From contig JANRJQ010000010.1 in NCBI GenBank assembly GCA_033763895.1, positions 872,146-936,145 of the forward strand: a stretch of DNA of 64,000 nt. The letters are read 5' to 3'. Source of the stretch: Chloroherpetonaceae bacterium. Its GTDB lineage: Bacteria > Bacteroidota > Chlorobiia > Chlorobiales > Thermochlorobacteraceae. Below the pieces are notes generated by a model that was not told the origin of the DNA, did not search any database, and saw only the letters and a program-made list of their open reading frames with translations. The translations under genes and the position numbers were made by a program. Below, piece by piece: positions 1 to 64,000 of the stretch; positions within the stretch are counted from its first letter, which is position 1, and each line of letters opens with the position of its first letter.

Positions 1-3000
1 CTTCACCCTTTTCACCGTAGTTGCGTTGCTCAATCAGTTTCAGACGGCTTTCTGTCCCGATTACGCCAAGCCCGCGCTCTTGATAAAACGCCTCAAATAA
101 ATTTGGAAAAGTGTAACCAATAAGATTCAAGACACCGGCATCAACAGCGGCTAAAGTAACTTCCGCTTGAACCGGCGAACCGTTTTGATCGGTTACGAAT
201 ACCTCTGCTTCTACCGTTTCTTTGGTGTGGAAATTTTTCTTTTGTGGGGTAATTCTAACCTTAAGTTGTCTACTGTCTTTGATGACTGAAAGTTTTGTAT
301 AACCCAATCGGAATTGAGGTTTACCAAAATCATTTTCTCCTTTTTTGGGATAAGAGACTCTGCCCTTTAACAACGCCACAGAAACATACACATTGGGCAA
401 GTAATCCTCCTTGATGGGGATTTCAATCGCGCCGGATGTCGAGGTTAAGGTTTGAACCCGATGATCAAAAATGCCTTCTCGTTCAACGGTAATCAATGCC
501 GTGGCGGTATCGAAAGGTGATTGTACAAGAATTTTTGCAGTTTCTCCGGGCTTGAATTCCTTCTTGTTTGTGACTAGCTCAATTCGATCATGATCTTCCC
601 GCTCCCACGCAACATACGAAGCGCCGTAAGCATAGCAGTATGTTTCGCTGCGAGTGATATTTCCTCGAGAATCTGTGGCAGAAGCGCGAATAAAAAAGAT
701 TCCAGAGCCTTCAAGTTTCAGTTTTTGTGAACTTGCGCCGCTTTCGGAAGTTGAAACCGTTATTGTTTTGATGGTGCTATCTACTTGCTGCGATTCCCAC
801 TCATAGCGGCCGCCAACGCCGGCACGCTTGACACTGATCCATTGTCTGCGAACCAATTCGACCTTCACATTCGATTTTACAGCTTTTCCTTCCGGAGTGG
901 CTGTGACAATCTCAATTGGAAGTTCATAATTTTCGGAAGCAAAGGTGGTTTGGGGTTTCAAACCAATATAAAATTCAGCGGGGTGGAAAATCACTGATGC
1001 TCTTTCTGAAATGGTTTGACGGGTGTTTGAAGTAATCTCGGTCTCTAATGTAAGCAAAGCCGGTTCGGTAGTTTCAAAATCCGTTTTTAAGGAAAGGGTT
1101 GCTTCGCCCTCTGCGGAGAGGGTTCCCTCACCTTGTCCAAGATTATAATTTCGATCGACATATTCCGAAGACCAGCCAAGTGGTTGCCAGAAATAGCCAT
1201 CAAAGCCTGTGATTGAAAGGCTTGGCAATACGGCACGATTTAAATTCCAACGGTAGGTGCTCTTCGACATCGGTGCGCCAAAAAGGTATCTGCCCTCAAT
1301 CACGGCTTTAAGCGGGGAACCGCGCACGATGGAGCGCTCGCTCGGGATGACCTTTGCAGTGAAGGTTGCCGGTTTAAAAGCTTCAACTTGAAATGAACCG
1401 GAGCTGAGATATTCATTTTTCGCATTTCGTAGAGAAATGGAATAGTAGCCTAATTTCGCTGAAGTGGAAAGTGAAAGGGAATCGGCAAATGCGCCGTATT
1501 TCTTATCGGGAGAATATGTTTTTTTGAATATGACCTCATCGCGAGCATCTCTAACCTGAAGTTCAATTGGTGTGGTGAGATTTTCCCAACCTCTCAGGCC
1601 ATATCGGCGAGCAATGCCTTTGAAGAATACTTTTTCGCCGGCTCTGTAAATTCCGCGTTCCGTAAAAAGCTCAACCCGCTCGTTGTTGCGATCGGTATTA
1701 TAATCAGCGATTCCAAATCGCCACCGCTCGATACCGTTGTCATCAGAGGAAATTACAGAGGTCTCGCCGTTATACTCTGTAACGATGACAATTCCTTTTT
1801 TTCCGTAATCGCCGTTAGCGTGATGAAACGCTATTTCATTTGAATAAAGATTTCCTGCTAAAGCGACACCATCCGAATTGGTTTTACCTTCCCATACTTT
1901 TTTCCCGTAGGAGTAAATTCGAACATCGGCGTTGGGGAGAGGCTGCGCATTTGAGAGTTTTGTTACCAATACACGGGCATTGTTCATTCCGAATTTAGCA
2001 GTAACCCCTAAAGAGGTGAGATGAACAAGCGCAATCTTATTGAGGTAGTTTTGGTTTTGATTAAAAGGAATAGCGGTTTCAACCAACACAAACCCTGATT
2101 TACGATCGGGGCTGAGCGCTTGCCTTAAATCCCACTTTTTTCGAAACTCAGTATTTTTTGTGTTTGGTATCTGAACTTTATACTCCTTCATTCCAGAAGC
2201 GGCTAGAGATCTAAGATTTCGTGAACTCCAGTAATCATTGCTATTTTGGGAAGAATAAAACTGAACAATTTCTGATGAAGAAACTTCGCGGTAACGAAGC
2301 GTGAGCGAAGGAATGTTCATACCGACGAGCGAGAGTCCGGGAAAAACGGATGAATCGGCATTCGGAAACTCCGTTTCCATCAATCCGACCCCGTCAGGCA
2401 TCATAAAATAGGGTTCATAATCGCCTACATTGACGATAATCTCGGCCTGTTCTTTGAGATTTTGCCCATATTTATCCACCAATTCTTTGCCCAAACGAAC
2501 GACATATTTTGTATTTGGTTTGAACCGACGATATAAATAATGATAAGTGGTGTTGTATCCCGAACTTTCAATCGAAAGGGTATCGGCAAACGGCGTAATG
2601 GAAATCAGACGCCTAAGATCAAGATTAGAAACAGGCGTTGAAAACTGCAAGTCGGGGTAAGTGCCGGCAGGAATTGAAAATTCCTTTTCACCCTTATAAT
2701 AAAATTCCTCTCTGAAATTGAGGGTATGAACGGAACTTGAAGCCCCATCTTTCAATTGAAGCGTAACTTGCTCAGAGGGTGATAGTTTCGATGTGATTGT
2801 TAAGATCGCGATTCGTTCAGTTGGGGTGCTGTTTAAGAGGTAAATTTCATTGTACTTTTCAAGCTTTTCAAAGGACTCAATTTTTTTCTTTTTTTCCTCA
2901 TTGGTTAAAAATTTTAAGGTGTATGTCAGTTGCTCCGATTTGCTATTGGTAAGCGAAATCAGTTTTTTGACTGATTCATCGGCTTTAAAACGAAAGCGCA

Positions 3001-3616
3001 AAAAGATTTCATCATCGAAATCAAGTTTTTCCCATCTCCCGCTTGGCTGACACTCCACAATCCGTTGCCTTGGGGTAGAAAAAGAAAATTTGTAATCCGC
3101 TTTATCTTCAAATTGCTTGCCGTTAAGTGAACTAATAGATTTTGGAATCGCCACTTCATAAGTTGTTGAAGGGGGGAGCGTATCGGCAGGGGTAAAGAGA
3201 ATCGTGCGACTCCCCAGCCAGCGGATGGTTCCCGGAATTTCGGGCGTGAACTTTAATAGGGTGTTTTTTTGTGGGTTTTGTGTTTCTTCATTGATTTCCA
3301 CCATCGGTTGGTTGAAGAGAATAGAAACTTCATTCACCGCTTCAGATTCCGTTTCTCCGGTAGGCGAAACAAACTCCACTTTAAGAAATAGAAAACTGAT
3401 ATCACTTTCCTCAGCAGTTTCAAAAGAACCTAATCGCCCGGACTCAAACGGGATTTTATTTTCCGGCGTGTCTTCTTTTTTGCACCCTGTTATCAAAATG
3501 ATTGTCAGGATGGCAAAGAGAAAGGCATAGTTTTGACAGTAAAGCGTGAATCGTTTGAAGTGATGAATGAACTTAAAGCATAGCGCACAGAATTGTGCAA
3601 GGTCTGACATTGTCAT
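1..3616 (-). CDS. alpha-2-macroglobulin family lipoprotein, C-terminus beyond the window
   Basis: Reading the minus strand from ATG at 3616 gives 1205 codons without a stop, running off the left edge. The start encodes a hydrophobic stretch ending in the lipobox ITGC (Cys about residue 45), so this should be a lipoprotein. An Ig-like domain follows, then many beta-sandwich MG domains. The segment near 130-250 reads AAVDAGVLNLIGYTFPN, typical of the bacterial alpha-2-macroglobulin core. Bacterial homologues (YfaS/MagD type) are periplasmic protease traps, often paired with penicillin-binding protein 1C. The thioester region (CxEQ) would lie further downstream and is not visible, so its presence is unknown. 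An in-frame ATG at 3610 is an alternative start, and no clear Shine-Dalgarno sequence decides between them. Confidence 0.88.
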   Translation of the reverse strand, partial: MTMSDLAQFCALCFKFIHHFKRFTLYCQNYAFLFAILTIILITGCKKEDTPENKIPFESGRLGSFETAEESDISFLFLKVEFVSPTGETESEAVNEVSILFNQPMVEINEETQNPQKNTLLKFTPEIPGTIRWLGSRTILFTPADTLPPSTTYEVAIPKSISSLNGKQFEDKADYKFSFSTPRQRIVECQPSGRWEKLDFDDEIFLRFRFKADESVKKLISLTNSKSEQLTYTLKFLTNEEKKKKIESFEKLEKYNEIYLLNSTPTERIAILTITSKLSPSEQVTLQLKDGASSSVHTLNFREEFYYKGEKEFSIPAGTYPDLQFSTPVSNLDLRRLISITPFADTLSIESSGYNTTYHYLYRRFKPNTKYVVRLGKELVDKYGQNLKEQAEIIVNVGDYEPYFMMPDGVGLMETEFPNADSSVFPGLSLVGMNIPSLTLRYREVSSSEIVQFYSSQNSNDYWSSRNLRSLAASGMKEYKVQIPNTKNTEFRKKWDLRQALSPDRKSGFVLVETAIPFNQNQNYLNKIALVHLTSLGVTAKFGMNNARVLVTKLSNAQPLPNADVRIYSYGKKVWEGKTNSDGVALAGNLYSNEIAFHHANGDYGKKGIVIVTEYNGETSVISSDDNGIERWRFGIADYNTDRNNERVELFTERGIYRAGEKVFFKGIARRYGLRGWENLTTPIELQVRDARDEVIFKKTYSPDKKYGAFADSLSLSTSAKLGYYSISLRNAKNEYLSSGSFQVEAFKPATFTAKVIPSERSIVRGSPLKAVIEGRYLFGAPMSKSTYRWNLNRAVLPSLSITGFDGYFWQPLGWSSEYVDRNYNLGQGEGTLSAEGEATLSLKTDFETTEPALLTLETEITSNTRQTISERASVIFHPAEFYIGLKPQTTFASENYELPIEIVTATPEGKAVKSNVKVELVRRQWISVKRAGVGGRYEWESQQVDSTIKTITVSTSESGASSQKLKLEGSGIFFIRASATDSRGNITRSETYCYAYGASYVAWEREDHDRIELVTNKKEFKPGETAKILVQSPFDTATALITVEREGIFDHRVQTLTSTSGAIEIPIKEDYLPNVYVSVALLKGRVSYPKKGENDFGKPQFRLGYTKLSVIKDSRQLKVRITPQKKNFHTKETVEAEVFVTDQNGSPVQAEVTLAAVDAGVLNLIGYTFPNLFEAFYQERGLGVIGTESRLKLIEQRNYGEKGE

Positions 3617-3744
3617 GTTCGAAGGGCAAGTTGGTTTTTTTGAAAATGCTTATAAAGTTACACTTTGAAATGAATTCGAGGCAGAAAAAAAGCAATTGCT
3701 AAGGGCATTCACTTTTGCGGCAATCTCAAACTTGGTGCAAAAAC

Positions 3745-3775
3745 TTGGTAAATGAAAAGATGCGCCGTATATTTG
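3745..3775 (+). promoter_or_regulatory. promoter for the metK-ahcY leader RNA
   Basis: TTG at 3745-3747 is followed after 20 nt by TATATTTG at 3768-3775, which fits the Bacteroidota/Chlorobiota consensus TTG-N(17-23)-TAnnTTTG. Transcription would begin near 3781, exactly where the structured leader starts. This is an inference from the consensus; no start site has been mapped. Confidence 0.7.
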
Positions 3776-3780
3776 CAACC

Positions 3781-3872
3781 GCTTTTCGTTCCCAATATGT
3801 TTGGACACGGCGAAAAGTCGAAGCTGAAAGGCTTTCGCTGGCAGAAATGCTTAGGAAATGCAACTGTGTCTG
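3781..3872 (+). promoter_or_regulatory. candidate SAM-Chlorobi riboswitch upstream of metK-ahcY
   Basis: Three helices can be drawn by eye. P1 pairs CTTTTCG 3782-3788 with CGAAAAG 3811-3817. Hairpin P2 pairs 3819-3824 with 3831-3837. An 8-bp helix pairs GGACACGG 3803-3810, which lies in the P1 loop, with CTGTGTCT 3864-3871, so the fold is an H-type pseudoknot. The SAM-Chlorobi motif is known only from Chlorobi and only upstream of metK-ahcY operons, which is the context here. Placement in that family is by context and architecture; I could not align to the published consensus. The leader ends in an intrinsic terminator at 3889-3913, so control by transcription attenuation in response to SAM is the likely mechanism. 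Confidence 0.65.
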
Positions 3873-3888
3873 AACAAATGTCATTCTT

Positions 3889-3913
3889 GCCTTTCCAAGT
3901 GGAAGGCTTTTTT
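3889..3913 (+). terminator. intrinsic terminator/attenuator in the metK leader
   Basis: GCCTTTCC (3889-3896), loop AAGT, then GGAAGGC (3901-3907, one bulge) followed by six T. It sits 17 nt after the pseudoknot and 82 nt before metK, the position expected of a riboswitch expression platform. No alternative antiterminator helix was worked out. Confidence 0.7.
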
Positions 3914-3995
3914 GTTTTAAATGCTGCGGCTAAAAGGATCCTTTTTTGGAGTTCGTTTTTTTGTCAATTCGTTCATTTAATAAAACCGGTGCACT

Positions 3996-5195
3996 ATGGC
4001 ACGATATCTATTTACATCGGAATCCGTTTCCGAAGGGCATCCCGATAAGGTTGCCGATCAAATTTCTGACTCCGTTCTTGATGCGATTTTGGAGCAGGAT
4101 AAAGATGCAAGAGTTGCTTGCGAAACCTTTGTCACAACCGGCCAAGTGGTTGTTGGTGGAGAAATTACCACAAAGGCTTATGTGGAATTCTCTGATCTTA
4201 TCCGTGGGGTAATTAAGGATATTGGTTACACCAAGGGTGAATACATGTTCGAATCCAAATCGTGCGGTATTCTTTCAGCCATTCACTCACAATCGCCGGA
4301 TATAAACCGTGGGGTTGACCGCAAAGGTGCAAAGGATAAATACGAATCTGTTGGCGCCGGAGACCAAGGCATGATGTTTGGCTTTGCTTGCAAAGAAACA
4401 CCTGAATTAATGCCTGCACCGGTTAGCTTTGCACATAAGCTTGTCAAAAAATTGGCCGATCTTCGAAAAGCAGGGAAGGATATGACCTATCTTCGCCCCG
4501 ATGCCAAAAGCCAAGTCACCCTTGAATACGATAACAACAAAGTCATCCGCGTTGATACTATTGTGGTATCAACCCAACATGACCCTGAACCCGCCGGCGT
4601 CACTGAACGTGAATTTCAAAAGCGGATTAAGGATGATATTATCGCCAAAGTCATTACGCCAACGCTTCCAAGCTACTTGCTTGACCGCAATACCAAGTTT
4701 TTTATCAACCCAACCGGTCGTTTCGAAATTGGCGGACCTCACGGCGATACGGGCTTAACCGGACGAAAGATTATTGTTGATACCTATGGCGGTGCAGCCC
4801 CGCACGGTGGTGGTGCTTTCTCGGGCAAAGACCCCTCGAAGGTTGACCGCTCAGCCGCGTATGCTGCCCGTTACATTGCGAAGAATGTGGTTTCTTCTGG
4901 CCTTGCCGAGCGTTGCACCGTTCAGGTGTCGTATGCTATCGGTATTGCAAAACCTGTGTCGATTTATGTCAATACACACAGCACCGGAATGAAAGGAATC
5001 ACTGATGCCGAGCTTCAAGCCAAGGTTGAAAAACTCTTTGATCTTCGCCCGCTCGCGATTATTGAAACCTTCGGCCTCACCAAGCCAAAAGGGTGGTCAT
5101 ATAAGCAAACCGCTGCTTACGGGCACTTCGGCCGCGACATCTTCCCTTGGGAAAAAGTTGACCGCGCCAAAGATTTGCAACGCGCTTTCAAATAA
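3996..5195 (+). CDS. metK: S-adenosylmethionine synthetase
   Basis: Methionine adenosyltransferase makes S-adenosylmethionine from methionine and ATP, releasing phosphate and pyrophosphate, in the cytoplasm. The 399-residue length is normal. The N-terminus carries the conserved [18 protein letters not shown], with the substrate-binding GHPDK at residues 14-18, followed later by [12 protein letters not shown] and the glycine-rich [16 protein letters not shown] near residues 270-285, which are diagnostic. It is the first gene of a two-gene operon with ahcY, 42 nt upstream of it. Expression is likely controlled by the structured leader at 3781-3913. There is no obvious Shine-Dalgarno sequence, but the ATG coincides exactly with the conserved N-terminus. 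Confidence 0.98.
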
Positions 5196-5237
5196 ACTTG
5201 TAATCGAATCGACTCTAATAACTTAAATACAGAAAAA

Positions 5238-6557
5238 ATGGCTACAACCGCAGAAGTCAAACGCTTACCGTTTAAGGTAAAAGATATTTCCCTTGGCGAT
5301 TGGGGAAGAAAAGAAATTCGCCTTGCCGAAGCTGAAATGCCCGGCCTGATGCAAATTCGTAAAGAATATGGCGCACAAAAGCCGCTCAAAGGCGCTCGCA
5401 TTGCCGGCTGCTTACACATGACCATTCAAACCGCCGTTTTAATCGAAACCTTGATTGAGCTCGGCGCAGAAGTCAGCTGGTCATCGTGCAATATCTTTTC
5501 AACGCAAGACCACGCCGCCGCAGCGATTGCCAAAGCCGGAATTCCGGTTTATGCGTGGAAGGGCATGAACGCCGAGGAATTTGATTGGTGTATTGAGCAA
5601 ACCCTTTTTGCCTTCAAAGATGGGCAACCGCTCAATATGATTTTAGACGATGGCGGCGATCTCACCAATATGGTGCTTGATAAATACCCCGAGCTTGTGG
5701 CCGGTATTCGCGGAATCTCCGAAGAAACCACCACCGGTGTACACCGCCTTTATGAACGCCAGCAACACGGAACGCTTCCGCTCCCGGCAATCAATATTAA
5801 CGATAGCGTAACGAAATCGAAATTTGATAACAAATACGGCTGCCGCGAATCATTGGTGGATGCCATTCGCCGTGGAACGGATTTGATGCTTGCCGGTAAA
5901 GTGGCGGTTGTTGCAGGCTTTGGTGATGTGGGCAAAGGCTCTGCGGAGTCGCTTAAAAATGCCAATGTGCGCGTCATCGTAACCGAAGCTGACCCAATTT
6001 GTGCGCTTCAAGCGGCAATGGAAGGCTATGAAGTTAAAAAGATGGAAACCGCCGTGAAGGAAGCCGACATTGTGGTGACCGCCACAGGAAACGAAGATAT
6101 CGTGACGGAAAAGCACTTCCGCTCAATGAAGGATAAAGCCATTGTCTGCAATATCGGCCATTTTGATACCGAAATTGATATGGCGTGGCTCAATAAAAAC
6201 TACGGCCATACCAAGATGGAAATTAAGCCGCAAGTGGACCTTTACAACATTGAAGGGAAGGATATCATTGTGCTCGCTGAAGGCCGTTTGGTGAACTTGG
6301 GCGTGGCGACCGGGCATCCGTCGTTCGTGATGTCGTGCTCCTTCTCCAACCAAGTGATTGCCCAAATGGAACTTTGGCAAAATAGCAAGAGCTATGAGAA
6401 CAAAGTGTATATGTTACCAAAGCACTTGGATGAAAAGGTTGCCCGCCTGCACCTTGAAAAGCTTGGCGTTGAACTCGAAGAGCTTTCTGAAAAGCAAGCC
6501 AAGTATATTGGCGTGAAACAAGAAGGCCCATTTAAGCCGGAGTATTATCGGTATTAA
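5238..6557 (+). CDS. ahcY: adenosylhomocysteinase
   Basis: S-adenosylhomocysteine hydrolase reversibly splits SAH into adenosine and homocysteine, removing the product that inhibits methyltransferases. The 439-residue protein has the NAD-binding Rossmann motif [15 protein letters not shown] near residues 222-236, the active-site region [24 protein letters not shown], and the canonical C-terminus KPEYYRY, which supplies the Lys and Tyr that close on NAD. It is the second gene of the metK operon and is followed by a strong terminator. Together the two genes make SAM and clear its by-product, which fits control by a SAM-sensing leader. Confidence 0.98.
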
Positions 6558-6583
6558 TTCTGCACCGAGCAAAATATAAAAAA

Positions 6584-6607
6584 GGCAGCGCGAGCTGCCT
6601 TTTTTTG
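6584..6607 (+). terminator. terminator after ahcY
   Basis: GGCAGC (6584-6589), GCGA tetraloop of GNRA type, GCTGCC (6594-6599), then a run of T. Confidence 0.9.
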
Positions 6608-6876
6608 TTTTTCTTTTTCTCACGTCCTGAACATCGGGAAACTGTGAAGGTTTCTGATGGTCAAATTGAGATGTTTTGAGTTTAAGAAAAGATTGGGAGA
6701 AAAGCAAGGGGGGATTAGAATCAAAAAAAATTATTTAAGACTAAGGTAAATGGATATGTTTATAGTAGCCTTAGCTTCACTACCGTTTCTAAATGTACAA
6801 AACCCCATAAAAAAGCACAAAAGTACTTGTTAGAGCCTCCGTCCAACAAGCCACAAATACAATGTAGGTCTATGAC
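6608..6876. other. gene-free stretch between ahcY and the accessory block
   Basis: About 270 nt becoming steadily AT-rich. It separates the ahcY terminator from the convergent stop of the next minus-strand gene. I see no gene, repeat or clear promoter in it. It marks the change from core to AT-rich accessory composition. Confidence 0.5.
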
Positions 6877-7950
6877 TTACTGTACTAATAAATAGTTAAA
6901 ATTAACTATTGGAATTAGATTTTTGAATTTAAGATCATTTGTGTAATCGGTTCTAAGTCCAAATTGTAATGCAATTGTATCATTAATTTTGAATTCGCCA
7001 CCATAAGCAATCGTAATTGTTTTTAATTTGTCATTGGATGCATTATTATATAAGGCTTCAATAAAAAAATTTGAATTAAGGCCGCCATATCTACAATTCG
7101 CACCAATGGTAGTGATGTTATTACCCGAAACAGTTGAGTATTTAAACATTCCATTTATTAATATTTTTGTACCGATACCAAAATTTCCACTAATCCATAG
7201 AGCTGAACCATTATTTTGAAATGATAAACTATCAATTGATTGGCTTAAATAATTATAAACTTGACCATAACCTACATCAATAATAGTTGTATTCCAGTTA
7301 GCCTTTTCGAAATCTTCTTTTAATTTGCCTAATTTTGCAAAATGAGCAATGCTATCTTTTGAATAAGCATTATTCAAACTGTCATAAGCTCTCCTTAACG
7401 ATTTCATTTTCTCAGGATTTATTGTAGTATCTATCATTTCAAATTCTATACTATCTCGCGCAACACTTACTTCTCTCTTCGCTTCAAAATTGCTTACCTT
7501 CTTTATATATGAAGTATCATAAATCGGATTTGCCTTAGCATATAAATTCACTTTTGCTCCCCAAGCTAAAGAATGAATACTCTCTTTAGTAGACGTACCT
7601 ATGGATACTGTCAAACTTGAAAAAATTTTTTCTAAATAAGAATTTTTAGAAAATTCATTATAGTCTGTGTCGTTATAAAAGAAAAGCCAAACTGGCTGAG
7701 CTTCTATCGCCAAATTTGATGCTATTTTATTGTCTTTCACAACCCAATCAAACTTAAAGTCTTTTGCAAACCCCGGACGATAAACTTGGGTTGGATTTAT
7801 ATCAAGTAAATTAAAAGCTATAGAAGATGGCAATGAAAAGTTAGTTGCACTAACTACTGCTTTTAGAGAGTCTTTGGTTGGCTGCCCAAAAACTTTTGAA
7901 GTTGGAATGATAACTATGATCCAAAGTGTTGTTAATAATAATTTTCTCAT
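6877..7950 (-). CDS. secreted protein of unknown function, possibly an outer-membrane barrel
   Basis: Not recognised. The 357-residue protein opens with a signal peptide (LLLTTLWIIVIIP, cleavage likely after VFG). The C-terminal half alternates polar and hydrophobic residues with repeated aromatic positions (for example LWISGNFGIGTKI and IALQFGLRTDY) and ends in a short hydrophobic strand, as in Bacteroidota outer-membrane beta-barrels. Residues about 130-210 are charged and helical. It lies 7 nt downstream of the 7958-8356 gene, so the two are probably cotranscribed. Its base composition is far more AT-rich than metK-ahcY, suggesting transfer. Confidence 0.65.
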   Translation of the reverse strand: MRKLLLTTLWIIVIIPTSKVFGQPTKDSLKAVVSATNFSLPSSIAFNLLDINPTQVYRPGFAKDFKFDWVVKDNKIASNLAIEAQPVWLFFYNDTDYNEFSKNSYLEKIFSSLTVSIGTSTKESIHSLAWGAKVNLYAKANPIYDTSYIKKVSNFEAKREVSVARDSIEFEMIDTTINPEKMKSLRRAYDSLNNAYSKDSIAHFAKLGKLKEDFEKANWNTTIIDVGYGQVYNYLSQSIDSLSFQNNGSALWISGNFGIGTKILINGMFKYSTVSGNNITTIGANCRYGGLNSNFFIEALYNNASNDKLKTITIAYGGEFKINDTIALQFGLRTDYTNDLKFKNLIPIVNFNYLLVQ

Positions 7951-7957
7951 TTTCTAA

Positions 7958-8356
7958 TTAAATTTTTTGAAAAGTGAAATCGTGAATGTATTGTTTGTAA
8001 GGTGGGGGTGCAGTCAGGCTGTCTTGAATTACATTATAGCCATTTGGATCAACATTTAAAATTTGACCATCTTGGTAAAATAAATATCGTACGGATATTT
8101 GAGCGTAATTTGGCAAAGGGCCATATCGACCATTTATTCGTAATGTAATGTCATTTATTGAGATTAAATCAAATGGTAAAACGAAATTATCTGGATATTG
8201 GTCGTGAATACTGTGGATTTCATTTGGGTAAAGAGGTGATACATTACCAATTAGATTATTTCTATACCATAATCTAAATTCACCTAAACAAGGTGGACCA
8301 CTCTTTACCATAAGATGAATTAAACCTCCATTTTGATTGAATTGAACTAATGCCAT
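7958..8356 (-). CDS. small unknown protein, cotranscribed with a secreted protein
   Basis: Not recognised. It has 132 residues, with no signal peptide and no membrane segment. The hydrophobic pattern is that of a beta-sandwich (strands such as GLIHLMVKSG, ISINDITLRING and AQISVRYLFYQDG). Only 7 nt separate its stop from the start of the secreted protein at 7950, implying a two-gene unit. No catalytic motif is visible. A carbohydrate- or protein-binding module is one possibility, but this is a guess. Confidence 0.55.
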   Translation of the reverse strand: MALVQFNQNGGLIHLMVKSGPPCLGEFRLWYRNNLIGNVSPLYPNEIHSIHDQYPDNFVLPFDLISINDITLRINGRYGPLPNYAQISVRYLFYQDGQILNVDPNGYNVIQDSLTAPPPYKQYIHDFTFQKI

Positions 8357-8589
8357 ATTTGTATATTTTAAATTTAAAAAATTCTCTAAAAATCTATGAC
8401 CTAACTTATTTCAGTTTGCTTCATTGTAGGATTTTGCAGCAATCAACCGTTCATTTGCTAAATCATATATTGAAGCGATATAATCGATTTAACTTTATAG
8501 TTAGTAACCTAAAGTGAGTTCAGTAAGTTATAGCTATTATTGTATCCTGAACGATTTAACTTTTGCTTTTGAGACATTTAAGATGTTAA

Positions 8590-8964
8590 TTATGTCGTTT
8601 CCTTAAATTCCTCTTTACAAGAATCTGAATTCATAGTAAGTAAGAAATATGGGTTTTTTTCATCCTTATACTGTATTCGAAAGGTTAGGAGAGTGTCCTC
8701 ATCTAATGAATTTAAGCTACAACGTTTTTTTTCAACAGCGTAACTTTTAGGACCATAGGTGAAAGATAGCCACCAGTAATCATAGCCATCTGAACCTGAT
8801 TCAATAGTATAAAAAATTGATTCGGAGTTTCCTTCCATTGTTCCTATTGGAAATGAAACATCATTACCACCATTTCCATCCCAAAAATGCCTAAATACAA
8901 CATCATTAATTGCTTTAGGAAAGCCATTTTCGATTCTAACTTTGCAGCTGTATTTGGTAGCCAT
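8590..8964 (-). CDS. small unknown protein of predicted beta structure
   Basis: Not recognised. The 124-residue protein is soluble and rich in aromatic residues and glycine (VVFRHFWDGNGGND, GYDYWWLSFTYG). The alternation suggests a beta-sandwich fold like those of small lectins or pore-forming proteins, but no family signature is certain. The gene stands alone, with about 230 nt of AT-rich spacer to its downstream neighbour and 95 nt to the hydrolase gene upstream, all on the minus strand. Composition matches the AT-rich accessory block. Confidence 0.5.
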   Translation of the reverse strand: MATKYSCKVRIENGFPKAINDVVFRHFWDGNGGNDVSFPIGTMEGNSESIFYTIESGSDGYDYWWLSFTYGPKSYAVEKKRCSLNSLDEDTLLTFRIQYKDEKNPYFLLTMNSDSCKEEFKETT

Positions 8965-9059
8965 AGCTATTTTAAATTGAGTAGTTAAAAAAAATAAAAT
9001 ATAAAGAACAATTATAAGTCATAATTTCATTAGAGCGATTTCGCTGTTTCTGACCAAAA

Positions 9060-9857
9060 TCATAGAGTATAATATTGAGGATGTTTATTGGTTGTAAAAA
9101 ACTCATTTTTTAGATATGTGTATAACTCTTTACAATCTTTATACCCACCGTGTCGCTTAATATGATTTTTGCAATTCACAACTTTTACATTTGGAGATTT
9201 TTCTATCAACGTTGCGGGGTTTTCGGGTCCAAATAGTCCTAAAGCGGAGTCCCAATGATGTACTCTATACCCTAAATTCAAAACAGGGTCATGTTTCGAG
9301 TGGAATACATAAACTGTGTTACATTTTTGGGTAGAAGAAAAAAATTGATTACCGAATTCTAAATCTTCATTATCAACAGCGGAAGCGGTTAAAAAAAGAT
9401 TATTTACCACTTTTTGTTTTTTTCCATCATCTAATGCAGATAAAGCTACCCTTGATCCCATACTATGTGTCATCAGATCGACTAAAACTGCGTTGTTAAA
9501 TATGCTATTTAAGTGCATTTGCAATCTTCTTGCCACAGCCGAACTTCTACTTTTAGCTGCCTGATAATCAAAGGGGTTATCCCCGCCCGGCCAAGTATAA
9601 CCAACTATTTCATCGTAAAATTGCCAATCTTTAAAGTTCTCTTCGAGCGTTTGATAAGATTTAATAACATCATCCGGTTCTGAATTATAGCCGTGGATAA
9701 GGACTAGAATTGTTTTACCAGATATTTTTTTTATCACCTCATCGCGCGTCATTTCAGTGCCTAAGCTTTCATCCGATAGATTAACATCTCTGAATAAATC
9801 AAAATCAGATAAATTATCTGATTCCCAAAAATCAGTTCTTGAACTTATCATTATCAT
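9060..9857 (-). CDS. alpha/beta-hydrolase of the DUF900 type
   Basis: A serine hydrolase fold of 265 residues. VLIHGYNSEPDD is the oxyanion-hole HG segment. DLMTHSMGSRVALSAL contains the nucleophile elbow in the variant form HSMGS. SKHDPVLNLG offers the acidic residue and IKRHGGYKD the histidine. The DUF900 family has the same order; its substrates are mostly unknown. I chose ATG at 9857 over the upstream TTG because GGAG lies five bases before it. It follows the membrane-protein gene at 9884 by only 26 nt, so the two may form one unit. No signal peptide is seen, so action is probably cytoplasmic. Confidence 0.75.
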   Translation of the reverse strand: MIMISSRTDFWESDNLSDFDLFRDVNLSDESLGTEMTRDEVIKKISGKTILVLIHGYNSEPDDVIKSYQTLEENFKDWQFYDEIVGYTWPGGDNPFDYQAAKSRSSAVARRLQMHLNSIFNNAVLVDLMTHSMGSRVALSALDDGKKQKVVNNLFLTASAVDNEDLEFGNQFFSSTQKCNTVYVFHSKHDPVLNLGYRVHHWDSALGLFGPENPATLIEKSPNVKVVNCKNHIKRHGGYKDCKELYTYLKNEFFTTNKHPQYYTL

Positions 9858-9883
9858 AAAAATCTCCAATTAGTTGAAAAATA

Positions 9884-10255
9884 CTATAAAGAACCCAACC
9901 ATAAACCAGATATGAGTACTAATACATCTATTGCCCATTTTTCTTTTGTTTCATCATATTTTTTAGAAAGTATTACAAATAGTGAAGCCAAAAGTAAAAT
10001 GAAAGAAATAACTGTTTTTATAATAAATTTAGGATTGCTAAATTCATTTGAGCTTTCTCTTTCAATATAATTTTCATTTTTAATAATTGATTTTTCTATT
10101 GAGTTAATTGAGTCTCTTGTAATTATTTCTGTATAGCTTTCTTTATGTTGTGAATTGTTAAATGCATTTTCAAAAAAATTAGACTTTCTTGTAATAACAA
10201 AAAGAATAAAAAAAGATAATATAGAAATGGAAATAAAAATTGCAGTATTGCGCAT
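9884..10255 (-). CDS. small membrane protein of unknown function
   Basis: Not recognised. In its 123 residues there is a hydrophobic N-terminal segment (about residues 5-22), a polar middle rich in Asn, Ser and Glu, a second membrane segment (about 77-97), and a third hydrophobic stretch at the C-terminus. It is very AT-rich, and sits just upstream of the DUF900-type hydrolase in the same direction. It could anchor or regulate that enzyme, but nothing in the sequence shows this. Confidence 0.5.
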   Translation of the reverse strand: MRNTAIFISISILSFFILFVITRKSNFFENAFNNSQHKESYTEIITRDSINSIEKSIIKNENYIERESSNEFSNPKFIIKTVISFILLLASLFVILSKKYDETKEKWAIDVLVLISGLWLGSL

Positions 10256-11032
10256 AACAATAATTATTCAAGAATTAAGCGTAGAAGAAATCGACGAAAG
10301 AAAAAATTTCTAAAGTCAGTATTCTTTTTTTGGTAAATTGAAATTGAAACTAATTGAGAGTTATGCTGAGTGAAATAGCATAATTACAATTTTTCCTAAT
10401 GCGAATATCCGTATAGGCTTTCCTTAAGACGGATTCTGAAACAATGATAGAATAATATTAGTAACGAACGAGAGAACGGGTTAGAACGGGAGGAACTTGG
10501 TGGTTTCCTGAGGTTCTAATCTTAACACTAGCAGTTTATATTTTTTTACATTTAGTTCCAAATAAAATTTTTCTGTACTCATTTTGTGAGCTTCATCACA
10601 AGATTGATGAATTAGTAATGCTGAAAAGTTTAGAATGCTATCTTGCCCATATTTCATAAGAGTTTAAAGGTGCTCTTAACTTAAGGTAAGTATTGGAAAG
10701 AAGGGGCGTTATAAGAGAGAAAATATTTTTTTCATTAATGCCGAAAAAGGCAATAGAACGCTGATAACGCGGATTGAAGTTGATTCGTGCGGATAATCGG
10801 TGTGAATCGTTTGAATCTGTGTCATTGGCGTGCAAGATTCCAAGCGCGCTTCGCTTGTCGGAATGCTTGTACTGAGCCTGTCGAAGTGACATTGTTAATC
10901 CTGTTCATCACTTAATCCTGAAAATCCTGATTCAGACAGTGGTTTCTACAAGCCGTGGCCACCACACGGGTTAAGCCCCCGAGCAATACTTAACCAATAT
11001 GAAAATAAAAGGAATTTTTTTGCGATACCTCC
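10256..11032. other. gene-free stretch with dispersed-repeat material
   Basis: No convincing gene on either strand; the open frames are short and built from repeat words. The left part (to about 10750) is AT-rich spacer. The right part holds the repeat mosaic described for 10757-10940, then a GC-rich segment with GTGG/CCAC complementarity near 10941-10970. This spacer separates the AT-rich accessory block from the DoxX/YCII/Crp genes. Confidence 0.5.
10757..10940. repeat. mosaic of short dispersed-repeat words
   Basis: The segment strings together GCTGATAACGCGGATT, GCGGATAATCGGTG, then TACTGAGCCTGTCGAAGTG (complement of the common word CTTCGACAGGCTCAG), then TTAATCCTG, TTAATCCTG and AAATCCTGATTCAGAC. 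I recognise such words as recurrent intergenic sequence in Bacteroidota/Chlorobiota and other genomes, often beside mobile or GxxExxY-type genes. No complete element or gene is present. Confidence 0.45.
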
Positions 11033-11080
11033 AAAAAAGCAAGGGATGCGGAACCCGAAAGCCCAGCACCCCTTTTTTGC
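11033..11080. terminator. probable bidirectional terminator next to the DoxX-like gene
   Basis: GGGATGC (11043-11049) can pair with GCACCCC (11066-11072, one mismatch). The hairpin is flanked by six A on the left and six T on the right, so it can end transcription both ways. It lies 25 nt after the stop of the minus-strand gene at 11105. The loop is long (16 nt), so it may instead be a dispersed palindromic element. Confidence 0.45.
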
Positions 11081-11104
11081 CCACAAATCAAGAAGAAAGT
11101 GGAT

Positions 11105-11539
11105 TTACATTTCAGAAAAGCTCTTTGGAAGCCCCGTTGAGTCTTTTGCAATGAATCCCGAAAAGGCGAGTAATGCCCCACAAATCATCAGATTTCGAAA
11201 GACATTCACCATTTCCAATTCCTGTTCCCTAGCAAGATTCGCGGCCATCATTTCAGTCCCAAGTTCAAACCCCATCGCGCGGGGAAGGTGCACAAGCAAA
11301 GCCATAAGAAACACATAAAGCGCCATAAGTAGGTAGGCAAGTTGATCGTATTTCCCAATCACGGCACTCACAATAAAAGCAAGAATACACACAAGCGTGA
11401 AGTAATTCCAGAAGTACGGAAATGGCAAATAGTCAGGCACAAACGAGGCACCGACATCGGGCTTGCCCAAGTGAAGCGCCACATACAAGAGGAACGATAA
11501 TGGAAAGAGATATCGGCCAAGATGAAAGATGTTCTTCAT
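11105..11539 (-). CDS. DoxX-like membrane protein
   Basis: A 144-residue integral membrane protein with four hydrophobic segments (about residues 8-25, 42-62, 66-90 and 115-132), the usual size and topology of the DoxX family. Known DoxX proteins act in redox or electron-transfer settings; the exact role here is unknown. The open frame extends further upstream, but I take ATG 11539 because it begins at MKNIFHLGRYLF and leaves only a short gap to the YCII-like gene. With that gene and the Crp/Fnr-like regulator it forms a set seen in Bacteroidota. Confidence 0.65.
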   Translation of the reverse strand: MKNIFHLGRYLFPLSFLLYVALHLGKPDVGASFVPDYLPFPYFWNYFTLVCILAFIVSAVIGKYDQLAYLLMALYVFLMALLVHLPRAMGFELGTEMMAANLAREQELEMVNVFRNLMICGALLAFSGFIAKDSTGLPKSFSEM

Positions 11540-11549
11540 TGCATTGAAA

Positions 11550-11906
11550 TTAGTTGGTTGGAAAAGGTACAAGCGGCCGAATTTCAACCGAGCTTTGCGG
11601 ATACTTGAGAATCGGACAAGTTTTGCTCCACTCTTGAACTTCTTCAAGGCTTTCGGACTTGCAGATTAAAAAGCCCGAAACCAAAACGCTGTTCGCTACT
11701 TTATGCGGATGACCTGCACGAACGCCCGCGCTATCAACAATCGCGGCGTCATACCGAATGGGCGCAGTACTCACCAATTTGCCCTGCATTGCGATATTGC
11801 CAATCCACGCTTGCCATTTGGGCATGTCTTCGGCCATATCTTGTGTTGAAGCCAAGTAACCGGACTCGGCACTGGCATTGCGAAATAATAAGAGATATTC
11901 TGTCAT
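11550..11906 (-). CDS. YCII-related domain protein
   Basis: A 118-residue cytoplasmic protein with the small ferredoxin-like YCII/DGPF fold. It starts MTEYLLLFRN, has the W at KWQAWI and the GK-L-ST segment of the first half, and the pattern SGFLICKSESLEEVQEWSKTCP in the second half. The catalytic role of this family is not established. It is 10 nt upstream of the DoxX-like gene, consistent with cotranscription. A Crp/Fnr-like regulator gene lies 94 nt further upstream on the same strand and may control the pair. Confidence 0.75.
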   Translation of the reverse strand: MTEYLLLFRNASAESGYLASTQDMAEDMPKWQAWIGNIAMQGKLVSTAPIRYDAAIVDSAGVRAGHPHKVANSVLVSGFLICKSESLEEVQEWSKTCPILKYPQSSVEIRPLVPFPTN

Positions 11907-12000
11907 TGGTTGTGAATTTAAGTTTTGAAAAGTACTTCATTCAGTTCATCTGAACGATGCAAAATTGCCAATCTTTACTTCCCCCAATGATGACAAAAGT

Positions 12001-12570
12001 CTATAATTTTGATTTTAATCGGCTGAATACATCTTTATGAATGCCAAGATAGGAGGCAATGAGCTTGCTCGAAACGCGTGTCATCAAAGCCGGTCGATGC
12101 TTCATGAGCCACTTAATGCGGTCAAGCGAGGAAAGGGAAACAAAGGAATTAATGCGGTAAACCGAATTGGCATAAGAGACTTCAAGGATTTGGCGATAGA
12201 TGGCTTCGAATTGAGGAACTCTTGTCATCATCTCTTGAAAGGCGGTGAAATCGATGACGAGTAATTGTGAAGGCTCAACCGCCCGAATATTTTCAGTTGC
12301 CGGTTGCTGTTTGCCAAAGCTCATTAATTCGGTACACCAACTGTCTTCGATGATGATATCGCGGGTGGTTTCATTCATCTCATCATCATAGACAAACACT
12401 TGCAAACACCCCTTCGCGATGAAATAAACATGCTTGCAAACTTCTCCTTGTGTTAGAAGTGTTTGGTTTCGCTTGGTCTTTAAGGTTTTGAAATTAGAAA
12501 GAACCAAGTCCAATTGCTCTGTTTGAGACCCAAGCCGTTTGATTAAATGTGTTTTTAGCGTTTCAATCAT
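12001..12570 (-). CDS. Crp/Fnr-type regulator with a cyclic-nucleotide-binding-like domain
   Basis: A 189-residue protein of the Bacteroidota-type Crp branch. Residues about 25-115 form the double-stranded beta-helix sensor (LLTQGEVCKHVYFIAKG is a typical strand-turn). The C-terminal helix-turn-helix is short, ending SKLIASYLGIHKDVFSRLKSKL, as usual in this branch. There are no cysteine clusters, so it is not an FNR-type oxygen sensor, and the ligand is unknown. It lies upstream of the YCII- and DoxX-like genes on the same strand and is the natural candidate to regulate them. Confidence 0.82.
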   Translation of the reverse strand: MIETLKTHLIKRLGSQTEQLDLVLSNFKTLKTKRNQTLLTQGEVCKHVYFIAKGCLQVFVYDDEMNETTRDIIIEDSWCTELMSFGKQQPATENIRAVEPSQLLVIDFTAFQEMMTRVPQFEAIYRQILEVSYANSVYRINSFVSLSSLDRIKWLMKHRPALMTRVSSKLIASYLGIHKDVFSRLKSKL

Positions 12571-12644
12571 ACAGGTTTTGATAGAAAGAAAACATCAAAT
12601 CAATGGAAATGAAAAAGGAAAATAGGGTCATCAAATAAGAAATC

Positions 12645-12672
12645 AAAAGCCCGAAACTTGGATTTCAGGCTT
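12645..12672 (-). terminator. terminator after the fumarase gene
   Basis: On the minus strand AAGCCTGAAA pairs with TTTCGGGCTT (one mismatch, six-base loop), followed by T residues (A at 12645-12648 on the plus strand). It lies 27 nt past the fumarase stop. Confidence 0.55.
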
Positions 12673-12698
12673 GAAATAAAAAAAAGAAAAAATAATGA

Positions 12699-14258
12699 TT
12701 AATACACCGGCTCGGCGAATGTTTTAAGAACAGTCATTGAAGCGTCTTCAACTTCTTTGTGCAAGCTGCCACCGTGCGAATCCATTGTAACGATTGCGGC
12801 AAAGCCCTTCACTTGCAAATGCCACATTGCTTCGGGCACGCCCATTTCTTCAAGGAAATGCACACCCGTCACCCGTTCTATACACTTGGCATAGTATTGT
12901 GCCGCGCCTCCAATAGCATTGAGATACACCGCACCGTGGTCTTGCAATCCTTTTAAGGTCTTCGCACCCATTCCGCCTTTACCAATTACGGCTCGAAGCC
13001 CAAGCTTCTTGATAATATCCGCTTGGTATGGCTCCTCGCGAATGGAGGTGGTTGGGCCGGCAGCTGTAATTTTATAGGTTCCATCCGGGTTTTTGAGCAC
13101 CACAGGGCCACAGTGATACAGCACGCCACCTTGCGTATTGACGCCTTCGGGCAAATCGTGGTGCATCATATAGTGGTGGAAGGCGTCGCGGCCGGTGTGC
13201 ATTTCGCCATCCACAATCACCACATCACCCACTTTGAGTGAGCGGATAACTTCTTCAGAAATCGGCGCTTTGAGCACCACTTCTTTTCCTGTGAGCGTAA
13301 TGCCTTCACCTTGGGCAAGGCGTTTAATTTCATCGGACTCGCGGTATTGCCAGCGAAGAATGGCACCTTTTGAGTCTAACTCAACGCCCAGCCGTCGGTA
13401 TGCCCAGCAGTTATAGGCCACACTGACAAAGAAACTCGCCGGAAGTCGATCGGCTTTGCCGATTTTGCAGCCCAAGAGCGTTACTTTTCCGCCAAAGCCC
13501 ATCGTTCCAATGTCGAGCTTATCGGCATTGGCCATCACATAGGTTTCAAGGTCGCGCAGAACGGGATCGGGGTTGGTATCATCAACGGTTCGAAGCAGTT
13601 GTTCTTTGGCGAGTTCGTAGCCCGAGGTGCGGTCGCCGCCGATGCCAACACCAATAAACCCTGCCGAACAGCCTTGCCCTTGGGCTTGCCAAACGGCGTG
13701 CATAATGCATTTGCGAATGCCTTCAAGGTCGCGGCCGGCTTTGCCAAGCCCGGGCAATTCCATCGGGAGTGAATATTGAATGTTTTTATTTTCACACCCG
13801 CCGCCCTTTAAGATGAGCTTAATTTCGGTGAAATCATTTTCCCATTGCTCAAAGTGCATCACAGGGACGCCCTCGCCAACATTGTTGCCGCTGTTTTTTC
13901 CTGTGATGGGGTCAACGGAATTGGGGCGAAGCTTTCCTGTTTTTGTGGCTTCGATGGTTGCTGCACGAATCGCGTCTTTGATTTCCAATTGATTGACGCC
14001 GATTGGTGTATGGATAAAGAATGTAGGCATTCCCGTATCCTGACATATCGGCGAAACATTATCGCAGGCCATATCGACATTGAGCGTAATGGTGGACATC
14101 GCAAGCCCCGAGCGCGATTCCGCTGCTTCACGCACCGCTGCCGAAGCCACCGCACGGCGGACATCGCTTGGCAGATTGGTTGAGGTTTCGGTGATAAGTG
14201 CTAAAATTGAATTCTTTAGGGTTTGGTTGAGCGAGCGAGGCGTGGATTCGGCTGACAT
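12699..14258 (-). CDS. class I fumarate hydratase (iron-sulfur)
   Basis: Interconverts fumarate and malate in the TCA or reductive TCA cycle using an oxygen-sensitive 4Fe-4S cluster. This is the single-chain form (519 residues) with the alpha and beta portions fused. Likely cluster ligands are Cys72 in ICQDTGMP, Cys197 in GQGCSAGF and Cys284 in YNCWAYRR. The C-terminal beta portion has GDVVIVDGEMHTGRDAFHHY and GKGGMGAKTL. GGAG lies just upstream of ATG 14258, supporting the start. It is the last gene after a BamA-like gene and a lipoprotein gene on the same strand. An A/T-rich 86-nt gap precedes it and may hold its own promoter. Confidence 0.95.
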   Translation of the reverse strand: MSAESTPRSLNQTLKNSILALITETSTNLPSDVRRAVASAAVREAAESRSGLAMSTITLNVDMACDNVSPICQDTGMPTFFIHTPIGVNQLEIKDAIRAATIEATKTGKLRPNSVDPITGKNSGNNVGEGVPVMHFEQWENDFTEIKLILKGGGCENKNIQYSLPMELPGLGKAGRDLEGIRKCIMHAVWQAQGQGCSAGFIGVGIGGDRTSGYELAKEQLLRTVDDTNPDPVLRDLETYVMANADKLDIGTMGFGGKVTLLGCKIGKADRLPASFFVSVAYNCWAYRRLGVELDSKGAILRWQYRESDEIKRLAQGEGITLTGKEVVLKAPISEEVIRSLKVGDVVIVDGEMHTGRDAFHHYMMHHDLPEGVNTQGGVLYHCGPVVLKNPDGTYKITAAGPTTSIREEPYQADIIKKLGLRAVIGKGGMGAKTLKGLQDHGAVYLNAIGGAAQYYAKCIERVTGVHFLEEMGVPEAMWHLQVKGFAAIVTMDSHGGSLHKEVEDASMTVLKTFAEPVY

Positions 14259-14344
14259 ACTTGTTACTCCTTTTTACTTCAAAAAAAACTTCAAAAAAAA
14301 ATTGAAAATCAGGTTCAAAATCTGTGGCAAAATTACTGAACTTT

Positions 14345-15037
14345 TTACGAAACACTTCCAAGAGAATTTTCTAACCCTCGAATAATGGGATGTGCCTTTA
14401 AGAGATTGTAATACTCCGGAAATTTTTTGAGCCTTTCAAGATACACTTTGGAAAAGGATGCAAAGGACATCCGTGCTTCAAATTCAGCTGTGTAAAGTGT
14501 TCGTCCGTTTGGCGCCTCTTTTTGGCTTGATTTAATAAGATTGATAACAGGTTGGGGCACAATATTAAGATAAAAAATAGAATCTGGGAATGCGTTTGGA
14601 TTCGGGACGCGAGAGTAAATCACTTGATTGATGGGGCGCATCGCGTTGCGGAAAAGCGCAGTATCGCTTGGGCTGAGCGAAAGGGAAAGTAATAAGTTTA
14701 GCGAATCGGTAAGGGAATGAAGCGCGTCACTTAATCGAGAGATGGCAATCGTTTCGCCTCGCTGAATCAGGATGGATTCGCTTGGCGATGAAGTTTCTGT
14801 ATGAATAACAAACTGTGCCGGAAAAACCGCAGGAGAAAGATTAAAGAGCGAATCAATGGCTGGGTCGAATTGATGCGTTGTATCGATACCTGCAGCGAAA
14901 GTGGGTTGGGCTGAATCGGGTGTTACACTTGATGCTTGTTGTCCTTGAGTAGTTTTCTTCTCTGAACAGGCACTGATGAGCAAAAGTATGAAAAGTGAGA
15001 TGCTTGGGAAGCATCGGTTGATTTTCAGGTGCGGCAT
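14345..15037 (-). CDS. lipoprotein of unknown function
   Basis: Not recognised. In its 230 residues there is a signal peptide ending in LLLISACSEKK, a good lipobox with Cys at about residue 24. A Thr/Gln/Ser-rich linker is followed by a mostly helical, Ser/Leu-rich domain with repeated SLSLSPSD-like segments. It is 20 nt downstream of the BamA/TamA-like gene, so the two are probably cotranscribed, and it could be an accessory partner of that outer-membrane protein. This is suggested by position only. Confidence 0.65.
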   Translation of the reverse strand: MPHLKINRCFPSISLFILLLISACSEKKTTQGQQASSVTPDSAQPTFAAGIDTTHQFDPAIDSLFNLSPAVFPAQFVIHTETSSPSESILIQRGETIAISRLSDALHSLTDSLNLLLSLSLSPSDTALFRNAMRPINQVIYSRVPNPNAFPDSIFYLNIVPQPVINLIKSSQKEAPNGRTLYTAEFEARMSFASFSKVYLERLKKFPEYYNLLKAHPIIRGLENSLGSVS

Positions 15038-15057
15038 AATGATCTGATGTTTGAACC

Positions 15058-17010
15058 TTAAAACTCGTTAATAATATTAAAATGAATTTTTCCTTGTAAA
15101 AAGGAATCGCCTTCGCCCAATGCAAAAGTAAAGCCGGTGAGCCCCAAAGGCGTTTCAAAGCGAAACCCGAACCCGTAGCCAATGCGAAAATTCGACTCGG
15201 CAATATCTGTTGGGACAACCGGATTTGCCGGACGAGTGAAGTAACCGGCATCGAGAAATCCAAAGAGAAACGTTTTTTGAGATAAGATAAACCGGTATTC
15301 GGCACCGCCAAAAAGGAACTGTGAGGCCAAAAATTGTTGCTCACGATAGCCACGAAGCGAAAGCGCGCCGCCAATTCGCATCAAATCGCTGAATTGGATT
15401 TCATCGCTTAGTATCGCACTGCCTTTCAAACGCAAAAATAAGACTTGCCTGAAAAAGAGGCGTTGATAAAATTCAAGATCAAGGGAGAAGCGCTGTTGCA
15501 AAACGCTTTTGCGAAGTCCAAAGAGGCTGAGCAATGAATCTGAACCCGCAATCGTTTTTGTGCCGATGCGGTACTCATTTTTGAAAAGCCAGCCGGATTG
15601 AGGATTGAGCGGGTAATCGCGGGAGTCGTAAAGAACGCCAAGCCCACTTAATGTAATCGTGCTTTGAAAGATGGTTTGGCTTGGCGTGAGGGATTCGATA
15701 ATGGGAGTTACGAGCTCACGCGAAAAATTTCCTGTGATCCAAAAATTGGTATTGAATCGAAAAATGCCGGTGACACCATAATTCAATTGAGAAAAGCTGG
15801 AATCTTGTTTGAGTTGAAGCAATTCAAGAGAAAGAGTAAGCGGAAGATTTAAGACCCAAGGCTCTTGATAAAACAGCCGAACATCTTGCGTTGGGGCATT
15901 GGGCTTCGTCCACCGGACTTCCAGCCTTCGAGCGGTCCCAAAAAGATTTCTGAGCGAGAAATTGATTTGCCCAGTAAAAAACCCCTCGTCATTTGGGCCG
16001 AGTGCCGGTTGGTAGCCAAGGATACCATCAAAAGTATTGGGGTTTCCTTCTTCAAGGGTGAATCGAATGATGGCTTTGAGGGAATCGGTTAAAGAATGTT
16101 GTTTCTCCTGCGCTTGATTGGGGATAAAGAGGGGTTCCTCTGCAATGACTTTATCAAAAAGCCCCAATCGCAGCAGTTTTGAATTTGATTCAGGAAGGTT
16201 TTTTTCGAGAAAAACATCGCCCGTTCGAAAGGGAAGTTCGCGCAAAACGATGTCGGGTTTTGTGGTTTGCAAACCATTCACCAAAATATCGCCAACGGTC
16301 ACAAAAGCACCACGAAAAAGGGTAAACGAAAGGGAGACTGGCAGGATGTCGGGCTTTTCAGGGTCTTTTCCTTCAGGGTCAATTGAAGAAACGGAAACTT
16401 TCGCAAAAGGATAACCGGATGTTTCCATTGAGGTGATGATGCGATTGGCAGCATCTTCAAGAGCTTCGTTTTGAAAAGGTGAATTTTCAATTTCCTCAAG
16501 TATTCGATTGATTTCTCGGGGAAGCGGTTGGTTCTGAGGCGAAAGACTCGAATCAATAAAATGCACCCGTTGAAGAAGATATAACGGCCCCTCTGAAATT
16601 GAGAGGAGCATCTCTGCCTTTGTCGAGTCGGAATTGTAGGTAAAATCCGCACGCTCAATAAGAAATTCCAAAAAGCCTTCCTGCCTTGCCAAAGCTTCGG
16701 CGGAATTGATGGTAAGGCGAAACGCGTCTCTCGAATCAAACTTTTCGCTTTCAAACACACGGGTTAAGGCGCTTTCGCGGAACTGCCGAAGCCCTTCATA
16801 TCGAATATTAGAGATTCTTAAAGGGAATTTGAGGGGAAGTGAGATAGAATCTGCTTGGAAGCTTCGAGCGGTTGAATCCGGAGCTTGAGATGCAGCGAAA
16901 CTTTGTGAATAGAGAAAAAAACTAAGAATTAAAATTCTTAAGCAAAATTCGTGCGTTTCACAGCGACTTTTTATAAAATGATAGGAAAGAATCAAGTCCT
17001 TCAAACTCAT
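15058..17010 (-). CDS. BamA/TamA-family outer-membrane protein with POTRA domains
   Basis: About 650 residues. A signal peptide (LRILILSFFLYSQSFA) is followed by roughly three POTRA-like repeats (starting ISNIRYEGLRQFRESAL, and later VTVGDILVNGLQTTKPDIVLR), then a C-terminal 16-strand-type barrel containing SLRGYREQQFL (the conserved RGF/RGY loop of the Omp85 family) and ending in Phe. Family members insert proteins or lipids into the outer membrane. It could be a second BamA-like or TamA-like paralogue, and I cannot decide which. The frame is open up to 17130, but ATG 17010 places a proper signal peptide near the N-terminus. Lipoprotein and fumarase genes follow. Confidence 0.85.
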   Translation of the reverse strand: MSLKDLILSYHFIKSRCETHEFCLRILILSFFLYSQSFAASQAPDSTARSFQADSISLPLKFPLRISNIRYEGLRQFRESALTRVFESEKFDSRDAFRLTINSAEALARQEGFLEFLIERADFTYNSDSTKAEMLLSISEGPLYLLQRVHFIDSSLSPQNQPLPREINRILEEIENSPFQNEALEDAANRIITSMETSGYPFAKVSVSSIDPEGKDPEKPDILPVSLSFTLFRGAFVTVGDILVNGLQTTKPDIVLRELPFRTGDVFLEKNLPESNSKLLRLGLFDKVIAEEPLFIPNQAQEKQHSLTDSLKAIIRFTLEEGNPNTFDGILGYQPALGPNDEGFFTGQINFSLRNLFGTARRLEVRWTKPNAPTQDVRLFYQEPWVLNLPLTLSLELLQLKQDSSFSQLNYGVTGIFRFNTNFWITGNFSRELVTPIIESLTPSQTIFQSTITLSGLGVLYDSRDYPLNPQSGWLFKNEYRIGTKTIAGSDSLLSLFGLRKSVLQQRFSLDLEFYQRLFFRQVLFLRLKGSAILSDEIQFSDLMRIGGALSLRGYREQQFLASQFLFGGAEYRFILSQKTFLFGFLDAGYFTRPANPVVPTDIAESNFRIGYGFGFRFETPLGLTGFTFALGEGDSFLQGKIHFNIINEF

Positions 17011-17262
17011 GAAAGATTGTAAAGACGGTCTTAAGAATTGAACTATTCTAAAAAACTGATGTAATAAAATTGTCAACTCGGGTTCTTTTCTTGAAAAGAC
17101 ATTGTTTTTGATTAAATTCGCTCGCCTCAAGATAGGTATTTGATTTTTCTCAATAAGAGAAGAACACCCGCCTAATCTTATCCGGTACTTAGCTTCAAAT
17201 GATAAGGCTTTGTTACCTTCTATTAAATTTAGATATTCTTCTTAAATACAACACGAAAAGCA

Positions 17263-20200
17263 ATGTCCTTAAAAAAGAGTTTTTATTTTGGAATAATTGT
17301 TTTAAGCTTTTTTTCAACAACCTTCCTCTCAATCCCTCAACTTTCGGCACAAGTCACAGACGAACAGCGAGATTTAAATCGATTGGAACGTCTCGGTACG
17401 CCCTTTCTTGGTTCAGATGGGATTTCGGCAGCGTTGGCTGAAGGAAATCTATTTTATGTTATCGGAAATCAAACCGGATTACAGACATTTTTTTCAGAAG
17501 ATCCGTTTGGGCAGGGAATTGAACCCGCCGGAGAGTCTATTGTATTAGGGCTTTCAACCATTGGGATTGCGAAGAAAGGCAAATACCTGTATGTCAGTGA
17601 TAATGTCAATGGCATCAATGTCGTTGATGTTGGTGATTCTTCCAAGCCAAGGTTGGTCGGCATGTTTCCGACTTCTTCAAATCAATCAGAAGATTTGGTG
17701 CTTGATGAAACGGGGAATTATCTTTTTGTCGCAACAGGGAAAGGTGGCGTGGAAGTTTGGGATGTCAGTAAATCTGAAAAGCCAAAACGCGTTTTTGAAA
17801 CGGCGCGTTTATTAACTTGGTCTTACGCGTGGTCGGTGACTTACAACGAAAAAAAACTCATTGTTGCCGATCGTGAAGGCGGCGTTCGCGTATTCGATGC
17901 TTCAAAGCCAACTGCCTTAAAGCTCCTTTATTCCTACAAAGGAACCGGCGATACCCGTTCAGCAATCTTAAAAGACAATACCCTTTATTTAGCCAATGGT
18001 GCTGCGGGGTTTGAAGTCGTGGATGTGAAAAATCCGGCAAGGCCAAATCGTATTTTCAGTGAAGCCTTTCTCCCGAATTATGTCTCGAGCGTTTCCTTTT
18101 ATAAGCGTAATCCCAATTATATTTTTGTAGCTGCCGGCCGAAGCGGGATTGTTGTATATGATACACGGCTATTTGTAACAGCCCCACGCCGCGCGAAAGA
18201 AAAGGCCGATAAAGGGGTTGGGGAAATCACTCGGTTTGTTCAAAATGGTCAGGTACTTTACAGTGAGACTCTAGATAAAGGCGTTTCTATGTATTACTTC
18301 AACCTTGCACCGAAGCTTGAAAATGTTGTTGATCTCACCACAGATGAAAATAAAGAATTGACATATACCTTTAAAGGTTTAGACCCCGATGAAAATAAAT
18401 TCAAAATTGAATTGATACCTGAAGGCGGTAAAATGCCTGATAGTCTTTTCTACTCGGTTCAAAATTCTACACTTCGATGGAAACCAAGTTTTGAACAATC
18501 GGGAGTTTATAACTTCACGGTTAAACTAACGGAACTGCTTCCTGATTCTCTTTTCGGCAGTTCACTCCAAAAGCCGATTGTGCCTGTATCGGTATCCAAA
18601 AGAATGAAGATTACCGTGAAACATGTGAATCGAGCGCCTTCCTTATTAGCGATTGCTGATCAAGTTTTAACCGAAGGCAAACCATTTACATTTACACTTA
18701 CAGCAGGCAGCGATCCGGATAAAGAAGATGAAGGGAAATTGACTTACTCTGTATCCGGAAATCCAAGCGGAACTTCGTTTGATCCCAAAACCCGCACGCT
18801 CACTTGGACACCTGCTTCGAACCAATCAGGGGAGCATCGAATCAAATTTATTGTGACTGATTCAAACTCTGATAAGCTCGGTGCAAAAACGGATGAAAAA
18901 GAGCTTCGCGTCAGAGTTGAAAATGTCAATTTGGCGCCGAAGCTGGTTCGGATGGAAAGGCAAATATTATTTGAAAATAAACCTCAAACCATCAAAATTG
19001 AGGTTATCGATCCTGACAGAGAAGATTCCGCAAAACATGTATTTAAGGCACTCGCTTTGCCAAAAGGCTCTACATTTGATCCGTCAAGCCGATTACTTTC
19101 TTGGACTCCCACATACGAACAAGCCGGGGAATATACCGCGCGTTTTCAAGTAAATGACCAAGGGCTTGATGCCAAATTGGTTCCCAATCCAAAGCAAGCA
19201 CTTACCGATACAATGACAATTTTCATTTCGGTAAAGCAAACCAATCGATCACCAATTCTTGCAGCCATTGGAGCAAAACCGGTAAAGGAAAATTCAGCGT
19301 TGAGTTTTGCCATTTCAGCAACCGACCCCGATCGTGAAGATGCGGGCAAATTGGCTTTTTCAACTGACTCGTTGCCTCAAGGTGCCGCGTTTGACCCGGC
19401 AAGGAGAATATTTCAATGGACGCCAACCTTCGAGCAATCCGGCGACTATACGGTGCGATTCAAAGTTATGGATGTGGGAATTGATGGAACACCTTTAATG
19501 GCTACTGAAGATGTCAAAATTACCGTTTCAAATGTAAATCGTGTGCCCTCACTAGATCCGATTGCAGAGGCAAGCGGAATAGAAGGAACGGCGTTAAGCT
19601 TTAAGGTAACGGCCAAAGATCCGGATCGTGAAGATGTTGGCAAATTAAAAATTACGACAAGCCCACTTCCTGCCGGTGCAACATTCGACGGTGAAAACTT
19701 TGCTTGGACACCAAACTTCGATCAAAACGGAACCTATAAAATCACTTATACCGTAACGGATGCAGAGGGACTTAAGGATACTAAAATCCAAAGCATTTTT
19801 ATTGCTCATCTTAACCGAGAACCAAATTTCGCTCAAGTCTCGCCGCAAATTGGTCAAGAAACTGCAAAAGTGACCTTTGCTGTTGAAGCCAATGATCAAG
19901 ACAAAGAAGATGCCGGTAAATTAACCTACAAGGCCTTAAACTTGCCATTGGGTGCAGCCTTCGATCCATTAAAACGCATTTTTAGCTGGGTTCCCACCTT
20001 CGATCAAGCCGGTGAATACAAAGTGATTTTTGTCGTCTCAGATCGCGGTCTTGATTCCAAGTTATTGCCTTCTTCAAATTCTGTGTTACATGATTCGCTT
20101 GAAGTTGCAATTACGGTCAAACAACTCAACCGAGCACCCATCCTTGCAGCAATTGGACCTAAGAAGACGGTTGAAGGCGGCGAATTAACCTTTAAGGTTT

Positions 20201-21606
20201 CTGCCTCTGACCCTGATAAAGAAGATGAAGGAAAACTAACCGTAACAGCAACTGGATTACCTGAAGGGGCAACATTCGATGAAAAAACGCTAGTCTTTGT
20301 TTGGAAGCCCGATTTTACTCAGAACGGGACATTCTCAGTTTCTTTCTCCGTCAATGACTCTGGCAATGATGATAAGTTATTAACCGACACGGAAACCATC
20401 ACCATTACCGTCGATCACATTAACCGTGCACCAAAGTTTTCTCCAATTGATGCAGTGACCAGTGCGGAAAATTCGGCGATTTCAGTTTCACCGACTGCCA
20501 CAGATTCAGATCTTGAAGACGAAGGCAAACTTAAGTTTACCGCAAAATCTTTACCGCAAGGCGCATCCTTCGACGGTTCTAAATTTTCTTGGACTCCGTC
20601 GTTTGAACAAGCGGGTTCTTACCGCATTCTTTTTACCGTTGAAGACCAAGGGCTCAATGAAGTTCTCAAACCGACAGGCGCAAAAGTATTGAGAGACACC
20701 GCGTCACTCATTATTACTGTTTCGCAAACCAATCGAAAACCAACGTTGAATTTGCCCGTTCTAAAGGCAGCAAAAGAAAATCAACCCTATACTTTCGCAG
20801 TTTCAGGAACAGATCCAGATCGTGAAGACGCCGGAAAACTCATTTATTCAGCTGATAACCTTCCGATTGGCGCGCAATTCAATTCTGAAACAAGAACATT
20901 TAGCTGGACACCGACCTATGATCAATCTGGATCTTATAAAGTTATATTTTCAGTGAAAGATGCAGGAATTGACGGTACGCCTTTAAGTGAAAGCAAAACC
21001 GCGGAATTCACTGTTGAAAATGTTAATCGACCGCCGGTGTTGCAGCCTGTTTCCGAAGCGAGAGGGCGAGAAGCGGATGAACTTATGGTTGAATTTATGG
21101 TTAGCGATCCTGATAAAGAAGATGAAGGAAAGTTAAAAGTTTCTGTATCGCCATTGACCACCGGAGCAAGCCTTGATGGAAGCATCTTGAAATGGAAACC
21201 CTCGTTTGATCAATCGGGCAGCTATAAGGCCACGGTAACCGTGACCGATGCTGCAGGTGCTAAGGATTCGAAACCGGTGACGATAACAATTGAAAACGTT
21301 AATCAATCACCGAAGCTTGACCCAATTAGCAATGTCAGTGCAAAAGAAAAGGAAAAAATTTCTTTCAAGATAACGGCAAAAGATTCAGATAAAGAAGATG
21401 TCCCGGCTAAAGGGGCGGATCGATTGTCGTTTTCAGCCGATGGGCTTCCTAAAGGCGCGACTTTTGATGCCGCAAGACGCTCATTTAATTGGACTCCTTC
21501 GGTTGGTCAAGCCGGTGAATATTCTGTGACATTCAGGGTAAAAGATAAGTCCGGTGCAGAAGATCAAACGACTGTAAAAATATCGGTCGTTGCTGCTGCG
21601 AAGTAA
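17263..21606 (+). CDS. giant secreted protein: LVIVD propeller plus 11 cadherin/Ig-like repeats
   Basis: A 1447-residue protein with a signal peptide (cleavage near LSAQ|VTD). Residues about 60-330 carry LVIVD-type beta-propeller repeats (VGDSSKPRLVGMF, DVSKSEKPKRVF, DVKNPARPNRIF). From about 345 to the end, I count eleven repeats of about 90-110 residues, each with the pattern NRxPxLxxI, DPDxEDxGKL, LPxGAxFD, FxWTPxxxQxGxY, as in cadherin-like/He_PIG domains. The conserved DPD-ED positions suggest calcium binding at interdomain junctions. It is probably a cell-surface or extracellular adhesin. No T9SS sorting domain and no C-terminal membrane anchor are visible. It stands alone, starting divergently from the BamA-like gene, and a terminator follows. 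Confidence 0.85.
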   Translation: MSLKKSFYFGIIVLSFFSTTFLSIPQLSAQVTDEQRDLNRLERLGTPFLGSDGISAALAEGNLFYVIGNQTGLQTFFSEDPFGQGIEPAGESIVLGLSTIGIAKKGKYLYVSDNVNGINVVDVGDSSKPRLVGMFPTSSNQSEDLVLDETGNYLFVATGKGGVEVWDVSKSEKPKRVFETARLLTWSYAWSVTYNEKKLIVADREGGVRVFDASKPTALKLLYSYKGTGDTRSAILKDNTLYLANGAAGFEVVDVKNPARPNRIFSEAFLPNYVSSVSFYKRNPNYIFVAAGRSGIVVYDTRLFVTAPRRAKEKADKGVGEITRFVQNGQVLYSETLDKGVSMYYFNLAPKLENVVDLTTDENKELTYTFKGLDPDENKFKIELIPEGGKMPDSLFYSVQNSTLRWKPSFEQSGVYNFTVKLTELLPDSLFGSSLQKPIVPVSVSKRMKITVKHVNRAPSLLAIADQVLTEGKPFTFTLTAGSDPDKEDEGKLTYSVSGNPSGTSFDPKTRTLTWTPASNQSGEHRIKFIVTDSNSDKLGAKTDEKELRVRVENVNLAPKLVRMERQILFENKPQTIKIEVIDPDREDSAKHVFKALALPKGSTFDPSSRLLSWTPTYEQAGEYTARFQVNDQGLDAKLVPNPKQALTDTMTIFISVKQTNRSPILAAIGAKPVKENSALSFAISATDPDREDAGKLAFSTDSLPQGAAFDPARRIFQWTPTFEQSGDYTVRFKVMDVGIDGTPLMATEDVKITVSNVNRVPSLDPIAEASGIEGTALSFKVTAKDPDREDVGKLKITTSPLPAGATFDGENFAWTPNFDQNGTYKITYTVTDAEGLKDTKIQSIFIAHLNREPNFAQVSPQIGQETAKVTFAVEANDQDKEDAGKLTYKALNLPLGAAFDPLKRIFSWVPTFDQAGEYKVIFVVSDRGLDSKLLPSSNSVLHDSLEVAITVKQLNRAPILAAIGPKKTVEGGELTFKVSASDPDKEDEGKLTVTATGLPEGATFDEKTLVFVWKPDFTQNGTFSVSFSVNDSGNDDKLLTDTETITITVDHINRAPKFSPIDAVTSAENSAISVSPTATDSDLEDEGKLKFTAKSLPQGASFDGSKFSWTPSFEQAGSYRILFTVEDQGLNEVLKPTGAKVLRDTASLIITVSQTNRKPTLNLPVLKAAKENQPYTFAVSGTDPDREDAGKLIYSADNLPIGAQFNSETRTFSWTPTYDQSGSYKVIFSVKDAGIDGTPLSESKTAEFTVENVNRPPVLQPVSEARGREADELMVEFMVSDPDKEDEGKLKVSVSPLTTGASLDGSILKWKPSFDQSGSYKATVTVTDAAGAKDSKPVTITIENVNQSPKLDPISNVSAKEKEKISFKITAKDSDKEDVPAKGADRLSFSADGLPKGATFDAARRSFNWTPSVGQAGEYSVTFRVKDKSGAEDQTTVKISVVAAAK

Positions 21607-21625
21607 GCGATTTCCTCAAACAAAC

Positions 21626-21654
21626 AATCGGCTTCTTTTAGGGAGCCGATTTTG
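21626..21654 (+). terminator. terminator after the giant repeat protein
   Basis: AATCGGCT (21626-21633) pairs perfectly with AGCCGATT (21644-21651) across a 10-nt loop, followed by TTTG. Confidence 0.75.
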
Positions 21655-21720
21655 TATTAGGAAAAGTGTGATAATCTTAATCATCTTCGCTGAATTCCAA
21701 ACCGAAAATTTTTACGATCT

Positions 21721-22149
21721 ATGAATAACCTTTTTCATTTTAACCATACGCACTCTAAACCGATTCGTTCAATTAGCCTGTTGATTGGTTTTCTACTTTT
21801 ATCAAATGTTTTCTTCCCGAATAACGCGGCAAGCCACCCCTTTGAAAACACAATGATCAAAACGGAAAGTGATGAAATCATAGAAAGTGCGAGCTTAAAG
21901 GGTGAACAAATACAGAGATTAAAGCCGATTTGTCGAGAAAGAAAATGGATGTCAGGTTTAGATTTACAAGTGGTTGAGTTGAGCGAAGCAGTACTTTATG
22001 CGTCAATAGTCGATACCACAGCAGTTTCCAGCGTACCTGAAAAAGAAAAAGTTCTAACCTTGAGGAATGGAATTTTGGTAGGGATAGGCGCAGCATTCGG
22101 CCTGTTATTGTTTTCCTTACTTGAGAATGCTGAAAAATCGCCTTTTTAG
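21721..22149 (+). CDS. unknown membrane or exported protein
   Basis: Not recognised. In 142 residues there is an N-terminal hydrophobic segment (ISLLIGFLLLSNVFF, residues about 18-32), which may be a signal peptide, and a second near the C-terminus (GILVGIGAAFGLLLFSLL, about 117-134). The middle is polar with no motif. The ATG directly follows a short spacer after the previous terminator. It may be a small inner-membrane protein whose domain between the helices faces the periplasm. Confidence 0.55.
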   Translation: MNNLFHFNHTHSKPIRSISLLIGFLLLSNVFFPNNAASHPFENTMIKTESDEIIESASLKGEQIQRLKPICRERKWMSGLDLQVVELSEAVLYASIVDTTAVSSVPEKEKVLTLRNGILVGIGAAFGLLLFSLLENAEKSPF

Positions 22150-22278
22150 AAGTATCATTCGGTTAAATATTTTAAATCAGTTGTCTTGTGATGAGATAAA
22201 TAATTTTTCTCTTTCGATGCTTTTCATTATCATATCAATTATTCACATTCATTAATTATTATTTCCAATCGGGTTTTT

Positions 22279-22722
22279 ATGTCTTACAAATTCACCAAAA
22301 AAGATTTTAAGAAAATTGCCAAAGCATTAGGCATAAAAGAACCTACCCCTGAAGGAAATCTAGTTCGATTTGATGTTGAAAATATCGTTGCAAAGCGAAA
22401 GGTATCACTTGAAGTATTCCCTGAATTATTAATTGGTGATACAACAGGAAATTTGATTTCAGTTTACTCTCCAATAGGGTTAATGCAACTTCATTTTTGC
22501 ACGAATTACATCACAAGCGAAGAATTGGGTGATGTGATTTTATTTTCGGAGTCGCACAATAAAATTTCAAGCATCATCATTAGTCGTGATGCCGGTGTTA
22601 CATCATATATGAATGTTGATAAATCACTGCTTTCGCGAGATCCATTTAAACTCTCCGGAGAAGTTTTGGGGTGCGCGATTCAATTGGGTTTAACTGAGCA
22701 CATTCTTGATGAAGTGAAGTGA
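22279..22722 (+). CDS. conserved-looking protein of unknown function
   Basis: Not recognised. It has 147 residues, a basic N-terminus (KFTKKDFKKIAKALGI) and a compact alpha/beta pattern, with no signal peptide or membrane span. LIGDTTGNLISVYSPIGLMQLHFC and KISSIIISRDAGVTSYMNVDK are the strongest beta segments. It lies 98 nt upstream of the phosphohexomutase gene on the same strand and may share its transcript, but no functional link is visible. Confidence 0.6.
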   Translation: MSYKFTKKDFKKIAKALGIKEPTPEGNLVRFDVENIVAKRKVSLEVFPELLIGDTTGNLISVYSPIGLMQLHFCTNYITSEELGDVILFSESHNKISSIIISRDAGVTSYMNVDKSLLSRDPFKLSGEVLGCAIQLGLTEHILDEVK

Positions 22723-22820
22723 TTAAGATTTTGATTGTTTTTCGCTATAAAGATGTTCGTTTCCCCCTTTTCCGTATCTCCACCTCGTCTCCTTTTTTCA
22801 ATAATAGAAAATAGTAAATT

Positions 22821-24263
22821 ATGAATATCAAATTTGGAACCTCCGGTTGGAGAGAAATCATTGCAGAAAAGTTCACCTATTCAAACTTGTTTTATGTTTT
22901 GAAAGCGATTTCGAAATATGTGAAAGAAGAACAGTTGGATTCGAAAGGCCTTGTCATTGGAAGGGATACACGATTTCTTGGAGAAGATTTCACCCGATTT
23001 GCCGCGGAGGTTTTAGCAAGTGACGGGATTCCTGTTTTTCTATGCAATCGCGATACCCCAACCCCAGTAATTAGCTATGAAATCAGACGAAGAGGGGCGG
23101 GCGGCGGAATCAATTTCACGGCTTCGCATAATCCGCCGGAGTATCAGGGGTTGAAGTTTTCAACCTCAGATGGTGCCCCAGCGCTTCCAGAAATCACCAA
23201 AAAAATTGAAACATATTTTAGTCAGATTTATGCATCTGAAAAAGATAAATCACTCCCATCATTTCAAACATTTCTTGAGCTCGAAAAGGCTGGTAAAATT
23301 CTACTCATTGATCCAAACCCCACATATATTGGAAGGTTAAAGGAGATCATCGATACTGATGTTTTGAGGGGTTCAGGATTAAAAATTGTTTACGATGCAA
23401 TGTATGGCACAGCTCGTGGCTACACCGATCAGTTTTTGCTTGATTTAGGTCTTGATGTTGAGCGATTGCATGATTCGCGCGATGTTTACTTTGGTGGTCG
23501 CCCTCCCGAGCCTTCGGAAAAAAATATTCCTGAATTGATTGCTCGTGTAAAGGAACGCGGAGCCGCCGGGGAATTCATTCTTGGGCTTGCCAATGATGGT
23601 GATGCTGATCGCTACGCAGCAATTGATCAAAAAGGGCAGTACATTCAAGCCAACCAATTGCTCGCCATACTTTTTCATTATGCACTTCGCCACAAACCTC
23701 AGTGGAAAGGCTGTGTCGTACGAACTCTTGCAACCACACACTTAATTGATGCAATTGCAAAAAAGGAAAATGTGAAACTCTATGATGTTCCGGTTGGGTT
23801 TAAGTATATCGGAGAAATTATGATGCGTGAACCGATGATTGTGGGCGGTGAAGAATCGAATGGATTATCCGTTTATGAACATATTCCTGAAAAAGACGGG
23901 GTTCTCGCTTGTTTGCTTTTTGCCGAAATCACAGCGAGGATGAAAAAGCCACTCTCTGAATACCTTTCCGATATTTATGCTGAGTATGGCTATTATTCAA
24001 CTGTGAGAGAAAACTTTAAACTAACAGAGGAGAAGAAAAACACATTGCTCGCGAAACTTCAATCGCAAACACCCGAATCTCTTTCGGGGATAAAGGTTCA
24101 GCGGGTTGATAAACGAGACGGTGTTAAAATGATTTGTGAAGATGAAAGTTGGCTTCTTGTTCGATTCAGCGGGACAGAGCCTGTTGTCAGACTTTATGCG
24201 GAATCAAGAACAGATGAAAGAACCAAAATGATTTTAGATGAAGCAAAATCTTGGATGAATTAA
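22821..24263 (+). CDS. phosphoglucomutase/phosphomannomutase family protein
   Basis: A 480-residue alpha-D-phosphohexomutase that moves phosphate between the C6 and C1 hydroxyls of hexoses in sugar-nucleotide or glycogen metabolism. Its four signature loops are all present: FGTSGWREI at the N-terminus, the phosphoserine loop NFTASHNPPEYQG, the metal-binding ANDGDADR, and the sugar-binding GGEESNGL. RFSGTEPVVRLYAES is the C-terminal phosphate-binding loop. Whether glucose, mannose or glucosamine phosphate is preferred cannot be read by eye. The downstream neighbour, ebfC, is 61 nt away. Confidence 0.92.
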   Translation: MNIKFGTSGWREIIAEKFTYSNLFYVLKAISKYVKEEQLDSKGLVIGRDTRFLGEDFTRFAAEVLASDGIPVFLCNRDTPTPVISYEIRRRGAGGGINFTASHNPPEYQGLKFSTSDGAPALPEITKKIETYFSQIYASEKDKSLPSFQTFLELEKAGKILLIDPNPTYIGRLKEIIDTDVLRGSGLKIVYDAMYGTARGYTDQFLLDLGLDVERLHDSRDVYFGGRPPEPSEKNIPELIARVKERGAAGEFILGLANDGDADRYAAIDQKGQYIQANQLLAILFHYALRHKPQWKGCVVRTLATTHLIDAIAKKENVKLYDVPVGFKYIGEIMMREPMIVGGEESNGLSVYEHIPEKDGVLACLLFAEITARMKKPLSEYLSDIYAEYGYYSTVRENFKLTEEKKNTLLAKLQSQTPESLSGIKVQRVDKRDGVKMICEDESWLLVRFSGTEPVVRLYAESRTDERTKMILDEAKSWMN

Positions 24264-24324
24264 GTTTTGAACAAACAACAGATTGAAAATTTTAATTGAT
24301 AAACGAACAGAAAGGAATTAACTC

Positions 24325-24669
24325 GTGATAAAAGATATGGCTTCGATGATGAAGCAAATGCAGAAAATGCAAGAGAAAATGGAAGTTGTTCAAGCTGAGC
24401 TTGAAAAGAAAATTGTTATTGGGGAATCGGGCGGAGGAATGGTTAAAGTGAAAGCCAATGGCAAACAACGGCTTTTAGAATTTGAAATTGAACCTGATTT
24501 ACTAAAACCAGAAGAGCGTGAAATGCTTGAAGATTTATTGGTGGCTGCTGCCAATCAAGCACTCGAAAATGCGGCTCGATTGGCTCAGGAAGAAATTGGA
24601 AAAATTACCGGCGGGATGCTTGGTGAAATGGGCGCTGGAGGATTAGGCGATTTACTCCCAAAATTTTAA
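24325..24669 (+). CDS. ebfC: YbaB/EbfC-family nucleoid-associated protein
   Basis: A 114-residue cytoplasmic protein that, in its family, binds DNA as a dimer and compacts or organises the nucleoid. It shows the typical Met/Gln/Lys-rich first helix (MMKQMQKMQEKMEVVQAELEKK), then VIGESGGGMVKVKANGKQRLLEFEIEPDLL, a long second helix, and the glycine-rich tail GGMLGEMGAGGLGDLLP. The start is GTG 24325, supported by AAAGGA eight bases upstream. In many bacteria this gene precedes recR; here it is followed by a 342-nt gap and then ppdK. Confidence 0.93.
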   Translation: MIKDMASMMKQMQKMQEKMEVVQAELEKKIVIGESGGGMVKVKANGKQRLLEFEIEPDLLKPEEREMLEDLLVAAANQALENAARLAQEEIGKITGGMLGEMGAGGLGDLLPKF

Positions 24670-25011
24670 CGAATAAAGTATTCAAAACCCCCCATTTCAT
24701 CCTGTCATTAACACTAAGTCAGTTTTTAATAAAGCCAAAAATTTCCTCACTCGCCGTTTAAATTTACTTTTATATTTCCCTCTCAAGGCTTATCAATATT
24801 GAGCCTACTAATTCAAACGGCCGAATCGACTTTGTTTAAGAACCTCCAATCAGTGCTACATCTCAAACAAAAGTTAACTTGGCATTGCTCAACGGCGATA
24901 ATCATTGTTTGACTGATTCGGTTGTTCATAAGAATTGATAAATGAGTGCCGGTGAGTTTCAAGGGCTTGTGAAGTAATCCGAAGCGGTCACCAACATAAT
25001 ATCATATCATT
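24670..25011. other. spacer/leader upstream of ppdK
   Basis: About 340 nt without a gene. No strong hairpin with a T run follows ebfC and no convincing promoter was found, although part of the stretch must be the ppdK 5' leader. I see no repeat. Confidence 0.4.
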
Positions 25012-27888
25012 ATGGTTGCCGTCAAGAAAGCATCGAAAAAAAAACCAATTTCAACACCCGTAAACAAATCCTCAGCGCTCGGTAAAAAATCATCCTCAGT
25101 CGGAAAACGAAAATTATCTCAACCACTTTCAAAGGGAAATACGGCGTCAAAGCAAAGAAAAGTATCTCTCTCCAAATTGATTTATAATTTTGGAGAAGGG
25201 AAAGCTGATGGTCAAGCAAAGTTAAAAAATCTTTTAGGTGGCAAAGGTGCAAATCTAGCTGAAATGGCAAGAATCGGGTTGCCCGTTCCTTCGGGTTTTA
25301 CAATCACAACCGAAGTCTGTACCTATTTTTCTCACAATAATCATACCTATCCGGCCTCGTTCTTTTCGAAAGAATTACCCGCGGCCATTCAATTACTTGA
25401 AAAGAGAACCGGAAAGAAATTCGGTTCGGTAAAAAATCCACTCTTGGTATCAGTTCGCTCTGGGGCGAGAGCTTCAATGCCCGGAATGATGGATACCGTT
25501 CTGAATCTTGGTCTTAATGATGAAACAACTGAAGGCTTGGCAAGACTTACCGGAAACGACCGTTTCGCTTGGGATTGTTATCGTCGCTTTATTCAAATGT
25601 ATGGCGATGTAGTAATGGGCATGAAACCCCTTTCCAAAAAGGAACACAATCCTTTCGAAGCAGCCATTGATGAAAAGAAACTACAACGCGGAATAAAGTC
25701 GGATGTTGAAATGAATACCGATGATTTAAAGGATCTTGTTGCTCGCTTTAAACGCATTATTCGAGAAAGAGCTGGTAAAGATTTTCCAACCAACCCGATG
25801 GATCAATTAAAGGGTGCGATAAGCGCTGTATTTGGAAGTTGGAACAACGAACGTGCCATTGTTTACCGCAAACTTAATAATATTCCTCATGAATGGGGAA
25901 CTGCTTGTAATGTTCAAGCGATGGCCTTTGGCAATTTAGGCGAAAGCAGTGGAACCGGCGTTGCTTTTACACGCGACCCTTCAACCGGTGAGAACATCTT
26001 TTACGGGGAATATCTTATGAATGCGCAAGGTGAAGATGTTGTCTCCGGTGCAAGAACCCCGTTAAAAATCTCTGAGCTTCAAAAGCAAAACCCGCTTATT
26101 TACGGTCAATTAGAAAAAATTCGCAAAACGCTTGAAAAGCATTTTAGAGACATGAATGACATTGAGTTTACCATAGAAGATGGAAAGCTCTTTATGCTTC
26201 AATGCCGCGTTGGAAAGCGAACAGGGTTTGCTGCTATTAAGATTGCGATGGATATGAAGGATGAAAAGCTCATCACAGAAAAGGAAGCTTTACTTCGCAT
26301 CGAACCTGAACAGCTGAATCAATTACTTCGCCCGATATTTGATTCGAATGAGAAAAAGGAGGCTGTAACTAAAGGTCGCTTTATGGCAAAAGGCTTAAAT
26401 GCCGGTCCGGGGGCTGCTTCAGGAAAAGTATATTTCCACGCTTCCGATGCCGAAGAAGCGGCAAAGCGCGGCGAGCGAGTGGTTCTTGTTCGATTAGAAA
26501 CATCCCCTGAAGATATTCGCGGGATGGCTGCGGCAGAAGGAATTTTAACTGCCCGTGGTGGGATGACATCACATGCGGCGCTTGTCGCTCGTCAGATGGG
26601 GAAGGTGTGCGTCGCAGGCTGCGGTGAGCTCGAAATCAGCTATGAGCATAGTGTAATGACCGTGCAGAATAAAGCATTCAGAATTAAAGAGGGCGACTTT
26701 ATCTCGATTGATGGAACAACAGGGGAAATATTTGAAGGTGAAATTAAAACCAAGCCTTCAGAAGTCCTTCAAGTTCTTTTTGCTAAAACATTGAAACCAG
26801 AGGATTCTGAAATTTTCCGAATGTATGAACGCCTAATGAAATGGGCCGATCGTTACCGAACTTTGAAGATTCGAACCAATGCGGACCAGCCCGACCAAGC
26901 CCTTACCGCGCTTGCATTCGGGGCAGAGGGAATTGGACTTTGCAGAACCGAGCACATGTTTTTTGGCGGAGATCGGATTGATGAAGTCAGGCGTATGATT
27001 ATGGCTCAAAATGAAGAAGAAAGACGAGCCGCGTTAAAAAACATTTTGCCCTATCAACGCGTGGATTTCTACGGAATTTTCAAAGCGATGAATGGCTATG
27101 CAGTAACCATTCGACTCTTGGATCCGCCACTTCATGAATTTTTACCGCATACCGAAAAAGATCAAAGGCTTTTGGGAGAAAAACTTCACAAGCCTTATGA
27201 AATGGTGAAAGCGCGGGTGGAGTCTTTAGCCGAGTTTAATCCGATGCTTGGCTTTCGCGGATGCAGGTTAGGAATTCTTTATCCTGAAATAACCGAGATG
27301 CAAGTTCGGGCGTTGCTTGAAGCGGCTTGCAATGCGAAGAAAGATGGTTTCAAGGTGTATCCAGAAATAATGGTTCCTTTAGTTGGTGATACAAAGGAAT
27401 TTTCTTTACAAGCAGAAATCATTCACCGAGTTGCACAGCAGGTATTTGAAGAAAAAGGGCATAGTGTGGATTACATCGTTGGCACAATGATCGAAGTACC
27501 GCGAGCCGCCTTGCTTTCAGGGGAGATAGCGAAAGTAGCTGATTTCTATAGCTTTGGCACCAACGACTTAACTCAAATGACACTCGGCCTTTCTCGTGAT
27601 GACGCGGGTCGCTTTTTACCTGCCTATCTTGAAAAAGAAATATATCCTCGCGATCCCTTTCAGGCCATTGACCGTGTGGGTGTAGGAAGGCTCATGAAAC
27701 TTGCTTGCGAAGATGGTCGTGCGGTAAAACCTAAATTAAAACTTGGGATTTGCGGAGAGCACGGTGGAGAAACATCAAGCGTTGAATTCTGTCATCAACT
27801 TGGACTCGATTATGTATCGTGCAGCCCATTTCGAGTGCCTATTGCGCGGTTTGCAGCGGCAAGAGCAACAATTCTGAATGAGAAGTAA
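25012..27888 (+). CDS. ppdK: pyruvate, phosphate dikinase
   Basis: Interconverts pyruvate, ATP and phosphate with phosphoenolpyruvate, AMP and pyrophosphate. In green bacteria it supplies PEP downstream of the reductive TCA cycle. In order: the N-terminal ATP-grasp domain ([31 protein letters not shown]), the phosphohistidine swivel domain with [22 protein letters not shown] (catalytic His), and the C-terminal TIM-barrel with [19 protein letters not shown] and GICGEHGG. At 958 residues it exceeds the usual 870-900 because of a Lys/Ser-rich extension of about 50 residues before the conserved start; its role is unknown. The gene stands alone with its own terminator. Confidence 0.96.
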
Positions 27889-27910
27889 GGAGTTAAAATC
27901 ATCGCCAATA

Positions 27911-27942
27911 AAAAACCCTTTCTGTCCTGAAAGGGTTTTTTA
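27911..27942 (+). terminator. terminator after ppdK
   Basis: CCCTTTC (27916-27922), six-base loop, GAAAGGG (27929-27935), extended by A/T pairs and followed by six T. Confidence 0.88.
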
Positions 27943-28051
27943 TTAATGTGAGTCAGTTGGTCAATCACTTATTCCGAATTTGGTCATCAAATAATGAAAA
28001 TAGGTTTCATAAATTGAAAGTAAATTTTCACACATTTTAAAAATTCGCATC

Positions 28052-29359
28052 GTGAACTTTAGTTTCTTTTCTCTCACCCCAATTCTAAAGGTTGTCTTTA
28101 CCTCTTGCTTTTTATTGTTTTCAGGAGCTTGCTTAGCCCAACAAATGGGGGGGATTCGGGCAGCCTCGGAACCGCCCTTAGAATTCGATTATGATGTTTA
28201 TTCTTTTTCTGGAGATCGAGGCGAAAGCATGCTGTCGATTTATACTCGAATTCCGTTTACCAAACTCTCCTTCATTAAAAATGAGGATTTATTTTTTGCT
28301 CGGTTTGAAACCAACGTTACGATTCTTGATGAAAACGAGCGAATCGTAATGGAGCGCCAAAAAATCGATACTATCAAAACACCTTTTTATGAACAAACGC
28401 AATCCAATCAACTTACTCAACCAAATCTTTTTTCCTTCATTTCAGCGGTAGGCGATTTCGATCTGCTTATTCAAATTCGCGATATTGAAAGCGGACGAAA
28501 CTATAAAAATCGGCGAAAGATCAGCGTCAAAAATTTCAATGCTTCCTATCCGATTATTTCATCCTTGATGCCGGCACTTCTCCTTACAGATTCTTCCTCT
28601 CGCGTGCGATTGATTCCAAGTTTAAACACTTTAATGCAGAAAGGAAGAGAACCACTTCAATTTTATTATGAAATCTACTCACCGAAAAAACAATCGTTGA
28701 ATTTGAGTTATACTTTCTTTCAAAAGGGGCGAGTTCCAAAGGAATACAAAAAGTTTACACGTCTCGTGGAAATTGATCGAGGGAGAAATAAGTGTTTAGA
28801 TACGCTCTTTTCAACGGATTTTGAAAGCGGCGACTACGAATTAATTTTATTTACGGCTTCTGGAGAGAATGAAATTCAAGATGCATCAAAGCTTTCTTTT
28901 ACCGTGAGGCTGGTGGGAGTTTCGTATGCCATTAAAGACCTTACAAAAGCAATTGATCAACTCCGGTATATCGCCTCAGGGAGCGATCTCGATAGCCTCC
29001 GCGACGCACCAAATAACGATGTTCGTGTTAAGCGATTTAATGAATTTTGGAAACGCTTCGACCCAACCCCCGATACCCCCGAAAATGAATTGATGAATGA
29101 ATATTATGCGCGAATCGAATTCGCCAACCAAAAGTTTTCAAACCAAGGTGAAGGTTGGAGAACCGATATGGGGTTTATTTTTGTGAAATATGGTCAACCG
29201 GATTTTGTAGAGCGGCAACCTCAAACAATGAATAACCTCAATACCGAAATTTGGGAATATTATCAACATCGAAGAAGGTTTATTTTTGTTGATCGAACCG
29301 GGTTTAATGACTACCGACTGCTTTTCCCTGAACCAGATTCAAGAACTTATATTCGCTAA
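28052..29359 (+). CDS. GWxTD-domain exported protein
   Basis: A 435-residue protein with a signal peptide (VVFTSCFLLFSGACLAQ). The C-terminal part contains EGWRTDMGFIFVKYGQPD, the defining GWxTD segment of a domain common in Chlorobiota, Ignavibacteria and related FCB bacteria and of unknown function. The N-terminal half has beta-sandwich strands (residues 40-260), followed by a helical stretch. A Cys near the cleavage region might be lipidated, but the match to a lipobox is imperfect. The start is GTG 28052, which puts the signal peptide at the terminus. It sits between ppdK and a convergent ABC permease gene. Confidence 0.85.
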   Translation: MNFSFFSLTPILKVVFTSCFLLFSGACLAQQMGGIRAASEPPLEFDYDVYSFSGDRGESMLSIYTRIPFTKLSFIKNEDLFFARFETNVTILDENERIVMERQKIDTIKTPFYEQTQSNQLTQPNLFSFISAVGDFDLLIQIRDIESGRNYKNRRKISVKNFNASYPIISSLMPALLLTDSSSRVRLIPSLNTLMQKGREPLQFYYEIYSPKKQSLNLSYTFFQKGRVPKEYKKFTRLVEIDRGRNKCLDTLFSTDFESGDYELILFTASGENEIQDASKLSFTVRLVGVSYAIKDLTKAIDQLRYIASGSDLDSLRDAPNNDVRVKRFNEFWKRFDPTPDTPENELMNEYYARIEFANQKFSNQGEGWRTDMGFIFVKYGQPDFVERQPQTMNNLNTEIWEYYQHRRRFIFVDRTGFNDYRLLFPEPDSRTYIR

Positions 29360-29387
29360 ATATTCCAACAAACCTTGGCAAAATTGA

Positions 29388-31964
29388 TTAGACGGATCTG
29401 AGCATTTCAAGCGGAGAAGCTTTATAGGCACTGCTACTTTGAAGCCAGCCGATAAGTACTGCAAGACCGGTGATCCCAAATACAATTGAAAGAAGTGAAA
29501 CAAAGTCGAATGAAAGAGTGGTTTCAAAAAATTCGATGGCTAAAAAGTAACTTCCACCTAATGAGAGTCCCACTCCAATCATCGAGGCAATAAAACCCAA
29601 TGAAAAGTATTCGACCAATAGAATCAATATGACTTGTCGCTCCGAAGCGCCAAGTGTTCTCAGCAAAACGCTTTCCCGCATCCGTTGATATCGGCTTGTC
29701 ACCACTGCGCCTGATAAAACAAAAAGACCTGTAAAGATGGAAAGAAGTGCCATAAAACGAATGACAAGCGAAATTTTATCTAAAATCGAGCTGAGTACAT
29801 TAAGAACAACCGATAAATCGAGTAACGAAATATTTGGAAAGGCACCCACAACGGCTTTTTGAAGCGTTGTGGATTCCGAAGCTGTTTCAGCTCGAGTGAC
29901 AATGGCAAAAGTTTGAGGTGCCTCTTCAAGTAGGTTTGATTGAAAAACCATCGAGAAGACGGGTTGTAGTCTGCGAAACTCAACACTTCGAATGCTTCCA
30001 ACCTGAACCGGAATCCGAACGCCTTGCACATCAAAAATAAAAGTATCCCCAAGCGAAACCTTTAAATCCTTTGCTAAAAATTCTACTATTGAAATGGTCG
30101 GAAGTGTGCCTTGATGACTTGAATCGCGGCGGATTTCGTTGGGCATTGCGCCTGAAAGAAGTTGTTCCGATTCTGTGAGGGTATCGCGGTATGTCGCACG
30201 AAATTCCCAAAAGTAAGCGGAAGGAATTGAATCCTTCGGATAATCGGTGAGTTTTTTTCCTTTAACTGAATTTATGCGAACCGTTACGACCGGTGTCGCT
30301 TGAAATAGCGGCGCGTTCGACGCTTTTAGAATTGAAAATACACTATCCTTTTGATCGGTTTGAACATCAAAGAGCACCAAATTGGGTTGACCGTTACCTC
30401 CAGAAAGTGAAACTGTTTTTAATAAGGTTCCTTGGGTAATAAGTAATGTGGTGATAAAAAATGTTCCCAGCCCAAGTGCAACCATTAAAATCAGGGTTTG
30501 GTTGTTGGGGCGATATAGGTTCGATAACCCTTGCTTAAAAATAAAGGGCAAAGATTTTGGAAAAAATCTTCTCAAAAGCCACATCACCAATTTTGCAAAA
30601 GCAGCGATAACCCCAAAGGCAGCAAAAATTGCAATCGTGAAAAAAACCGCTGTCATTGGAGGGACCTTGGGTGAAGTAATTTGATAAAGTGAAAACAAAA
30701 AAACCGAGAGCACGATCGCCACATACAAAAACCAGCGCGCCCAATCGCGCCCTACAGAAATACCTTCATTCTCATAAGCTGCACGAATAGAAAAGAGGGG
30801 AGAGACTTTCCTTAGAGAAACAAGCGGTAGCAATGAAAAAAGAAAAGAAACCGCAAAACTGATCATTGCCCCTTGAAAAATGGCCGTTAATGAGATTGAA
30901 AATGCCGTTTTTATCGGGAAAAAATCTGCCAAAAGTTTCGGTAAAAGGTATTGAATTCCGAACCCAATCAATGCACCACCTGCCGCTCCAATGAGCCCCA
31001 TCACCGACCCTTGAATCAAATAGATGCTGAACGCTTGCGCAGCTGAAGCACCAAGACAGCGTAGCGTTGCCACGGTAGTGAGTTTTTGTTGTATGTAAAC
31101 ATTTATTGCACTTCCAATTCCAATCGAGCCCAAAAGCAATGCAATAAAACCAGAAAGGTTGAGAAATCGATAAAGATTTTCAAGTGCATTTCCTATGGCA
31201 ACCTGCCGCTCTTCGGCAGTAGCAAGGCTTGTTGTTCTGCGTTCAAACTTAGGTTGTAAAGCCTCTTTTTCCGCTTTCATGTTATGCTCCGGCGGGTACT
31301 GAAAGAAATGCTTATACCCGACACGGCTGCCAATTTGAATCAATTCTGTTTCGTTAAGCCACTTTGAAGAAATATAGATTCTTGGTCCAATTAACGCCGC
31401 AACAGCAGCCTCACCCGGAATCTCTTTAAGAACCGCATGAATCTTGAAACGAGCTTCCCCCAATTGAATCGAATCGCCTATACTGATTCCAAATTGTAAA
31501 AGAAGTGATTCATCAACCAAAGCAAAGCGATCGTTATCAATGAGTTGAGATGCACCGAGCGGTTCTGTTTCAAGCGAACCATAAAATGGAAACGCTCCCT
31601 TTAATGCCCTAATTTGAGAGAGTCGTGATGTGCCGCTTTTTAGGTCAATAGCCATTGCAGAAAATTCAGTTTGCTCAGCATGTTTGACTCCCGCTATTCC
31701 GGATAGAGAATCAATCGTCTTTAGATTTTCTTCGCTCGGCTTTTGCCGAAATTCAATAAGCAAGTCGGCACCAAGCAATGATTTTGCTTGATTCTGAACC
31801 GAGTCCGTCAAGTTGCTGCGAAGTGAAGTAATGGCAATCAATGCAGCACTGCCAAGCATGATGGAAGTTGTGAAAAGAAGCAGCCTAACCCGATGGGTTC
31901 GGCTATCGCGAAATGCCGTTTTCCAAGTCCACGAATTTAAGAGTGCACGAAAAAAAGAAATCAT
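29388..31964 (-). CDS. ABC transporter permease with FtsX domains (YbbP-like)
   Basis: An 858-residue inner-membrane protein. A TM helix near the N-terminus is followed by a large periplasmic domain (about residues 45-255), a FtsX-type block of three helices (LSGFIALLLGSIGIGSAINVYI onward), further central helices, a second periplasmic domain, and a second FtsX block with TLGASERQVILILLVEYFSLG. This double arrangement matches the YbbP/MacB-like superfamily rather than simple transporters. Related systems act in lipoprotein release or envelope maintenance. Its start overlaps the stop of the ATPase gene by four bases (ATGA), so the two are translationally coupled. Confidence 0.88.
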   Translation of the reverse strand: MISFFRALLNSWTWKTAFRDSRTHRVRLLLFTTSIMLGSAALIAITSLRSNLTDSVQNQAKSLLGADLLIEFRQKPSEENLKTIDSLSGIAGVKHAEQTEFSAMAIDLKSGTSRLSQIRALKGAFPFYGSLETEPLGASQLIDNDRFALVDESLLLQFGISIGDSIQLGEARFKIHAVLKEIPGEAAVAALIGPRIYISSKWLNETELIQIGSRVGYKHFFQYPPEHNMKAEKEALQPKFERRTTSLATAEERQVAIGNALENLYRFLNLSGFIALLLGSIGIGSAINVYIQQKLTTVATLRCLGASAAQAFSIYLIQGSVMGLIGAAGGALIGFGIQYLLPKLLADFFPIKTAFSISLTAIFQGAMISFAVSFLFSLLPLVSLRKVSPLFSIRAAYENEGISVGRDWARWFLYVAIVLSVFLFSLYQITSPKVPPMTAVFFTIAIFAAFGVIAAFAKLVMWLLRRFFPKSLPFIFKQGLSNLYRPNNQTLILMVALGLGTFFITTLLITQGTLLKTVSLSGGNGQPNLVLFDVQTDQKDSVFSILKASNAPLFQATPVVTVRINSVKGKKLTDYPKDSIPSAYFWEFRATYRDTLTESEQLLSGAMPNEIRRDSSHQGTLPTISIVEFLAKDLKVSLGDTFIFDVQGVRIPVQVGSIRSVEFRRLQPVFSMVFQSNLLEEAPQTFAIVTRAETASESTTLQKAVVGAFPNISLLDLSVVLNVLSSILDKISLVIRFMALLSIFTGLFVLSGAVVTSRYQRMRESVLLRTLGASERQVILILLVEYFSLGFIASMIGVGLSLGGSYFLAIEFFETTLSFDFVSLLSIVFGITGLAVLIGWLQSSSAYKASPLEMLRSV

Positions 31965-32689
31965 AGGTTCTCTCCAATCGGGTTGACGGGCTCTACCGCT
32001 TTTGCACGAGCCGTCATTTCATCTGAAATCATTTTACCGGCTTTGATTCGCATAATTCGTGAAGTAAGTGAAGCAAGCTCATGATTATGGGTTACAAGGA
32101 CAAGGGTTGTACCGGAAGTTTTATTCAAATCAAAAAGGAGATCGGTAATTTTTTCACCCGTTTCTGTATCTAAATTTCCTGTGGGTTCATCAGCAAAAAG
32201 GATTTGCGGCCGATTGATAAAAGCGCGAGCAATAGCAACACGTTGCTGCTCACCACCCGAGAGTTGAAGAGGATAGTGATGAAAGCGCTCTTGAAGTCCA
32301 ACACGTGTTAATAACTCTTTTGCAAATGGCTCAACATTTCGTTCGCCACGAAGTTCAAGTGGCACGGTAACATTTTCGAGTGCGGTTAGGGTGGGTACGA
32401 GTTGAAAATTTTGGAAAACGAACCCTACAAATCGGTTTCGAACCAATCCCCGCCCGTCTTCATCAAGCAGTTCAAGCTTTGATCCACAAAGTTCAATCGA
32501 GCCCTCCGTAACACGGTCGAGCCCTGCGGCCAATCCAAGCAATGTGGTTTTACCACTGCCAGAAGGCCCAACGATAGCAACGCTTTCGCCGGCTTCAATC
32601 GAAAAGTTTACCGTATCCAATACAGTCAAAGGCCCGCTCGCGGTTTGATAAACTTTGCGGACTCCTTGAAGAGAAAGAAGTGTGTTCAT
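31961..32689 (-). CDS. ABC transporter ATP-binding protein (LolD/YbbA type)
   Basis: A 242-residue nucleotide-binding subunit. The Walker A motif is GPSGSGKTT, the Q-loop region is VFQNFQLVPTLTALENV, the signature is LSGGEQQRVAIARA, Walker B is ILFADEPTGNLD, and the switch His lies in LVTHNHE. The NLD after Walker B and the overall pattern place it with LolD/MacB/YbbA ATPases that power FtsX-type permeases. It precedes the permease gene with a four-base overlap. A terminator from the amylase gene ends six bases before its start codon, so its own promoter must lie very close or transcription reads through. Confidence 0.93.
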   Translation of the reverse strand: MNTLLSLQGVRKVYQTASGPLTVLDTVNFSIEAGESVAIVGPSGSGKTTLLGLAAGLDRVTEGSIELCGSKLELLDEDGRGLVRNRFVGFVFQNFQLVPTLTALENVTVPLELRGERNVEPFAKELLTRVGLQERFHHYPLQLSGGEQQRVAIARAFINRPQILFADEPTGNLDTETGEKITDLLFDLNKTSGTTLVLVTHNHELASLTSRIMRIKAGKMISDEMTARAKAVEPVNPIGENL

Positions 32690-32694
32690 GTGAT

Positions 32695-32719
32695 AAAAAA
32701 AGGGCGAATTAATCGCCCT
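32695..32719 (-). terminator. terminator after the amylase gene
   Basis: On the minus strand AGGGCGA pairs with TCGCCCT (plus-strand positions 32701-32707 and 32713-32719) over a five-base loop, then a run of seven T, 26 nt after the amylase stop. Confidence 0.82.
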
Positions 32720-32745
32720 ATTGAAGTGAGATTTGCAGAAAAACC

Positions 32746-35700
32746 CTATTTCAAAAGTAGCATTTTCTTTGATTGCATGACACCGTTCGATGTCAACCGG
32801 TACAAATATAAACCGCTTGATAATTGAAATCGTTGCGATTCAAAAGGTACGGTGTAATAACCTGCTGATTGCCGTTCATTAACAAGTGTCGCGACTTTTC
32901 GCCCCAATAAATCAAAAACTTCCAATCGAATTTCAGCTGCTGCAGGCAACCCGTAACGAATGGTCGTGGTTGGGTTGAACGGATTAGGATAGTTTTGTTT
33001 CAAAATAAATGATTCAGGCGTGCTTCTTTGCTCACGTCCAGCAGATGCCGTGCGGTCTTCAGGCAAAATCGGGTACTTGTTCGGTTCAGCACCGATCTCA
33101 AGTTTGAATTGGTAATAAGAATCTAATAGTGGATTGCTTCCATTTGGATTTTGCGTTGGCCATTGCGCCCGATTGGTGTTGTTCGGAGGATTTACAAATT
33201 CATTAGAAGTGACATAGACCATAATCCTCAAACTATCTCCTAATGAAGTATTTAATTCGCTAAAAGGAATTGAAATCACAGAGAGATCGCTACCACCTCG
33301 TCGCACCGCACGAACCCCTTGAGCATGTGTGAATCCTGAATTTGTTTTAGACCAAACACCTGAAAGTGAAACGAACTTTTCGCCCGCAGCCGGAGCCTGA
33401 ACCGATGTATCGGGTGAACCGGTTCCAAAAAAAGTAAATGCAACATTCGGAACAAAAGGTGCTTTGTATGTCGCACCACCTCCGTCCAAGGGTTTACCCG
33501 AAGAACGAGCAGGATTTACCGGTTGAGAAGCATTTCCACCACCTTTAAGATTATCCGCAACAATCCAAACATTCTGACTGGTTCCCACGAGTGGACTTCC
33601 GCCAAGTAAACCGAGGTAAATCGTGGAAGTATCCCAAGTAAAAAACATTGAAATATTATTCTCCGAACCAAAACCTTCGGAATCAAAATCAAATTGAAGT
33701 GCTGCGGTATCAAGGCGGATTGAGCGAGGGGTAATCACGGCTTGTGCGCCTTCAACAAATGCAGAATCAATGAGAGAAAGAAACGAAAATTTATTTCCTG
33801 CTTTACCATAAACAGCAAAGTAATGCGTGAATCCGGTTTGCAAATTTGAGACCGTGGTGTTTCCGGCAGTGACACCATCAGCAATAAGAAACGCAAGCGG
33901 GTCGTCAGGCGAATTTGGCGCAGAGCCAATTTTTCTTAACACTCTAAATTCACTTGAAACACCATCCCAAGTCAGCTGAACACTTCTTGCCCCAATTTTT
34001 ATTGCTTTGAAAATCCCCGGATTATAAGCCACTTTTGGCTCATTGGCTGTAGTGATATCACTTGGTGCAGTATATGTTGCACGAACATTAACCACCTGTG
34101 AGGAATTAGTATCGCTCATATTTTTGACGCGAATCGTCAAATAATCCGTGCTTACCGGCACATAATTAAGTGTGAGGCTTGTTGTTCCGGAATCAGCAGC
34201 CACTTCCGTTGTGCCATTGAACAACGAAAGTTTCGTTGGTCTTCCTGAAAGTGAAGGGAGCAATTGAACCTGAACAGCTTTTCCGGCAGAAGCAAAAATA
34301 TTTCCAACATTTCTCCACGCAGTGGATTTATTCGGGAGCATTCCTCCTTGTTGGAGAGACATTCCGTGACTATCTCCCAAATCATCAGCCATTTCCCATT
34401 CATGACGCGTGGCTCTCTCCGAATTGCTAAAAGGGGCATAAAAAAATGCCGAGTCCGAGGCGCGAGCCCAAAGGGCATACCCACGGTTTAGCGTTGTTTG
34501 ACCAACAGGTCCGCTGCACGAAGGTGCTTTGATGTTCACCCTTGAATCTCCTTGAACAACCGTATTTGGGAAATTTCCCGAATAATCTTTTAATACTGTT
34601 CCGGCAGGGAATTGCGAATCAATCCAAACTTCTTGTGAATTATCAAAGCGGTCGTTCACAGCAATGATGCCTCGATTTCCCCTTTCAATCACGAGCATAT
34701 TCGAAGCGCTGTTTCCTGAAGGGAAGAAAGCACCACTGTTGCCAATGTTCGGCTCAGCCGTTCGAACAAAATAACCCCCAAGCTTTAAGTTGAACTTCTG
34801 ATGAAAGCGAATGATATTGGCGATATCGAGCCTTACGGGAAGTCCGGTTGTTGTTCCACGTGAAGTGTCTTTGGGATTGTGGGTATAGCGATTTCCATAT
34901 TGACCAATATCAAAAAGGTCTTCAAAAAAAACTTGTGGTGCGCCGTCAACAGCCATCATGACGGCATACGCGGCTGCTAATCGCGGTTCGCGCGGGTCGA
35001 TATTGCGAGCCAGCTCCGAGCCGCTTGTCCAAGTTCGGGTATTGCCAAGTGAATCTTGCGGATAATTTCCGTTGGCTTGAAGTGGCGGACGAAATGTATC
35101 GTGATTATTGACAAAAGGTACTGTTCGAAACCGGTTGTCTTGTTGAAGTCCGGGCAAACGGGCTAAGTCAAAGTTTCCGAAGCCATAAACCATTCCTACC
35201 AAACCATCATCAAACCCACGAAGGCCAAAATCAAAAGTGCCAGCGCGGTTTTCTACGCCCCCCAAATTCCAACTTGTTGAGGAAAGGGTAGGAATGGAAA
35301 GACCGTTTGGCGCGGCGCCGGCCCAATTATCAATTTCTGACTTCGAGCCCACCCATTCACCCACGCTAATCACCGTATCTCCAATAGCCATATCGCCAAT
35401 TAAGCCGCTTGTGTTGTACACATTGAAAAGAATATCGTGGATGATTTGCGGCTCAAAGTGTTTCACTGCATCAAATCGAAAGCCTTTGGCATCGGTTTGT
35501 TTAACATACCAAGTCACCCAGCGGCGCGTTTCATTTCGCATGTAATCTGCGCTTTGTGAGGGATTAAAAAGTGCATTTGAACTTTGCCCCCAAGCCCTCG
35601 AATCATAGCAAATATCCGGACCAAAGAGTGCGGAGGTAATATTATTCTGTGCACTACCGCTATTTCCACCAAAGCTTCGCCACTGATTGGGGTGAAAATT

Positions 35701-36321
35701 TGTCCAGTTTTTTGAAAAACGACCGCTTCTTGAAAGATAGTCGTTGGCTGAATTGTCAGTAGCGGGTGTCGCGTAACTGGTATAACGAAAATTTTTGAAT
35801 TTATCGGTGGTTGGGGTTAGAGGGTCTTCACCACCTAAGCCACCGGCTTCGGAGCCCGCACCAATAATGTGATTAAGTACAACATCGTGAATTATCCCAA
35901 TTCCGTTCGAATTCATTACTGCGATCATCCGAAGGAGTTCATCCTTTGTCCCAAGTCGGGTTCTTGCGGCACCCTTTTGAAATTTATCACCTAAGTCATA
36001 GTTATCAAAAGGGGCATATCCAACAACCCGTTCACGATTTTTTACCGCGGGTGGTATCCAAATTGCATCAATACCGATTTCTTTTAATCGTGGAGAAAGA
36101 TCGGTCAAATAGTTTGCCCATCCATCGGGATAATTGTAATTCTCATAATCCCACCAAAAGCCTTGCAAAATAACTCTACGATTCCAAGGGTTTTGGCTTT
36201 GTTGAGAAAAAAGATCAATTGAAGAAAAGAGAAGCAAAAAGATAATGAAACAAACCTTCAGTGGGTTTATTCTATAGTGGTGATGAACACCCTTGAATTG
36301 TTGATACATAGTGCGTCTCAT
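32746..36321 (-). CDS. secreted alpha-amylase family protein with T9SS sorting domain
   Basis: A glycoside hydrolase of family 13 type acting outside the cell on alpha-glucans. Numbered from ATG 36321 (1191 residues), a signal peptide (KVCFIIFLLLFSSIDLFS) precedes the catalytic barrel. Region I is DVVLNH (about 146), region II GFRFDAVKH with the nucleophile Asp (about 278), region III GEWVG with the acid/base Glu (about 321), and region IV NNHD (about 406). Several beta-sandwich modules follow, including a fibronectin-III-like stretch. The C-terminal 80 residues (NYPNPFNPTTTIRYGLP, FDLLGRKVATL, GLYLYRL) form a type A T9SS sorting domain. The frame extends 23 codons upstream, but 36321 or the ATG at 36309 suits the signal peptide better. 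Confidence 0.92.
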   Translation of the reverse strand: MRRTMYQQFKGVHHHYRINPLKVCFIIFLLLFSSIDLFSQQSQNPWNRRVILQGFWWDYENYNYPDGWANYLTDLSPRLKEIGIDAIWIPPAVKNRERVVGYAPFDNYDLGDKFQKGAARTRLGTKDELLRMIAVMNSNGIGIIHDVVLNHIIGAGSEAGGLGGEDPLTPTTDKFKNFRYTSYATPATDNSANDYLSRSGRFSKNWTNFHPNQWRSFGGNSGSAQNNITSALFGPDICYDSRAWGQSSNALFNPSQSADYMRNETRRWVTWYVKQTDAKGFRFDAVKHFEPQIIHDILFNVYNTSGLIGDMAIGDTVISVGEWVGSKSEIDNWAGAAPNGLSIPTLSSTSWNLGGVENRAGTFDFGLRGFDDGLVGMVYGFGNFDLARLPGLQQDNRFRTVPFVNNHDTFRPPLQANGNYPQDSLGNTRTWTSGSELARNIDPREPRLAAAYAVMMAVDGAPQVFFEDLFDIGQYGNRYTHNPKDTSRGTTTGLPVRLDIANIIRFHQKFNLKLGGYFVRTAEPNIGNSGAFFPSGNSASNMLVIERGNRGIIAVNDRFDNSQEVWIDSQFPAGTVLKDYSGNFPNTVVQGDSRVNIKAPSCSGPVGQTTLNRGYALWARASDSAFFYAPFSNSERATRHEWEMADDLGDSHGMSLQQGGMLPNKSTAWRNVGNIFASAGKAVQVQLLPSLSGRPTKLSLFNGTTEVAADSGTTSLTLNYVPVSTDYLTIRVKNMSDTNSSQVVNVRATYTAPSDITTANEPKVAYNPGIFKAIKIGARSVQLTWDGVSSEFRVLRKIGSAPNSPDDPLAFLIADGVTAGNTTVSNLQTGFTHYFAVYGKAGNKFSFLSLIDSAFVEGAQAVITPRSIRLDTAALQFDFDSEGFGSENNISMFFTWDTSTIYLGLLGGSPLVGTSQNVWIVADNLKGGGNASQPVNPARSSGKPLDGGGATYKAPFVPNVAFTFFGTGSPDTSVQAPAAGEKFVSLSGVWSKTNSGFTHAQGVRAVRRGGSDLSVISIPFSELNTSLGDSLRIMVYVTSNEFVNPPNNTNRAQWPTQNPNGSNPLLDSYYQFKLEIGAEPNKYPILPEDRTASAGREQRSTPESFILKQNYPNPFNPTTTIRYGLPAAAEIRLEVFDLLGRKVATLVNERQSAGYYTVPFESQRFQLSSGLYLYRLTSNGVMQSKKMLLLK

Positions 36322-36516
36322 TATCGGAAGGTTGATATTCAAATAAAATTGGATGGTAAGTATAGCAATTCGAGATGAGAATTCAATCACAGCGTTTTAG
36401 GTAGGTAGAGTTTATTCAAATGTTATTTAAATCTTATTTCTGCTTTCAATTTTAATCTGTTTACAATTTAGTTTAACATTGGTTCGCTCTAACTTTCGTT
36501 GCAATTGCCAAATCAA

Positions 36517-38262
36517 ATGGATCTCAAACCAAGAAAAATCCGGAAAACCTTAAAACGACTTCGCGAAGTGCTTCAAAAGCTTGAAGTCATTGAAACATTA
36601 ACCGAAGAAGGAGGAATCGGTGAAGAAAGTTTAACTGGAACCTTAAGGGAGTTTTCAATAGAACTTTCCTTATTGCTTAATCAAATTCCGGCAAAATACT
36701 TGGCGGGCAGTTTAGCCGGTAGCGATTCCAAAAGAATCAATACCTCAACGGAAGTCGTCGCGATTTCGCATGAGAGCGATTCAGACCTTCTCAAAGAAAT
36801 TAAGCGGAGTGAAGCGCGAATTCAATCGTTCATTCAAGAAACGATGAAATCTGAAATTTCGAAAGTTTCAAAAACGCTTCCTAAACCTGTGAAAAAGGGA
36901 ACTGTAGAAACGGACGACGCCATTCGACAAAGTGAAAAACGCCTTCGAACCATTATCGATTCCACCCCTCTCGGGATTTGCATCACCAACGAAAAACGTG
37001 AGTTTGAGTATGTCAATCAAGCTTACTGCGGTATTTATGGATACTCTCCCGATGAACTCATCGGAAATCCGTTCACAATGATTGTAGAAAAAGAAAAGAC
37101 GAAAATGTGGGTCGATTTGCACGATAAGTACATGTTGATGTCGGGTGAAGAATTGAAAGGATACAGCGATATTCGAACCGAGTGGACCGTGATGCACAAA
37201 ACAGGCAAACCGATCACCATTTTAGCCGATGCCGCACGCATTTATGGTACCGATAACCGCCCGCGGAAAGTGACTTTCGTTATGAATATCACAGAATTTA
37301 GCAAACTTCGCGAGGACTTGCGCAAATCCGAATTGCAACTGATGCAAGCGGAGAAAATGTCGTCGCTTGGGCAAATGGTTGCCGGTGTCGCTCACGAAAT
37401 CAATACCCCGCTTGGATTTGTGAAAAGCAACTTACAACTCCTTTCAGAAGCCCAAGGTGAAATCAAAGAATTGATTGACCTTCAATTGAGATTAAAAGAA
37501 GAAATTTTCAACGGCACAAGCGATACCGTTTCGCAAATTATCGACGAAATCGAATCCAAAGAAAAGAAAGCGCAGCTTTATCAAGAAAGTATCAAGCTCA
37601 TTGCAAATTCGATGGAAGGTATCACCAGAATTCAAGAATTGGTTCAAGATTTGAAGAACTTTTCAAGGCTTGATGAAGCCGAGCAGAAATCGGTTCCCAT
37701 ATCAGATATTGTGGATTCATCTCTTAAAATTGCAAGTCATATTTTCAAAGAAAGAGGGATTGAAATTGTGCGGAATTATCGCAATAATCCAAATATTCTT
37801 TGTTTTCCGGCGCAGCTTAATCAAGTGTTTCTGAATCTATTTACAAATGCGGCACAAGCAATTTCTCATTCTAAAGGAAAGATTACGATTACCTCTGAGC
37901 TTCAGGGAATTGGGTCAAAATCGTCTTCTGTGGTAACCGTAGAGGATAACGGCTCCGGAATTAAGCCGGAAAACCTCAAAAAGATTTTTGAACCCTTTTT
38001 CACAACCAAAGAAATCGGGCAAGGCACAGGGCTTGGGCTTGCAATCGTTCACAAAATTGTGACAAACCATAATGGAGAAATCTTGGTTGATAGTACTGTC
38101 GGTAAAGGTACCATATTCACCGTTCGAATTCCGATAAGCAATAAGGATAAGTTGACACCCTCTACTCAAACCAACGGAAAGCAATCTGTTACAGAAAAAG
38201 TTATTCAATCACCCTTTTTGGATGATGATGATGATGAAGTTCAAAAAAAAGTTAAGAAGTAA
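36517..38262 (+). CDS. PAS-domain sensor histidine kinase, no membrane span
   Basis: A cytoplasmic two-component kinase of 581 residues. A helical N-terminal region (1-135) is followed by a PAS domain (about 136-270: [22 protein letters not shown]), a HisKA dimerisation helix with the phosphorylated His293 in [11 protein letters not shown], and the ATPase domain. The ATPase domain has the N-box [26 protein letters not shown] and GTGLGLAI. There is a Lys/Asp-rich tail. I chose ATG 36517 over the upstream TTG. The response regulator gene starts 27 nt downstream, its obvious partner. The signal sensed by the PAS domain is not evident. Confidence 0.92.
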
Positions 38263-38289
38263 CGAAACTGAACCATTAAAATTATAACA

Positions 38290-39198
38290 ATGAACACACC
38301 GAATTCGAAAATTTTGTTTGTCGATGACGAACCCCTGATTTTAGAAACACTTCAACTGGTTTTTCGTGATTGGCACATTAAGCTTGCCGTTGGGCCTGAA
38401 GAAGCCCTAAAAGCCATTCAATCAGAATCATTTGCCGTAATCGTTTCTGACCAACGCATGCCGGGAATGAGTGGCACAGAACTTCTCAAAAAGGTTAAAG
38501 AGATTTCGCCTGAAACCATTCGAATTGTGCTTACCGGATACTCCGAGCTCGACCTTGTCATTGATGCCATCAATAGCGGGGAAGTATGGCGGTTTATCAA
38601 TAAACCTTGGGATAACGATAAATTGAAAGGCACGGTTAAAGCGGCTTATGATTTGTTCGAAGTCAACAAGGTTTTACGCGAAGAAGTGAAAAAGAATAAG
38701 GGAACATCGACAAAATCAACCAATACCAACCTTCCGGTTCTTTTTATCGATCAGTTAGAATCGCACTTGAAAGGGTATGAAGGATTGCTTAGCAACAAAT
38801 ATCAATTCAATTCTTCAACAACCCTTGAAGCGGCTACCGCTATTCTTAAAGAAAACAAAATCGCGATTCTCGCCTGTGACTCAACCCTTGCCAGCGAAAA
38901 GGGAACAGACTTTCTAACTTATGTGCGTACTTATTTTCCCGATATCATTTCGATTTACATTTCTGATAGCAAAGATTCAGTCGAAGCGATTCGCCTTATT
39001 AACGAAAGCCAAGTTTTTCGATATTTGGTGAAGCCTTTCCCAAAGCAAGCGCTCATTGATGTGATGGAAGAAGCATCTTTGAAATATGAAGAAAAGGGAA
39101 ATACAAAATCTGTATCAGAAACAAAAAAAGAACCCGTCGCATTCAGCAAAATGCTTGAAGAGATTCAAGCCAAACGATCGCAAAATCGCGAATATTAA
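38290..39198 (+). CDS. response regulator with two receiver domains and no output domain
   Basis: A 302-residue protein. The first receiver (about 7-125) is complete: acidic pair in VDDEP, phosphoacceptor Asp54 in IVSDQRMPG, and Lys105 in INKPWD. After a Ser/Thr/Lys linker, a second receiver-like domain (about 148-265) keeps Asp197 and Lys248 (YLVKPF), but the acidic pocket is reduced to FIDQ. The Lys-rich tail has no DNA-binding or enzymatic domain. It therefore probably passes on phosphate or acts by protein contact. It is cotranscribed with the PAS histidine kinase immediately upstream, and a bidirectional terminator follows. Confidence 0.9.
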   Translation: MNTPNSKILFVDDEPLILETLQLVFRDWHIKLAVGPEEALKAIQSESFAVIVSDQRMPGMSGTELLKKVKEISPETIRIVLTGYSELDLVIDAINSGEVWRFINKPWDNDKLKGTVKAAYDLFEVNKVLREEVKKNKGTSTKSTNTNLPVLFIDQLESHLKGYEGLLSNKYQFNSSTTLEAATAILKENKIAILACDSTLASEKGTDFLTYVRTYFPDIISIYISDSKDSVEAIRLINESQVFRYLVKPFPKQALIDVMEEASLKYEEKGNTKSVSETKKEPVAFSKMLEEIQAKRSQNREY

Positions 39199-39273
39199 TC
39201 TGCGATTATTCGCCATTTTTGACTTCTTTAACTGTTGATTTTAGTGTTAAAAAGGGTGATGGAGAAAGAAAAA

Positions 39274-39298
39274 AATCGGGCGAAAGCCCGATTTTTTT
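39274..39298. terminator. bidirectional terminator between the response regulator and adk
   Basis: AATCGGGC (39274-39281), GAAA tetraloop, GCCCGATT (39286-39293), with A run before and T run after. It serves the convergent genes on both sides. Confidence 0.9.
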
Positions 39299-39339
39299 AT
39301 CTCCGACTTGAGAGTCTAATAAAGAATCGATCCTTTTGA

Positions 39340-39987
39340 TTAGCTCGTATAAGTTTTTTCAATCATTGATGTCACTTCCTGAACCGGCCGGTCTGCACCA
39401 ATATCATCAACAAGATTTAACGCGCGATAGAATTTCAAAACCGGTTCGGTTTGCTTGTGATAAACCGAAAGTCGATTCCTCACCGTTTCTTCTTTATCAT
39501 CATCACGCTGTCGTATGTCGGTAGAGCCGCATTTATCACATTTGCCTTCAGATTTCGGCGGGCTTGTAAATCGATTGTAAATTGCCCCGCAATTAGCGCA
39601 AGAAATTCTGCCGGAAAGACGCTTCACCACTTCTTCTTCGCTCACCACCAAATTGACCACCCGAATGGTTGTACTCTTGCGGCGCTCAAGCATTTGTTGT
39701 AGTGCTTCTGCTTGGGGCACCGTTCGTGGAAAACCATCAAAAACAAACCCGCCACGGGCATTTTCAGAATCCAAAACTTTTTCAATCATCCCAATAATCA
39801 CATCATCCGGCACAAGCTCCCCTCGGTCAAGAAAATCCTTTGCAAGCCGTCCAAGCTCGCTTTCATTTTTAATTTCTGCGCGAAGCATATCTCCGGTGGA
39901 AATATGAGCAGCTTGATTTTTTTCTGCCAAAATTTTTGCTTGTGTGCCTTTACCTACTCCCGGCGTTCCGAATAAAATCAGTTTCAT
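39340..39987 (-). CDS. adk: adenylate kinase
   Basis: Interconverts ATP and AMP with two ADP and balances adenylate pools. The 215-residue protein has the P-loop GTPGVGKGTQA at residues 7-17, the NMP-binding region STGDMLRAEI, and FDGFPRTVPQAEAL. The long-type LID carries four cysteines for zinc (CANC and CDKC, about 18 residues apart). It is the last gene of a probable rlmN-unknown-adk unit, 21 nt after the unknown gene. Confidence 0.97.
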   Translation of the reverse strand: MKLILFGTPGVGKGTQAKILAEKNQAAHISTGDMLRAEIKNESELGRLAKDFLDRGELVPDDVIIGMIEKVLDSENARGGFVFDGFPRTVPQAEALQQMLERRKSTTIRVVNLVVSEEEVVKRLSGRISCANCGAIYNRFTSPPKSEGKCDKCGSTDIRQRDDDKEETVRNRLSVYHKQTEPVLKFYRALNLVDDIGADRPVQEVTSMIEKTYTS

Positions 39988-40008
39988 TGAATATTAATGT
40001 TGATTGGA

Positions 40009-40683
40009 TTAAAGTTGTTTGATTGTCAATCGTTTCCGCTGTGGTGCTTCTTTAGGGGTGGAGTCTTTTGCTGAATGATCAGGAGACGGAGTAACCGTAT
40101 TTTCACTTTGCTTGATTGGGGCATCATTCGATTCGGGTGTTGAATTTGAAGTGCTTTGCAAAACGCCGGGTTCGATTCCTTGGGCATTCAATTCCTCAAG
40201 TCGCTCGGCAACAGCGGTATCGAGCGAGTAAAGCATTAATGCAATCCAACGCCGATTTTCACCCAAATCGCCTTTAGTGGGAGCTGTCGAAACAGATTTT
40301 GCATTCACCACCGTGCAGATTCCACCAAAGGTGGTGCGTTCTTCCGAAAAGATTAATGAAAGTTCGAGCTTATTTCCGCCCAAAAGAACAGAATAAACAT
40401 CGCATTTTAATTGCGCCATTCCACCAAAGTTTTTTCCCCGATTCACAACACGCCAATTCACCCACCGCGAGGCAAAACCCAACGCGATTTCGTAAACTTC
40501 CTTAACAGATAGAGCATAGCGTCTTGTTTTGAGCTCTTCATACTCTGGTTTTTCGGAGGTTTCGGCTTCATTGCTAATAAACGCAAGGCGGGCTTTGCTT
40601 AGAAGCGCTTCGGGCGAAAGTTCAAAAAAGAGTGGCATTTGATTTTTGATTTGATTTTCGATTCCGTTTGATTTGTTTTCCAT
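40009..40683 (-). CDS. unknown protein between rlmN and adk
   Basis: Not recognised. It has about 224 residues, a folded alpha/beta core (ALSVKEVYEIALGFASRWVNWRVVNRGKN and later strands) and a Ser/Pro-rich, charged tail ending in a basic patch (QRKRLTIKQL). There is no signal peptide or membrane span. The start is uncertain. ATG 40683 overlaps the end of rlmN by 62 nt in another frame, whereas ATG 40638 overlaps by only 17 nt and begins MPLFFELSPEALL, which looks like the conserved start. It is cotranscribed with rlmN and adk. Confidence 0.7.
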   Translation of the reverse strand: MENKSNGIENQIKNQMPLFFELSPEALLSKARLAFISNEAETSEKPEYEELKTRRYALSVKEVYEIALGFASRWVNWRVVNRGKNFGGMAQLKCDVYSVLLGGNKLELSLIFSEERTTFGGICTVVNAKSVSTAPTKGDLGENRRWIALMLYSLDTAVAERLEELNAQGIEPGVLQSTSNSTPESNDAPIKQSENTVTPSPDHSAKDSTPKEAPQRKRLTIKQL

Positions 40684-41848
40684 TTCTGCTACTGGTGGCA
40701 AGTTGCCCGCAAGCAGCGCCAATATCTTTCCCGCGGCTGCGGCGAACGGTTACGGTGAAACCGGCGTCATATAGCATTTGCCGAAAGGTTTCCTTTGATT
40801 CACTATTGCTGCGCTCAAAGTGTGCTTCCGGAATGGGATTAAAATCGATCAAGTTAATTTTGCAATCAGAAATGCGGCAAAATTTTATCAACGCACGGGC
40901 ATCAGCCTCCGTGTCATTCACTCCCGAAAGCAAAAGGTACTCGTAAAAAACAGGTCGCCCCTTTTTATGGAAATAATACCCGATCGATTCTCGCAATGCT
41001 TCAAGCGAAAATTCATTCGTGATGGGCATAAAATCGGCGCGTTTCTCCGGATTGGCTGAGTGAAGCGAAACCGCCAAATTGAATTTTGCTGCAGGATCAT
41101 CGGCAAAGCGCCGAATCCCTGTCGCAACACCCGAAGTCGAAATCGTGATGTGCCGTTGTCCGATTTGAAATAAATATTTGAAATCCGAAAGCATCACCGA
41201 AGCTTCGATTACCCGTTCATAGTTGAGCATCGGTTCGCCCATTCCCATAAACACTACGTGTGAAACCCGCTTCTGCCAATGTTCTTTAGCCCAAAGCACC
41301 GCATAACCCACTTGATCCAAGATTTCACCGGTGGTGAGGTTTCGGGTGAACCCCATATATCCTGTGGCACAAAATTTACAACCAAGCGCACAGCCGACTT
41401 GCGAAGAAACGCAAACCGTAAGCCGCTCATGCTCCCCATTTTGATTGGGGATAAGCACGGTTTCAATTTCATAGCCATCGTGCAATTTGAAAAGAAACTT
41501 TACGGTTTGTGTCGGTTCCAATTCTTCGGAACCTGTGAGGTTCGTTGGCTCAAGATGCGAAAGCTTGAAAGAGGCAGCAAGCTTTTCGCGCAACGCTTTC
41601 GAGAGATTTGAAAGTGAAGTAAAAAAGGCGGCGGCATCACCGCTTTTCGCTGCGGCATAGCCTTTTTCAGAATAAACCCATTGAAGAATTTGTGCTGCGC
41701 GGTAGGCGGGTTCACCGGCGGCTTCAAGCCACGATTCAAGACCCTTGCGCCCAAGCGATTTTATATCAACCCGCGGAATTGCCGATGATTCCCCCGTTTC
41801 TACTGAAGAAGCAAGCGGTAAGGTATGATGTTCGGGTTCCAATGTCAT
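40622..41848 (-). CDS. rlmN: dual-specificity RNA methyltransferase RlmN
   Basis: A radical SAM enzyme that methylates C2 of A2503 in 23S rRNA and A37 in some tRNAs. The cluster motif CALGCKFCATG is CxxxCxxC. The methyl-carrying cysteine is in the C-terminal GAACGQLA. Other conserved segments are VFMGMGEPMLN and LAVSLHSANPEKR. At 408 residues it is slightly long because of an extra N-terminal leader of about 25 residues and a Lys/Asn-rich tail of about 20 residues after the conserved end. That tail overlaps the start of the next gene. It opens the rlmN-unknown-adk unit. Confidence 0.95.
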   Translation of the reverse strand: MTLEPEHHTLPLASSVETGESSAIPRVDIKSLGRKGLESWLEAAGEPAYRAAQILQWVYSEKGYAAAKSGDAAAFFTSLSNLSKALREKLAASFKLSHLEPTNLTGSEELEPTQTVKFLFKLHDGYEIETVLIPNQNGEHERLTVCVSSQVGCALGCKFCATGYMGFTRNLTTGEILDQVGYAVLWAKEHWQKRVSHVVFMGMGEPMLNYERVIEASVMLSDFKYLFQIGQRHITISTSGVATGIRRFADDPAAKFNLAVSLHSANPEKRADFMPITNEFSLEALRESIGYYFHKKGRPVFYEYLLLSGVNDTEADARALIKFCRISDCKINLIDFNPIPEAHFERSNSESKETFRQMLYDAGFTVTVRRSRGKDIGAACGQLATSSRNGKQIKRNRKSNQKSNATLF

Positions 41849-42271
41849 CGGCGCAAGTCCGTTCAGTTAAAGCTTGAAAACGAGTAAAATGCTCTATGTT
41901 AATAAATCGTAACACAAAATTATTCTAAAAAAGCGGGATAGCAAAGGGAAGTGAAAAAGAATCGCTGTTCTGATTCGCCGCATTAAACTAAAATTCCATT
42001 TAGCGATAAGCATCGTGTTTTAATTAAGGAGCCCTGTAAAAGTCACCGTCCATTTCTGAACGTCTCGTCGTCCAAAAATGACCATCTGCTAGTACCACAG
42101 ATAATCATGAATTCAATGGGCCGTTTTTGAGCCATTTCAGGTACCCCAAATCCAAAATTTCTGGCACAGATTTTGTCCTCTTAATCAATCATCCCAATGA
42201 AACTTACTTTGTTATCGAATAGGGATAATAAGTAGGGCAATAGGAATCAAATTGAAAAGAGAAATAAAACG
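41849..42271. other. gene-free stretch with a possible insertion-sequence end relic
   Basis: No gene is visible. It holds the divergent start regions of rlmN (left) and the S41 peptidase gene (right). Between about 42030 and 42180 there are repeated words resembling IS21-family ends: GTCACCGTCCATTTCTGAACG, GTCCAAAAATGACC, and ATTTCTGGCACAGATTTTG. No transposase gene is nearby, so at most a scar remains. Confidence 0.35.
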
Positions 42272-44101
42272 ATGATCAATCAATCTAAAATTACTTGTTT
42301 AGGAATCATTACTTGTGTCTTTGGAATATTATTTTCCGGCTGCCAAATGAAAGAAACGGCAGATATCGATTCCAAAAAAGTGCAAATTAATTTAAAAATT
42401 AATGCAAAATCACTCGGAAAAATTCAATCCCTTGGAATTCGGGGAAACTTAAAACCTCTCTCTTGGGAGAAATCTCTTTTCGCTCAAGACACTGATGGCG
42501 ATGGCATCTTTGAAGTGTCCTTTACAATACCGGTAAAAGAAGGAAGCGAAATTCTTGAATACAAATGTGTTATTGAAAATGACCCAATAATTTGGGAATT
42601 GGCAAAAACAAATCGATTTCTACAGCTTACACCCGATTCCCTCAGCCGCATTTCGATTGAGTGGAATAAAAAGGAGCCATTAAAACCGCAAGAATTTCCA
42701 AAGCTCTCCCCGGAAAAACTTCAAGCGGATTTTAAAATCTTAAAAACGGCGCTTGAATCGCTGCATCCCGGCATTTACCGTTACACATCTAAATCCCAAA
42801 TGGATCTTATTTTCAGCGAAGCAGAGTTGCAGTTAAAACAGCCATTAACTTATTCTGAATTTTATACCCTAATTTCGAAAATTACCGGAGAAATTAAATG
42901 CGGTCATACCTTTGCCAGCTTTTATAATCAACCCGCTATAATTAATGAATTAATTTTTGCCCAACCCGATAAATTGCCGCTGACGTTTCGAATTATTGAA
43001 GGGAAAATCATTGTCGATCAAAATCTCTCTGATCAATTGGCATTGAGTAACTATCCCGAAATTTTAGCCATTAATGGGATTGACACAAAAATAATCCTTT
43101 CAGAACTTCAAAAATTCGTCAAAGCCGATGGCATCAATAACCCCAAGCGACTTGCTGACCTGAATCTTCACGGATTCGGTGAATTTGAAAGTTTTGATTC
43201 CTATTTTCCCTTAATTTACCCGCCAAAGAATGGAAAATATGAACTTCAACTTCTTAAAGCAGGAGAAACCAAACCGTCGCTTTGCACAATAACCCCTATT
43301 TCTAGAAGCGACCGCAGCGAAAGAATTCGTTCAAAATATCCGGAATTATTTTCATCAATTAATCAACTCTGGTCTTCAAAAATTCATGAAAATAACACGG
43401 CGTACCTACAACTTTTAACCTTCGATTCATTTCAACTGCCATTTGAATGGAAGCCGTTTTTAGATAGCGTTTTTCAAGACTATAAATTAAAAGGTGTTAA
43501 TAAATTAGTTATTGATATCCGCGGCAATGAAGGCGGGCAAGATGAAATTTTATTTGAATTGGGGAAGAAAATTGCAAAATCAAGTTATAAAATTCCTCAA
43601 AGTAACACCTATGTCGCGTATCAAGTTGTTCCAGAAGCCTTAAAACCTTACCTGAACACGTGGCAAACCGATGTTTATGATTTATCAAGTCGCATAGAAA
43701 AACAAGAAAATGGGCTTTATCGATTAAAGTCAGAAAAAAGTATTATTTTAGAACCGGCATTAGATGCATTTCAAGGGGAAGTTACGCTTCTTGTGAATGC
43801 CACCAATAGCTCCGCGACATTCCTGCTTGCAGAAATAGCGAAAGAGCTAAAGCTCGCCAACATTATCGGCGAGCCAACCGGCGGCAGTCAAAAAGGCTTA
43901 AATTCAGGGGTTATTTTCTTTTTAAGATTACCAAATTCAAAAATTGAAGTTGATATCCCGATTTTTAGTACTGTCAATCCCGAAAAGCCCGATGCCGGCA
44001 TTCAGCCCGATATTCTCGTTTCAGAAACCGAAGAAGCTTTTCGTGCCAAAAGAGATTTAATTCTCGAAAGAGCGCTTCAAAGAAATACAGAATTAAAATA
44101 A
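42272..44101 (+). CDS. S41-family peptidase lipoprotein
   Basis: A 609-residue protein with a signal peptide ending in LFSGCQMKE, a lipobox with Cys at about residue 24, so it is membrane-anchored. Residues about 35-130 form a beta domain resembling starch-binding or pullulanase-like modules (DTDGDGIFEVSFTIPV). The C-terminal S41 (tail-specific protease-like) domain has VIDIRGNEGGQDE and LVNATNSSATFLLAE, the latter with the likely nucleophile Ser, then GEPTGGSQKG. The PDZ region of typical CtpA proteins is poorly visible. It is followed two bases later by a broken DUF4256 gene. Confidence 0.85.
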   Translation: MINQSKITCLGIITCVFGILFSGCQMKETADIDSKKVQINLKINAKSLGKIQSLGIRGNLKPLSWEKSLFAQDTDGDGIFEVSFTIPVKEGSEILEYKCVIENDPIIWELAKTNRFLQLTPDSLSRISIEWNKKEPLKPQEFPKLSPEKLQADFKILKTALESLHPGIYRYTSKSQMDLIFSEAELQLKQPLTYSEFYTLISKITGEIKCGHTFASFYNQPAIINELIFAQPDKLPLTFRIIEGKIIVDQNLSDQLALSNYPEILAINGIDTKIILSELQKFVKADGINNPKRLADLNLHGFGEFESFDSYFPLIYPPKNGKYELQLLKAGETKPSLCTITPISRSDRSERIRSKYPELFSSINQLWSSKIHENNTAYLQLLTFDSFQLPFEWKPFLDSVFQDYKLKGVNKLVIDIRGNEGGQDEILFELGKKIAKSSYKIPQSNTYVAYQVVPEALKPYLNTWQTDVYDLSSRIEKQENGLYRLKSEKSIILEPALDAFQGEVTLLVNATNSSATFLLAEIAKELKLANIIGEPTGGSQKGLNSGVIFFLRLPNSKIEVDIPIFSTVNPEKPDAGIQPDILVSETEEAFRAKRDLILERALQRNTELK

Positions 44102-44103
44102 AT

Positions 44104-44662
44104 ATGTCAGAGAAGGAAAAAAATGAATTAATTCAAATATTAAATTCGCGATTTCAAGCCAACCCCCACCGTCACCCAAATAGTTCATTTGAAACGGTAA
44201 TTCACCACCTCAAGAAAAGCCCCGATAAATTAAATGCCGTTTTTCAAATGGAAAAAACCGGCGGCGAACCCGACGCCGTGATATTCCCTGATTCTCCAAA
44301 TGATTTATTCATCATCGACTGCGCAAAAGAATCCCCCCTTGGCCGCAGAAGCCTTTGTTACGACAATGCGGCACTCAAATCACGTAAAGAAAATAAACCC
44401 AAACACAGTGCCCTCGGGCTCGCCGCAGAAATGGGTGTTCAGCTTTTGGACGAGATGCTTTACCGAAAGATCCAATCCCTTGAAATCCAAAACCCATTAG
44501 ACACCAAAACCTCTTCGTGGCTTTTAACCCCCAACGAAAATCCGCGACCTCGGCGGCGCCCTCTTTGCCGACTTCCGCTAAGGCGAAACTTTCATTTACC
44601 ATAACGGCGCCGAATCCTACTACGCTGCGCGCGGCTTCCGCGGTTATTTAAAGTTGATTTGA
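44104..44662 (+). pseudogene. DUF4256-like gene, broken by a frameshift and an in-frame stop
   Basis: The first 145 codons read as a DUF4256 protein (SEKEKNELIQILNSRFQANP, FIIDCAKESPLGRRSLCYD, EMGVQLLDEMLY, TKTSSWLLTP). Near 44537-44541 (an A run) the correct frame moves by one base. From 44540 the expected ending continues as IRDLGGALFADFR, hits TAA at 44579-44581 where a Tyr is expected, and resumes as GETFIYHNGAESYYAARG to TGA at 44660. Two lesions make it a probable pseudogene. It follows the S41 peptidase gene by two bases and ends at the left edge of the AT-rich defence island. Confidence 0.8.
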
Positions 44663-44788
44663 TAAGCAATTTTTCAAGGGAGTACCCACTATTTTATTTG
44701 AAATTGATTGATTCTTTCTAAAGAAAAAAGTAGTAACTAATAAAACTTTTCCTTAAGTTTTAATGCTTCCAAAACAAAAAAATCCTTT

Positions 44789-47700
44789 ATGCCAAAAATC
44801 TACGATAATATAGCAAATAATTTAACCAAAGGGTTAAACGATACACTTGAAGTCTCTTCAAGAGCCGATTTTTGCGTTGGCTATTTTAATTTAAGAGGGT
44901 GGAAGGAAGTATCTGAGAATATTGACAAAATGGGTGGTTCAACAATAATTGAAGGAAAAGAAGAAGTTCATAGAATATGTAGGTTATTGGTTGGAATGCA
45001 AAAGTTACCCATTGAAATACTGCGCGAATATTTTTCTGGCGATTTAAACCATCTAATTGATCAATCCGAAGTTATTCGTCTAAAAAAACAATTAGCCCAA
45101 GAATTTAAAGAGCAATTAACGATTGGTACCCCAACTGAAGTTGATGAAGCTGCATTAAGAAAATTATGCCAACAGTTAAAAGATAAAAAAGCTGTTGTGA
45201 AGTTGCACCTTCGCTATCCTCTTCACGCAAAATTATATTTAGCGTATAGCAAAGATAAAAGAGTACCTGTTATAGGTTTTTTAGGAAGTAGCAATATGAC
45301 ACTAGCAGGTCTTGCAAAACAAGGTGAACTTAACATTGATGTGATGGATCAAGATGCAGCCAACAAATTAGCAACTTGGTTTGATGACCGTTGGAATGAC
45401 CGATGGTGTATCGACATAACTCAAGAACTTATTGAAATTATTGATAACTCTTGGGCAGCTGATAGATTGGTTTCCCCATTTCACATTTACTTGAAAATCG
45501 CCTATCACCTTTCAAGAGAAGCAAGAGCAGGAATAAGTGAATTCAAACTTCCAAAGGTTTTCCAAAGAGAACTTCTTGAATTTCAACAGAAAGCAGTTTT
45601 GGTTGCTGCTCATCACTTAAACAAAAGAGATGGAGTTTTAATTGGTGATGTGGTAGGACTGGGCAAAACAATTACTGCAACGGCTTTAGCAAAAATGTTT
45701 GAGGAAGATTTTTTCCTTGAAACATTAATAATTTGCCCTCCCAATCTAAAAGAAATGTGGGAAGAATACCGGATAAAATATACCCTAAATGCAAGAATAA
45801 TATCAATTGGGGAAGTCCAAAAAATACTCCCAACATTAAGAAGATTTAGATTAGTGATAATAGACGAAAGCCACAACCTTCGAAACGACCAATCTATTCG
45901 ATACAGAGCAATAAAATCATACTTAGAGGAAAATGATAGTAAGGTAATTTTGCTTTCAGCCACACCTTATAACAAAAGTTATATAGATCTCTCTAATCAA
46001 CTTCGATTATTTATTTCTGACGACAAAGATATCGGGATTAGCCCTGAACAATACATTGAAAACATTGGCGGGGCAGTTCAATTTTCGTCAAACCATACGG
46101 ATACTTTCATAAGAAGCATAAAAGCCTTCGAAAAAAGTCATTTTTCGGATGACTGGAGAGAATTAATGCGGTTATACTTAGTTCGTAGAACAAGAAGCTT
46201 CATAAAAGAAAATTATGCAAAAACAGACGAAAGTAATGGAAGGAAATACTTAACATTTGCCGACGGAACTAAATCATTTTTTCCAGAAAGAATTCCAAAA
46301 AGAGTCGATTATTCCTTTGACCCAAACGACGAAACAGACCAATACGCAAAACTATACTCATCAAAAGTAGTTGATACGATCAACTCATTAGAACTACCTA
46401 GATATGGTCTACAACAATATCTTAATGATAAGCCACACATAAGACCAACGAAGGAAGAAGAACAAATTATGCTAAATCTGAGCAGGGCCGGGAAACGGCT
46501 AATGGGTTTTTGTAGAACAAACTTATTCAAAAGGTTGGAAAGCAGCGGTTATTCATTTCTACTTTCACTAAGTAGACACATTTTAAGAAACTTTGTGTTT
46601 GTGTATGCACTACAAAATAATTTACCAATTCCAATTGGTAAAAACATATCACAGAATTTAGATGATTACATAGAAGACAGTGATACTGAACAAAATGAGA
46701 TAGGGAAAAATGAAAATGGAAAAGTAAAAGAAGAAAGCGCAAAAAATGAAAAGAGATCATTAAAATTAATTTTAAAAGAGGAAATATATCTAGAAAAAGC
46801 ACAGGAAATATATAAGTACTTTTCAAACGAAAACAATAAAAGAGGATTTGATTGGATTAGAAGTGAATTTTTCTCAAAGCATAGAAAAGAAAAAATTGAC
46901 AAGGAAGGTAAAAGAGAAATTGAAGAAGTTTCATTAATAAAAACATTGATTGAAGATTGTAAAAAAATTATTGAGATATTAGAGTTGGGTAAAGACTGGA
47001 ACACAGATAATGATAGACAGTTGAACGCACTTCACGAATTAATTGCATTAAAACACAGCAAGGAAAAAATTCTAATATTTACACAATTCTCAGATACAGC
47101 AAACTATCTTACTAAAGCCCTACTTGAAAGAGGAGTTTCACAAATTGATAGCGTTACTGGAGATGACGGCAACCCTACAATTAAAGCCCAAAGATTTAGC
47201 CCAATAAGTAACCAAAAGCCGGAGTTGAAAGGATATAATGAAATTAGAGTACTAATTTCTACAGATGTCTTAAGTGAAGGTCAAAACTTACAGGATGGGC
47301 ATATTATTGTTAATTATGATTTGCCGTGGGCTATAATACGATTAATTCAAAGAGCTGGACGTGTTGACCGCATTGGGCAAAATGCAGAACGAATTTTATG
47401 TTACTCTTTTTTGCCGGAAAAGGGAATTGAAAAAATAATCAAATTAAGAGAACGGCTCACAAAACGTATTGAAGAAAACGCCAATGTAGTGGGTAGCGAT
47501 GAAACCTTTTTTGATGGCGACCCTGTAAACCTTGCAGACCTTTACAATGAAAAATCGGGCATTTTGGACGGTGAAGATGATGATACCGAAGTGGATTTGG
47601 CTTCCTTGGCTTATCAGATTTGGAAAAACGCTACAGACGCAAATCCTGAACTGAATAAAATCATACCCGATTTGCCGAATGTAATTTATGCCACCAAACA

Positions 47701-48247
47701 CAATGATGAAGCACCTGAAAAAGAAGGTGTAATTGTTTACACCCGAACATCAGAAGAAAACGATGTTTTGGCTTGGGTGGACAATAAAGGAAAAATCATT
47801 ACCCAATCGCAACATACCATTTTAAAAGCGGCACAATGCACACCCGATACCGTACCGAAATACAAATTGGAAAAGCATCACGAATTGGTAAAAAGCGGCA
47901 TTGACTTTATTCGTGAAGAAGAAAAAAATACAGGTGGTTCATTGGGTAAAAAAACAGGCGTAAAGTATCGTGTGTATATGCGACTTGACCGCTATTGCAA
48001 AGAGTATGAAGGAACTTTATTTGTGAACGAGCAGCTGAAAAAAGCAGTGGACGACATTTACAAATATCCTTTAAAGGAGTTTGCAAGAGAGACCTTAAAC
48101 CGCCAACTCAAAGCAGGTATTTCAGACGACCAATTGGCAAACTTGGTGATTTCACTTCGTGAAGAAGATAAATTGGCAATCGTAAATGAAGATGAACAAC
48201 CCAACAAAGAACCGCAAATCATTTGCTCATTGGGCTTAAAAAACTAA
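44789..48247 (+). CDS. PLD-like nuclease/SNF2 helicase fusion of a restriction-type system
   Basis: In 1152 residues there is an N-terminal phospholipase-D-like domain (about 1-215) with a single HxK motif (H146AK148 in PLHAKLYLAY) followed by GSSNMT. After it comes an SNF2 superfamily 2 helicase: Walker A GDVVGLGKT (286-294), DESH box (359-362), SATPYN (390-395), and a C-terminal lobe with ILIFTQFSDT, VLSEGQNLQDG and QRAGRVDRIGQ. A Lys/Glu-rich insertion lies near residues 630-700. One HxK suggests the nuclease works as a dimer. It heads a run of genes (KilA-N, methyltransferase, DprA-like) typical of anti-phage restriction systems. It is AT-rich up to about 47500, then less so. Confidence 0.88.
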   Translation: MPKIYDNIANNLTKGLNDTLEVSSRADFCVGYFNLRGWKEVSENIDKMGGSTIIEGKEEVHRICRLLVGMQKLPIEILREYFSGDLNHLIDQSEVIRLKKQLAQEFKEQLTIGTPTEVDEAALRKLCQQLKDKKAVVKLHLRYPLHAKLYLAYSKDKRVPVIGFLGSSNMTLAGLAKQGELNIDVMDQDAANKLATWFDDRWNDRWCIDITQELIEIIDNSWAADRLVSPFHIYLKIAYHLSREARAGISEFKLPKVFQRELLEFQQKAVLVAAHHLNKRDGVLIGDVVGLGKTITATALAKMFEEDFFLETLIICPPNLKEMWEEYRIKYTLNARIISIGEVQKILPTLRRFRLVIIDESHNLRNDQSIRYRAIKSYLEENDSKVILLSATPYNKSYIDLSNQLRLFISDDKDIGISPEQYIENIGGAVQFSSNHTDTFIRSIKAFEKSHFSDDWRELMRLYLVRRTRSFIKENYAKTDESNGRKYLTFADGTKSFFPERIPKRVDYSFDPNDETDQYAKLYSSKVVDTINSLELPRYGLQQYLNDKPHIRPTKEEEQIMLNLSRAGKRLMGFCRTNLFKRLESSGYSFLLSLSRHILRNFVFVYALQNNLPIPIGKNISQNLDDYIEDSDTEQNEIGKNENGKVKEESAKNEKRSLKLILKEEIYLEKAQEIYKYFSNENNKRGFDWIRSEFFSKHRKEKIDKEGKREIEEVSLIKTLIEDCKKIIEILELGKDWNTDNDRQLNALHELIALKHSKEKILIFTQFSDTANYLTKALLERGVSQIDSVTGDDGNPTIKAQRFSPISNQKPELKGYNEIRVLISTDVLSEGQNLQDGHIIVNYDLPWAIIRLIQRAGRVDRIGQNAERILCYSFLPEKGIEKIIKLRERLTKRIEENANVVGSDETFFDGDPVNLADLYNEKSGILDGEDDDTEVDLASLAYQIWKNATDANPELNKIIPDLPNVIYATKHNDEAPEKEGVIVYTRTSEENDVLAWVDNKGKIITQSQHTILKAAQCTPDTVPKYKLEKHHELVKSGIDFIREEEKNTGGSLGKKTGVKYRVYMRLDRYCKEYEGTLFVNEQLKKAVDDIYKYPLKEFARETLNRQLKAGISDDQLANLVISLREEDKLAIVNEDEQPNKEPQIICSLGLKN

Positions 48248-48275
48248 TCCCATCGAATTCGAAGAGTATTAATAA

Positions 48276-49103
48276 ATGGAAATACCTATGACCAAAAGCA
48301 AAAAAATTCAAGTTAAGGGAATAGAAATATCCATTATCCAAGACGATAACAAGGACTTTATCTCCCTTACAGATATGTTAAGAGCCAAAGATGGTGACTT
48401 TTTTATTTCCGATTGGCTTAGAAACAGAAACACGGTCGAGTTTTTGGGAATATGGGAATCGGTTTACAATCCTAATTTTAATTATGGCGAATTCGCCACA
48501 ATTAAAAGTCAGGCCGGCTTGAATAACTACAAAATCAGTGTGAAAGAGTGGGTTGAGAAAACCAATGCAATTGGCTTAAAAGCTACGGCTGGAAGATACG
48601 GTGGAACCTACGCTCATAGTGATATAGCTTTCGAATTTGGAATGTGGATAAGTGCTGAATTTAAGATTTACCTTATCAAAGAGTTCCAACGACTAAAAGC
48701 CGATGAAAATGACCGACTTAAGTTAGAATGGAATCTTCAACGAACTTTAGCCAAGGTAAACTACCACATTCATACCGATGCCATCAAAGAAAATTTGATC
48801 CCCAAAGAATTGAGCAAAACCCAAATTAGTTTGGTGTATGCCAATGAAGCGGATATGCTCAATATGGCTTTATTTGGTTTTACGGCAAAGCAATGGCGAG
48901 AAACCAACCCTGAGAAAGATGGAAATGTTAGAGATTATGCCACCATTGAACAATTGGTGGTGCTGTCTAATCTGGAAAGCATCAATGCGGTATTAATCAA
49001 TCAAGGATTGTCACAACCAGAAAGATTAAAACAATTGAACCAAATTGCAATCACTCAAATGAAATCTCTCGTGGCTAATCAACAAATTAAAAAACTGAAA
49101 TGA
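48276..49103 (+). CDS. KilA-N domain protein
   Basis: A 275-residue protein whose first 150 residues match the KilA-N/APSES DNA-binding domain: FISLTDMLRAKDG, SDWLRNRNTVEFLGIWE, the WVEKTNAIGLKATAGRYGGTYAHSDIAFEFG core, and FKIYLIKEFQRLKADE. The C-terminal part is helical with no catalytic motif. KilA-N proteins are usual in phages and large DNA viruses. Here the gene lies between the helicase and the methyltransferase, and its stop overlaps the methyltransferase start by four bases, so it is a fixed part of the operon. It could recognise DNA for the system or regulate it. Confidence 0.9.
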   Translation: MEIPMTKSKKIQVKGIEISIIQDDNKDFISLTDMLRAKDGDFFISDWLRNRNTVEFLGIWESVYNPNFNYGEFATIKSQAGLNNYKISVKEWVEKTNAIGLKATAGRYGGTYAHSDIAFEFGMWISAEFKIYLIKEFQRLKADENDRLKLEWNLQRTLAKVNYHIHTDAIKENLIPKELSKTQISLVYANEADMLNMALFGFTAKQWRETNPEKDGNVRDYATIEQLVVLSNLESINAVLINQGLSQPERLKQLNQIAITQMKSLVANQQIKKLK

Positions 49104-52100
49104 GCTTAGACAAAAAAGACTTTTCAATCTACATCAAGCAGTTCAATTTTCGAGAACTGTTTAATGATATGGGCTGGAACAACGATAAAACAACCCAACC
49201 CATTGTAGTTGACAATGAAACCTACACTTTACAAGCAGTTGCCGAAAAAAGCGGTTTCAAAATCTTGTTGTGCAATCCGCTTGCTAATGGCTTAATTCCC
49301 GACTACAACACCCGTAAAAAAATTGAAACCAAAGTAACCAAACTGTTTCAGGAGCATTTGATTATCTTTTTTGACTCCAAGAAAACCGAACAGATTTGGC
49401 AATTGGTAGTAAGGCAATCGGGCAAACCAACCAAAGTAACCGAAACCCGTTGGCACATCAACCAAGACCCTGAATTGCTTTACCAACGGGCAGCAGGCAT
49501 TTTCTTTGAATTAGACGAAGAAGAACACATCACCATTATTGACGTAACCAAACGCATTGCCGACAACTTCCACCAAAACAACGAAAGAGTTACCAAGCAG
49601 TTTTACGACAAGTTTAAAAAAGAACACGGAGCATTTCTGCAATTCATCAAAGGCATTTCCGACAAAACCAATCAGGAATGGTATGCTTCATTGATGCTCA
49701 ACCGATTGATGTTTTGCTACTTCATTCAGAAAAAAGGGTTTTTAGACAACAACAAAAACTACCTGCGTGATAAACTGCTTGCCTGCAAAGCCAAAAAGGG
49801 CAAGGTGAAATTTTACTCTTTCTATCGTGATTTCCTTTTGGTGCTATTTCATAAAGGACTGAACGAACCCACGCAAAGCCCTGACACCAAAATAGAAATT
49901 GGAAAAATTCCTTACCTGAACGGTGGTTTATTTGACGAACACGAACTGGAAAAAAACAACGATAGTATTGACATTGATGACAAAGCATTTGAACGCCTTT
50001 TTGATTTCTTCGACCAATACGAGTGGCATTTAGATACCCGACACACGGCAAGTGGAAAAGACATTAACCCCGACGTGATTGGTTACATCTTTGAGAAGTA
50101 TATCAACGACAGGGCTAATATGGGTGCTTACTACACCAAAGAAGATATTACCGACTACATCAGTAAAAATTGTATCCTGCCCTATTTGTTTGACGAAACC
50201 AAACGCCATTACCCTAAAGCATTTAATGCAGATTCCGAAGTGTGGCAAATGGTAAAGCAAAGTGGCAAACAATACATTTATGATGCAGTAAAAAAAGGTG
50301 TGGAAGAACCCTTACCAAAAGAAATTGAACAAGGCATAAAAGATGTAAGCAAACGCTCCGAATGGAATAAACCGGCTACCATCAATTACGCTTTACCCAC
50401 AGAAATTTGGCGTGAAGTGGTGGACCGCAGAAACCGCTACACCGAAGTAAAAAGCAAAATTGACAACGGCGATATTCAGCATATCAACGACTTTATTACC
50501 TACAACCTGAACATACGCCAGTTTGCACAAGATGTAGTAGAAAACACCAACGACCCCGAATTGCTCAAACACTTTTACAAAGCACTCAACAGCGTTACCA
50601 TTATTGACCCTACTTGCGGCTCTGGTGCGTTTTTGTTTGCGGCAATGAACATTTTAGAACCCTTGTATGAAAGCTGCCTGCAACGGATGGAAAACTTTGT
50701 TGCCGAAGCACCAAAAGGCAAATACAAGTTTTTTGAAGAAACGCTGGCACAGGTAAAAAGCCCCGAACACCCCAACCTGCAATACTTCATTTACAAAAGC
50801 ATCATCCTGCGAAATTTGTATGGGGTGGACATTATGAAAGAAGCGGTGGAAATTGCCAAACTGCGTTTATTCCTCAAACTCGTTGCTACTGTAGAAGCCG
50901 ATTACCGCAAACCCAATTTAGGCTTAGAACCTTTGCCTGATATTGATTTTAATATCCGTGCAGGAAATACGTTGGTGGGTTTTGCTACAGAAACAGAGCT
51001 GCGAAAGGGACTTAAATGGAAACTTGATTTTGATGGCGAAGAAGAACGGATAAACGAAAAATGTGAGATTGTGTCCAATGCCTTTAAACGTTACAAAGAA
51101 ATTCAATTGACTTATGGCGATGATTTTCAGGAGTTCAAAAAAGCTAAATCAGAACTCAATAAGCGACTGAAAGAATTAAACCACGAACTCAATCAATTGC
51201 TTCATAAACAAGCAGATGGCTTGAAATATGAGGCTTGGCTACAATCGCATCAACCCTTTCATTGGTTTGCAGAGTTTTATGAAATAGTGCAGGAAAAGGG
51301 CGGCTTTGATGTGGTGATTGGGAATCCGCCGTATGTTGTTTATACAAAGAAAGATAGCAAAACCAAAATGTCAATAGCTGACAGGTATAAACTCACCAAT
51401 TTTGAGACTCTTCCAACAAACAACTTATACTCATTCGTAATCGAAAGAAGCTCAAATTTATTAAATAGAATGGGGAAACTTGGGATGATAGTTCCTATTG
51501 CTTCTGTTTCTACTGAGGCAATGAAAGAATTGCAAAATTTATATTCTAAAAAATTTAGTAGCCAATGGCACTCAAACTACTCTACACGACCAGGAAAATT
51601 ATTTGCTGGGGTTGATATGAATTTAACAATATCAATTCTAACAAAAACCGATTCTAAATCAAACTTTGTTACCGATTACACTCGTTGGTATGATGGTGAA
51701 AATAAAAATCGAGCTTATATTTTCGATTTGTTGAATTATGTTGAATTTATAAATTCGGTAAAGTTTCAGAATAATTATCCTAAATTTTCTAAAAAGATTG
51801 AAATTGAGATTTTAAAGAAGATGTTAAGTCACAATAAAAAGCTTAGTTTTTTTTATTCAAATATTGGTTCAAATGTTTTTTACCATTCAGGTGGAAGATA
51901 TTGGAGAAAAGCAATTGACCAAAGTTTTTCTTCTCATTATAAGAAAATTACGTTGGTTAGAGAAAATTTAAGTATCGCTCTATGTTTGTTAAATAGCCAA
52001 CTTTTCTATTGGTATTGGATTTCAAACTCTAACTGTATGGATGTGGTTTCGAGAGAAGTAGATTTGCTGCCGGTCTTTAATTTAGAAAACAAGTTTGAGG

Positions 52101-52351
52101 AATTTAATTCACTCGCTTCACAGTTGCTTGAAAGTTATTTTGATAATACTGAAAATAGAGTTCGTTTAGGAGAAATTATTAATACAACTGAAGTGAACTT
52201 TGATATAAAAAAATCCAAACCCATCATAGACGAAATCGACACAGTTTTAGCCAAGTACTACGGTTTTACCGATGAAGAATTAGACTTTATCATCAACTAC
52301 GATATTAAATACCGAATGGGTAAGGAACTTGAAAACGAAGACGAAGCATGA
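49100..52351 (+). CDS. Eco57I-like adenine DNA methyltransferase with TaqI-type specificity domain
   Basis: In 1083 residues there is a large N-terminal region (1-480) without a recognisable PD-ExK nuclease motif, then the N6-adenine methyltransferase core. Motif I is DPTCGSGAFLF (about 503-513) and the catalytic motif is GNPPYVV (about 741-747). The C-terminal portion (about 760-1060) looks like a TaqI-like target-recognition domain. It presumably marks self DNA and may provide specificity to the PLD-helicase partner. The start overlaps the KilA-N stop, and its stop overlaps the ATG of a truncated DprA-like frame (ATGA). The specificity part is visibly more AT-rich than the core, suggesting domain exchange. 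Confidence 0.9.
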   Translation: MSLDKKDFSIYIKQFNFRELFNDMGWNNDKTTQPIVVDNETYTLQAVAEKSGFKILLCNPLANGLIPDYNTRKKIETKVTKLFQEHLIIFFDSKKTEQIWQLVVRQSGKPTKVTETRWHINQDPELLYQRAAGIFFELDEEEHITIIDVTKRIADNFHQNNERVTKQFYDKFKKEHGAFLQFIKGISDKTNQEWYASLMLNRLMFCYFIQKKGFLDNNKNYLRDKLLACKAKKGKVKFYSFYRDFLLVLFHKGLNEPTQSPDTKIEIGKIPYLNGGLFDEHELEKNNDSIDIDDKAFERLFDFFDQYEWHLDTRHTASGKDINPDVIGYIFEKYINDRANMGAYYTKEDITDYISKNCILPYLFDETKRHYPKAFNADSEVWQMVKQSGKQYIYDAVKKGVEEPLPKEIEQGIKDVSKRSEWNKPATINYALPTEIWREVVDRRNRYTEVKSKIDNGDIQHINDFITYNLNIRQFAQDVVENTNDPELLKHFYKALNSVTIIDPTCGSGAFLFAAMNILEPLYESCLQRMENFVAEAPKGKYKFFEETLAQVKSPEHPNLQYFIYKSIILRNLYGVDIMKEAVEIAKLRLFLKLVATVEADYRKPNLGLEPLPDIDFNIRAGNTLVGFATETELRKGLKWKLDFDGEEERINEKCEIVSNAFKRYKEIQLTYGDDFQEFKKAKSELNKRLKELNHELNQLLHKQADGLKYEAWLQSHQPFHWFAEFYEIVQEKGGFDVVIGNPPYVVYTKKDSKTKMSIADRYKLTNFETLPTNNLYSFVIERSSNLLNRMGKLGMIVPIASVSTEAMKELQNLYSKKFSSQWHSNYSTRPGKLFAGVDMNLTISILTKTDSKSNFVTDYTRWYDGENKNRAYIFDLLNYVEFINSVKFQNNYPKFSKKIEIEILKKMLSHNKKLSFFYSNIGSNVFYHSGGRYWRKAIDQSFSSHYKKITLVRENLSIALCLLNSQLFYWYWISNSNCMDVVSREVDLLPVFNLENKFEEFNSLASQLLESYFDNTENRVRLGEIINTTEVNFDIKKSKPIIDEIDTVLAKYYGFTDEELDFIINYDIKYRMGKELENEDEA

Positions 52352-52455
52352 TAAAAGAAACCCTTGGAAATACCGACCTTTTAAAGCTCCCCAAAACAGC
52401 TTTTTTGTGCAGCCGACAAGTTCCTGCTTCGGTGGTATTGAAATGCTATGACTAG
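52348..52455 (+). pseudogene. truncated copy of the DprA-like gene
   Basis: A 35-residue frame starting at the ATGA overlap with the methyltransferase stop. Its protein has 22 of 28 residues identical to the N-terminus of the intact gene at 54109 (shared KTAFLCSR and PASVVLKCYD), then stops at TAG where the intact gene has TGG. The rest of the gene is missing and is replaced by the deaminase-ATPase gene. The coupling to the methyltransferase suggests that the original operon order was methyltransferase then DprA-like. Confidence 0.8.
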
Positions 52456-52475
52456 CTTAAAAAAAAAGAGATAAG

Positions 52476-53981
52476 ATGGCAAAGAAAAAAGAAGACAAAG
52501 CATTTAATCCAAGACTCTATATGGAATTGGCTATTGCGGAAATGAATAAGTCTATTCAAGAGCCAAGGAAAGATAAGGTAAGCCCAAAAGTAGGAGCAGT
52601 TTTAATCAAACCTGATGGCACAGAAGAAACTGCATTCAGGGGTGAGCTTCGCCACGGAGACCACGCAGAATTTACATTACTTGAAAGAAAGAACCGTAGC
52701 AATCCTTTGGAGGGCTCAATACTATTTGCAACACTTGAACCTTGTGCTCCGGGAGCAAGAAATCACCCTAAACTGGGCTGTGCAGAAAGAATTGTAAATG
52801 CCCGCATTAAGAAAGTTTGGATTGGCATTGAAGACCCAGATCCATCAGTAGATAGAAAGGGTATAAAATATTTGCTCGACAATGGCGTTGAAGTAGAAAT
52901 GTTTGACGTTGACCTGCAAAAACAAATTCGTGATGCTAACAAGCAATTTATTGAAGAAGCGGAAGATAGAGCCAAGAAAGTAAAAGAGAAAATACCCACG
53001 GTGGTATTGTCGGAAAAAGAAAGAACGGAGCCACGGGCTGAATTGGATGATTTGTCGAACCTGCATTTAGAAGCATTCATTAACAAAGCCAAGCTAAATG
53101 TCGAGCTTAACACTCCTAAATTTTACAGAATACTTACTCAGTTGGGTGTTTTGGAGTTTAAAGATGATAAGTATTTGCCCACAGGTTTAGGGTTGCTCTT
53201 GTTTGGCGAACGTCCGCAATTGATTTACCAAAATGCGCTGATTAGAGCTACGTATAAAACCAAAGGTAGAGGAGAAGATATTGAAACCATTCAAGGCCCG
53301 CTTATTTCTCAGGCAGACAAAATTCAACAATGGTATGTAACCCATATTGGCAAACAGATAGACCGTTCTGCTTCCGAAAGGAAAGTTACTTACGATTACC
53401 CCTTAGTCGTTTTACGTGAAGCTATCATTAACGCTATTGTTCATAGAGATTATGATATAGATGGTGCTCCTATTTATTTTGAAATTAATGATGATGCCAT
53501 TATCATTAAAAGCCCGGGCGAACCGGTTAAACCAATTACGTTGGAACAAATCAAGCGGTTCAATGCTCCTTCATTAAGTCGAAATCCCAAGATAATGTAT
53601 GTTTTTGACCAAATGGAGTTGGTTGAACAAAGGGGTTTAGGATTTCAAACCATTAAAGACTTGCCCACAAAGCATAATTTGCCTTTGCCGTTAGTTTCTT
53701 ATGAAGCCCCGTATATGGTTATGAAATTTCCAAGAAGTATTGAGGCTGCAAAAAAAGCGGCTGATAATCCTAACGTAGCAAAGCTAAATGATGCTCAACT
53801 AAGTGGTTACGAATGGCTTAAAACAGTGGGAGAAGTAAGCACAAGGGAATATTCAGCTCATTTTAACATTGGATATAAAACTGCCCAACGACATCTTGCA
53901 GCAATGAAAGATCTTGATTTAATACATGATAATGGAGAAGATGCAAATTCTCCTAATTATAAATATGTTGTAACTGAATGA
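52476..53981 (+). CDS. RibD-type deaminase fused to a Schlafen-associated ATPase module
   Basis: In 501 residues, residues about 10-165 form a zinc-dependent cytidine-deaminase-fold domain of RibD type: HAE at 63-65 (zinc His and catalytic Glu), then TLEPC with Cys90 and LGC with Cys102. Residues about 195-295 match the winged-helix and linker seen after AlbA_2/Schlafen domains (PTGLGLLLFGERPQ). Residues about 305-420 are a GHKL-type HATPase_c_4 domain (N-box REAIINAIVHRDY 314-326, SPGEP, RGLGF). A C-terminal winged helix follows. Normally AlbA_2 occupies the N-terminus of such proteins; here a deaminase replaces it. It lies between broken and intact DprA-like genes in a restriction-type operon, so a role in defence is likely but inferred. 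A riboflavin role is unlikely: no reductase domain or rib genes are present. Confidence 0.85.
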   Translation: MAKKKEDKAFNPRLYMELAIAEMNKSIQEPRKDKVSPKVGAVLIKPDGTEETAFRGELRHGDHAEFTLLERKNRSNPLEGSILFATLEPCAPGARNHPKLGCAERIVNARIKKVWIGIEDPDPSVDRKGIKYLLDNGVEVEMFDVDLQKQIRDANKQFIEEAEDRAKKVKEKIPTVVLSEKERTEPRAELDDLSNLHLEAFINKAKLNVELNTPKFYRILTQLGVLEFKDDKYLPTGLGLLLFGERPQLIYQNALIRATYKTKGRGEDIETIQGPLISQADKIQQWYVTHIGKQIDRSASERKVTYDYPLVVLREAIINAIVHRDYDIDGAPIYFEINDDAIIIKSPGEPVKPITLEQIKRFNAPSLSRNPKIMYVFDQMELVEQRGLGFQTIKDLPTKHNLPLPLVSYEAPYMVMKFPRSIEAAKKAADNPNVAKLNDAQLSGYEWLKTVGEVSTREYSAHFNIGYKTAQRHLAAMKDLDLIHDNGEDANSPNYKYVVTE

Positions 53982-53987
53982 GTTAAT

Positions 53988-54087
53988 GAACTTGGACAAT
54001 AGCTTGGACATAATGTCCGAGTTGCAGGTATTAAAGTGGTTATAAGTTCTGAACTTGGACAAGAGGTTGGACATAGTGTCCAAGTAG
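53988..54087 (+). repeat. two direct repeats with internal palindromes after the deaminase-ATPase gene
   Basis: GAACTTGGACAATAGCTTGG and onward (53988-54024) recurs as GAACTTGGACAAGAGGTTGG and onward (54051-54087). Each contains an inverted repeat: GGACATaATGTCC at 54006-54018 (perfect) and GGACATaGTGTCC at 54069-54081. The region is also open in the deaminase-ATPase frame except for TGA 53979 and TAG 54000, so it may be a decayed C-terminal extension as well as, or instead of, an operator for the next gene. Confidence 0.6.
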
Positions 54088-54108
54088 TAATTGAACATAA
54101 AGATAAAG

Positions 54109-54576
54109 ATGCTGCTACAAATAAAAGAACAAATAGGTAACATAGAACTGCTAAAGCAATCTAAAACAGCTTTTTTATGCAGCCGTAAAATTCCTGCTTC
54201 TGTAGTATTGAAATGCTATGACTGGGCAATTGAGCAAAGAGAAAAAGGCAATTGTGTTATCAGCGGCTTTCACAGCCAAATAGAAAAAGATGTGTTGCAT
54301 TATCTGCTCAAAGGAAAACAGCCCATCATATTGGCATTGGCAAGAGGACTAAAAGACAAATTAGAACCTGAGTTTGAAAAACCACTTGAACAAGGCAGAC
54401 TTTTAATCATCACACCGTTTGTTAAATCGGTAAAACGAGTAAGCAGCCAAAACGCCGAAAAGCGAAATTTACTTATGGTTAAACTTGCTGATGAAATCAT
54501 AGTAGGTTATGCTAATGTGGGTGGAAAATTGGAAGTATTATTAAAATCCATTACAAAATCATTCAAAAGGCTTTAA
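54109..54576 (+). CDS. DprA/Smf-like Rossmann protein
   Basis: A 155-residue protein resembling the Rossmann domain of DNA-processing protein A. It has KTAFLCSRKIPASVVLKCYDWA, then VISGFHSQIEKDVLHYLLKG (the GxxS-type loop), PIILALARGL, GRLLIITPF and NAEKRNLLMVKLADEIIVGYA. Bona fide DprA is longer and binds single-stranded DNA for recombination. These short relatives are common beside restriction-modification genes, and their function is unsettled. I chose ATG 54109 over the TTG at 54091. A truncated homologue sits at 52348. Divergence between the two shows they are not a very recent duplication. Confidence 0.78.
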   Translation: MLLQIKEQIGNIELLKQSKTAFLCSRKIPASVVLKCYDWAIEQREKGNCVISGFHSQIEKDVLHYLLKGKQPIILALARGLKDKLEPEFEKPLEQGRLLIITPFVKSVKRVSSQNAEKRNLLMVKLADEIIVGYANVGGKLEVLLKSITKSFKRL

Positions 54577-54638
54577 TCGTGCTGACAATTAGATTTTCCT
54601 AAATAAATATTTTCAAAAAAAATATATTGGAAATACAG

Positions 54639-54863
54639 ATGAATAATCAAGACAGAAACCGATTAAAAGCAGCAATCGATTTAATTCAAAAATCGATCTT
54701 AATTGTTGAGGAAATTAGAGACTCAGAACAAGATAAATATGATAACTTATCTGAAGGTTTGCAGTCATCAAGTACTGGACAAAAGCTAGAAGATTCAATT
54801 TCAGAACTCGATAACGCAATCAGTCAACTTGAAGATGCAATTCAAACAATCGTGTCTTTATAA
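54639..54863 (+). CDS. small helical protein of unknown function
   Basis: Not recognised. Its 74 residues are acidic and predicted to be two long helices, coiled-coil like (LKAAIDLIQKSILIVEEIRD and LEDSISELDNAISQLEDAI). There is no signal peptide. ATG 54639 is preferred to the TTG at 54627. It closes the plus-strand run of defence-type genes and lies 62 nt after the DprA-like gene. Small proteins of this shape occur in phages and plasmids. Confidence 0.6.
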   Translation: MNNQDRNRLKAAIDLIQKSILIVEEIRDSEQDKYDNLSEGLQSSSTGQKLEDSISELDNAISQLEDAIQTIVSL

Positions 54864-55023
54864 TGTTTAAAGTAAATTGATGTTTTTATTTAGTTGGTTT
54901 TCAATTCTTCTTCTTTTTGTGAAGTGAATTTAAGTCTTCATGCTATTTGAAATGATGAAACTTATTTTCTAATATTAATTATGCTTAACCGTTTTCCTTA
55001 GTTATCCTTTTTCATTATTTTTA

Positions 55024-55203
55024 CTATACATTTTCTTTTCTCTTTATTTTTCTTATTTCATCAACATAATCCATACACTTATGTCCAGCAGATCCGAAAC
55101 GGGCCACGCCCGTAACGTTGCGCTCTTCAATCAAATGACCACTTTCGGCTCCACATTGTAAAACCATTTGCACCCATAATCGCGAATCTTTATTCGGCAA
55201 GGT
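55024..55203 (-). pseudogene. possible 3' fragment of an unknown gene
   Basis: The minus-strand frame ending at 55024 reads plausibly as protein (LWVQMVLQCGAESGHLIEER, GHKCMDYVDEIRKIKRK) until it meets the truncated transposase near 55203. It includes a palindrome ACGGGC-CAC-GCCCGT at 55099-55113. It may be coding relic or only repeat sequence; I cannot tell. Between 54864 and 55023 there is only AT-rich spacer. Confidence 0.3.
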
Positions 55204-55633
55204 GGTAAAAAAAGAAATGGTGTTGAATGAATTCGGTAAAATTGTTGAATTCACGTGGCACGATTTACCCAATCACAATTCAAATATTCAATTGGATGAA
55301 TTCATCATCATGCCCAACCACATCCACGGAATCATAATTATTGTTGGCGCGGGTTCCAAACCCGCCCCAATCGACCCCGTTGGGGCAGGTTCTGAACCTG
55401 CCCCAACAATGGTACCCGCCCCAAAACCATTACCCGAAATCATCCGCCAATTGAAAACATTTTCCGCCAAACGAATCAATCAAATCCGTAATTCCCCCGG
55501 CATTTCCGTTTGGCAACGCAATTATTATGAACGCATCATAAGAGATGAGGAGGGTTTTCACAGAGTTAAAAAATACATTCGTGAGAACCCCCGCAATTGG
55601 GAAAAAGATGAGAATAATGTGGTGAATGATTAA
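55202..55633 (+). pseudogene. 5'-truncated REP-associated tyrosine transposase (Y1_Tnp)
   Basis: The frame contains the C-terminal two thirds of a Y1 transposase: MVLNEFGKIVE, the HUH motif region DEFIIMPNHIHGIIII, SVWQRNYYERIIRDEEGFHRVKKYIRENP. Relatives have about 60 further residues at the N-terminus, which are absent. The catalytic Tyr (QRNYYERII) is retained. An in-frame insertion (about residues 49-70) encodes VGAGSKPAP and VGAGSEPAP, generated by two palindromes. Without its N-terminus it is unlikely to be active. Confidence 0.75.
55346..55406 (+). repeat. in-frame palindromes inside the transposase fragment
   Basis: GCGGGTT (55349-55355), CCA, AACCCGC (55359-55365), then a longer one: TTGGGGCAGGTTC (55380-55392), one base, GAACCTGCCCCAA (55394-55406), a perfect 13-bp stem. 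Both lie in the coding frame and leave it open. Confidence 0.85.
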
Positions 55634-55666
55634 TTAAGGATTGAATCAAAGGGAATTTCTCCAAAT

Positions 55667-55690
55667 AAAAAAAGCCCGCAAATTGCGAGC
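55667..55690 (-). terminator. terminator of the tRNA-Gln transcript
   Basis: On the minus strand GCTCGCA pairs with TGCGGGC (one G-T pair, three-base loop), followed by seven T. It starts eight bases past the tRNA 3' end. Confidence 0.75.
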
Positions 55691-55697
55691 TTTCTCG

Positions 55698-55769
55698 TTG
55701 AGGTGCTAGGATTCGAACCTAGGAATGTCGGATTCAAAGTCCGATGCCTTACCACTTGGCGACACCTCA
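55698..55769 (-). tRNA. tRNA-Gln (anticodon TTG)
   Basis: 72 nt. The acceptor arms TGAGGTG and CACCTCA are complementary, the discriminator is A, and CCA is not encoded. The D-loop is GCCAAGTGGTAAGGC, the anticodon loop CTTTGAA gives TTG, and the T-arm is CCTAGGTTCGAATCCTAG. It is transcribed from a promoter at 55927-55956 and ends at a hairpin terminator. Confidence 0.96.
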
Positions 55770-55926
55770 ATACGGATTGACCCTCGAAACAACCGAATCA
55801 CGCCTTTGTACAGTAGGTCGCTTCGGGTGCAAGTAGAGAAGAAAGACTTAGGAGTAACCCCCCAAGTACGCTCTAAAGTTTCAAAGAGCCAATCCAAAAA
55901 TTCAATGAACACAAAATTTGAAGCCA

Positions 55927-55956
55927 CAAATATAAAAGAGTGATTGAAATTGTCAA
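55927..55956 (-). promoter_or_regulatory. promoter of the tRNA-Gln gene
   Basis: On the minus strand TTG (55954-55956) and TATATTTG (55927-55934) are 19 nt apart, matching the Bacteroidota/Chlorobiota consensus. The predicted start lies about 150 nt before the tRNA, so a long 5' leader would be removed, presumably by RNase P. Confidence 0.65.
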
Positions 55957-55981
55957 TACTCTTTCCATATTTTTCTTTGAT

Positions 55982-57268
55982 TTATACCGTCGAAAAAGAC
56001 TTCACCCCAAAGCGTTCATGCGCTGTAGCCAAAAGCGACTCGCGATGATTGGGATGTGCGATAGAAGCTAAAAGTTCAGCGCGTTCCCGCAAACTCTTTG
56101 CGTGCAAATTCACAACGCCGTATTCCGTGACAATATAATGAACATGTGCCCGTGTGGTCACCACGCCCGCGCCTTGTTTCAAATAAGGTACAATGCGCGT
56201 TTCCCCTTTGGATGTGGTGGAAGGAAGCGCGAAAATCGGTTTCCCTCCTTCCGAAAGCGACGCCCCGCGAACAAAGTCCATCTGCCCGCCAACGCCGGAA
56301 TACATTTTCGCCCCAATCGAATCGGCACAAATTTGTCCGGTCAAATCAATCTCAATGGCACTGTTAATTGCCGTGACTTTCGGATTACGGCGAATGACGG
56401 CGGTATCATTAACATATTGAACATCAAGCATCACCACTTGCGGGTTATCGTCGATAAAGTCATAAAGCTTGCGCGTGCCCATCGCAAAGGTTCCGACAAT
56501 TTTATAGGGATGAATGCGTTTCTCTTCACCCGTAATCACGCCCGATTCCACAAGCGGAATAATCCCATCCGAAAACATCTCGGTATGAATACCCAAGCGT
56601 TTGTGATTGGTGAGTGAAGCAAGCACGGCATTCGGAATATTGCCGATACCCATTTGAAGCGTTGCGCCGTCTTCAATGATTTCAGCCACGTTTTTACCGA
56701 TTGCAAGTGAAAGCTCGTCTAAGGGTTCCGGTGCAATTTCAAAAATGGGCGTATCGACCTCAACCAAAGAATCAATTTCACTGATGTGAATAATTCCATC
56801 GCCGTGAGAGCGAGGCATATTCGGGTTGATTTGCGCAATCACATGCTTGGCCGTTTGTACTGCAGCTCTTGAGCAATCGACCGAAACGCCGAGCGAGCAA
56901 AAGCCGTGTTTATCGGGCGGTGAAACTTGAATTAAAGCGAAATCGAGCGGCAAAATATTGCGGCGAAAGAGAAGTGGGGTTTCAGAAAGAAAAATTGGGA
57001 TGTAATCAGCACGGCCTTCTTGAACGGCTTTGCGTACATTAGAGCCAATGAAGAGCGAACTGTCGCGAAAGCGATTGGCATACTCAGCCTTCACTTGTGG
57101 GGCAACTCCCTCGGTATGAAGGTGAATAAATTCCAAGTCTTGCAAATCGTTGGCGCGTTCATCAAGTGCTTGTAAAAGCACGGTTGGCGTGGCTGCAGCG
57201 GTGTGGATAAAAATTCGTGCGTTTGAATGGATATGACGCACGGCTTCAGAGGCGGTAACGGTTTTCAT
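55982..57268 (-). CDS. acetyl-CoA hydrolase/4-hydroxybutyrate CoA-transferase family protein
   Basis: A 428-residue class I CoA-transferase that exchanges CoA between an acyl-CoA and a free acid such as acetate, succinate or 4-hydroxybutyrate. Conserved segments are VSPPDKHGFCSLGVSVD, the glycine loop LQMGIGNIPNAVL, and GIHTEMFSDG, which holds the likely catalytic Glu that forms the glutamyl-CoA intermediate. Later come GVGGQMDFVRGA and the C-terminal YIVTEYGVVNL. AAGGAG seven bases before ATG 57268 supports the start. The acceptor cannot be read by eye. Single gene, divergent from the 57489 gene. Confidence 0.9.
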   Translation of the reverse strand: MKTVTASEAVRHIHSNARIFIHTAAATPTVLLQALDERANDLQDLEFIHLHTEGVAPQVKAEYANRFRDSSLFIGSNVRKAVQEGRADYIPIFLSETPLLFRRNILPLDFALIQVSPPDKHGFCSLGVSVDCSRAAVQTAKHVIAQINPNMPRSHGDGIIHISEIDSLVEVDTPIFEIAPEPLDELSLAIGKNVAEIIEDGATLQMGIGNIPNAVLASLTNHKRLGIHTEMFSDGIIPLVESGVITGEEKRIHPYKIVGTFAMGTRKLYDFIDDNPQVVMLDVQYVNDTAVIRRNPKVTAINSAIEIDLTGQICADSIGAKMYSGVGGQMDFVRGASLSEGGKPIFALPSTTSKGETRIVPYLKQGAGVVTTRAHVHYIVTEYGVVNLHAKSLRERAELLASIAHPNHRESLLATAHERFGVKSFSTV

Positions 57269-57488
57269 AAAGTACTCCTTTCATTTTAACGAAACTTCTC
57301 AAAAATACATAAAAATGAAACCACCAAGATTTATTTTTTGTGAAGTTTTGGAGATAAAGTGAGAACCTTCAAATGAAAAAAGTGATTTAAACGGTTTATG
57401 AATAAGATTGTCTGAATCACCAAACAGTCCAAGTTTTTTTTGTTAATTCAGTTTTATCGTAACGAACAGATTGAGTGATCTTAGAAAT

Positions 57489-60400
57489 ATGAGAAAATTA
57501 CTTTTTGCAACCCTGCTTTTTTCACTCTTTTTCGCGGAGTCAAACGCGCAGTATTTTTTCTTTGGAAAAAACAAAGTTCAATACAAAAATTTTGAGTGGT
57601 ATTCGTTGCAATCTGAGCACTTCGATGTGTATTACAGTGAAGGAGGCGACTATCTCGCACGCTTCACCGCCGATGCCCTCGAATCCGCATACTTTACCAT
57701 TCGCAAAGATTTCAAATATGAAATCACCAACCGAATCGCGCTTATTGTTTTTAATTCCCAAACCGATTTTCAACAGAATAATGTCATTCAAGAGTATCTC
57801 TCCGAGGGCGTTGGTGGGGTAACGGAGCTTTATAAAAATCGCATTGTTGTTCCCTTTACCGGCGATTACAAGCAGTTCCGTCATGTCATTCATCACGAAC
57901 TCATTCACGCCGTAGTGAATGATATGATATATGGTGGGTCCATCCAATCAGCCATTCGCAATAATGTTCAGCTTCAAATCCCGCTTTGGTTTAACGAAGG
58001 AATTGCCGAGTATCAACCCTTAGAGTGGGATACCAATTCCGATATGTTCATCACCGACGCCATTATCAACAACTACCTTCCCCCGATTCCATATCTCTCG
58101 GGCTACTTTGCTTACCGCGGTGGTCAATCGGTGTGGCGTTATGTCTCTCAAAAATACGGTCGCGAAAAGATTGGCGAAATAATGGGTCGGTTGCGAGCGT
58201 CTCGCAGCATTGATGTGGCTTTCAAAGGCTCGCTGGGCTTAAATGTTGAAGAGCTTTCAGAGCGGTGGCTTCGGGAAATGAAAGTGACCTATTGGCCTGA
58301 AATTGCCAAGCGCGAAGACATCAATACGATTATGAAACGCCTCACCGATCATCGTAAAGATGGTAGCAATTACAACACCTCACCCGCGATTTCACCGCAA
58401 GGTGACCGGTTTGCCTTCATCACCGACCGCAGCGGCTATTTCGATATCTATGTCGGCTCTACCGTCAATCCCGAGCAAGCCAAGCGAGTAATCAGCGGTC
58501 AGCGCTCCCGCGATTTCGAAGAACTAAAGATCCTTACTCCCGGGCTAACTTGGTCTCCGGATGGGAAAAAAATCGCGCTTGCCACCAAAGCCGGTGGCGA
58601 AGATGCCATTATGGTCATTGATGTTGAAACAGAAGAGATCGAGAAGTACACATTTAATATGAACGGGATATACTCGGTTGATTGGTCTCCGGATGGCGGA
58701 AGGCTCGCTTTTATTGGGCTTTACAACTACAAAAGCGATGTGTATGTCTATGATTTTAATTCAAAGCAAATCACAAACCTGACCAACGATATTTATTCCG
58801 ATAGTGACCCGCAATGGTCGCCGGATGGAAAGAAAATTTATTTTTCTTCTGATCGTCAAGACAGTTTGAAAACTTCGCCTTATACCTTCATCCAAGGCGA
58901 CCCGATTCCGGATATCGATTATGTAATCCCAGCACTAAATGAAGATATGCGCGTTCATGATTATTCACAGTTAGATTTGTACGAGTTAATATTTGATCAA
59001 AATTCAAATTTCAGAGGAAGTTTGAAGCGTCTCACCGCTACAAAAGGCATTGATGAAACATCGCCCGTACTTTCTCCCGATGGCAAAAAAATGCTCTTTG
59101 TTTCTGATTTGAACGGCGTGCTCAATGTGTATGAACTTGAGTTAGCAACTGTTGAGAAAGCCCCACTGATCAATACCGACCGTTCAACCACGATTCCCAA
59201 AATTCGACCGGTGACAAATCTATTAACCGGTATTCGGCAAATATCGATGTCCTCCGATGGCAGCAAACTCATTGCGGTGGGTTTAGACTATGGTGGCTTT
59301 GATATTTATCTATTGCGTATGCCTTTTGACCGGCAGTTGAACTTCCTAACCGCTGAGGGTTTCTTAGAACCCACGAATTGGGGCGGGAAGATGGTTGCTT
59401 CTCAAACCAAAAGATTTACGGAAGTGACTTCAGCGATGCGTCAAATGATAGGAAATGGGTCGTACCGAGTGCCAATTGCAAGCCCAGCAAAGGAAGACAG
59501 TGCAAAGGCTATCGCACGAGCTGCTGCGATAGAAGACTCTTCAAAGCGTGTGTATAGTGCACCAAAAGTGAATGTAAAGAATTTCGTCTTTGATCGTGGG
59601 TTTATGGCGCAGGCAGAGCGGAAAATTCAGCAGGATACCGCAAAAGACCAATTAACAATCGAGGATGAAAATCGGCGCAGACGCAATAACATTGATGAAG
59701 GCGGCGAATATCGTCCAAGGCGTTATAAACTTAACTTTTCACCCGATATTATTTACGGTGGCGCGGGAATCGATGGCATTTGGGGAGCACAAGGCTCTGC
59801 ACTCTTTGCTTTCAGCGATCTGCTCGGCGATCATCAACTCTCCATTTTTACAAACCTTCAATTCGATTTGCAGAATAGCAACTACGGGCTTCAATATGCT
59901 TATTTAGGAAATCGAATGGATTATGCGGTGAACCTTTATCACACGGCACGCTTTCTTGTTTTAGGGCAGGATGCCTTCTCTTCCTCTTTATTCAGATTTA
60001 GAACTTATGGAGCAGAATTCAATGTGTCTTACCCGATTGATCGCTTAAACCGCATTGATGCAGGGCTAAGTTACTTGTGGTTAACAAAAGAAAACACCCA
60101 AGAAAACATCGGAAACGACACGCGAAATATCCTTTACCCAAGCCTCACTTACACGCACGACGATACGCGTCCCTTTCTTTATTCTCCAATCGATGGCACC
60201 CGTTATGCTGTAAGGCTCAGTGGAACCGCTTTAAGCGGAATATCCTTCGGCTCTATTTTAGCCGATTACCGAACTTATTTTAATTTTTGGCAATACTATT
60301 CGTTTGTGGTGCGCTTTTCCGGTGCGTATAGCATCGGTTCCAATCCCCAGAAATTTTTTATTGGAGGAACTGAAAATTGGATTAATCGTCAATTTTCTCA

Positions 60401-60800
60401 GCAGGTTATTCCCATTTCGGAAGTTCAGGATTTTCTTTTCACCACACCCGCGATTCCGCTTCGAGGTCATCCACTCAACGCGGCAAACGGAACTAAATTT
60501 GCACTTGCCAATCTTGAACTTAGATTTCCATTTCTACAGTACTTAGCCCTTGGCCCAATCCCGATTCCATTCTATTACTTGCAAGGCGTTTTGTTTGCCG
60601 ATGTAGGTTCCGCTTGGACAAATACGGAAGCGTGGAAAATCTCATCGAATGGTCGGTTACAAGATTTGCTTGCGGGTTTTGGGTGGGGATTTAGAACCGT
60701 GCTTTTCTATTTTATCTTAAGATTTGATATGGCGTGGAAATGGGATTTAAATGGCACTTCAATGCCGGTATATCACATTTCAATTGGTGGCGATTTCTAA
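57489..60800 (+). CDS. gluzincin-like domain, TolB-type propeller and outer-membrane barrel in one chain
   Basis: A 1103-residue exported protein with a signal peptide (LLFATLLFSLFFAESNAQ). Residues about 25-280 are a peptidase-MA-like domain with HELIH (His136, Glu137, His140) and NEGIAEY (likely third zinc ligand Glu170). From about 285 to 620, WD40/TolB repeats recur (LTWSPDGKKIALAT, VDWSPDGGRLAF, PQWSPDGKKIYFSSD, PVLSPDGKKMLFVSD). The last 350 residues are a beta-barrel of Omp85-like type (SPDIIYGGAGIDGIWG, PLRGHP, final GGDF). Similar three-part proteins occur in Bacteroidota and Chlorobiota with unknown substrate. The start is ATG 57489, not the TTG upstream. Confidence 0.88.
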   Translation: MRKLLFATLLFSLFFAESNAQYFFFGKNKVQYKNFEWYSLQSEHFDVYYSEGGDYLARFTADALESAYFTIRKDFKYEITNRIALIVFNSQTDFQQNNVIQEYLSEGVGGVTELYKNRIVVPFTGDYKQFRHVIHHELIHAVVNDMIYGGSIQSAIRNNVQLQIPLWFNEGIAEYQPLEWDTNSDMFITDAIINNYLPPIPYLSGYFAYRGGQSVWRYVSQKYGREKIGEIMGRLRASRSIDVAFKGSLGLNVEELSERWLREMKVTYWPEIAKREDINTIMKRLTDHRKDGSNYNTSPAISPQGDRFAFITDRSGYFDIYVGSTVNPEQAKRVISGQRSRDFEELKILTPGLTWSPDGKKIALATKAGGEDAIMVIDVETEEIEKYTFNMNGIYSVDWSPDGGRLAFIGLYNYKSDVYVYDFNSKQITNLTNDIYSDSDPQWSPDGKKIYFSSDRQDSLKTSPYTFIQGDPIPDIDYVIPALNEDMRVHDYSQLDLYELIFDQNSNFRGSLKRLTATKGIDETSPVLSPDGKKMLFVSDLNGVLNVYELELATVEKAPLINTDRSTTIPKIRPVTNLLTGIRQISMSSDGSKLIAVGLDYGGFDIYLLRMPFDRQLNFLTAEGFLEPTNWGGKMVASQTKRFTEVTSAMRQMIGNGSYRVPIASPAKEDSAKAIARAAAIEDSSKRVYSAPKVNVKNFVFDRGFMAQAERKIQQDTAKDQLTIEDENRRRRNNIDEGGEYRPRRYKLNFSPDIIYGGAGIDGIWGAQGSALFAFSDLLGDHQLSIFTNLQFDLQNSNYGLQYAYLGNRMDYAVNLYHTARFLVLGQDAFSSSLFRFRTYGAEFNVSYPIDRLNRIDAGLSYLWLTKENTQENIGNDTRNILYPSLTYTHDDTRPFLYSPIDGTRYAVRLSGTALSGISFGSILADYRTYFNFWQYYSFVVRFSGAYSIGSNPQKFFIGGTENWINRQFSQQVIPISEVQDFLFTTPAIPLRGHPLNAANGTKFALANLELRFPFLQYLALGPIPIPFYYLQGVLFADVGSAWTNTEAWKISSNGRLQDLLAGFGWGFRTVLFYFILRFDMAWKWDLNGTSMPVYHISIGGDF

Positions 60801-60824
60801 GATTATTTCATAAAGTTTAAAAAG

Positions 60825-60851
60825 AAAAAGCCCCGAAAGTCGGGGCTTTTT
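60825..60851. terminator. bidirectional terminator
   Basis: GCCCCGA (60830-60836), three-base loop, TCGGGGC (60840-60846), with five A before and five T after. It serves the barrel protein gene and the convergent lipoprotein gene. Confidence 0.9.
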
Positions 60852-60871
60852 CACTTCATTTAAAGAAACAA

Positions 60872-61168
60872 TTACTTGGTAACTTCAACTGTTCGAGGAT
60901 AAACAGTAACAACCGAGGTGAAAAGACCGATTACAACATCTAAAAACGAATGTGTTGTTTTGACTTCATAATTTGCAGCACCACCAGCCATTTTTTGAGA
61001 ATCAACTTTGTTAAGTGGTACTAAACCCCAAAGAACATACCATTGGCGTTCTTCCACTTTTGTATTGCCTTTTGGTCCTTCGCCAACAATATGTTGGTTT
61101 GTAAAGCAAGAACTGAGCGAGCAAGTCATGACTGCTGCGATTAAAAGGACTGTGAGTGTCTTTTTCAT
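60872..61168 (-). CDS. Bor-like small lipoprotein
   Basis: In 98 residues from ATG 61168 there is a signal peptide (KKTLTVLLIAAVMTCSLSSC) with lipobox Cys at about residue 20. The mature part resembles the lambda Bor family: QWYVLWGLVPLNKVDSQKMAGGAANYEVKTTHSF (W-GL, GGA and V-T positions), then a hydrophobic FLDVVIGLFTSVVTVYP segment. Bor/Iss proteins are outer-membrane lipoproteins linked to serum resistance in enterics, but many homologues are simply of unknown function. An upstream ATG at 61246 would bury the signal peptide. It lies just after the radical SAM gene on the same strand, which ends 87 nt upstream. Confidence 0.7.
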   Translation of the reverse strand: MKKTLTVLLIAAVMTCSLSSCFTNQHIVGEGPKGNTKVEERQWYVLWGLVPLNKVDSQKMAGGAANYEVKTTHSFLDVVIGLFTSVVTVYPRTVEVTK

Positions 61169-61255
61169 TGTACTAAATGATTTTGTTGTTTTACCCAAAA
61201 TGGGCAAGCAAATATAGAGGAATAAACCAAAAAACCAACCGCACACCAGACAATT

Positions 61256-62836
61256 TTATATAGTTTCAAGCGGTTGAACTTCTAACGCTTTGACTTTTTG
61301 AATAGGTGCTTTCTTCCCATTTTCAATGCTCCTCAATTGATCCTTTAAATTTCTCTTGAAGATGAGACTTGTCACGAGGTTAATCATTTTCTCTGGGTTA
61401 AAGAAAACGCGCTTAAAAATGGTGCTCCACTTGTAAAAATTGATGAAGTGCTTCATATAACGAACCTGAAATTCAAGCGGGTCAAATTTATCGCAGCGAA
61501 TCACAAGGTTGTGCGCGGTGTATTTATCCCAATCCTCATCGACAATCAACCCTTTCGCCTTGTATTCACGATACATTTGTGTGCCGGGATAAGGCGTCAG
61601 TATTGAATAAATGGGCATCATCAAATAATTTTCACTCACAAATTTTTCAACAGCTGCCATATCTTCATAAGTATCAATTGCTGGGTTGGTTAAGAAATTG
61701 CCTTGAACATTCAACCCCTCTTTTCGGCAATTACGTATGATTTCGGAATACTTTCCAACGGTGTTCATTTTCCATTTATCATATTGGTCAACCGTTGCTT
61801 GATTGACAGATTCAAATCCGACAAGTGCCATAACGCACCCCGCTCGAACCAAACGGCGAACACTTTCAACATCTTCAAGAAAATTCATGCTGATAAAAGT
61901 GCTGAATTTGATATCGCAGGTTTCTAATACTTCAAGAATTTCATACATGCGCTGTTTATTAACGCCTAAGTTTTCGTCTGTAAACATAAACCACGGCTTT
62001 GTACCGTATTTAGATGTTTCAAACCAAATTTTTTTAGCGCTCTCAACTTGCTCTTTTATGGTCGATTGCGATTGAATGCGATACAAACGGCCGGTGAAAT
62101 TAGGTGTTACACAAAACGAGCATGTGTAAGGACAGCCACGCGTCATATAAATCGGAATGGATTTCCGTGCATCGACTTTGCCTCGTTTGCTGGCAGAAAA
62201 AATACGTTCATAATCCAATACCGGAACTTCCTTCACCGGAGGAAATTCCTTTGCATCATAACGGGCGCGGAGAACACCACGCGACGCATCTTGAATCACA
62301 TACGCCCAAAGATTTTCTGCTTCACCGCATACTACGGAATCGACATGTTGTTTTGCTTCATCATAATTGAAAGACACGTGAACCCCGCCAATCAGAACTT
62401 TTTTGCCCCGCCTGCGAAACTCATCGGCGATGTCGTAGGCTCGTGTCACATTCATTGTACGGGCAGTGAGGCCAATCAAATCAAAATCTTTATCATAAGG
62501 AATTTCATCTCCAAAAAGCTCATCGACTATTTCAATATGATGCTGTTTCGGTGTGATACTCACCAGAACCCCAATTGCCATTGAAAACAAGGCTTTTTGA
62601 CTTGTATCCTCTTCTTTTTTTCCTTTAGGCGTAATAAACAAAAGTTTCAGAGGCTTAATGGAATCGATGGGTTCAAGGTCTTGTCGAAATGTAAATGGTA
62701 AGTGTGGGGAAGGTTTTTCGGTATGGTCGGCAGAACTGTGCGCTACCGAGTATGTTTTTGAAAGTGAAGCGTCACTTTCAATTTTGCCAAGGGTTTCTAC
62801 ACCCGCAACCTCGATTGAGTTGGGACTTTCGTTCAT
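61256..62836 (-). CDS. B12-binding radical SAM protein
   Basis: In 526 residues there is an N-terminal cobalamin-binding-like Rossmann domain (about 60-190: FDLIGLTARTMNVTRAYDIA, VLIGGVHVSFN). The radical SAM domain has the cluster motif CPYTCSFC in MTRGCPYTCSFCVTPNFTG (CxxxCxxC). The sequence continues with FTDENLGVNKQRM, ALVGFESVNQATVD and a helical C-terminus. The DxHxxG cobalamin motif is not evident. GGAGGA seven bases upstream fixes the start at ATG 62836. In green bacteria this class includes the bacteriochlorophyll methylases BchQ/BchR and BchE, and elsewhere the hopanoid enzymes HpnP/HpnJ. I cannot assign this one to any of these. Confidence 0.85.
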   Translation of the reverse strand: MNESPNSIEVAGVETLGKIESDASLSKTYSVAHSSADHTEKPSPHLPFTFRQDLEPIDSIKPLKLLFITPKGKKEEDTSQKALFSMAIGVLVSITPKQHHIEIVDELFGDEIPYDKDFDLIGLTARTMNVTRAYDIADEFRRRGKKVLIGGVHVSFNYDEAKQHVDSVVCGEAENLWAYVIQDASRGVLRARYDAKEFPPVKEVPVLDYERIFSASKRGKVDARKSIPIYMTRGCPYTCSFCVTPNFTGRLYRIQSQSTIKEQVESAKKIWFETSKYGTKPWFMFTDENLGVNKQRMYEILEVLETCDIKFSTFISMNFLEDVESVRRLVRAGCVMALVGFESVNQATVDQYDKWKMNTVGKYSEIIRNCRKEGLNVQGNFLTNPAIDTYEDMAAVEKFVSENYLMMPIYSILTPYPGTQMYREYKAKGLIVDEDWDKYTAHNLVIRCDKFDPLEFQVRYMKHFINFYKWSTIFKRVFFNPEKMINLVTSLIFKRNLKDQLRSIENGKKAPIQKVKALEVQPLETI

Positions 62837-63013
62837 AGTATTCCTCCATTTCTTCCGTTCAACCAATAAGCACCAATGTGGTAAAGAGGTACAAACCAAG
62901 TTGAGTCGGTTTTTTCGTTCATTTCATTTAAGATAGCGAAAGAAAGAAAGATTTCTATTCCTTATTTTGGATTCAATTTGAATTCAAGTTTATTTTAAGA
63001 GTCAATCACGGCG

Positions 63014-64000
63014 ATGAATTACAAACCACTTTTTAGTGACTTCATTGGTCAATTGGGGGATCATCTGCATTTCGCGGCACATAGCCATCACCTATGGCCA
63101 AATGTGGCGAAAGTAGGTCAATTGCGATATTGGCAACTTGCCGAAAAAATGCGCGACCGTAAATGGGATGAAATTTTTGGAAATGAAATTCCAAAAGCTC
63201 AAAAACATATCTCTTCAATACTGAATTGGCCGTATCATGAACAAATCGCTTTTGCACCGAATACACACGAATTTGTGGTGCGCTTGCTTTCATCCCTGAA
63301 TTGGCAACAACTTAAGAAGGGAAAGAAACTGAAAGTTTTAACGACGGATTCAGAGTTTCACTCTTTCACACGTCAAATACTACGAATGGAAGAAGAGAAG
63401 GTGCTTGATGTCACTCGTATCTCCACTGAGCCTTTCGAAACTTTTGAAACAAGGTTTTTAGAAGCAGCCAAAAAGCAATATGATTTGGTTTTCTTTAGTC
63501 AGGTGTTTTTTAATTCGGGGTATGTGGTTCAGAATCTCAAAAAAATTGTGGATTCAGTGAACGCACCTGAAACCCTGATTGTGATTGATGGTTATCACGG
63601 GTTTATGGCTATACCTACGGATTTAGCTCTGCTTTCAAATCGCGTCTTTTATCTATCAGGCGGATATAAATATGCAATGTCGGGCGAAGGCGTTTGTTTT
63701 CTTTGTATTCCAAAGGGATGTTCACATCGGCCCATCAATACAGGCTGGTTTGCCGGTTTTGGAAGCTTGAGTGAAGGCCCTGAGGAGAAAGTCTCATACA
63801 GTAACGATGCATTTCGTTATTGGGGTTCAACCTTCGACCCATCGGGAGTATATCGATTTAACGCGGTAATGGAAGAGATTGATAAAGAGAAAATAACGGT
63901 TGAAATGATTCATCAGTATGTAAAAGGGCTTCAAAGTCAATTTCTAAGTGAACTCTTAAAATATCAGCCCAAAAAACTTCCATTTCAAACCATTATTCCT
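63014..64000 (+). CDS. class V (kynureninase-like) aminotransferase, C-terminus beyond the window
   Basis: A PLP-dependent enzyme of fold type I; the first 329 residues are in the window. It opens with FAAHSHHLWPN, then has AFAPNTHEFVVRLLSSL, TTDSEFHSFTRQ, and the PLP pyridine-binding Asp in LIVIDGYHGFMAIP. The likely Schiff-base Lys is in YLSGGYKYAMSGEG. The class V/kynureninase group includes cysteine desulfurases and kynureninase. The substrate here is unknown. It is divergent from the radical SAM gene, with about 180 nt between them. Confidence 0.85.
   Translation, partial: MNYKPLFSDFIGQLGDHLHFAAHSHHLWPNVAKVGQLRYWQLAEKMRDRKWDEIFGNEIPKAQKHISSILNWPYHEQIAFAPNTHEFVVRLLSSLNWQQLKKGKKLKVLTTDSEFHSFTRQILRMEEEKVLDVTRISTEPFETFETRFLEAAKKQYDLVFFSQVFFNSGYVVQNLKKIVDSVNAPETLIVIDGYHGFMAIPTDLALLSNRVFYLSGGYKYAMSGEGVCFLCIPKGCSHRPINTGWFAGFGSLSEGPEEKVSYSNDAFRYWGSTFDPSGVYRFNAVMEEIDKEKITVEMIHQYVKGLQSQFLSELLKYQPKKLPFQTIIP

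Follow-up and report, generated by a model that had tools for sequence, protein, structure and literature searches.

SAM-Chlorobi leaders upstream of metK-ahcY and metH probably control the methyl-recycling cycle through early termination of transcription

In the window, the 64,000-nt stretch of Chloroherpetonaceae DNA analyzed here, the metK-ahcY operon is preceded by a leader that, by sequence comparison, is a divergent member of the SAM-Chlorobi family (RF01724). Together with a second copy at metH, this leader probably controls the methyl-recycling cycle by ending transcription early. Our preferred reading, to which we assign a probability of roughly two in three, is a cis-acting transcription attenuator in which formation of a pseudoknot leads to termination and a methyl-cycle effector represses. 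In the hairpin state, helices P1 and P2 would be formed and the pseudoknot 3′ strand left free; RNA on or just 5′ of that strand would pair with the 5′ side of the terminator as an antiterminator, allowing read-through into metK-ahcY. In the pseudoknot state, GGACACGG would leave P2 and pair with the 3′ strand, disfavoring the antiterminator, so that the terminator would form and expression would fall. The effector, a member of the methionine–SAM–SAH–homocysteine cycle, would most likely bind the pseudoknot together with the loop CCAnTAnnT and thereby cause repression. We infer this polarity, with the pseudoknot as the off state, as well as the small-molecule nature and the identity of the effector.

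All features of the leader lie on the forward strand. A promoter-like element, TTGGTA-17-TATATT, was read from the sequence at 3745–3773; an alternative reading is TTG-N22-TAnnTTTG of the Bacteroidetes/Chlorobi type (3745–3777, with TATATTTG at 3770–3777), and a TA-N2-TTT element occurs at the matching place in most relatives' leaders. Hairpin P1 (3782–3788/3811–3817; CTTTTCG with CGAAAAG, 7 bp), extendable by two U–G pairs (3789–3790/3809–3810), encloses the inner helix P2 (3792–3795/3801–3804; CCAA with UUGG) and an unpaired ACAC (3805–3808), and the P1/P2 hairpin (3782–3817) has a computed energy of −9.9 kcal/mol. The pseudoknot 5′ strand GGACACGG (3803–3810) shares bases with the 3′ arm of P2 and with the upper end of the extended P1. 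Its partner, CTGTGTCT (3864–3871; RNA CUGUGUCU), reads CCGTGTCC in most relatives, and the two form eight pairs in the window leader, two of them G–U. Directly 5′ of this partner lies the putative antiterminator 5′ strand GGAAATGCAA (3854–3863), which would pair with TTGCCTTTCC (3887–3896), a segment including the 5′ arm of the intrinsic terminator (3889–3913; 7-bp stem 3889–3895/3901–3907, loop of 5, then TTTTTT). The genes downstream are metK, encoding methionine adenosyltransferase (3996–5195; TIGR01034, 560 bits versus a cut-off of 309), and ahcY, encoding adenosylhomocysteinase (5238–6557; TIGR00936, 634 bits versus 498; both NCBIfam). A strong, bidirectional-looking terminator with a 12-bp stem and A and T flanks (6578–6605) ends the operon. 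A preceding sequence-only reading had placed P1, the 8-bp helix, the terminator and both genes exactly here, all directly legible in the sequence; it had overlooked the antiterminator and also P2, the helix in competition with the pseudoknot.

Scanned with Rfam at the gathering threshold, the window yielded tRNA only. RF01724 matched 3784–3845 at 23.7 bits (E = 0.019 over all 4,227 families), below its gathering value of 35 bits, which is a score cut-off and not a structural feature, and its alignment placed the distal pseudoknot part elsewhere than at 3864–3871. The covariance-model search proposed in the sequence-only reading therefore returned a sub-threshold match rather than none. On relatives' metK leaders, RF01724 scored 39–90 bits, with one other leader from the window's family, f1, missing at 30.8 bits and the remaining f1–f3 metK leaders at 39–53 bits. 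R3, a model derived from 33 relatives that included neither the window nor any metH leader, ranked the window site as the best match in its own genome (31.7 bits, E = 1.1e-5), with the metH leader second (E = 0.0024) and noise thereafter. By this window-free model, the window leader is homologous to undisputed members scoring 39–90 bits on RF01724, whereas its scores of 44.4 and 59.1 bits with models R1 and R2, which include it, are not independent evidence. The features of the family are also recognizable: a P1 and P2 hairpin with the conserved CCAnTAnnTnnGGACAC, a distal CCGUGUCC feature pairing with GGACACGG and present as CUGUGUCU at 3864–3871, and a position in the 5′ UTR of a Chlorobi metK-ahcY operon according to NCBIfam gene calls. 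Membership was thus settled by homologues and not by the Rfam score. The sub-threshold match, the homologues and the compensatory changes described below support what had been proposed from the window, namely a SAM-Chlorobi-type leader with P1, pseudoknot and attenuator before metK-ahcY.

R1 matched 88 of 98 Chlorobiales genomes. The other ten comprised seven with no detectable metK, one with a partial metK and two with the motif deleted; the leader occurs in nearly every Chlorobiales genome with an assembled metK upstream region. Both deletions (L215 in G037:C4 and L216 in G078:C140) are found in related Chlorobiaceae, where the whole motif upstream of metK has been lost with the same end points, a clean shared natural deletion that retains the promoter and the downstream part. 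Among 395 genomes of the phylum, only three weak matches fell outside Chlorobiales (L180–L182); with no recognizable methionine gene downstream and no convincing core, these were taken as chance. Presence of the FMO protein in all genomes of family f1 (as a fragment only in G008) shows this family to be a phototrophic lineage of Chlorobiales.

A second copy of the leader was identified in all nine f1 genomes, in each case directly upstream of metH. The metH gene of the window's genome was assigned by TIGR02082 (1,740 bits) and the other eight by similarity. Although built without metH leaders, R3 recovered all nine at 21–43 bits, and a terminator lies between motif and metH in every one. No copy was detected by pattern or model in the metH leaders examined outside f1. 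The motif had been described in the sequence-only reading as restricted to metK-ahcY operons; the location held, while the restriction did not. The metH copies in all nine f1 genomes are new here. None reaches the Rfam cut-off, which would explain why we found no report of them in the papers searched. Like the window site, they are invisible at that cut-off, and the metH half of the regulon is therefore absent from current annotation.

The helices were assessed by comparison of 69 sequences. Double-sided changes affected five of the seven P1 pairs and two of the four P2 pairs, and the covariation score over these seven changing pairs was reached by 0 of 500 shuffles. P2 takes the forms CCAU/AUGG, CCAA/UUGG (the window and a second family) and CCGA/UCGG (the metH leader of the window's genome). 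For the pseudoknot, 97.8% of cells were paired; four of its eight pairs are invariant, three vary one-sidedly through G–U, two of which also break (in six sequences), and both partners are altered in the remaining one. This last change occurs in the metH leader L178, with GGACGC/GCGUCC versus GGACAC/GUGUCC in its sisters, and the antiterminator strand there reads GGACGC versus GACAC, all three strands being altered together. Such a three-strand change supports both of the mutually exclusive pairings. Covariation of the pseudoknot comes from this one genome and from extension pairs in metH leaders, its eight pairs being nearly invariant; the compensatory changes anticipated in the sequence-only reading were found, with only one in the 8-bp helix itself. 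The metH leader of the window's genome pairs over 10 bp in its pseudoknot (CUUCGGACAC/GUGUCUGAAG), compared with CUAUGGACAC/GUGUCCAUAG in a sister genus. An extension to 12 bp, considered as a general feature, was unsupported over all sequences and is limited to some metH leaders. Taken alone, the 8-bp helix of the window is not significant (205 of 2,000 dinucleotide shuffles, or 10%, contain one) and the z-score for folding of the entire leader is −1.9; the significance of the pseudoknot comes from homologues, not from the window sequence. P2 and the pseudoknot share G3803–G3804, and the 10-bp versions share the entire 3′ side of P2. With these shared bases the two exclude each other, though both are conserved, pointing to a switch rather than a static fold. 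The spacing of the pseudoknot strands is about 60 nt and variable (52–66 nt), and conservation of the loop CCAnTAnnT is strong even apart from its base pairs.

The 5′ side of the terminator can, in most leaders, pair with the pseudoknot 3′ strand together with the nucleotides immediately before it, comparison thereby establishing a predicted antiterminator in most homologues. Examples are L005 (GAUAGAAAAG/CUUUUCUAUC), L010 (UUUCGUG/CACGAAA) and L178 (GAAAGGC-AA-GCGUC/GACGC-AA-GCCUUUC). In L178, the antiterminator strand has changed in the same sense as the pseudoknot 5′ strand, and the 3′ strand keeps both partners; this supports a chain in which a formed pseudoknot would preclude the antiterminator and the terminator would then form. 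The window antiterminator (3854–3863 with 3887–3896) had a pairing probability of about 0.96 in a transcript ending at 3899. Duplex energies were better than those of shuffled sequence (P < 0.05) for 13 of the 21 leaders from outside Chlorobiaceae (families f1–f3), and in 71% of Chlorobiaceae leaders. The window leader counts among the 13 (9 of 300 shuffles), its result being weaker with a longer downstream stretch (42 of 500). By the same comparison, no significant antiterminator was obtained for the metK leaders of genus g3, for L032 or for the metH leader of the window's genome. Comparable terminators are present in nearly all f1–f3 leaders outside genus g3, and those of Chlorobiaceae are weak. 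The g3 metK leaders L003, L007 and L009 keep the motif with neither a significant antiterminator nor a compact terminator, and their output mechanism may be different. In the window, the overlap of antiterminator and pseudoknot amounts to just three pairs, and the antiterminator still formed in a secondary-structure calculation that reserved both strands of the pseudoknot; exclusivity of the two in this copy would follow from the relatives and from geometry. In Chlorobiaceae leaders such as L011, L023 and L025, the antiterminator loop additionally contains a small, seemingly conserved hairpin whose pairs change (GUCA/UGAC, UUUC/GAAA and UGUC/GACA); it lies 3′ of the pseudoknot 3′ strand and 5′ of the antiterminator 3′ strand.

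The leader had also been called SAM-responsive, a label that our survey leaves unsupported. The sole experiment located, an in-line probing of several SAM-Chlorobi constructs that the discovery paper describes as preliminary, revealed neither SAM nor SAH binding (PMC2864571), and in a later survey SAM figures as effector by prediction only (PMC3766115). Models of the SAM-I, SAM-II, SAM/SAH and SAH riboswitches gave no match in 3640–4000 at E values up to 10; a further search with RF01057 (SAH riboswitch) also returned nothing, but it was just as silent in control genomes and carries no weight. Canonical SAM-I (RF00162) exceeded its cut-off in 10 of the 14 genomes examined, the window's included, and precedes metY in all five genomes inspected, with metX next in line in two of them, one from f2 and the other from f4. 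At locus L218 of the window's genome (G000:C7, 3875–6065), a short DoxX/HvfX-like ORF lies between SAM-I and metY. SAM-I also stands at metY in L219–L222, and at metX too in other families. SAM-I at metY would put homocysteine synthesis under SAM-I and the recycling enzymes metK, ahcY and metH under the SAM-Chlorobi leader. This division of genes is compatible with a different effector but is no proof of one, and it narrows the SAM-Chlorobi ligand question.

Two ligand alternatives share the mechanism of the preferred reading, and our confidence in either is not exclusive of it. That the same attenuator responds to a different member of the methyl cycle (SAH, homocysteine, methionine or adenosine, for example) is a serious contender, if still short of probable. 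The regulon consists of exactly the recycling enzymes, with the homocysteine-making metY(-metX) under SAM-I in the same genomes; however, the preliminary probing gave a negative result for SAH as well (PMC2864571), and an activating ligand of the SAH type would require the reversed polarity. We tentatively suggest that SAM-Chlorobi could constitute a riboswitch class of its own with a non-SAM methyl-cycle ligand, its exchange of P2, pseudoknot and antiterminator coordinating metK, ahcY and metH alongside SAM-I at metY. Repression by SAM is classic for metK and metH, and SAM itself could instead act on the attenuator in ordinary feedback repression, as with SAM-I. The inferred polarity, repression through pseudoknot formation, agrees with this, and known SAM-binding RNAs include H-type pseudoknots such as the SAM/SAH riboswitch (PMC7367207). 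The negative probing with SAM and the presence of another SAM sensor, canonical SAM-I at metY, in the same genomes make this effector possible but doubtful.

Binding of a protein or trans-acting RNA to the conserved loop, setting the P2/pseudoknot balance in place of a metabolite, would agree with the negative probing results (PMC2864571) and with loop conservation beyond base pairing; we regard it as rather unlikely. A DNA operator for a transcription factor is highly improbable: CCAT...ATGG and P1 do form inverted repeats immediately downstream of the promoter, but the many G–U pairs in P1 and pseudoknot fit RNA, the third strand lies at a distance that varies between leaders, and the terminator and antiterminator strands covary as expected for RNA. 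Leader-peptide attenuation with the conserved ATGGACACGG as start codon can practically be dismissed, since, despite an ATG there in most relatives and some open frames of 35–80 codons, the window has TTG with a stop after eight codons and the pseudoknot strand spacing is spread over three frames (23/14/23), none of them conserved, a frame test that rules it out as the conserved mechanism.

SAM-Chlorobi has counted among the orphan riboswitch candidates since 2010. For the attenuator reading that we prefer, the metH regulon, the strand-exchange model and the natural three-strand variant replace 'probably cis-regulatory' with mechanistic predictions open to specific and inexpensive testing. The discovery paper of Weinberg et al. 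(2010) describes the motif from operons of metK and ahcY (PMC2864571). In the sections of the published descriptions available to us, we found neither the metH association nor the competition among P2, pseudoknot and antiterminator nor the metH-type 10-bp pseudoknots. The window leader resembles SAM-Chlorobi in its element order, its core CCAnTAnnTnnGGACACGG with distal GUGUC, the P1/P2 topology of the Rfam model and its position before metK-ahcY in Chlorobiales. It differs in the flipped P2 pair (CCAA/UUGG), the two G–U pairs in the pseudoknot and the presence of two small hairpins in place of the single one of Chlorobiaceae. A methyl-cycle gene context is shared with the SAM/SAH, SAM-II and SAH riboswitches; the SAM/SAH riboswitch, itself an H-type pseudoknot, acts on translation (PMC10516623), whereas the window leader carries an intrinsic terminator. 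SAM-I is likewise a riboswitch of methionine-pathway genes and stands before metY(-metX) in the same genomes, but it is unrelated in sequence and fold.

Follow-up and report, generated by a model that had tools for sequence, protein, structure and literature searches.

The window, a 64,000-nucleotide stretch of a Chloroherpetonaceae genome, carries a run of genes in the same orientation: an HKD/PLD-SNF2 helicase gene (44789..48247, +; PADLOC C3a139), a KilA-N gene (48276..49103, +; PADLOC candidate PDC-S22), a type IIG restriction-methyltransferase gene (49100..52351, +), a 35-codon remnant of a DprA-like gene (52348..52455, +), a gene encoding an N-terminal deaminase joined to a GHKL ATPase and a winged helix (wHTH) (52476..53981, +), and a full DprA-like (SLOG/Smf) gene (54109..54576, +). 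Two units of repeated sites lie between the deaminase gene and the full DprA-like gene. The helicase, KilA-N, and restriction-modification (R-M) genes support the location in a defence island that an earlier note on this DNA had proposed.

The deaminase gene, delimited by its open reading frame, Pfam matches, homologue alignment, and structure model, starts with ATG and encodes 501 amino acids with no internal stop. Pfam finds dCMP_cyt_deam_1 at residues 14 to 117 (E 1e-9) and HATPase_c_4 at residues 330 to 410 (E 1e-15), the latter with N-box and G residues present. From Pfam, NCBIfam, and Foldseek results, the zinc deaminase domain was assigned to residues 8 to 165 (52497..52970, +). Its zinc motif is complete as the earlier note had read it (H63-A-E65, P89-C90, and C102), including the numbering of Glu65 and Cys90. 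A linker (residues 166 to 310; 52971..53405, +), colinear with that of AlbA_2 and DUF4062 proteins, leads to the GHKL ATPase (residues 311 to 420; 53406..53735, +; N-box E315/N319/H323, SPG348, N370, and G389) and the C-terminal winged helix (residues 421 to 501; 53736..53978, +), which has a helical pattern in the AlphaFold2 model (pLDDT 80), matches Pfam HTH families weakly, and is swapped among homologues independently of the remaining protein. A Foldseek match of the model is 3lmm (DIP2311 of C. diphtheriae, E 7e-13), which together with Pfam and the alignment agrees with the succession of linker, ATPase, and winged helix read earlier from the sequence. The dN/dS between the window gene and two homologues is about 0.05 to 0.07, with synonymous change exceeding replacement change more than 10-fold; the gene is therefore a maintained one and not a chance fusion.

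The closest curated family of the deaminase is ribD, with which it shares the fold (RibD/RibG deaminase half, E of about 1e-9), the zinc motif, and a DPxPxVxxxG segment. The N terminus thus has its best sequence and fold match in RibD, as would be expected if a metabolic enzyme of riboflavin synthesis or nucleotide salvage had been joined to an ATPase by chance. However, the NCBIfam ribD alignment (residues 32 to 164) reaches only 58.4 bits against a cutoff of 156, and HATPase_c_4 and the wHTH stand where RibD has its C-terminal reductase. When nine family members were compared with 15 RibD proteins of the same phylum, the RibD-invariant residues (PNPxVG, GxH, and CxHxGKTPPC), which we take from the RibG structure to line the substrate pocket, were changed in all nine, while the zinc residues were the same. 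In their place, the family has invariant Arg55, Arg95, Lys99, and Arg105 and its own motifs, RGE[LI]..GDHAE[FY].LLE and C..R...K..C..R. Phylogenetic analysis separates the family from RibD with support of 100/100. A single true RibD is encoded in this genome, on another contig. The earlier label "RibD-type" therefore holds for the fold and not for the signature residues. That the homologues might lie mainly beside riboflavin genes had been named as a point against a defence role; no riboflavin gene was found among the scanned neighbours of the window gene and its homologues. Because the signature is replaced, the reductase is absent, no riboflavin gene is adjacent, and the true RibD lies elsewhere, we conclude that the window deaminase is not RibD, and the replaced residues, the split in the tree, the separate RibD, and the gene context make a riboflavin intermediate an unlikely substrate. 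With a patchy distribution and mobile, defence-linked contexts as well, we regard a house-keeping deaminase as highly improbable.

We collected 14 full-length homologues, eight from GTDB contigs and six from 394 Bacteroidota genomes, all covering both halves of the protein with 41 to 87% identity; 13 of them are from Bacteroidota. Only 7 of the 394 genomes have the gene, the window's own included. One homologue, L001, sits in a Clostridiales MAG that is itself the sole carrier among the 299 genomes of the surrounding check, so its gene there probably reflects mis-binning or recent transfer. In the alignment of homologues, H63, A64, E65, P89, C90, and C102 do not vary, and no other domain is as well conserved as the deaminase, which has 56 to 68% identity to distant members compared with 41 to 45% for the ATPase, 27 to 35% for the linker, and 28 to 31% for the wHTH. 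The alternative raised earlier, an inactive deaminase fold in most members, is contradicted by this conservation. The window protein very likely does deaminate.

In the 394 genomes, the deaminase clade is confined to this architecture except at L112 (1405-2634, -), where it follows a weak sigma-70 region-2-like N terminus in a 409-residue protein. The full-length query found no relatives in viral contigs, and in phage and plasmid records its matches were essentially to the ATPase half; with the deaminase alone as query, most matches in those records were to genes annotated as RibD, TadA, or "deaminase". Two viral contigs have deaminase relatives with other partners (L113, 4992-5885; L114, 4282-5316), one nearly stand-alone and the other behind an N-terminal region of no assigned identity.

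A survey with the linker, ATPase, and wHTH alone as query places the deaminase among exchangeable N-terminal domains. All 58 full proteins classified have HATPase_c_4 on this shared chassis, which is preceded by SLFN_AlbA_2 in 44 and by DUF4062, which we take to be TIR-like, in 12; no SLFN_AlbA_2 match was found in the window protein by Pfam. On the chassis tree, the deaminase proteins form one clade (100/99), so a single swap is enough to explain them, and DUF4062 requires two changes. The exchange can also be seen between related type I R-M systems, which carry the deaminase version at L017 to L020 and the DUF4062 version at L074 (84% identity in HsdM and 81% in HsdR). The DUF4062 proteins differ from the window protein in the N-terminal domain, and triple site units were not found 3' of their genes. 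The Schlafen-type proteins (the DIP2311/3lmm type) share the linker, ATPase, wHTH, and overall fold with the window protein, as well as the single-gene form and R-M or BREX contexts, and for some, as for the deaminase genes, direct repeats follow closely after the stop codon, but the proteins carry AlbA_2 in place of the zinc deaminase.

AlbA_2 is described as an RNase, and a 2026 survey proposed the Schlafen RNase-minimal histidine kinase-wHTH protein, found in at least 1,017 taxa, as a backup suicidal effector (PMC12839542). The earlier note had the deaminase replacing AlbA_2 as a nucleic-acid domain; the position is right, but given the RNase activity (PMC12839542) the swap is one of effector for effector and not of a nucleic-acid-binding domain. 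The chassis survey and the suicidal-effector proposal thus put the deaminase in the effector's place (PMC12839542). A zinc (d)C deaminase of the same superfamily, AvcD, is known in phage defence (PMC10511110). AvcD and dCTP deaminase proteins have a P-loop kinase domain, however, whereas the window protein has the GHKL ATPase and wHTH, and no P-loop kinase-like domain was found in it by Pfam scan. The earlier note knew of no named system with this composition, and our literature search likewise found none, which is weak evidence since its coverage of subscription papers and bioRxiv was thin.

Defence genes (type I/II R-M, Lamassu, SIR2-APAZ, DRT2/CBASS, and Abi) neighbour the deaminase gene at 11 of the 15 loci; no recognisable defence neighbour was seen at the other four (L002, L003, L005, and L022). 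At L017 to L020, the gene lies inside type I R-M operons with HsdM, HsdS, and HsdR, and at L017 to L019, PDC-S06, Lamassu-like, or SIR2-APAZ genes are interposed among the Hsd genes. At L021, an HsdR gene with its own C-terminal SLFN_AlbA_2 (2655-5822, -) is directly upstream, and at L006 (8314-15074), the gene is flanked by a DRT2 reverse transcriptase on one side and by CBASS genes (E1/E2 and DncV-like) on the other. Further neighbours are Abi_C and AbiJ (L001), a type II methylase and a GHKL nuclease-like gene (L004), a PLD nuclease, an M.Eco57I-like gene, and TIR-dynamin (L007), and Fic-BroN and a helicase remnant (L008). We consider it likely that the window protein serves defence.

The R-M operons at L017 to L020, together with the type IIG enzyme gene in front of the window gene, could also point to a base-modifying restriction factor, in which the wHTH would bind invading DNA and the deaminase would convert C to U or A to I there, with repair nucleases acting afterward as part of the R-M reaction. 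The presence of a wHTH and a distant likeness to the APOBEC3 fold fit such a factor, but the fold is more similar to those of RibD and dCMP deaminase than to that of APOBEC, several loci have the gene without R-M, and no partner glycosylase was seen. We therefore find it improbable.

In the window, the ATG of the DprA-like remnant overlaps the R-M stop codon (ATGA), and its TAG is 20 bp before the deaminase ATG. The same order of 5' remnant, deaminase gene, and DprA-like gene is found at L007 and L008, with different junctions. In G015, the type IIG R-M gene is followed by an intact DprA-like gene, giving an empty slot, while the slot holds DarT-DarG in G146 and a PDC-M59A and Fic pair in G140. 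Since the slot elsewhere holds toxin-type defence modules, the deaminase gene behaves as cargo. The DprA-like gene marks the edge of this cargo slot behind HKD-SNF2/type IIG R-M genes in the window and at L007, L008, L140, L141, L143, and L145; among its occupants are the deaminase gene, DarTG, and Fic modules, and 5' DprA-like remnants stay behind. The DprA-like gene itself was rejected as an obligate partner, being present at 3 of the 15 loci. Neither this slot nor the paired sites described below were part of the earlier note.

The sites begin about 10 bp past the stop codon. The first unit (53992..54020) consists of a direct TTGGACA, a second TTGGACA 12 bp on, and an inverted TGTCC(G)A, and the second unit (54055..54083), 63 bp further, contains the perfect palindrome TTGGACATAGTGTCCAA, the palindrome being formed by the last two half-sites. 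Tandem triple half-site units occur at the equivalent place in the 14 homologous loci with a period of 62 to 63 bp, in several sequence types of the same layout. TTGGACA units with a 63-bp period are found at L001, L002, L006, L007, and L008, ATCGCGACA units at L003, L004 (imperfect in these two), and L017 to L020, ATCCCGCAA units at L021, TTCCGGCAA units at L022, and CATAGACA units at L005, where a TTGGACA unit follows further on. The site sequence follows the type of wHTH and not the remaining protein. Among nine aligned members, pairs sharing a site have at least 73% identity in the wHTH and 48 to 94% in the rest, and pairs with differing sites have at most 41% in the wHTH and 46 to 91% in the rest. 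Because site identity tracks wHTH identity whatever the rest, recombination has moved the wHTH and sites together. As the wHTH is encoded right next to the sites, plain physical linkage could by itself yield such covariation, but it leaves the constant geometry of each site type unexplained. On balance, binding of the 3' sites by the wHTH seems reasonably likely to us.

In a strict triple half-site test, a score of at least 14 was reached by 13 of 15 deaminase genes, 4 of 46 AlbA_2 genes, and none of 11 DUF4062 genes; control upstream (3/70) and gene-body (9/171) stretches scored rarely. Short direct repeats at 8 to 16 bp within 80 bp past the stop were found for 26 of 61 deaminase and AlbA_2 chassis genes, whereas neighbouring genes had them in 13 of 261 cases and upstream stretches in 4 of 72 (Fisher 1e-12, an optimistic value because the test was designed after examples had been seen and related genes are not independent). 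Arrays of direct half-sites right after the stop of AlbA_2-GHKL-wHTH genes were noted at L043, L044, L046, L048, L053, L054, L057, L061, L076, and L078, with about 12 copies of GATTCGGAAGC at L044 and about four of ATGACACAATAA at L054. A REP-like element was rejected, as the palindromes are confined to this one place in the genome, and so was a coding tail, as neither of the spacings, 62 and 72 bp, is divisible by three and the frame has stops. As to an RNA antitoxin of the AvcI type, which goes with AvcD, the palindromes might form hairpins, but the direct-direct-inverted layout fits DNA sites better.

Putative binding sites, along with the Pfam label "DIP2311-like transcriptional regulator" on part of the fold, might suggest a regulator whose wHTH and ATPase control the neighbouring R-M genes and whose deaminase fold senses a nucleotide or makes a signal. 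However, allowing one mismatch, the palindrome occurs in the 3.5-Mb genome only 3' of the gene and, as a one-mismatch match, in one further place. A regulon is thus not visible, and the two local sites are behind the gene and not before it. The strict retention of the catalytic zinc and Glu residues in the best conserved domain and the absence of R-M at several loci also argue against a regulator, which we consider unlikely.

The protein is probably an undescribed phage-defence effector, and the reading we favour, with some confidence, is that of a single-gene anti-phage effector, probably toxic once on, whose deaminase is gated by the ATPase and wHTH. The deaminase would be the warhead, and the linker and ATPase would form an ATP-dependent dimerisation or gating module common to bacterial Schlafen and DUF4062 effectors. 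The wHTH may be parked on the paired sites 3' of its own gene, read invading DNA, or both. No antitoxin or dedicated partner was found, so a toxic effector would need autoinhibition; once released, the deaminase would deplete nucleotides or edit RNA. Free (deoxy)nucleotides have about an even chance of being the target, RNA is a possible but doubtful one, and DNA is less likely still. As to the trigger, we can only speculate that the enzyme is set free when it leaves the putative sites, when something changes at them, or when it engages foreign DNA. Tentatively, the whole family may be one that swaps both its N-terminal warhead (Schlafen RNase, DUF4062, or deaminase) and its C-terminal DNA specificity, the wHTH and its adjacent cognate sites being exchanged as one block. 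Tandem sites immediately behind its own gene would then hold the effector or be sensed by it, until loss or alteration of this anchor during infection unleashes nucleotide or RNA deamination.

Defence loci commonly carry GHKL-wHTH proteins of the Schlafen type, but the papers covered do not establish their trigger. A version with a deaminase shows the ATPase-wHTH half to be a general switch able to drive different warheads, and the 3' site arrays offer a concrete handle on the binding target of that switch. Deaminases are of practical use in base editing, and this new clade, with a signature of its own, may have a new substrate.
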